A stretch of DNA of 21,641 bases from JBFLXN01 sp040755715 [NCBI: Candidatus Edwardsbacteria bacterium] (GTDB lineage Bacteria; Edwardsbacteria; AC1; JBFLXN01): contig JBFLXN010000035.1 of the NCBI GenBank assembly GCA_040755715.1, forward strand, positions 1 to 21,641, given 5' to 3'. The position numbers and the translations under genes were made by a program. The notes below the pieces were generated by a model. That model saw only the letters and a list, made by a program, of their open reading frames with translations, searched no databases and was not told where the DNA came from. Shown piece after piece: positions 1-21,641 of the stretch; within the stretch, counting starts at the first letter, position 1, and each line of letters starts with the position of its first letter.

Positions 1-146
1 GTAGCGAACTTGGGCTTGCAACTCTCTTAAAATTAAGGAGTTATATAACAGGAGGGCAACAAGCAAGAAGGTGTGCTTGTAACTTCGTGTAAATCAAGAG
101 GTTGTGAATTTCGTGAAAGCCACGATAGTTAATGAAAGGAGGTCCA

Positions 147-1004
147 ATGAAATCAAAGAAGACATTGCAGAGATTCTCCAAGGAAGTCATTGATGCCTTA
201 GCCGGGGATAACGGAGAATCCGAAGAGGCAATTCGTCAGATAGAAAGTTTGCGCCGGCAAAAAGCAGAAACCCTTTATTCAGACCTCATTCAGACTCTGA
301 CTCATCTGTATTTCCCTGAAAATGAAGCCAAACGCCACTGGTCTTTAATCCTTCACCATAAATATGAGTTAGGAAAAAAACTGCGACGTCCAGTAGGAGT
401 CAGAGTGGCTATCCTAGATTACTTCACCAATCTTCACCCCCATATTAAAAATCCTAAAATAGTAGAATTGGAATTCTTTGAAAAAACTATCCTTTCAGCG
501 ATTACAGATGGACTTACCGGACTCTATAATCACCGCTACTTTCAGGACCGTCTGGAAGAGGAAATAGAACGCAGTCTCCGCTATCAAACAATTTTTTCCT
601 TAACCATTTTAGACCTTGACGACTTCAAGATTTACAATGATACAAACGGTCACTTGGCAGGGGATATTCTCTTAATAGAAGCCACGGGAGTGGTTACTAA
701 GGCGATTCGCAGATCCGATCTCGCCGCTAGATACGGTGGAGACGAGTTCACCCTGATTCTTCCTCACACTTCTAAGAAAGGAGCCTATGTCCTTTCTGAG
801 CGCATCCGGAAGAGGACAGAAACGCACCGCTTTCCCAATCAAGAAATTCTTCCCTTGAAAAAAGTTACTCTGAGTGGAGGGATTGCCACTTTTCCAGAAG
901 ATAGCCGTGAGAAAGATAAATTGATTGCCTCGGCTGACAAAGCATTGTATCAGGCAAAACAAGAAGGAAAAAACAGAATCCTTGCCTGTGAACACGGCTC
1001 GTAG
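147..1004 (+). CDS. GGDEF-domain diguanylate cyclase
   Basis: This is a probable diguanylate cyclase, which makes cyclic di-GMP from two GTP. The N-terminal 110 or so residues are helical and charged with no recognised domain and no signal peptide or membrane segment, so the enzyme should be cytoplasmic. The C-terminal half is a complete GGDEF domain: it opens with DGLTGLYNHRYF, has the metal-binding LDLDDFK segment, and has an intact YGGDEF active site near residue 197. The sequence RRSD sits five residues before GGDEF and matches the RxxD inhibitory I-site, so product feedback inhibition is likely. An in-frame ATG exists at 132, but AAAGGAGG at 135-142 lies inside that longer form and just ahead of the ATG at 147, so 147 is preferred. 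The 146 bases upstream contain only short weak hairpins. The GNAT-like gene follows after 33 bases. Confidence 0.93.
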   Translation: MKSKKTLQRFSKEVIDALAGDNGESEEAIRQIESLRRQKAETLYSDLIQTLTHLYFPENEAKRHWSLILHHKYELGKKLRRPVGVRVAILDYFTNLHPHIKNPKIVELEFFEKTILSAITDGLTGLYNHRYFQDRLEEEIERSLRYQTIFSLTILDLDDFKIYNDTNGHLAGDILLIEATGVVTKAIRRSDLAARYGGDEFTLILPHTSKKGAYVLSERIRKRTETHRFPNQEILPLKKVTLSGGIATFPEDSREKDKLIASADKALYQAKQEGKNRILACEHGS

Positions 1005-1037
1005 TTCATGGCGGGTTACTAAAAATTAGGAGGCATA

Positions 1038-2153
1038 ATGGAACCGATACAAGTATTTACTGTAGAAAACGAAAAAGACATGGAGATATTTCTCAGCTTG
1101 CCCTGGAAGATTTATCAGAATGACCCTCATTGGGTTCCACCTTTGATTTCAGACCAGAAGAAACTTTTGAGCGCTAAAGAAAATCCCTTCTTTGAGCACG
1201 CGAAAGCAAAATTATTTTTAGCTAGAAAAGAAGGAGAAATTGTTGGTCGCCTGGCCGCTTGCCTTGACCGAAATTATATTGAATTTCATCAAGAGAAACA
1301 AGGAACTTTCGGTTTTTTTGAGTGCATTGATGACCAATCGGTAGCAAATCTTCTCTTTGAATCCGCAAAAAACTGGCTTAAAGAGAAGGGAATGACCGTG
1401 ATGCGAGGTCCCTTGAACCTCTCCACCAATGATGAATGCGCCCTTTTAGTTAATGGGTTTGAGATGGACCCAATGGTGATGATGCCTTATAATCCTCGTT
1501 ATTACTTAAGACTTTATGAACAAGCCGACTTGCGAAAAGCAAAAGACCTTTACGCCTATTACTTTGATGGAACTACTTTTGATTCACCTCGTTTGGCAAA
1601 AATCTCTGTCCGTTTAGATACTAAAGGTATAAACATTCGTCCGGTCAATCTTAGAGACTTCCGTAGAGAAGTCGCTTTATTTAAGGAAGTCTATAATCAA
1701 GCCTGGAGCAAAAACTGGGGATTTGTGCCGATGACTGATTCAGAAATTGACTATATGGCAAAATCCCTGAAACAATTGGTTGAGCCCGCATTAGTCTATT
1801 TTGCCTTTGATAGAGAAAAACCGGTTGGTGTAATTATGTCGGTGCCTGACTATAATTTCGTGTTAAAGAAAATTGACGGGAAATTGAATCTATCCGGGAT
1901 GATAAAATTTCTTTACTACCGAAGGAAGATAAAAGGAATCAGAGTTCTGATTATGGGTGTAATTCATTCTTATCAAAAAAGAGGCATTGAAGCGGCGATG
2001 ATTTTAAATCTTTTCAAAAACGGCAAAGCTAAAGGGTATGAGTATGCAGAACTTTCCTGGATTCTGGAGGACAATGTTTTAATGAATCGCCTGGCAGAAA
2101 TGATTGGTGGTAAAAAATATAAGACCTATCGCATCTATGAAATGGCAATTTGA
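1038..2153 (+). CDS. GNAT-superfamily acyltransferase-like protein, 371 aa
   Basis: A cytoplasmic protein resembling the long two-lobed GNAT-like proteins found in many bacteria, usually annotated only as N-acetyltransferase or hypothetical. The first lobe has a GNAT-like strand pattern (LFLARKEGEIVGRLAACLDR near residues 58-75) and a conserved-looking block RGPLNLSTNDECALLVNGF. The second lobe contains IMGVIHSYQKRGIEAAM near residue 310, which fits the acetyl-CoA pyrophosphate-binding loop (Q/RxxGxG/A) of GNAT enzymes. A strong ribosome-binding site AGGAGGC at 1029-1035 sets the start at 1038. It lies 33 bases after the diguanylate cyclase and is probably co-transcribed with it. The substrate cannot be told from sequence; acyl transfer is inferred from fold-level motifs. 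Confidence 0.8.
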   Translation: MEPIQVFTVENEKDMEIFLSLPWKIYQNDPHWVPPLISDQKKLLSAKENPFFEHAKAKLFLARKEGEIVGRLAACLDRNYIEFHQEKQGTFGFFECIDDQSVANLLFESAKNWLKEKGMTVMRGPLNLSTNDECALLVNGFEMDPMVMMPYNPRYYLRLYEQADLRKAKDLYAYYFDGTTFDSPRLAKISVRLDTKGINIRPVNLRDFRREVALFKEVYNQAWSKNWGFVPMTDSEIDYMAKSLKQLVEPALVYFAFDREKPVGVIMSVPDYNFVLKKIDGKLNLSGMIKFLYYRRKIKGIRVLIMGVIHSYQKRGIEAAMILNLFKNGKAKGYEYAELSWILEDNVLMNRLAEMIGGKKYKTYRIYEMAI

Positions 2154-2231
2154 AGATTTAACCACAGATTACACTGATACTGATTGGAAGATTGATCAAG
2201 TCTCTTTTTCTAAAGAGGGATTTGGGGGACG

Positions 2232-3101
2232 ATGGTTTTTCATACCTTAAAGATCATTTGCTTTTGTCTTGTAGGCTGGAGCAGTCTTCTCTTTGCTTTC
2301 ACCCCGTTACAGGCAGGATGTGCAAACGCCCAGACCCACCAGCCTGTAACGGGGTTCACTCTTGAAGAAATGGAACAGGGCGAACAGGAAATGATTCGTT
2401 TAGTGAATGCAGAAAGGACAAAACGAGGATTGATGACTTATGATTTTGACGAGGGGCTTCGGTTAATGGCCAGAAAGCACAGCGAAGATATGTGCCGACG
2501 CCACTATTTTTCCCATCAATCACCTGAAGGGAAAACTCCCCAAGACCGCAAAGAAGAATATTATCCCAAACTAATTGGAGGAACAGGTGAAAATATCCAT
2601 CAAATTTCCGTCTCCCCAGGATTTGAGGAACAAGGCTATGAGATGAAGCGGCTGATATCAGAGGCTCATAGAGATTTGATGTGCAGTCCAAAACATAAGA
2701 AAAATATTCTTTCCAAGAAATTTACCCATATTGGCATTGGTTTCTTTCTGACCGAAACAGAAATGTTAGTAACTCAGAATTTTGCTGAGGAAGTGGCCTT
2801 ATCAGATGAACTCTTACCAAAGATTGTTCAAAATGACTCAATAATCACGGTCAAAGGGGAAGTGCGAGGCAAGACAAATCTCAACAACCTTCAAGCCTAT
2901 CTAGTTATCCCCGACCCTAAGAAAGAATGCGATAATTACGATGGCACTTATTCTATTGGTGGATATTTTTTGCCGGTAGAAAAACTGACCGAGAGAAAAT
3001 TTAAAATTTCTTTTTCACTTGACAAGGGAAAAGGAGACTACGAATTGAAATTAGGAGAAAGAAACTATTTCTATTCTGGGATTAAACTTATCAAAGAATA
3101 A
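2232..3101 (+). CDS. Secreted CAP/SCP-domain protein (YkwD type)
   Basis: An exported protein with a CAP (CRISP/Antigen-5/PR-1; SCP) domain of the bacterial YkwD type. A hydrophobic segment at residues 5-23 is a signal peptide or anchor. The domain runs from about residue 50 to 190, with IRLVNAERTKRGL, the core block ARKHSEDMCRRHYFSHQSPEGKTP carrying the CAP histidine region, the GGTGENI motif, and LMCSPKHKKNIL followed by HIGIGF, all typical of the family. The C-terminal 100 residues look like a beta-sandwich and are unassigned. Bacterial CAP proteins are cell-surface proteins of largely unknown function. A purine-rich GGGGGAC stretch precedes the ATG. Residues 24-42, just after the hydrophobic segment, are encoded by a 14-bp inverted repeat, so the linker between export signal and domain may be a repeat insertion. 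The cleavage site (for example after ANA, residue 33) is uncertain. Confidence 0.88.
   Translation: MVFHTLKIICFCLVGWSSLLFAFTPLQAGCANAQTHQPVTGFTLEEMEQGEQEMIRLVNAERTKRGLMTYDFDEGLRLMARKHSEDMCRRHYFSHQSPEGKTPQDRKEEYYPKLIGGTGENIHQISVSPGFEEQGYEMKRLISEAHRDLMCSPKHKKNILSKKFTHIGIGFFLTETEMLVTQNFAEEVALSDELLPKIVQNDSIITVKGEVRGKTNLNNLQAYLVIPDPKKECDNYDGTYSIGGYFLPVEKLTERKFKISFSLDKGKGDYELKLGERNYFYSGIKLIKE
2301..2355. repeat. 14-bp perfect inverted repeat inside the CAP-protein coding region
   Basis: ACCCCGTTACAGGC at 2301-2314 is the exact reverse complement of GCCTGTAACGGGGT at 2342-2355, with 27 bases between. It lies in frame in the CAP gene between the export signal and the domain and encodes the segment TPLQA to PVTG. 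The ACCCCG and CGGGGT ends match those of the palindromes at 4625-4657, 9507-9527 and 20347-20374. Confidence 0.85.
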
Positions 3102-3166
3102 TTTGAGAAGAGATTGCTGAAAAATTCTCTATTTCTGGACTTTTTCAGAAATCTTAAGAAAAACAC

Positions 3167-3195
3167 TTGACATCCTCTGGAAAATTTGATATAAT
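3167..3195 (+). promoter_or_regulatory. Perfect consensus sigma70-type promoter
   Basis: TTGACA at 3167-3172 and TATAAT at 3190-3195 both match the sigma70 consensus at every position and are separated by the optimal 17 bases. The first gene downstream is the outer-membrane barrel starting at 3223, with AGAGGTG as its ribosome-binding site, which predicts a 5' leader of about 20 bases. The promoter is probably strong and constitutive, since no operator dyad overlaps it. Confidence 0.85.
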
Positions 3196-3222
3196 TTTAC
3201 CACTTAAAAAAGAGGTGAAAAC

Positions 3223-3927
3223 ATGCAAAAGAGAAGAATATTCCTAGTGCTAATTATTTCTGCCTATGCTTTCTCTGTTTTTGGTGGAACTGTCCCAGGT
3301 CTTGATTTTTCGCTGGGTGGTTATTTTGGCACCTATGGACCGTCGTTGAAAATACTGAATGAGCAAGTCCTTACCCCGGATTTTTCTGAAATTGGTGCTA
3401 ATGCCACTTTTGGCGGCCAGTCTCGTCTAGGATTACCTATAGGTCTTTCTTTCTACACCAGAGTGGGCTACTGGAAAAGCGAGACGAAGAGAAATGTCAC
3501 TAACGGCACTGAGAGCTACACCATTTCGCTTACTCCATTAACACTGGGCATAGACTACAAAGTGCCTCTGGTGCCTCTTGTGCTAAAAGGCTATGGAGGA
3601 GTTGGATTGAATGAAATTTTTGGTGGATTGAAAAAGGAAAAACAAGTGATTGGAGACTATGAAATGCAGAAAGCTACGGGAAGTGCCACCTGTTTTCTAA
3701 TGAGGCTTGGGCTTGAATTGGTCAGTCTACCTGAGATTAGCTTAGGGATTGAGGGTGATTATACTTTTGGCAAAATTTCTTCACTAACAATCAAAGAAGA
3801 TAATAAAGACCTCTCAGAAATTGGAAAAATTCTTGAATATCGTAACCGATATACAGGACAAAGTCTGCCTTTGCCCTTAGAATTAAGTGGTCCTTCACTA
3901 AGATTCTCTCTTTATTATCACTTTTGA
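3223..3927 (+). CDS. Outer-membrane beta-barrel protein, 234 aa
   Basis: Probable small outer-membrane beta-barrel protein. The N-terminus is a signal peptide (KRR followed by a hydrophobic stretch, likely cleaved near residue 21 before GGTVPG). The mature part is made of alternating amphipathic strands with many glycines and aromatics, for example RLGLPIGLSFYTRVGYW, LTPLTLGIDYKV and EISLGIEGDYTFGK. It ends in SLYYHF, and a C-terminal phenylalanine with alternating hydrophobics is the usual BAM recognition signal of outer-membrane proteins. The family cannot be named from sequence alone. It is preceded by a perfect consensus promoter and followed by a repeat-rich gap of 224 bases, so it is probably a single strongly expressed transcript. 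Confidence 0.78.
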   Translation: MQKRRIFLVLIISAYAFSVFGGTVPGLDFSLGGYFGTYGPSLKILNEQVLTPDFSEIGANATFGGQSRLGLPIGLSFYTRVGYWKSETKRNVTNGTESYTISLTPLTLGIDYKVPLVPLVLKGYGGVGLNEIFGGLKKEKQVIGDYEMQKATGSATCFLMRLGLELVSLPEISLGIEGDYTFGKISSLTIKEDNKDLSEIGKILEYRNRYTGQSLPLPLELSGPSLRFSLYYHF

Positions 3928-3953
3928 GTGTGGCTGAAGGCACTGTAAGAGTT

Positions 3954-4142
3954 AAGAAAAAAAGACCTAATGTCAGAATATAAGTAGCCCCGACATTTCC
4001 GCCAAAAACACGGCGGATAAGAGAAGGGAGAAAGAGGGTTGAGTTTTGATTTCACGGGGACACCTGTCCGCCGTCCTTGTGGGGGACGCCCGAGCCCACT
4101 CTACGACTAAAATTGTCAAACATTTCTGAGACACAGCAGTAG
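3954..4142. repeat. Dispersed repeat element, copy A (MITE-like)
   Basis: The gap between the barrel gene and the retropepsin-like gene is built from repeats. Bases 3954-3998 match 21556-21600 at 41 of 45 positions. They end in CCCCGACATTT, which is half of the palindrome seen whole at 21590-21609. A TCCGCC/GGCGGA hairpin lies at 3998-4017. The reverse complement of 4111-4142 resembles 21513-21546, sharing TTTGACAAT and a CTACT start. A GGACA-CC-TGTCC hairpin also occurs in the middle. Modules shared in different relative orientation suggest a small non-autonomous mobile or rearranged element. No coding sequence was found here. Confidence 0.65.
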
Positions 4143-4151
4143 AGGGTTACG

Positions 4152-4526
4152 ATGAGAATTGTAAAAGAAACAGAAATTGAAGGCAAAAAAGCTACGGCCT
4201 TATTTGACACTGACTCGATGCATACCTATGTTTCAAGCCGACTCTTAGAAGGTGTTCCCATTCGGTTCCTCTCCAGACCATATAAAGTAGCATTGGGTGG
4301 AAGGGTAATTGAGGTAAAAGAACATTGTTCAATTCAAGGTAAGATTGAAGGACTTGATTTTCATACTGAAGTGGTTCCTATTGATGAGGTGGGAAGAGTT
4401 GACGGGAAAGAGGTTGATATTATTATTGGTGCTTTAACTATGGAGGAATGGGAAATAATCCCAAACCCAAAGGATGCAACCTTAGATTTATCAGGATTAA
4501 AGAGGAGAGAGTTTACTGAATTTTAG
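4152..4526 (+). CDS. Retropepsin-like aspartic protease fold protein with altered active-site triplet
   Basis: A 124-residue cytoplasmic protein resembling the small single-domain retroviral-type aspartic protease proteins of bacteria and archaea. The segment ATALFDTDSMHTYVSS aligns with the family block ALxDTGAxxSFIS: Asp19-Thr20 is kept, but the third residue of the D-T-G triplet is Asp21 instead of glycine. Downstream, KVALGGRVIEV corresponds to the flap strand, and VDIIIGALTMEEWEI matches the conserved ILGxxFLxxxxI core. The enzymes act as dimers with one DTG per subunit. The Gly to Asp change may impair catalysis, so this could be a binding domain or a decayed copy. Its stop is only 8 bases before the next gene, which suggests co-transcription. 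Confidence 0.7.
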   Translation: MRIVKETEIEGKKATALFDTDSMHTYVSSRLLEGVPIRFLSRPYKVALGGRVIEVKEHCSIQGKIEGLDFHTEVVPIDEVGRVDGKEVDIIIGALTMEEWEIIPNPKDATLDLSGLKRREFTEF

Positions 4527-4534
4527 GAGGTCTT

Positions 4535-5230
4535 ATGAAACACAATATTTTTCTAAGTATAGTCTTGCCGTATCGGAATTTCAATATAAAATCTAGTTTT
4601 TCATTGCCTTTCCGTGCTGGAGTTCACCCCGCCCTGATGAAAATCGGGGTCGGGGTGCTTCCGTGGTTAAATATCCTGCTCTTTGTTTTTGCAAATCCAG
4701 TCAAGGGAGAGCAGAAAACAGACCACAATTTGGGGTTTAGACTGGGAATAGTGGATGTAGAAGGAACTATTGGAACCGGAATAGGTCTCGGAGGACACTT
4801 AGCCTTTCCAGAAATTGCTCGTGCTTTACAGATAGAGACGAGCCTTCTTTTCACTTATGCATCCTACAATGAGTATTACCGTCGAGCGCCAGGCGGCGAC
4901 CTGTATTGGTATAAAGGTTCATTTACAGATATTTCTGTGAATGCAGACTTGAAATATCGTTTCGTTCTACAAAGGAGCCGGTGGTCCCCTTATCTAGGAG
5001 CTGGTTTGGGGATGCATTCTATTCACTATGATTACCCTGAGTGGTGGACAGCTGACCGTTCAAAACTGGAACTAGGACTTAACATTCTGGTTGGTATAGA
5101 ATATTTGACTCCCTCTAATATGAAAATTTTTACTGAGGTTAGAGGCATAGTGAGTGGCCCCGACCAACTTGGTCTTTATGGAGGTCTAGCATTTCCATTA
5201 AAGGGACGGAGCGCAACAAAAAAACGATAG
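4535..5230 (+). CDS. Outer-membrane beta-barrel protein with palindrome-modified N-terminus
   Basis: A predicted outer-membrane barrel. The region from residue 65 on has alternating strands rich in glycine and aromatics (LGFRLGIVDVEG, GIGLGGHLAF, WSPYLGAGLGMH, LELGLNILVGIEYL), like small OmpA/OmpW-type barrels. AGGAGG at 4526-4531 supports the start at 4535, but the hydrophobic export segment (WLNILLFVFANPVKG) lies unusually far in, at about residues 44-58. An in-frame ATG at 4637 would give a normal signal peptide but has no clear ribosome-binding site. The extra N-terminal sequence includes a palindrome at 4625-4657. Either the real start is 4637 or the palindrome lengthened the signal n-region. 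The C-terminus ends in basic residues rather than an aromatic residue. It follows the retropepsin-like gene by 8 bases. Confidence 0.72.
   Translation: MKHNIFLSIVLPYRNFNIKSSFSLPFRAGVHPALMKIGVGVLPWLNILLFVFANPVKGEQKTDHNLGFRLGIVDVEGTIGTGIGLGGHLAFPEIARALQIETSLLFTYASYNEYYRRAPGGDLYWYKGSFTDISVNADLKYRFVLQRSRWSPYLGAGLGMHSIHYDYPEWWTADRSKLELGLNILVGIEYLTPSNMKIFTEVRGIVSGPDQLGLYGGLAFPLKGRSATKKR
4625..4657. repeat. Imperfect palindrome with CCC(T/C)GAT core inside a coding region
   Basis: The left half CACCCCGCCCTGAT (4625-4638) pairs with the right half ATCGGGGTCGGGGTG (4643-4657) around a GAAA loop, with one unpaired base and one mismatch. The core resembles the palindromes at 9507-9527 and 14260-14278. 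It sits just before the hydrophobic export segment of the barrel protein and supplies an in-frame ATG at 4637. Confidence 0.75.
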
Positions 5231-5238
5231 CCTAAAAT

Positions 5239-5291
5239 TCAGACATTAGACTGAGGTAAAAAAAGTCTGGTGTCTAAAGTCTGATGTCTAA
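5239..5291. repeat. Three copies of a 14-bp unit AGTCTRRTGTCTRA
   Basis: AGTCTGGTGTCTAA (5264-5277) and AGTCTGATGTCTAA (5278-5291) are directly adjacent, and TCAGACATTAGACT (5239-5252) is an inverted variant. They fill most of the 91-base gap before the barrel-OmpA gene, ending 30 bases before its start. The paired inverted units could form a hairpin in the 5' leader or could bind a protein; the sequence does not decide which. Confidence 0.7.
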
Positions 5292-5321
5292 CAATACATC
5301 ACCACACAAGGAGGGAAACAA

Positions 5322-7442
5322 ATGAAGATTCTTAAGACTTTAGGAATAGGGGGGATTTTTTTATTCCTTTGGCATTCTGCCTTCGCTGGTTTTCTCTATT
5401 ATCCCCCGGCTTTCAATGGTCAGAGAGGGCTCTTTAGAGTCTATTCAGCCAGAACTCTCGGCAATCAGGTGTTAGGCGTAAGCCTGCACGGCCAATACTC
5501 CAAGATTAACTATTGCCATCCCTTTGGGACAATATATAAGAACCCCAATCACACCTATTTCCAAGGGGATAGTTCCGGTAAAAAACCTGATAAGCATCAC
5601 TTTGGCGAAGTTACCTTAGGAATCTGCTATTCTCCTTCAATCTACTACGAAGTCTCTTTTGCCGGAAGTGCCTATGGTATTGACGATGAAAGGGCAGATT
5701 TTATGGAGTCTGACTATAATTACAACGCGCGATATGATACAAGTTATGTGGATGTTCACCCTATCTATTGGAAGAATGTAGAAATTGCTATGAAGGGAGG
5801 TTATCCTTCACCGGAATATGGAACCGCCCGTCTTTCTTATGCTATAGCACTCCAGCCATTTATTTCTTTCGCTGTAGGAGCATTTGATGACCCAGTGAAA
5901 GATTCAATTTGTGTATCCCACGGATTTGTTACTATTGATGATTATCCTACTTTTCTCAAACACAATCCGGATATTGGTTTTCGGATTCTCACTGATTTTG
6001 GTATCCCGAAAGTTAACTTACACTTAAACTTTGGCTATCGCTATTCAGGACAGCCTTCAGACAGTTCCTGGGCACCATACCGATTACCTCCCGACACTAC
6101 CATTCTTATCGCTGGCGCTGACCATTATGCTTATAAGAAGAACCCTCAAGATACTATCGCGCATGATAAATCTAACCCTGATACTCTGGCAAAATATTAT
6201 GACCTTCTTAATTATTACCGCTACGGAGCTTGCAAGGCAAATCTTTCCCGTTCTTCTTACTGGCTTTTAGGTGGTGGTATTGAATTCAATGCGGCTGACT
6301 GGATAACTATGTTTTTTGAAGCAGTGAATGAACGTCCGGTGAAAAGTAAGGGTGACGCCACTATTATTGGTTCTGGGTGGCCCAAGAAAATAATTGCATT
6401 CGGCATTCGCTTCAATACACCCTCTGGACTGACCATTGACGGTGCTTACGAACGGCGAATTGATTTTAACCCACACTGGGGTATCCCCAGTTGGAATGCC
6501 AGTTTTGGGCTTTCTACTACTTCTTCTCTACTACCGAAACCTAAGCCAAAACCTTTTGGCACAATTGCCGGAAAAGTCACTGAAGTAGAAACAGGAAATC
6601 CCTTAGAGGCAAAGATTACTGCTGTCGGCGTTCCGCCAGAAAGCCTCCAGATTAAACAAGATATTGTCACCGGACTCTACACGATTGCTGGAGCTCCAGG
6701 AACATACAGGATTCATGTGGCGGCTAGTGATTCTTATTATTGGCAGGAAAAGCCAGCGGTCATTCAAGCCGGGCAGACATTTGTTTTGGACTTTGCTCTT
6801 AAGAAAAAAGAGATTCCCAAAGGGACGGTCATCGGCAAGGTTTCCGATTTTAAGAGCGGTGAGCCTCTGGGAGCAAAAGTGATAGCAAAGACATTAAAGG
6901 GTGTAGAATTAGCCACTACGGTTACTGACCTTCTTACTGGCATCTATACAATGACTCTGCCACCAACAGCTCCGGGAGAACCATACTCTTTGACGGCAAT
7001 AGTTGAGGGTTATAATACTCAAGCTGTCCCGATTATGGTAGCGGATAAGCAGACGACAATGCAGCATTTCTCTCTTAAAGCGATTCCCAAGATGGGAGAA
7101 AGATTTGTCCTGAAAGGAATAAACTTCCGCAGTGGTAGCGCTGACATTCTGCCGACTTCCTATGTGGTGCTTGATGAAGCGGCTAAGATTCTCAAAGATT
7201 ATCCAACAATAAAGGTGGAAATTGGAGGGCATACCGACAGTCGGGGAAGAGCCGCCAAGAATCTTAGTCTCTCAGAGGCGAGAGCGGCAGCGGTGCGCAA
7301 TTATCTCATCAATATTCACAACATTGACCCAACTCGCCTCGTCGCCAAAGGCTATGGAGAATCTATGCCGATTGCTCCCAACCGAACAAAAGCCGGCAGG
7401 GCAGAGAATAGAAGAATTGAATTTGTAGTGATTGGAAGATAA
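5322..7442 (+). CDS. Outer-membrane protein: barrel, two CarboxypepD_reg-like repeats and OmpA domain
   Basis: A 706-residue envelope protein. Residues 1-22 are a signal peptide (hydrophobic core, AFA before Gly23). Residues 23 to about 400 form a long barrel-like region rich in Tyr, Gly and Asp. A proline-lysine linker (PKPKPKPFG, near 403) leads to two beta-sandwich repeats of the carboxypeptidase-regulatory type, starting GTIAGKVTEVETGNPLEAK and GTVIGKVSDFKSGEPLGAK. Residues from about 590 form an OmpA-type peptidoglycan-binding domain: INFRSGSADILPTS, GHTDSRG with its key Asp, LSEARAAAV with its key Arg, and the closing NRRIEFVV. It probably links the outer membrane to peptidoglycan. AGGAGGG precedes the ATG. 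Repeat-filled gaps on both sides suggest a separate transcript. Confidence 0.9.
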   Translation: MKILKTLGIGGIFLFLWHSAFAGFLYYPPAFNGQRGLFRVYSARTLGNQVLGVSLHGQYSKINYCHPFGTIYKNPNHTYFQGDSSGKKPDKHHFGEVTLGICYSPSIYYEVSFAGSAYGIDDERADFMESDYNYNARYDTSYVDVHPIYWKNVEIAMKGGYPSPEYGTARLSYAIALQPFISFAVGAFDDPVKDSICVSHGFVTIDDYPTFLKHNPDIGFRILTDFGIPKVNLHLNFGYRYSGQPSDSSWAPYRLPPDTTILIAGADHYAYKKNPQDTIAHDKSNPDTLAKYYDLLNYYRYGACKANLSRSSYWLLGGGIEFNAADWITMFFEAVNERPVKSKGDATIIGSGWPKKIIAFGIRFNTPSGLTIDGAYERRIDFNPHWGIPSWNASFGLSTTSSLLPKPKPKPFGTIAGKVTEVETGNPLEAKITAVGVPPESLQIKQDIVTGLYTIAGAPGTYRIHVAASDSYYWQEKPAVIQAGQTFVLDFALKKKEIPKGTVIGKVSDFKSGEPLGAKVIAKTLKGVELATTVTDLLTGIYTMTLPPTAPGEPYSLTAIVEGYNTQAVPIMVADKQTTMQHFSLKAIPKMGERFVLKGINFRSGSADILPTSYVVLDEAAKILKDYPTIKVEIGGHTDSRGRAAKNLSLSEARAAAVRNYLINIHNIDPTRLVAKGYGESMPIAPNRTKAGRAENRRIEFVVIGR

Positions 7443-7495
7443 TTTTAGATAAAGAAAATAGTAGTGAGTAATGGGTAAGTTTACTGGGTTTAGAC

Positions 7496-7558
7496 GGTTT
7501 GTTGGGTTTACTTGGTTTATCGGATTTATCTAGTTTTTTGGGTTGAACCCAACAAACC
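7496..7558. repeat. Inverted repeat and degenerate GGTTTA tandem run upstream of the FBP aldolase/phosphatase gene
   Basis: GGTTTGTTGGGTT (7496-7508) is the exact reverse complement of AACCCAACAAACC (7546-7558). A competing small hairpin GGGTT-G-AACCC lies at 7540-7550. Between them, variants of GGTTTA recur about every 9 to 12 bases from 7480 on. The right arm ends just before AGAGGAGG, the ribosome-binding site of the gene at 7577. The mutually exclusive hairpins could act as a leader switch, but a simple dispersed repeat is equally possible. Confidence 0.7.
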
Positions 7559-7576
7559 CAAGAGGAGGAATAACAA

Positions 7577-8683
7577 ATGGCAGAAAAGATTACTTTAAGT
7601 GTAATTAAGGCAGATATTGGAGGCTATGTTGGCCACTCCAGTATGCATCCAGCCCTGATGGAAAAAGCCAGAGAAAAACTCGGTGAAGCCAAGAAAAAAG
7701 GACTTCTCGTTGATTTCCATGTGACCAGAGTTGGCGATGATTTGGAAATGATTATGACCCACCGCCACGGCATAGATTATGAACCAATTCACAAGTTAGC
7801 CTGGGATATCTGTGTAGAGTGCACTAATGTAGCTAAGAGTCTAAAATTGTATGGTGCGGGTCAGGACCTATTGAAAGATGCTTTTGCGGGCACGGTAAAG
7901 GGAATGGGCCCTGGCTGTGCGGAAATGGAATTTGTAGAGAGAACCAGTGAACCGGTCTTAATCTTTATGGCTGACAAGACGGCACCGGGTGCCTGGAATA
8001 TGCCTCTCTACAAAATTTTTGCTGACCCATTTAATACCATTGGTCTGGTGATTGACCCGAAAATTCACGACGGATTCAAATTTGAAGTGCTGGATGTTAT
8101 GCAAAACCGTCGGATTGTCCTTTCTTGCCCGGAGGAAACCTACGACCTCTTGGTACTAATTGGGGCGCCAGATAAATATATCATTAGAAATGTCTATCGC
8201 AAATCAGACAATGAGATTGGTGCCACTTCCTCAACCCAGAGACTCAATCTTTTGGCTGGAAGATATGTGGGCAAAGACGACCCAGTGATGATCGTGCGCT
8301 CACAGAGTGGTATGCCTGCGGTAGGTGAAATTCTGGAACCGTTTGCCTTTCCTCATTGTGTAGCTGGCTGGATGAGGGGTTCTCACTACGGACCACTGAT
8401 GCCAACATCATTTGATAGAGCAAACCCATCTCGTTTTGATGGACCACCGAGAGTGATTTGCGCCGGGTTTCAACTGAATAACGGGATGCTGGTTGGTCCC
8501 AGAGATATGTTTGATGACCCAAGTTTTGACCGAGCCAGAAGTGCCGCCAATCGGATTGCTGATTATTTGAGACAACACGGACCCTTTGAACCACATCGTT
8601 TGCCCTTAGATGAAATGGAATATACTACTTTGCCTGAAGTAATGAAAAAATTAAAAGACAGATTTGAAAAACTGCCAGAGTGA
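7577..8683 (+). CDS. fbp: Bifunctional fructose-1,6-bisphosphate aldolase/phosphatase (archaeal type)
   Basis: This is the bifunctional enzyme of gluconeogenesis that condenses triose phosphates to fructose 1,6-bisphosphate and dephosphorylates it to fructose 6-phosphate. It is full length at 368 residues. The N-terminal block TLSVIKADIGGYVGHSSMHP carries metal-binding Asp13 and the adjacent histidines. DVM, VGDDLEMIMTHRHG and MADKTAPGAWNMP are conserved blocks with further Asp and Lys ligands. RYVGKDDP at 229-236 contains Tyr230 and Lys233, which align with the catalytic tyrosine and Schiff-base lysine of the archaeal enzymes. The family occurs in archaea and in deep-branching, often thermophilic, bacterial lineages. 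AGAGGAGG at 7561-7568 sets the start. A dedicated class II aldolase lies 0.9 kb downstream, so this enzyme likely serves the gluconeogenic direction only. The HEPN gene begins immediately after its stop. Confidence 0.96.
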   Translation: MAEKITLSVIKADIGGYVGHSSMHPALMEKAREKLGEAKKKGLLVDFHVTRVGDDLEMIMTHRHGIDYEPIHKLAWDICVECTNVAKSLKLYGAGQDLLKDAFAGTVKGMGPGCAEMEFVERTSEPVLIFMADKTAPGAWNMPLYKIFADPFNTIGLVIDPKIHDGFKFEVLDVMQNRRIVLSCPEETYDLLVLIGAPDKYIIRNVYRKSDNEIGATSSTQRLNLLAGRYVGKDDPVMIVRSQSGMPAVGEILEPFAFPHCVAGWMRGSHYGPLMPTSFDRANPSRFDGPPRVICAGFQLNNGMLVGPRDMFDDPSFDRARSAANRIADYLRQHGPFEPHRLPLDEMEYTTLPEVMKKLKDRFEKLPE

Positions 8684-8685
8684 AT

Positions 8686-9078
8686 ATGCCGAGCAGACAC
8701 GAAGATTGGCTAAGACAAGCGGAGAGAGACTTATTTCATGCTCAACACGCCTTGGAAGACGGAGATTATGAATGGACCTGTTTTGCCTCTCAACAGGCGG
8801 CAGAGAAAGCAGTCAAAGGGTTGTACCAAAAATTTGGGGCCGATGCCTGGGGTCATTCTGTAAGTGTTTTATTAGCGAATCTTCCCTCTGGGATTAAACC
8901 ACACGAAGAATTGTTAGATGTGGCTAAAGGATTAGATAAATATTATATCCCTCCGCGCTATCCCAATTCTTACCCTACTGGTGCCCCTTATGAGTATTAT
9001 ACGAAGGAAGAAGCGCGAAGAGCTATAGATTATGCCACCAGAATCATCTCCTTCTGTAAAGATAAGTTACTTTCCTAA
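8686..9078 (+). CDS. HEPN-domain protein, partner of the adjacent nucleotidyltransferase
   Basis: A HEPN-domain protein of the type that travels with minimal nucleotidyltransferases. RHEDWLRQAERDLFHAQHAL, then CFASQQAAEKAVKGL, WGHSVSVLL, and the closing KEEARRAIDYATRIISF follow the four-helix HEPN pattern. The Rx4-6H motif of ribonuclease-active HEPN toxins is not visible, so RNase activity should not be assumed. The chosen ATG at 8686 is 2 bases after the stop of the FBP aldolase/phosphatase gene and gives the usual family N-terminus; a GTG at 8680 overlapping that stop is an alternative. The nucleotidyltransferase reading frame overlaps its 3' end by 47 bases, a sign of coupled translation. 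The pair may be a MNT/HEPN toxin-antitoxin-like module, or a functional nucleotidyltransferase with a helper subunit. Confidence 0.85.
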   Translation: MPSRHEDWLRQAERDLFHAQHALEDGDYEWTCFASQQAAEKAVKGLYQKFGADAWGHSVSVLLANLPSGIKPHEELLDVAKGLDKYYIPPRYPNSYPTGAPYEYYTKEEARRAIDYATRIISFCKDKLLS

Positions 9079-9391
9079 AGAGAATGTCTGGGAAGCAGTA
9101 CAAGCCTTGGCCAGACAACTGTTGCGTGAACATCAAGAAATTTGTAGGATTATTCTATTCGGCTCTCTGGTACGAGGCGATGCAGTCCCGGGAAGCGATG
9201 TTGACCTGCTTATTATTTTGAAGGGCTCAAATGAGCCCTTTTTACAAAGAATTGTCAACTATCTTCCCACACAATTTCCAGTCGGGATAGATGTCTTTCC
9301 TTACACAGAAACCGAACTAAAAATGATGCTTGAACAAGGCAATTACTTTCTCCAAAAAGCACTAAAAGAAGGAATAGAGATTTCACACTAA
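9032..9391 (+). CDS. Minimal nucleotidyltransferase (MNT)
   Basis: A small nucleotidyltransferase of the polymerase-beta superfamily. IILFGSLVRGDAVPGSDVDLLII contains the signature GS (44-45) and the metal-binding pair Asp56 and Asp58. A third acidic residue is supplied by GIDVFPYTE near residue 87. Only the catalytic core is present at 119 residues. In MntA/HepT systems such proteins modify the HEPN partner with AMP; that role here is inferred only from the pairing. The start overlaps the HEPN gene by 47 bases, and no alternative start downstream is as good, though the first 12 or so residues look unlike the family. A strong hairpin followed by T residues lies inside the gene at 9221-9243. 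Confidence 0.85.
   Translation: MPPESSPSVKISYFPKENVWEAVQALARQLLREHQEICRIILFGSLVRGDAVPGSDVDLLIILKGSNEPFLQRIVNYLPTQFPVGIDVFPYTETELKMMLEQGNYFLQKALKEGIEISH
9221..9243 (+). terminator. Intrinsic-terminator-like hairpin inside the MNT gene
   Basis: AAGGGCTC (9221-9228) and GAGCCCTT (9233-9240) form a perfect 8-bp stem with an AAAT loop, and the T run continues to 9243, giving five T in a row. The shape is that of an intrinsic terminator, but it lies in the middle of the nucleotidyltransferase reading frame and encodes a normal-looking segment (LKGSNEPFL). It may attenuate, or may be chance. Confidence 0.35.
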
Positions 9392-9406
9392 AATCAAAAA
9401 TGAAAA

Positions 9407-9485
9407 GGCAAAAATCAAAATCACATATCAAAATCTATCCGTCTCAGGCGGATTGATTTTTAGCTTGTGTTTTTGATATTTTGCC
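9407..9485. repeat. Long imperfect inverted repeat between MNT and aldolase genes
   Basis: The left arm starting GGCAAAAATCAAAATCACA and the right arm ending TTTTGATATTTTGCC are imperfect reverse complements. They are closed by ATCCG-TCTCAGG-CGGAT near 9438-9454, giving a hairpin almost 80 bases long. Similar AAATCAAATATCAAAATG sequence recurs at 10487-10510 after the aldolase gene, so this belongs to a dispersed AT-rich repeat family. It could separate the two transcripts. Confidence 0.7.
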
Positions 9486-9506
9486 GCCTAGGAAATTGAA
9501 TAAAGC

Positions 9507-9527
9507 CACCCCGATAAAATCGGGGTG
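9507..9527. repeat. Perfect palindrome CACCCCGAT-AAA-ATCGGGGTG
   Basis: A 9-bp perfect stem with an AAA loop, 26 bases before the class II aldolase start. A weak promoter-like pair (TTGATA at 9473-9478 and TTGAAT at 9496-9501, 17-base spacer) lies just upstream, which would place the hairpin in the 5' leader. It shares its core with the palindromes at 4625-4657 and 14260-14278. Confidence 0.85.
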
Positions 9528-9552
9528 AATCTATGGCTAATATCTTGTTAGT

Positions 9553-10407
9553 ATGCCTTTAGTTACAAGCAAAGAACTCTTAATCAAAGCCCAGAAAGAA
9601 GGCTATGCTGTTGGTGCCTTCAATGCCAACAATTTGGAATATATCCAGGCAATCGTGGAATCCGCTACTGAAGAAAAGGCGCCGGTAATTTTGCAGGTTA
9701 GCCAGGGGGCGATTAAATATGCCGGACTTGAATTCGTTACTGAAATAGTAAAGATTGCCGCAGAACAGGCACCTATTCCTGTTGTCTTACATCTTGACCA
9801 TGGCACATCGTTTGAACAGAATGTTCAATGTTTGCGAGCAGGGTTTACCTCTTTGATGTACGACGGTTCCTTAGAACCGTTAGAGAAAAATATTACTATT
9901 ACCTCAAAGATTTGTGAAATTGCCCATAGTGTAGGCATTCCGCTAGAAGCAGAATTAGGAAGAGTTGCCGGGAGTGAAGAAGGACACAACGAGGCCGAGA
10001 TTGAAGAGTTAAAAACAAATCCTGCCCAAGCCAGAGAGTTTGTAGAAAAGACAGGATGTGATTCTCTGGCGATAGCTATTGGGAGTGTCCATCGGATGCA
10101 GACAAAAGAAGCATCCTTAGATATTGAGCGACTCAAAAAAATCAGACGGACAATAGATACTCCTTTGGTTTTGCATGGTGGTTCAGGTGTTTCTGAAAAA
10201 AGCATCAGAGATGGAATAAAGAATGGGTTAGCCAAAATAAATGTTGCCACTCAGTTGAATATGGCGTTTAGTAATGGTGTGAAAGAAGGACTTAAGAAAT
10301 ATCCGGATGAAGTGGACCCGCGTAAATTTTTGACCGAAGCAAAAAAGGCCGTCAAAGAAATAGTGCGCTACCACATCAGGCTATTTGAATGCAATGGGAA
10401 GGGATAG
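9553..10407 (+). CDS. fba: Class II fructose-bisphosphate aldolase
   Basis: A zinc-dependent aldolase that splits fructose 1,6-bisphosphate to glyceraldehyde 3-phosphate and dihydroxyacetone phosphate. It is full length at 284 residues. VVLHLDHGTS carries catalytic Asp82 and zinc ligand His83. LEAELGRVAG supplies the conserved glutamates of the second metal site. IGSVHR and LVLHGGSG supply zinc ligands His180 and His208 with the phosphate-binding glycines, and AKINVATQLN is the conserved C-terminal phosphate-binding block. Residue 181 is Arg where glycine is common (SHG). Tagatose-bisphosphate aldolases are close relatives, so sugar preference is not fully certain. No good ribosome-binding site is visible, and an in-frame stop 15 bases upstream fixes the start near 9553. 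It is the last gene of the + strand block. Confidence 0.94.
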   Translation: MPLVTSKELLIKAQKEGYAVGAFNANNLEYIQAIVESATEEKAPVILQVSQGAIKYAGLEFVTEIVKIAAEQAPIPVVLHLDHGTSFEQNVQCLRAGFTSLMYDGSLEPLEKNITITSKICEIAHSVGIPLEAELGRVAGSEEGHNEAEIEELKTNPAQAREFVEKTGCDSLAIAIGSVHRMQTKEASLDIERLKKIRRTIDTPLVLHGGSGVSEKSIRDGIKNGLAKINVATQLNMAFSNGVKEGLKKYPDEVDPRKFLTEAKKAVKEIVRYHIRLFECNGKG

Positions 10408-10644
10408 GTTCATCACAAACTGGACAGAGGCACAATTTGCATTTATGCCGAACCAAGTGAGGCTTATCTTGGAGGCCTAGGAATTTCAAAAATCAAATAT
10501 CAAAATGACATATCAAAATTTAAAATTTTTGAATTTTAAATGGTTAAAATATCAATCCCTTCACCTACTCTGACTTTTCTTAAAATCTGGTAGAGATATT
10601 TTCTGTTTCTTTGTTGTAGCCCTTCTTGAACAACAGTTCTCATA
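10408..10644. other. Convergent intergenic region with AT-rich hairpin
   Basis: This gap lies between the aldolase gene and the converging lipoprotein gene. It contains an AAATCAAATATCAAAATG-type repeat (from about 10487) related to 9407-9485, and a perfect hairpin TTTAAAATT-TTTG-AATTTTAAA at 10519-10540, a candidate bidirectional transcription end. A 28-residue open frame at 10394-10480 is too short to call. Nothing else was recognised. Confidence 0.5.
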
Positions 10645-10815
10645 TCAGAATGCTTCCAGTTTTTCTATGGATTCGCCCAGGGTGTCTTCATCCAGTTCGG
10701 ATTTTAACTGTTCGTAGGACTTTAGCACTTCTTCTGGCGCCGTCTTCTTCTTGAAGCAACTGGGAAAAACCAAAATGCACATTATGATGACTAATATTGT
10801 AGGATAGGATTTCAT
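10645..10815 (-). CDS. Small putative lipoprotein, 56 aa
   Basis: A 56-residue putative lipoprotein. The start at 10815 is preferred over longer forms because GAGG sits 5 bases ahead of its ATG and it opens with a classic export signal: MKSYP, then a hydrophobic core (TILVIIMCILVF), then PSC as a lipobox-like end. The mature part is short and charged (KKKTAPEEVLKSYEQLKSELDED), helical, with no known domain. Its small size suggests either a genuine short lipoprotein or the N-terminal remnant of a longer one. It is the last gene of the - strand block and is followed by AT-rich repeats. Confidence 0.5.
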   Translation of the reverse strand: MKSYPTILVIIMCILVFPSCFKKKTAPEEVLKSYEQLKSELDEDTLGESIEKLEAF

Positions 10816-10932
10816 ATTTCCTCTATAAATTTCCTTGACCCTATAGGAAATTATACATTGAACCACAGAGTTCACAGAGAGCACAGAGATTTGTAAGTTA
10901 ATAGAAGTTCATAAAATTAGATAAGGAGATTA

Positions 10933-10995
10933 GCCTCGTAGAGGCGATCTGTTTGTAGAAATAAAATTAAACGTCAAAGATAGCTCCGTAGGAGC
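10933..10995. repeat. Pair of REP-like palindromes with GTA centre
   Basis: GCCTC-GTA-GAGGC (10933-10945) and GCTCC-GTA-GGAGC (10983-10995) are two 5-bp-stem palindromes with the same centre, starting 50 bases apart. Both have the context TAG before and GA after (tagcctcgtagaggcga, tagctccgtaggagcga). They look like two units of one palindromic repeat family with compensating stem changes. Confidence 0.7.
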
Positions 10996-11090
10996 GACCT
11001 TAGCCTGTGTGTTCTCTCTGTAGCCAGTTTTTTCCCTTGCCCACCGTTTGACTTGCACTGGAGTAAGTTCCCGCTTCAGAATTTCAATAA

Positions 11091-11159
11091 TTACCACGAA
11101 AGCACGAAATTAAGAAGACACGGAATTAAAAGAGATTTTCTTCGTGACTTCGTGGTTTA
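11091..11159. repeat. Inverted repeat of ACCACGAA units
   Basis: The left arm TTACCACGAAAGCACGAA (11091-11108) faces the right arm TTCGTGACTTCGTGGTTTA (11141-11159), a near-complete reverse complement. ACACGG between them is another degenerate unit. A similar CACGAATGAATATG-type run lies at 18068-18098 between the cysteine desulfurase and lepA genes. The hairpin lies just after the HEAT-repeat gene stop and may mark its transcript end. Confidence 0.7.
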
Positions 11160-11203
11160 TCTTGTTTCTTCAGGCATACTGGCGGTGTAAGACATCTTCC
11201 CTG

Positions 11204-11803
11204 CTATTTTTCAACATATTTCCTGACAACATCCAGAACATAATCAATCTTTTTCCAAGAATAAACTTCTTTTTTGTATTCCGGAAATCTTCTCAACAAT
11301 TTAATCAAGGAAGAGGCCACTGCTCTCCAAACAAATCTTCGTTCATCTTGAGCCAGAATTTTTAGTAACTCTAAGGAACTTTTGGGATATTTTACCCCAA
11401 ACATCACTCCCAGACACATTGCTATATTCCAGCGGACATTTTGATTCTCTTCTTTTATGAGTTCTCTGAACCGTTTGAAGGCATCATCAGGGTTTCTATA
11501 GGCAATCGCACTAAGAGCGAATGGTCCGCAATTTTTCCTTACATAATTTTCATCGTCGTATAATAAAGGAACTAATAATTCAAAGGCTTCTCGGTAATGT
11601 TTTTTATTTATTCTAAGCAAACCGACTTCAAGGGCTCTGCGAATATTTGGATTTGGGTCTTTTATCCATTCTTTCCAAACAGGTAGATATTCTTCAAAAT
11701 ATTTATCGTTTATTTTCTTAATCTCATCGGTTGCCCCTTCTCTTATCTGCCAATCTCCATCATTCGCTTTTTTCCTAATTTTTTTAAGAAGCTTCTTATC
11801 CAT
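11204..11803 (-). CDS. HEAT-repeat protein, 199 aa
   Basis: A soluble protein made of HEAT-like helical pairs, for example DGDWQIREGATDEIKKI, DPNPNIRRALEVGLLRI, DENYVRKNCGPFALSAIA, NQNVRWNIAMCLGVMFG and DERRFVWRAVASSLIKLL. The D-x-x-(V/I)-R pattern recurs about every 35 residues. It resembles the HEAT-like domain of DNA alkylation repair (AlkD-type) proteins, but AlkD residues cannot be checked by eye, so a scaffold role is as likely. There is no signal peptide. It is the last gene of the run that starts with the broken methyltransferase, 83 bases after the preceding gene, and may be separate from that operon. Confidence 0.75.
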   Translation of the reverse strand: MDKKLLKKIRKKANDGDWQIREGATDEIKKINDKYFEEYLPVWKEWIKDPNPNIRRALEVGLLRINKKHYREAFELLVPLLYDDENYVRKNCGPFALSAIAYRNPDDAFKRFRELIKEENQNVRWNIAMCLGVMFGVKYPKSSLELLKILAQDERRFVWRAVASSLIKLLRRFPEYKKEVYSWKKIDYVLDVVRKYVEK

Positions 11804-11886
11804 ATTTATCAGTTACTTCGCCTTCTTTTTATTATATCTTAGACAATGCGATGGTTTTTTCACTAGACACAGCATTACTTCTCATA

Positions 11887-12210
11887 TCATTTCTTACCTT
11901 TCCATACCGCTCCCCGAATTACGAAAAACCTATCTTTAACTCCAAAATTCTTATACAAATTCTCGGTTACGGTTCCTGTTGGATAATTAGTTTTCTCCTG
12001 TATGGCTACAAGTTCTATTGCCACAAGCAAAAACTCAACCGTGAATTCTCCAACTCTATCCAGTTCTTTGAAGGGTTCAATGTGTTCAGGTCTAAAAAAC
12101 TGGAGAGTGGGTGGGAATGCAGTTACAGGTCTAATCTGACTAAGCATTGTTAGAATATGCTCTTTTAATTCTAGAGTCAGAGATGGATTAAAAGCGTGCT
12201 TGACATACAT
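11887..12210 (-). CDS. Uncharacterised protein, 107 aa, in restriction-like operon
   Basis: I do not recognise this protein. The start at 12210 (MYVKHAFNPSLTLE) overlaps nothing and lies 2 bases after the stop of the zinc-ribbon gene; a TTG start 3 codons earlier is possible. It is soluble, with predicted helix in the first 35 residues and strands in the second half (EFTVEFLLVAIELVAIQE, KDRFFVIRGAVWKGKK), and has no cysteine cluster or membrane segment. The tight packing with the two genes before it (stop-start gaps of 2 bases or less) indicates one transcript with the endonuclease-like gene, so a role in the same system or as an accessory is inferred. Confidence 0.65.
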   Translation of the reverse strand: MYVKHAFNPSLTLELKEHILTMLSQIRPVTAFPPTLQFFRPEHIEPFKELDRVGEFTVEFLLVAIELVAIQEKTNYPTGTVTENLYKNFGVKDRFFVIRGAVWKGKK

Positions 12211-12212
12211 CT

Positions 12213-12374
12213 CTAACAATCCTCTATTTCTGCCATCAGCTCGGATATTTCAGTTAAAACCCACTCTCGACCGCACTCACATTTTCCTCGGTATTCATTC
12301 TGATACTGACCCCCATATACCTCGAGCTCAACTTCTTTTCCACATAAACATTTAATTGTCATTTTAGATTTCAT
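12213..12374 (-). CDS. Small zinc-ribbon protein, 53 aa
   Basis: A 53-residue protein with two CxCG knuckles: IKCLCGKEVELE near residue 8 and GKCECGREWVLTE near residue 31, spaced as in a zinc ribbon. The start ATG at 12374 is preceded by GGAGG with a 5-base gap and overlaps the TGA of the endonuclease-like gene as ATGA, which indicates translational coupling. The next gene begins 2 bases after its stop. It is probably a small nucleic-acid or protein-binding accessory factor; function is not known. Confidence 0.75.
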   Translation of the reverse strand: MKSKMTIKCLCGKEVELEVYGGQYQNEYRGKCECGREWVLTEISELMAEIEDC

Positions 12375-13153
12375 AATTGCCTCCATCTCTCAATTATTCC
12401 AAATTTTTCTCGTTGGTCACTGTAAACTAATGCAGAGTTATACAACCGTTCTAATTCGTTATAAAGCCTAAACAATAATCTATCGCTATAACTTTTAAAT
12501 GGTGTCTGATTAATATATTGATTAAATAAATTTTTTTCTTTGTCACTTGGACCGATAATAAAAAATCTCGTAGGGAATCTTCTTGGTATCTTTAACAGTC
12601 TGTCTAAACCAGATTTAACTCTTGTTGTTTCTTCTACCTCAAAAGCGTAAACTGGAAACAATCCATAATCATCTTCATCAAACCATATGGCGTCTATCTC
12701 TCTAATCTTCGCTAAATTAGGGCCCTTAAAAATATCAGTGCAGTCGGCCACTGTCACAAAATCTTTTAACGGTTTGTCTTGAAAAGTTCTAATAGTCTGG
12801 TCATGTGAAGGTGCATAAGTTTCATATCCATAAATTTTCCCAAGCGTGACTAACATTCCTTGCGCAATTCCATGGTCAATTTCTGGTTTCTCAGTAAAAC
12901 TTTGTGCCTCTGTCTTTATTGAAACTTCATTTACAACTTTATAAATACCGCTTCTTTCGGGTAGTACTGGTTCAAAAATCTTATATTGCCTTACAACTCT
13001 CCTAATGGTATCCTGCCAAGTTGGATTTGTCTTAGTTTTAGGATGACCTTCTACAATTTTATGAATCTCAGATAAATGACCTTGTCCACCTAATTCTAAT
13101 AGGGCGTCCTTAACAACATCTTTCCAAGTTAACTTTTGTTTATTTTTATTCAT
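12371..13153 (-). CDS. Putative restriction endonuclease: N-terminal HARE-type winged helix and PD-(D/E)xK-like domain
   Basis: A 260-residue protein placed where a cognate endonuclease is expected after a methyltransferase. Residues 8-75 look like a HARE/winged-helix DNA-binding domain (WKDVVKDALLELGGQGHLSEIH, then NPTWQDTIRRVVRQYKIF and GIYKVV). Residues 145-195 carry REIDAIWFDED (Asp154) and PVYAFEVEETTRVKSGLDRL (Glu172, Glu174), the D...ExE/K arrangement of PD-(D/E)xK nucleases in which the lysine is replaced. This pattern is shared with proteins annotated as restriction endonuclease-like. It starts 1 base after the methyltransferase remnant stop and overlaps the zinc-ribbon gene. A role as a site-specific nuclease is inferred; it could also be a regulatory DNA-binding protein. 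It appears intact, although the methyltransferase is not. Confidence 0.68.
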   Translation of the reverse strand: MNKNKQKLTWKDVVKDALLELGGQGHLSEIHKIVEGHPKTKTNPTWQDTIRRVVRQYKIFEPVLPERSGIYKVVNEVSIKTEAQSFTEKPEIDHGIAQGMLVTLGKIYGYETYAPSHDQTIRTFQDKPLKDFVTVADCTDIFKGPNLAKIREIDAIWFDEDDYGLFPVYAFEVEETTRVKSGLDRLLKIPRRFPTRFFIIGPSDKEKNLFNQYINQTPFKSYSDRLLFRLYNELERLYNSALVYSDQREKFGIIERWRQL

Positions 13154-13154
13154 C

Positions 13155-14193
13155 TTAGTTAAGCCATAAATTATTAAGTGTCAACATATCTACCAATCTT
13201 TTAGCAAGAGGTTCTACATATCCATCTATTCTTACATCTTGAGTTTGGATTGCCAAGAACGCATCTTTGCTTATGCTAGGCAACTCTCGATTTACAAATT
13301 CTTTTGTCTCCTTCAAATAATGTTCAACATTTGAGCGAGAAGGATTATTGCTCAAAAATGGGGATTTGATAAAAAGCAATTTCTTATTTCCTCTCTCTTT
13401 TAAAAAGCAAATTTCATCTGAATGAGAGATAAAAGTCCTAATTGAATATTTGTCTCCATTTGAATATCTATCAATTATATTTTTGTTCAAACGTTTTTCA
13501 AAATCCTTCTCTGGAAAAATCCATACCGTTGTGGTTTCAAGTCCGTCTAATTTTCTCTTTAGCAGGGGTTTCTCCAAGGTTGGAACAACCAGACCATAAT
13601 CTATGCCACTTTCTTTTACACTTAAAGGAAGGAATGTTTTAGGTTTTTCAAAAATTGGTAGATACTCATGAGCTAAAAGAAGAAAGAAGAGTCAATTGTT
13701 GCATAGATACAGGAAAATCTAAATTTCTCTTTGCCAGCTCTATAGCTTTATCGTTGATGTCAAGGGCTACGCACTTTCTTCCCAGCAATTTTGCTTCTAC
13801 TGCGGTCGTGCCAGCACCGCAGAAATAATCCAAAACTAACTCGGCAGGTTTTGAATATTTGAGAATAACATTTCTTGGAATATAAGGAGACCAATTGCCT
13901 CTGTACTCTCCACTATGAGTTGCCCACTTACCCCTTTGTTTAAAACTCCAGACCGTGGTTTGCTCTTCTTTAAAATCTTTTGGGCAAAGGGCTTTTACTT
14001 TTTTAGTCCCGACAAGTCGGGATAAAGCGCTAATATTGATTCCTTTTGACTCAGTAATAAGCCGCTCAATATATCTGAATGTAACTCTATATTTCCGGCC
14101 AATTTCTATATCAGGAGTTCCCCTTGCTTTTTCCTGCAAGATTGCCTCTCGAAGCTCTTTTTCGGTTGCGAAACTTATTTTTTGATTAGACAT
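13155..14193 (-). pseudogene. DNA methyltransferase (N4/N6 type), broken by internal deletion and frameshift
   Basis: Two reading frames belong to one amino-methyltransferase. The first (14193 to 13666) has an N-terminal helical region, the block WATHSGEYRGNWSPYIPRN (motif X) and the SAM-binding motif I DYFCGAGTTAVEAKLLGR with LDIND, then runs out of frame after LDFPVS and stops. The second (open from about 13690 to 13155) resumes with FLLLAHEYLPIFEKPKTF, a block expected near the end of the catalytic domain, and continues to an intact C-terminal domain. Motif IV (DPPY or a variant) and its surroundings, roughly 100 residues by family comparison, are missing between the two, so the product should be inactive. 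A palindrome interrupts the first part at 14007-14022. The endonuclease-like gene follows directly. An assembly collapse is possible. Confidence 0.82.
14007..14022. repeat. Palindrome TCCCGAC-AA-GTCGGGA inside the methyltransferase remnant
   Basis: A perfect 7-bp stem around AA, encoding the segment LSRLVG in the methyltransferase frame. The CCCGAC/GTCGGG core is shared with the palindrome at 21590-21609. Confidence 0.8.
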
Positions 14194-14219
14194 TGTTTAT
14201 CATCTCTCATTGATTGTGA

Positions 14220-14334
14220 GAGTGCCCTTCAGTGGAAAAGCCCTTCTGGGCACGATTTCGTCCCGATGAAATCGGGACTCCCCACAGGCAGAAACCCACT
14301 CCCACACCTCGCGGGCAAAAGCCCGCTCCTACAA
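14220..14334. repeat. REP-like repeat cluster on the 3' side of the RAYT gene
   Basis: The unit GAGTGCCCTTCAGTGGAAAA... at 14220-14251 matches 14850-14881 at 30 of 32 positions. It is followed by the palindrome GTCCCGAT-GAA-ATCGGGAC (14260-14278), a degenerate unit (14285-14305), and the hairpin unit GCGGGCAAAAGCCCGCTCC (14311-14329), then TACAA. Read on the - strand the last unit is GTAGGAGCGGGC-TTTT-GCCCGC, the GTAG-plus-hairpin layout known from REP sequences recognised by RAYT proteins. Confidence 0.8.
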
Positions 14335-14835
14335 CTATCCTAAGATTTCATATTTGCACCACCAATATGGATATTCTTGTGGTTCATTGACAATCTCTTT
14401 TCTTACTGGATTATATAAACAATAGTTCATAATTTCAATATAATTTTCATTTTTCCTTATCAGGTGGTCGTAATATTGACTTTGCCAGATCTTGGGAAGG
14501 GTTTTATTGGGTTCAATTTTACTAAATAGCTCTTTTATCTTTTTGCCTATAAAACCTTTAAAACTCATCATTACCTGGGAAAGAGTTTGGTTATCTTCTA
14601 TCTTAAAAACTGTATGAATATGGTCAGGCATAGCAATTACAAAATGTAGTTCTATCCTTCTCAGTTGTTCTAACCATTTGAGCGTATTTAAAATGATTTC
14701 AAAATATTCAGGTCGAGTAAATATCTTGGTCTTTTTATAAGTAGAAGTCGTTATAAAATAATAATAACCAGGGTTTGAAAATCTGCCTTTTCTTAAGAGG
14801 TGAGAACCTTTGGCATAATTTTTTTTTCGTATTAT
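14335..14835 (-). CDS. REP-associated tyrosine transposase (RAYT, Y1/IS200-like), start codon unclear
   Basis: A Y1 single-strand transposase-like protein of the REP-associated group. The MPDHIH motif supplies the HUH metal site, and the NYCLYNPVRKEIV block supplies the catalytic tyrosine. Upstream of MPDHIH the frame stays open and encodes the expected family N-terminus (KNYAKGSHLLRKGRF, then YYYFITTSTYKK), which gives about 166 residues and normal length. No ATG, GTG or TTG occurs in this frame near the N-terminus; the best-placed codon is ATA at 14833-14835 after AAGGGGG. The only ATG start in the frame (14631) would remove the first third of the fold. A run of nine A near 14819-14827 is a likely indel spot. 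It is either a recently inactivated copy or uses a rare start. Near-identical REP-like units lie on both sides. Confidence 0.82.
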   Translation of the reverse strand: MIRKKNYAKGSHLLRKGRFSNPGYYYFITTSTYKKTKIFTRPEYFEIILNTLKWLEQLRRIELHFVIAMPDHIHTVFKIEDNQTLSQVMMSFKGFIGKKIKELFSKIEPNKTLPKIWQSQYYDHLIRKNENYIEIMNYCLYNPVRKEIVNEPQEYPYWWCKYEILG

Positions 14836-14849
14836 CCCCCTTGATGTAG

Positions 14850-14915
14850 GAGTGCCCTTCAGTGGGAAAGCCTTTCTGGGCTTGATGATAATCGTGGGCA
14901 GAAGCCCGCTCCCAC
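14850..14915. repeat. REP-like repeat cluster on the 5' side of the RAYT gene
   Basis: It starts with GTAG at 14846-14849, followed by a unit (14850-14881) almost identical to 14220-14251, then the hairpin unit GTGGGCAGAAGCCCGCTCC (14894-14912), which corresponds to 14311-14329. Order and orientation are the same as in the cluster on the other side of the RAYT gene, so the gene sits between direct repeats. The cluster abuts the HEPN gene stop. Confidence 0.8.
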
Positions 14916-14917
14916 GT

Positions 14918-15415
14918 TTATTCGGCTAATACTTCTTCTATTTTAAGAACAAAATCCTTGGCATCTTCTATAATCCATTCAACTTCATCGTTACTAAGAA
15001 TTTCCACTCCATATTGCTCAATGACTCTGTTTTCTTGTGCCCTTTCCAAAGTTCCTGCATATCTCTGCTCAAGCCCTTTTGCCTTTTTAATATAGTTGAG
15101 ATATTCTGGTTTTACTTGGCCGCGCTCAACATAGAACTTTTTAAGGGCCGCTATAGCGCAATGATGGGCTGTGGCTCGGATACCTATTTTAAATAACGAA
15201 GCTAATACAGCATGATACATAGCATAATATCCACAAATAATCATCCAATCAAATAAACTATTATCAAACATTATTTTCATCGCTCGCAAATTACTATGTG
15301 CTTTATCAATATGTTGCATTGCTCTCTCAATACTCACAGGTATTTTATGAAGATTGGGTTTACCTTCTTTGGGATGAAAACAATCATGTAAAGCTCTCTC
15401 CGTATCTTTAGGCAT
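14918..15415 (-). CDS. HEPN-domain protein, partner of winged-helix nucleotidyltransferase
   Basis: A 165-residue HEPN-domain protein. The central helix pair has the typical DWMIICGYYAMYHAVLASLFKIG pattern, then RATAHHCAIAALKKFYV, and a closing EQYGVEILSNDEVEWIIEDAKDFVLKI. These match HEPN proteins coupled to nucleotidyltransferases. A canonical Rx4-6H catalytic motif is not evident (the equivalent segment reads NRVIEQYG), so ribonuclease activity is uncertain. It overlaps the end of the nucleotidyltransferase gene by 8 bases and is therefore translated from the same message. The pair is probably a toxin-antitoxin-like or stress-response module controlled by the dyads upstream of the partner gene. 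Confidence 0.83.
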   Translation of the reverse strand: MPKDTERALHDCFHPKEGKPNLHKIPVSIERAMQHIDKAHSNLRAMKIMFDNSLFDWMIICGYYAMYHAVLASLFKIGIRATAHHCAIAALKKFYVERGQVKPEYLNYIKKAKGLEQRYAGTLERAQENRVIEQYGVEILSNDEVEWIIEDAKDFVLKIEEVLAE

Positions 15416-16043
15416 ATAATTTACTTCCTTCTTTAATCATCTGCCAAAACAAAAATTCATTATATAAAACTACTCTGTCTTTCCAGAGCTCATCATAAAA
15501 TTCGGTTTTCTTCCTAAAACCCCCTATAAATTTTTCCGTGGTAGTGCTTATTGGCCTTATCTCTAATAACGGGCTTACATCTATCTTAGCTTTATTTAAT
15601 GCCGCTCTCACCTTATTATCTTTTCCTAAAACAACTACCAATATATCTATATCGCTACCTTTAGTCCACTCGCCTCTCGCCACTGAACCAAAAAGGATTA
15701 CTAATTGAATTCTTCTATTTGATAAAGCTATTATATCTTGCGTATATTTTTGCAATAATCTGGCCACTTTTTTGTTTTTATCATAGAATTCCCTTTTTTT
15801 CTCAAGTTCTAAGTATTCAAATATTTTTAGAAGAACTTCGTTTTCCAAATTAGGTCTAAAAAACACCATATTAGACACATCCCGCCTTTTAAACATATCA
15901 TCTTTTACAAATAGACGCAGGGAGTTATCCACATTATTTAACGAAACCTTAGACGAACGCGCGATTTCTCTGAGATGTATTTCTTTAAAAGGGTCTTTTA
16001 AAAAGACTTCCAATATTTTCTTTCTCCTAACCGGTATTAGCAT
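15408..16043 (-). CDS. Winged-helix nucleotidyltransferase, likely autoregulator and partner of the HEPN protein
   Basis: A 211-residue protein joining a DNA-binding and a catalytic domain. Residues 5-65 look like a winged helix-turn-helix (KILEVFLKDPFKEIHLREIARSSK, then NVDNSLRLFVKDD). Residues 85-110 are a charged helix. Residues 115-195 form a nucleotidyltransferase core: LVILFGSVARGEWTKGSDIDILVV with Gly119-Ser120, Asp131 and Asp133, and a third acidic position in KIDVSPL near 154. The DNA-binding domain and two dyads overlapping its own promoter suggest it represses its operon and may neutralise or modify the HEPN partner. AGGTG ahead of the ATG serves as ribosome-binding site. The gene downstream overlaps by 8 bases. 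It lies 116 bases after lepA but has its own promoter. Confidence 0.86.
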   Translation of the reverse strand: MLIPVRRKKILEVFLKDPFKEIHLREIARSSKVSLNNVDNSLRLFVKDDMFKRRDVSNMVFFRPNLENEVLLKIFEYLELEKKREFYDKNKKVARLLQKYTQDIIALSNRRIQLVILFGSVARGEWTKGSDIDILVVVLGKDNKVRAALNKAKIDVSPLLEIRPISTTTEKFIGGFRKKTEFYDELWKDRVVLYNEFLFWQMIKEGSKLYA

Positions 16044-16054
16044 ATTTTATCACC

Positions 16055-16094
16055 TGTTCTATTATATGGAACAACTGTTCTGTATTGTAGAACA
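16055..16094. promoter_or_regulatory. Tandem 19-bp operator-like dyads TGTTCY-N7-AGAACA
   Basis: Read on the - strand, TGTTCT-N7-AGAACA (16076-16094) and TGTTCC-N7-AGAACA (16055-16073) are two dyads with the same half-sites and spacing. Their centres are 21 bases apart, which is two helical turns. The upstream one contains the -10 hexamer and the other lies just beyond the expected transcription start. This is the usual geometry of an autorepressor that binds as a pair of dimers; the winged-helix nucleotidyltransferase encoded next is the obvious candidate. Confidence 0.8.
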
Positions 16095-16113
16095 TTAAGT
16101 AGTGCTTTGTCAA
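16084..16113 (-). promoter_or_regulatory. Sigma70-type promoter of the HTH-nucleotidyltransferase/HEPN operon
   Basis: On the - strand TTGACA (16113-16108) and TACAAT (16089-16084) are separated by 18 bases. The -35 is a full consensus match and the -10 differs at one position. The predicted start of transcription lies between the two dyads, giving a leader of about 35 bases to the ATG at 16043. Confidence 0.75.
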
Positions 16114-16159
16114 TATAATTCTTCACCTTGGTAACCCACAAATTCTTGGGGGAACAAGA

Positions 16160-17956
16160 TTATTCCTTTACCGACAGTGCCACTAAGAAGGCTTCCTGGG
16201 GTATCTCCACATTGCCAACCATTTTCATCCTCTTCTTGCCTTCCTTTTGTTTCTCTAATAACTTTCTCTTACGAGTGATGTCTCCGCCGTAACACTTGGC
16301 GGTAACATTTTTGCGCAATGGTTTTACCGATTCCCGGGCGATAATTTTGCTACCCACCGCCGCCTGAATAATAACCTCAAAGAGCTGACGAGGAATCAAC
16401 TTGCGCAATTTCCCCACCAAAGATTTTCCCGATGAATAGGCTCTCTCTCGGTGAATAATGGTAGAAAGGGCATCCACTGGCTCAGTGTTGATGAGAATAT
16501 CCAGTTTCACTAACTCAGATTCACGATATTCGTAAAATTCATAATCCAAGGAAGCATAGCCTTTGGAAAGAGATTTCAATTTGTCATAAAAATCAAAGAT
16601 AATTTCGGAAAGAGGGAACTCGTAAGTCAAAAGGGCACAGGTAGGGTCAAGGTATTCTAATTTTTTGTAAGTCCCGCGCCTTTCCTGGGATAGTTTCATA
16701 ATATTTCCGATAAACTCAGAAGGGACAATAATCTCCGAAGTGACATAAGGTTCTTCAATTCTCTCTCTTTTGGTTGGCTCTGGTAGATGAGTAGGATTAT
16801 CAATTTCCAGATAAGTTCCATCAGTCATTAAAACCCGGTAGGCCACATTAGGGACAGTAGCAATTAGTGAAAGTCCATATTCTCTTTCCAGTCTTTCCTG
16901 AACAATTTCCAGATGAAGCATTCCCAAGAATCCGCAGCGAAAGCCAAAACCCAATGCTTGCGAAGTCTCTGGTTCATAGAAAAGAGCGGCATCGTTGAGT
17001 TTCAATTTTTCCAAGGCATCACGCAGGGAATAGAAATCTTCACTTTGGGTAGGATAGAATCCCGCATAGACCATTGGCTTAACTGCCTTATAGCCTGGCA
17101 GAGGTGTTAAAGCTGGATTATTTGCTTCAGTAATTGTATCGCCAACCTTTGCTTCAGAAATGGTCTTAATGCCAGCAATCACATAGCCAACTTCTCCAGC
17201 AGAAAGTTCTTCTTTCGCATACATCCCAAGTTTGAAATAACCTACTTCTGCAACTTCATAACATTTCTGATTAGAAAAAAGTTTAATCTGCATTCCTGGT
17301 TTAATCCTTCCTTCTACCACTCTTATATATGGAACAGCGCCCCGATAAGTATCAAACACGCAGTCAAAAATCAAAGCCCGAAGTGGACAAGAGATTTCAC
17401 CTTTCGGGGGGGAGACTTTCTCAATAATGGCTTGCAGAATTTCCTCAATACCACTTCCTTCTTTAGCGCTGGCTAAGAGGATTTCTGAAGGGTCACAACC
17501 CAAAAGTTCAACAATTTGTTCTCTCACTCGCCTAATTTCAGCAGAAGGTAGGTCTATTTTATTGATGACTGGAATAATTACTAAATTGTTGTTAATGGCT
17601 TGATAGAGATTAGCAACAGTCTGGGCTTCTACACCTTGAGTAGCATCAACTACGAGGATAGCACCTTCACAAGCAGCTAAGGAGCGGGAGACTTCGTAGG
17701 AAAAATCAACATGGCCTGGGGTATCAATTAAATTCAGAAGATATTCTTGCCCATCTTTAGTCTGGTAATTCATCCGGATGGGATGCATCTTAATCGTGAT
17801 GCCGCGCTCTCTTTCCAGGTCCATACTGTCAAGAACTTGCTCCCGCATTTCTTTTGGAGGGATGGTATGGGTGAATTCCAAGAACCGGTCGGCTAAGGTT
17901 GACTTACCGTGGTCAATGTGGGCAATGATACAAAAATTGCGGATATGCTCAAGCAT
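16160..17956 (-). CDS. lepA: Elongation factor 4 (LepA)
   Basis: A ribosome-associated GTPase (EF4) that acts on translocated or stalled ribosomes. It is full length at 598 residues. The G domain shows G1 AHIDHGKST (12-20), the RGITIK switch region, DTPGHVDF and NKIDLP. The LepA-specific C-terminal domain is present and ends with [27 protein letters not shown] and [14 protein letters not shown], the diagnostic EF4 tail. There is no Shine-Dalgarno sequence of note before the ATG at 17956. It lies 161 bases after the cysteine desulfurase gene, with a repeat-rich spacer, so it may have its own promoter. No truncation or insertion was seen. Confidence 0.97.
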
Positions 17957-18117
17957 AGGAATTTCAAATATTTCCTTATTTAACCACGCATAGACACTCG
18001 TTCCGATGACAATGTCATCGTCAGAGTGAACGAATTTCCTTGAATTACAACAAATTATTTATTGTCTTTCGTGTCCATTCATATTCATTCGTGGTCTCAT
18101 TTTATATGTATATATTC
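17957..18117. repeat. Repeat-bearing spacer between cysteine desulfurase and lepA genes
   Basis: A perfect palindrome CGATGACA-A-TGTCATCG at 18004-18020 is framed by CACTC (17996-18000) and GAGTG (18024-18028), giving an extended hairpin. A degenerate CACGAATGAATATGAATGGACACGAA run (read on the - strand, about 18068-18098, written here only as a type) is related to the ACCACGAA units at 11091-11159. No gene was found. Confidence 0.6.
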
Positions 18118-19278
18118 TTATTTCCCCTTGAATGGCGAAATTTCTCGCAAGCAGGCAATTACTTCAACCAAAACTTCAATCGTGTAGTCAATTTCTTCTT
18201 CAGTATTTTCTCTTCCCAAACTAAAACGGATTGAGCCTTGAGCAGTTGTCGGCGGAATACCCATTGCCGAAAGAACATGCGAGGGCTCTAGAGAACCCGA
18301 AGTGCAGGCAGAACCAGAAGAAACAGCAATACCTTTTAAATCAAGCGAAAGAATAATTGACTCACCCTCCACATATTCAAAACAAAGACTCAAAGTCCCT
18401 GGCAAACATTTCTTCGGATGCCCATTGCGTATTATATGTTTGATTTTATCCTTGATTCCATTATACAACCGTTCACGGAGATTTATCAATCTCTTTTTTT
18501 CTTCCTCCATTTCTGCCAGGGCTAATTCTGTGGCTTTTCCTAAGCCAACAATTCCGGCTACATTCTCTGTGCTGGCTCTTCTATTTCTTTCGTGGTGTCC
18601 GCCGTGAAGTAAAGCATCAATTTTTGTGCCTTTGCGAACATAGAGGGCGCCTACACCCTTGGGTCCATAAATTTTATGAGCCGAGACTGAAAGCAAGTCC
18701 ACTCCAAGTTCTTTCACTTTTGTTGGCAATTTGCCGAAGGTTTGAATTGCATCAGTATGAAAATAGACGCCTTTTGCTTTGGCAATTTTTCCGATTTCTT
18801 CAACAGGCTCAATTGTTCCTACTTCATTATTGGCATGCATAATCGTTACTAAAATCGTCTTATCATTGATTGCCTTCTCAACTTGCGACGGGTCAACTAA
18901 TGCGTGCTCATCCACCGGTAAATATGTTACCCGAAACCCGTGTTTTTCTAAATACTGACAGGTATGCAGGACGGCATGATGCTCAATTTTACTGGTGATA
19001 ATGTGGTCGCCTTTTTTTTTGTTAGCGTAAGCAACGCCTTTGATTGCTTGATTATCCGCCTCGGTGCCAGAGCCGGTAAAAACAATTTCGCTCGTCTCAC
19101 AGCCCAAGGCTTTGGCAATTTTTTCTCTCGCCTCATCAATCGCCACTCTGGCTGTCCGGCCAAGTGAGTGCAAACTGGAGGCATTGCCAAAATTTTCTTT
19201 ATAGTAGGGCAACATTGCCTCCAAAATTTCCGGCCTCATCGGCGTTGTAGCATTGTGGTCAAGGTAGATTGACTTCAT
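18118..19278 (-). CDS. iscS: Cysteine desulfurase (IscS/NifS family)
   Basis: A pyridoxal-phosphate enzyme that takes sulfur from cysteine for Fe-S clusters and tRNA thiolation. It is full length at 386 residues. It opens with YLDHNATTPM. GSGTEADNQAI binds the cofactor phosphate, and IEHHAVLHTC contains the cofactor-stacking histidine. SVSAHKIYGPKG carries Schiff-base Lys202, and SSGSACTSGSLEPSHVL carries active-site Cys325 with the long class I loop. AGGAG about 11 bases before the ATG supports the start. No scaffold gene (iscU) is adjacent. It lies between a transposase gene and lepA; the nearby QueG-like Fe-S enzyme would need Fe-S clusters. NifS and IscS cannot be told apart with certainty without neighbours. 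Confidence 0.95.
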   Translation of the reverse strand: MKSIYLDHNATTPMRPEILEAMLPYYKENFGNASSLHSLGRTARVAIDEAREKIAKALGCETSEIVFTGSGTEADNQAIKGVAYANKKKGDHIITSKIEHHAVLHTCQYLEKHGFRVTYLPVDEHALVDPSQVEKAINDKTILVTIMHANNEVGTIEPVEEIGKIAKAKGVYFHTDAIQTFGKLPTKVKELGVDLLSVSAHKIYGPKGVGALYVRKGTKIDALLHGGHHERNRRASTENVAGIVGLGKATELALAEMEEEKKRLINLRERLYNGIKDKIKHIIRNGHPKKCLPGTLSLCFEYVEGESIILSLDLKGIAVSSGSACTSGSLEPSHVLSAMGIPPTTAQGSIRFSLGRENTEEEIDYTIEVLVEVIACLREISPFKGK

Positions 19279-19309
19279 CTTTCAATTTCTCCTTTCCGGA
19301 TTTACTATG

Positions 19310-19843
19310 TTAGTCCGCTTGGGTTGTAAAATCTATTATCGGATATTTTTGAAATGTAGACATTACCCAATCCATTCCTTTTGTTTCTTTCCAATAACTG
19401 AAACTCGAAAACCTGTAATCGTCCATTCGTTTCACATACTTATGCTTTACAGGATTGTGATGAATATAATTGAAATGCCGCCAAAAATCCTTTCGTGAAC
19501 GAATGCACTTATCCCAATAATTTTGCCAGATCTTACGGCCCTCACTATTTTCCAGCTTGTTAATTTCATACGAAAATCCTGAGTGGATTTTAGATATTAC
19601 CTTTGGCAAGTCAGAACTCTTTAGTGTTTGAAATAGAAGATGATAATGATTATCCAAAATTACCCAAGCAAATATTTTATACCCAGAGTCTTTAAACCAT
19701 TTTCTAACTTTTTCGTACAAAAGTCTCTTATCCAAGTCAGACTCCAGCACAAATTTGTTCTGGTAAGTATGACTCGTCAAGAAATAATACATATTATCTA
19801 AGTATAAATGGAATGGCTGATGTCTTCTAGATTTAAGTTTCAT
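19310..19843 (-). CDS. REP-associated tyrosine transposase (RAYT, Y1/IS200-like), intact
   Basis: A second Y1-type protein, 177 residues and of normal length. It starts with MKLKSRRHQPFHLYLDNMYYFLTSHTYQ in the family style (HLYL..YFLT). AWVILDNHYHLLF carries the HUH histidines, and WRHFNYIHHNPVKHKYV carries the catalytic tyrosine and the NPV signature; RFSSF is the usual C-terminal block. It diverges widely from the protein at 14335-14835 and so represents a different RAYT subgroup. No clear REP units flank it; instead its 5' side is a 24-bp tandem repeat shared with the end of the QueG-like gene, and no good ribosome-binding site is seen. Single chromosomal RAYT copies are usually domesticated and may mobilise only palindromic repeats. 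Confidence 0.9.
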   Translation of the reverse strand: MKLKSRRHQPFHLYLDNMYYFLTSHTYQNKFVLESDLDKRLLYEKVRKWFKDSGYKIFAWVILDNHYHLLFQTLKSSDLPKVISKIHSGFSYEINKLENSEGRKIWQNYWDKCIRSRKDFWRHFNYIHHNPVKHKYVKRMDDYRFSSFSYWKETKGMDWVMSTFQKYPIIDFTTQAD

Positions 19844-19911
19844 AAAATTCTTACGAATTAACTCCGTAAAATTCTTACGAATTAACTCCAGAATTCTTAC
19901 GGATTAACTCT
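19844..19911. repeat. 24-bp tandem repeat, 2.8 copies, covering the QueG-like C-terminus and RAYT leader
   Basis: Copies at 19844-19867 and 19868-19891 are identical except for the last two bases (AAAATTCTTACGAATTAACT as the common start), followed by a shorter variant at 19892-19911. The 24-bp length keeps frame: the repeat encodes the QueG-like tail (ELIRKNSGVNS) and supplies its stop at 19875. It ends directly at the ATG of the RAYT gene. Confidence 0.85.
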
Positions 19912-20975
19912 ACCTTGCGTTTTTTAATAATTTTCTCCAAAGCCCAGGTAGCATGGGTTCTCACCATCGGATTTTTGTCTTTAAGCATTTCTTTTAGAAC
20001 TGGAACAGCCACCGAATCCCCAATATTCCCCAGAGCGATTACAGCATTTCTTTTGATACAATCAAAATGAATCCAGCGAGTCGTCATTTGATTGTTTTTG
20101 TATTTTGTTCTGTATTCTTCCTCTGTCATTTCAAGTAGTGGAATAAGTGGCAAACAAGAGCCAACTTCTCCGTACTTAGGTTTTCTTTCTTTTGGCAGAA
20201 CTCCAGCATTTTTAGGACAAACATCCTGACAGGTAGTGCAGCCATAAAGTCTATTTCCCCAGACTTCACGATATTCCACCGGCAAGACTCCTCGCCGGTT
20301 TGTCAAATACTGTAAGCATTTTGAGACATCAAGAATATATAGTTTTACCCCGCACCTTTGCAAAGGTGCGGGGTTTACTATCGCTCCAGTAGGACAAGAT
20401 TTGATGCAAGCAACACATTCCCCGCAATCTTTTTCTAATAATTCATCTGGTTTCAGTTCAACATTAGTAATGATTTCTCCCAAAACTATTCTTGAGCCAA
20501 ATTCTTCAGTCAAGATTATTCCATGTTTGCCATACCATCCAAGTCCTGAGCGCTGGGCCATTGGTTTTTCAGCTACCGCACCACAGGAGTAAACCTTAAA
20601 TTTGCTCTGCTTGCCTACTTCTTTCCTTAGGAATTTTGCTACTTTTTCTAATCTCTTTTTTAAGTCGTAATAATAGTTTCTCCAGGTATAGCGAGCGATT
20701 CTGCCATAAGGTTCGCCGGGTTTAGTCAAATCTTCTGGTTCAGAAGTAAGATAACATTCTGCTGCCACGATGATTGATTTTGCCTCTGGCAAAACACTTT
20801 TGGGATTACAGAAAGAATCAAATTCTGCAACTTTCCAGTGAGAAGGGATGTAGCCTGACTTGAGCAATTCTTTTAAGTGAAGTGCTGTTTTTTCAAAAGG
20901 CTCAGCGGTAGTGAAGCGAATTACATCAATTCCAACTTCTTTCGCAAAATGTTTTATTTCAGATTCCAGTAACAT
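19875..20975 (-). CDS. queG: QueG-like epoxyqueuosine reductase family protein with HEAT-like tail
   Basis: The family reduces epoxyqueuosine to queuosine in tRNA using cobalamin and two 4Fe-4S clusters. The protein is 366 residues long. AQRSGLGWYGKHGIIL and GSRIVLGEIIT are conserved cobalamin-domain blocks. CGECVACIKSCPTGAI (Cys184, 187, 190, 194) and GCTTCQDVCPKN (Cys246, 249, 253, with Cys220) bind the clusters. The end (NAVIALGNIGD, then NPMVRTHATWAL) is HEAT-like, as in QueG. Two oddities: the usual FVDS segment before EKP reads VYSC, so the catalytic Asp is Ser130; and a palindrome at 20347-20374 adds about ten residues (APLQRCGVKL) between the cluster motif and YILDVSKC. It may be a QueG paralogue of different activity. 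The last residues come from a 24-bp tandem repeat. Confidence 0.85.
   Translation of the reverse strand: MLLESEIKHFAKEVGIDVIRFTTAEPFEKTALHLKELLKSGYIPSHWKVAEFDSFCNPKSVLPEAKSIIVAAECYLTSEPEDLTKPGEPYGRIARYTWRNYYYDLKKRLEKVAKFLRKEVGKQSKFKVYSCGAVAEKPMAQRSGLGWYGKHGIILTEEFGSRIVLGEIITNVELKPDELLEKDCGECVACIKSCPTGAIVNPAPLQRCGVKLYILDVSKCLQYLTNRRGVLPVEYREVWGNRLYGCTTCQDVCPKNAGVLPKERKPKYGEVGSCLPLIPLLEMTEEEYRTKYKNNQMTTRWIHFDCIKRNAVIALGNIGDSVAVPVLKEMLKDKNPMVRTHATWALEKIIKKRKVELIRKNSGVNS
20347..20374. repeat. 28-bp perfect palindrome inserted in frame in the QueG-like gene
   Basis: ACCCCGCACCTTTG is followed directly by its exact reverse complement CAAAGGTGCGGGGT. Read on the - strand it encodes residues 201-210 (NPAPLQRCGV), where QueG proteins such as the E. 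coli one pass straight from PTGAIV-x-P to the DARRC or DVSKC helix. GTAAA occurs on both sides of the palindrome on the - strand, a possible short target duplication. Confidence 0.9.
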
Positions 20976-21003
20976 AGACTTTCAGAAAGATTTCTCAAAC
21001 TTA

Positions 21004-21033
21004 AGCATACCTTAAAAATTAGAAAAAAATCAA
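21004..21033 (-). promoter_or_regulatory. Possible promoter of the QueG-like gene
   Basis: On the - strand TTGATT (21033-21028) and TATGCT (21009-21004) lie 18 bases apart, with a T-rich spacer, and would start transcription about 20 bases upstream of the ATG at 20975. Each hexamer has two mismatches to the sigma70 consensus. Confidence 0.35.
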
Positions 21034-21233
21034 GCAAAAACTGCATAAACGAAAATGGGGTCTGGAACAATCCAGAGCCCTCTCAAGGCTCCCTCGTCTT
21101 CTTTATGTAAGTAAGAGAGCGTCTTCGTTCTACTTCGCAATCGTAATCCGTTTTATAGCCGAGAAATCACCTGCTTGTCCGCCATCAGTTTGCTTGCCCA
21201 AAAGAAACGAAGCAAAGAAAAGAGTCATGTTGA
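21034..21233. other. Non-coding stretch upstream of the QueG-like gene
   Basis: No supported gene was seen. Together with the promoter region, the sorting-domain remnant and the terminal repeat it makes up the 666-base region from 20976 to the end of the window. It contains the short hairpins TCTGGA-ACAA-TCCAGA (21061-21076) and GAGCC-CTCTCAA-GGCTC (21076-21092), and a 32-residue open frame on the - strand (21130-21228) with no recognisable domain. Confidence 0.4.
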
Positions 21234-21404
21234 AATATTTCACTGTTGAAGACGCTGCTAAATGAGTTTCAAAGTCCAAGAATCTATAGTGTAAACTGGG
21301 ATGGGAAATCTAATAGTGGAAAAGAAGTGGCAAATGGGATTTACTTCTACCGTCTGAGTGCAGGTAACTTTTCGGCAACAAAGAAGATGATTCTTATTCG
21401 TTAA
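21234..21404 (+). pseudogene. Remnant of a secreted protein: FlgD-like / type IX C-terminal sorting domain
   Basis: The frame open from 21234 to the TAA at 21402-21404 reads like the last 55 residues of a large secreted protein of the FCB type. LLKTLLNEFQSPRIYSVNWDGK is followed by SNSGKEVANGIYFYRL and SAGNFSATKKMILIR, matching the usual tail pattern WDGxDxxGxxVxxGxYxYRLxxGxxxxxxKMxLxR of FlgD_ig / T9SS sorting domains. A stop at 21231-21233 lies in frame just before it and no start or domain precedes it, so the rest of the gene has been lost. It shows that the lineage exports proteins with this tail. Confidence 0.78.
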
Positions 21405-21512
21405 GCAATTTGGCTCTTAGTCTACGGGTGATGGAAGCTATCCATCCCCCTATTATTTTGTCATTGCATTATACTGGATTTTTATGCTATACTGGAACAG
21501 CAAGGGAATTAG

Positions 21513-21609
21513 CTACTAGTGGTCTGTCGCATAAATATTTGACAATCAGGGTGTCAAGAAAAAAAGACCTAAGGTCGAAATATGAGTAGCCCCGACATTT
21601 ATGTCGGGG
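21513..21609. repeat. Dispersed repeat element, copy B, with CCCCGACAT palindrome
   Basis: Bases 21513-21546 resemble the reverse complement of 4111-4142, and 21556-21600 match 3954-3998 at 41 of 45 positions. CCCCGACAT (21590-21598) and ATGTCGGGG (21601-21609) form a perfect 9-bp stem around TT. The copy continues to the window end with a CCCTCACCCCC tail and may be cut by it. Confidence 0.75.
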
Positions 21610-21641
21610 AAAACTAAAACCCTCACCCCCTTCTGTCCCCC

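What the first reader, a model, noticed from the sequence alone, without database searches (positions are those of the whole stretch)
20347..20374. Perfect 28-bp palindrome inserted in frame in a conserved tRNA-modification gene
Seen directly: two 14-base halves are exact reverse complements and lie inside the QueG-like reading frame. Family knowledge: in QueG proteins the first 4Fe-4S motif (CPTGAI) leads within a few residues to the DARRC-type helix; here about ten extra residues lie between, and these are encoded by the palindrome. GTAAA flanks both sides. This resembles the Rickettsia palindromic elements that insert in frame in coding genes, but with different sequence and host. The extra segment adds a cysteine between the two Fe-S clusters.
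Basis: partly seen in the sequence, partly recalled or inferred. Interest (0 to 1): 0.75.

Follow-up and report, generated by a model that had tools for sequence, protein, structure and literature searches.

The report
Tiny jumping palindrome inside protein genes
A 26-letter palindrome in the middle of a tRNA-modification gene is one copy of an apparently undescribed family of miniature mobile DNA that is scattered through several groups of uncultured bacteria and often sits in protein genes without breaking their reading frame.

Summary
Window 20347-20374 is a perfect 28-bp palindrome in frame in QueG, adding ten residues absent from 10 of 10 homologues aligned and two solved structures. The mobile unit is 26 bp (20348-20373, CCCCGCACC...GGTGCGGGG) between 4-bp direct repeats TTTA (TAAA on the coding strand). 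A second element of the class lies at 2302-2354 (53 bp, repeats TTCA), in frame in a CAP-domain gene.

The class (CCCCG/CGGGG inverted repeats, about 13 bp) is dispersed in genomes of the phyla of a WOR-3 MAG, an Omnitrophica MAG and a Thermodesulfovibrionales MAG. The repeats are a target-site duplication: 30 of 50 copies not used for selection match at a 4-bp register, 0-2 at other registers, and the sequence varies with the site (TAAA, TGAA, TTAA, TCAA). In genes, 27 of 29 inserts have a length divisible by three, against 17 of 56 in non-coding context. Identical asymmetric 25-35-bp copies occur at different sites, so the tiny unit itself moves.

It works like Rickettsia palindromic elements but is built like an extreme MITE. 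REP/RAYT membership fails. Its transposase was not found.

The parts
20348..20373 (.). 26-bp element: two abutting 13-bp inverted repeats, CCCCGCACCTTTG/CAAAGGTGCGGGG
20344..20347 (.). left copy of the 4-bp target-site duplication, TTTA (TAAA on the coding strand)
   Evidence: register-4 test on other copies
20374..20377 (.). right copy of the 4-bp target-site duplication, TTTA
19875..20975 (-). queG, epoxyqueuosine reductase, 366 aa, carrying ten inserted residues between CPTGAIV and LYILDVSKC
2302..2354 (.). second element of the same class, 53 bp, outer 13 bp of the inverted repeat perfect (CCCCGTTACAGGC/GCCTGTAACGGGG)
2298..2301 (.). left 4-bp target-site duplication TTCA of the second element
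2355..2358 (.). right 4-bp target-site duplication TTCA of the second element
2232..3101 (+). CAP-domain (PF00188) protein gene, 289 aa, carrying the second element in frame just behind a probable signal peptide (LLFA-FTPLQAGCANAQTHQPVTGFT-LEEM)
   Evidence: Homologues give no support for absence: 13 of 14 loci align only downstream of the site, and the one that spans it (L291) has no 19-residue gap; the case rests on the repeats alone

Best explanation
The palindrome is one copy of a family of miniature inverted-repeat mobile elements that consist of little more than two inverted ends, about 13 bp each, starting CCCCG. The element inserted at a TAAA in queG, duplicated the four bases, and so added 30 bp = 10 codons without a stop. 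Shown: the inverted repeats, the 4-bp target-site duplication, dispersal in the three phyla sampled, mobility of the 25-35-bp unit itself, and presence in genes almost only when element + 4 is divisible by three. Inferred: a transposase acting in trans makes a 4-bp staggered cut at T-R-A-A-like sites (a DDE-type enzyme is most likely), copies spread through genes and spacers, and selection removes those that shift the frame or add a stop. The inserted peptide (NPAP..R.GV, PRP...RG or TPL...LTGF by frame) is a by-product with no evidence of a selected function.
For: Ten residues absent in 10 of 10 QueG homologues aligned and in 5d08 and 5d6s. Two elements of the class in the window, both in frame, the top two of a sequence-blind scan. 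Pattern TAAACCCCN{8,30}GGGGTAAA in 24 of 147 genomes of the phylum of a WOR-3 MAG, 62 of 384 of the phylum of an Omnitrophica MAG and 24 of 245 of the phylum of a Thermodesulfovibrionales MAG, with 3, 6 and 6 hits of the reversed control (my sums of the tables). G025, the genome with the closest QueG found (60% identity), has 11, several of the CCCCGCACC subfamily. Direct repeats at register 4 in 30 of 50 copies not used for selection; 1, 2, 0, 0, 0 at registers 2, 3, 5, 6, 7; shuffled flanks mean 5.4, maximum 14. Length mod 3 = 0 in 27 of 29 copies in ORFs of at least 200 codons and 17 of 56 in non-coding context, Fisher p = 1.4e-8, window and 14 intermediate cases left out (12 of those 14 are mod 0). 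Identical asymmetric copies with different duplications: 26-bp unit in G008 with TTGA/TAAA/TTTA, 25-bp unit in G025 with TAAA/TTCA/TTTA.
Against: No autonomous copy or transposase between such ends was found in 899 kb, in 20 stretches around ends unpaired in the search listing, or as a pair of CCCCG ends around IS1380-type or DDE_Tnp_1 genes. Two adjacent 13-bp ends leave little room for an ordinary paired-end complex (inference). Deleting element plus one repeat gives IVKLYILD, whereas 10 of 10 homologues have Pro at the position of that Leu, so a later Pro-to-Leu change must be assumed. The host genome is not held, and there is no nucleotide-level empty site for queG. Homologues of the CAP gene do not support an insertion there. 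Of the 50 unselected end pairs, 20 have no exact repeat; of 100 CCCC..GGGG hairpins, 23 had none and 6 a one-sided TAAA/TTTA (some look like terminators).
Confidence: 0.78

Rival explanations
1. It is a REP (repetitive extragenic palindrome) of the GTAG kind, spread by the RAYT tyrosine transposases that the window also encodes.
For: Two RAYT-family genes in the window, one about 500 bp away; RAYTs in 87 of 147 genomes of the phylum; size and hairpin resemble REPs; REPs inside genes are known (PMC3733652 passages).
Against: No GTAG or CGTC tag; instead equal 4-bp repeats on both sides whose sequence follows the site, which HUH/Y1 enzymes are not known to make (recalled). G105 has 8 pattern hits but is not among the 87 genomes with a RAYT match (an incomplete genome could hide one). 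A GTAG-REP-like hairpin without such repeats exists separately in the window (21590-21609).
Confidence: 0.06
2. The insert is an adaptive change of QueG: the ten residues with an extra cysteine tune the iron-sulphur region, and the palindrome is coincidental.
For: It sits between the two cluster motifs; the motif cysteines and the reading frame are intact.
Against: Near-identical peptides (NPAPARRSGVK, NPAPACRSGVK) occur in unrelated proteins, RlmN and a heptosyltransferase, because the DNA element dictates them. None of the 10 QueG homologues aligned has the insert.
Confidence: 0.03
3. Copies are not transposed by a DDE enzyme; the hairpin is copied through a single-stranded or cruciform intermediate, so that the two ends pair with each other.
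For: 25-26-bp units are mobile as such although two abutting 13-bp ends can hardly be synapsed on linear duplex (inference). Stems are strong. Yeast mitochondrial GC clusters are similarly tiny palindromes with short direct repeats (PMC4478555 passages).
Against: Longer members with unpaired interiors (44 to 281 bp) have the same kind of ends and 4-bp repeats, the classic MITE picture.
Confidence: 0.2
4. It is an ordinary transcription terminator or a chance or assembly artefact.
For: 78 of the 111 stretches of the collection scan are from actinobacteria by record title (my count); many of these have a conserved CGACGGCGG context and no direct repeat of the TAAA kind.
Against: In frame inside a conserved gene, with target-site duplication and relatives at many independent sites.
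Confidence: 0.01

Closest known systems
Rickettsia palindromic elements (RPE) and Wolbachia counterparts
   Same: Dispersed palindromic DNA inserted in frame in conserved genes, giving a peptide insert (PMC10969869, PMC2229807, PMC3733652; passages read)
   Different: RPEs are about 105-150 bp, end on one side in CGTC and were described from Rickettsia; these are 24 to 281 bp, start CCCCG, have a 4-bp duplication and occur in other phyla
Bacterial MITEs (RUP, Correia/NEMIS, ERIC and others)
   Same: Terminal inverted repeats, target-site duplication, no coding capacity, many copies
   Different: Many copies far shorter, down to the inverted repeats alone; no parent insertion sequence found
GTAG- and CGTC-tagged REPs with RAYT or TIRYT transposases
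   Same: 20-40-bp hairpins, several families per genome, sometimes inside genes (PMC3733652 passages); the host has RAYTs
   Different: REPs carry a fixed tetranucleotide at one end, and the word duplication does not occur in the main text of PMC3733652; here both sides carry a site-dependent 4-bp repeat
GC clusters of yeast mitochondrial DNA (GC42)
   Same: Tiny mobile palindromes flanked by short direct repeats (PMC4478555 passages)
   Different: Organellar; direct repeats AG or ACT; mostly intergenic

Membership tests
MITE (non-autonomous inverted-repeat transposable element) | terminal inverted repeats | tested here: met
   13-bp perfect outer ends in both window elements
MITE (non-autonomous inverted-repeat transposable element) | target-site duplication of fixed length | tested here: met
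   4 bp in 30 of 50 copies not used for selection; other registers 0-2
MITE (non-autonomous inverted-repeat transposable element) | dispersed multi-copy family, the same unit at different sites | tested here: met
MITE (non-autonomous inverted-repeat transposable element) | autonomous parent with matching ends | tested here: inconclusive
   none found; MAG contigs may break at it
Rickettsia palindromic element | in-frame insertion in protein genes | tested here: met
Rickettsia palindromic element | about 105-150 bp and CGTC tag at one end (from papers) | tested here: not met
   26 and 53 bp; ends CCCCG, flanks TTTA and TTCA
GTAG REP / RAYT system | GTAG (or CGTC) tetranucleotide at one foot of the hairpin | tested here: not met
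   TTTA on both sides
GTAG REP / RAYT system | cognate RAYT gene in the genome | tested here: inconclusive
   RAYTs in the window; element-bearing G105 shows none
QueG (TIGR00276) | score above the curated cut-off | tested here: met
   268.3 bits against 200

The most novel reading that the evidence does not exclude
Several uncultured phyla share a superfamily of the smallest mobile DNA units known in cells (24-35 bp, essentially two ends and nothing else). Each lineage has its own stem sequences. The units spread by a mechanism that must work on a hairpin or cruciform rather than on two separated ends, and they have inserted in-frame peptides into core proteins across these phyla.
Probability: 0.3. 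Interest if true: 0.88.

Novelty: new variant of a known kind. Interest (0 to 1): 0.72.

Why it matters
In the papers seen, in-frame protein-coding palindromes are discussed above all for Rickettsia, with intragenic REPs in some other bacteria. Here the phenomenon appears, with its target-site duplication visible, in three sampled phyla and in enzymes such as QueG, RlmN, CarB, trigger factor and formate-tetrahydrofolate ligase. It gives a natural set of insertion-tolerant sites in core proteins, makes the question of how RPE-like elements move testable (4-bp cut, T-R-A-A site), and explains recurrent odd peptides (NPAP..GV, PRP..RG, TPL..LTGF) that can disturb annotation and phylogeny of MAG proteins. 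A mobile unit of 25-26 bp would also test the lower size limit of transposition.

Tried and rejected
REP/RAYT origin: rejected because of the site-dependent 4-bp repeats; G105 also has elements but no RAYT match. RPE membership: rejected on length and tag (against papers). IS1380-type source, considered because piggyBac-like elements have a 4-bp duplication and C-rich 13-bp ends (recalled): PF13701 matched in 6 of 24 element-bearing genomes (4 over the cut-off), and none of the 11 loci has a pair of CCCCG ends around the gene; one (L303) has a complete small CCCCG hairpin without direct repeats about 1 kb upstream of it. IS4/IS5-type source: PF01609 matched in 10 of 18 genomes, with no pair of such ends in the 18 loci; one locus (L336) has a single element end some 230 bp from a transposase gene, but that gene is an IS1182-family transposase, and L336 opens with GAGGCTGTCC, which I recall as an IS1182-like end; the neighbouring DNA is masked and was left alone. 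Autonomous copy between distant ends: pairs more than 500 bp apart with equal repeats in the element-bearing stretches were separate small elements, and the pairs from other loci (Arthrobacter, Streptomyces and the like) have unrelated ends. Ends unpaired in the listing: 20 stretches of G005 and G182 were fetched; 14 show an end pair 27-138 bp apart, 6 show none at up to 2 mismatches, and the ORFs checked in two wide intervals (L329, L331) are RNase HII, prephenate dehydrogenase/cytidylate kinase and a tRNA synthetase. Longest element (281 bp, L220): its short frames were read, not searched, and resemble no transposase that I recognise. Rfam and tRNA scans of the window: nothing. Viral contigs: no match. 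AlphaFold of QueG as a single sequence: pLDDT 37.7, not used. A first exact pattern GTAAA-N28-GTAAA did not match, because the palindrome overlaps the repeats.

Bias to bear in mind: most stretches were fetched because they hold a TAAA-flanked copy, so TAAA is over-counted; one search sets those copies aside. Genes were judged from ORFs in joined flanks, not from a gene finder. Some TAAACCCC..GGGGTAAA matches are not hairpins and are chance. In one search, 11 loci were read of the 57 genomes with a DNA match (G008 itself among the 57), 10 of the 116 with a QueG match.

Full report
What is there. Window 20347-20374 reads ACCCCGCACCTTTGCAAAGGTGCGGGGT, a perfect palindrome with no loop and the longest perfect inverted repeat of the window among those with loops up to 8 nt. 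It lies in frame in a 366-residue QueG on the minus strand, which scores 268.3 bits against the TIGR00276 cut-off of 200. On the coding strand the site reads ATA GTA AAC CCC GCA CCT TTG CAA AGG TGC GGG GTA AAA CTA TAT: the element proper is the 26 bp CCCC...GGGG, and TAAA stands on both sides. Closest is G025, 60% identical. The host of the window is not known; no genome is held for it.

More than chance. A scan blind to sequence, asking only for a 4-bp direct repeat around an inverted repeat of at least 8 bp, gives three hits in the window. The top two have 13-bp arms, start CCCCG and end CGGGG: the queG element and 2302-2354 (53 bp, repeats TTCA). The third has 8 bp and another sequence. Sixty simulated windows reached at most 12. 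The second element is in frame in a CAP-domain gene, just after a probable signal peptide; 53 + 4 = 57 = 19 codons. Homologues do not help there: 13 of 14 loci align only downstream of the site, and the one that spans it, L291 of G025, shows two single-residue gaps and no 19-residue gap. Linkers in this position vary, so the second insertion rests on its repeats alone.

A dispersed family. Several low-GC MAG loci instead have equal 4-bp repeats on both sides (L060 TCTA, L074 and L099 TAAA, L101 TTTA). The stricter pattern TAAACCCCN{8,30}GGGGTAAA then hit 24 of 147 genomes in the phylum of the WOR-3 MAG (75 hits, 3 reversed-control hits, my sums), 62 of 384 in the phylum of an Omnitrophica MAG (6 control hits), 24 of 245 in the phylum of a Thermodesulfovibrionales MAG (6 control hits), and 6 of 22 genomes reached through other loci, including a Portnoybacteria MAG. 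Some of these matches are not hairpins. Stems differ between genomes (GTTAGA, GCACC, GCCCCT, GTAGGAT, CACACC); the CCCC/GGGG ends were required by the pattern. The half-site CCCCGTTAGARA occurs 142 times in the 1.4-Mb genome G008 and 122 times in G392, with no reversed-control hits there; in G005 it is 76 against 3, in G517 10 against 0.

The flanking repeats are a target-site duplication. From 899 kb of fetched stretches plus 20 smaller ones, 89 end pairs were taken without asking for repeats. Among the 50 that had not been used to choose the stretches, 30 have an exact direct repeat at register 4, and 1, 2, 0, 0, 0 at registers 2, 3, 5, 6, 7; shuffling right flanks gives a mean of 5.4 and a maximum of 14. 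The other 20 match at 3 (six), 2 (four), 1 (five) or 0 (five) of four bases. Fifteen of the 30 are TAAA; the others are TGAA, TAGA, TGAG, TTAA, TCAA, CGAA and CAAA. The repeat belongs to the site, not to the element: the identical asymmetric 26-bp sequence in G008 has TTGA, TAAA or TTTA beside it in a fixed element orientation, and the 25-bp one in G025 has TAAA, TTCA or TTTA. Shared asymmetry also suggests that these copies descend from one unit of that size, rather than shrinking in place.

In genes, almost only in frame. For 101 elements (two in the window) the element and one repeat were removed in a script and the joined flanks were searched for ORFs. Outside the window, 29 lie in ORFs of at least 200 codons; in 27 the insert length is divisible by three, against 17 of 56 in non-coding context, ORF under 100 (Fisher p = 1.4e-8). 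Fourteen with ORFs of 100-199 codons were left out of that test; 12 of them are divisible by three. The 31-bp class (35 with the repeat) has 0 of 18 in such ORFs and the 25-bp class 0 of 7, while 12 of 21 copies of 26 bp are in them. Twenty carrier proteins were scanned with Pfam and 16 matched a family: among them CarB, RlmN, trigger factor, formate-tetrahydrofolate ligase, M48 and M20 peptidases, an RnfB-like protein, heptosyltransferases and a Ppx/GppA phosphatase (names also). In two neighbouring heptosyltransferase genes of G008, 11 homologous loci each were read: all lack the insert, 10 of 11 by exactly ten residues (gaps of 11 and 12 in the others). The insert peptide depends on frame: NPAP..R.GV, PRP...RG, TPL...LTGF. 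The window's NPAPLQRCGVK and the RlmN insert NPAPARRSGVK are thus alike because of DNA, which makes the extra cysteine incidental. In a GspJ-like pseudopilin (L222, below that family's cut-off but above that of the prepilin motif TIGR02532) and in a protein that is prepilin-like by motif only (L179), the insert ...LTGF regenerates the GFT of the N-terminal motif.

How it works. Shown: ends, duplication, dispersal, unit mobility, frame filter. Inferred: a transposase supplied in trans cuts T-R-A-A-like sites with a 4-bp stagger and inserts DNA with CCCCG ends; insertions that shift frame are lost. A DDE enzyme is the simplest candidate, but none was found: no distant end pair examined frames a transposase, and neither IS1380-type nor DDE_Tnp_1 genes in the element-bearing genomes searched have a pair of such ends around them. 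Only these two transposase families and the RAYTs were searched for. How two abutting 13-bp ends can be synapsed is open; a hairpin or cruciform substrate is a live alternative.

Against the reading. Removing element and repeat from queG leaves IVKLYILD, while 10 of 10 homologues have Pro where that Leu stands (followed by Tyr in nine, Phe in one); a Pro-to-Leu change after insertion must be assumed (the element's own NP now follows CPTGAIV). Of 100 CCCC..GGGG hairpins, 23 have no direct repeat and 6 a one-sided TAAA/TTTA. Of the 31 copies in long ORFs (window included) two are out of frame and four do not read through. There is no nucleotide-level empty site for queG, and none was obtained for another copy either: the G008 comparison is at the protein level.

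Known or new. RPEs are the closest functional analogue, MITEs the closest architecture, GTAG/CGTC REPs the closest in size (passages of PMC3733652, PMC10969869 and PMC2229807). Yeast mitochondrial GC clusters are another analogue (passages of PMC4478555), and Volvox organelle palindromes a looser one (passages of PMC2670323). An RPE paper cited there, PMC186582, is not held. Searches of the open-access library listed no description that I recognised as this family; subscription papers and preprints were not searched. I file it as a new variant of a known kind.

Noticed in passing
window 3951-3998 and 21553-21609: Two copies, 90% alike over 48 bp, of a REP-like unit (GTAG-CCCCGACATTTATGTCGGGG at 21586-21609) without 4-bp direct repeats: a classic-looking REP beside the other family.
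   Followed up: partly
window 19310-19843 and 14335-14631, minus strand: Two REP-associated tyrosine transposase (RAYT) genes; the second is only 98 aa and matches from profile position 55 on. REP-like repeats flank the second (14215-14332, 14845-14915).
   Followed up: partly
window 19843-19910: Three tandem 23-24-bp copies (TAAAATTCTTACGAATTAACTCC) spanning the 3' end of queG and the start codon of the RAYT gene, so a duplicated end encodes the last residues of QueG.
   Followed up: no
window 9486, 10475, 11073, 17953 (related at 4565): Short dispersed repeat like GCCTAGGAATTTCAATAA, once overlapping the start of lepA; purpose unknown.
   Followed up: no
L222 and L179: In a GspJ-like pseudopilin and a prepilin-like protein the element sits at the GF-T of the N-terminal motif and its own end (LTGF) restores GFT, so pilin genes may be insertion hot spots.
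   Followed up: partly
G392, G341, G342, G005 stretches (L237, L256-L270): Among 31-bp elements, 14 of 18 have the TTCG-like loop in the same orientation relative to the TAAA strand (my count): a weak hint that insertion is oriented.
   Followed up: partly
Arthrobacter and Pseudarthrobacter loci among L002-L111: A recurrent CGACGGCGG-CCCCGCACCTT..AAGGTGCGGGG-CCGCCGTCG hairpin, apparently a terminator-like element unrelated to the mobile family.
   Followed up: no
G793 (phylum of G005): Sixteen pattern hits, mostly one near-identical subfamily (TAAACCCCACACCAAAAGTTTTGGTGTGGGGTAAA), perhaps a recent burst.
   Followed up: no
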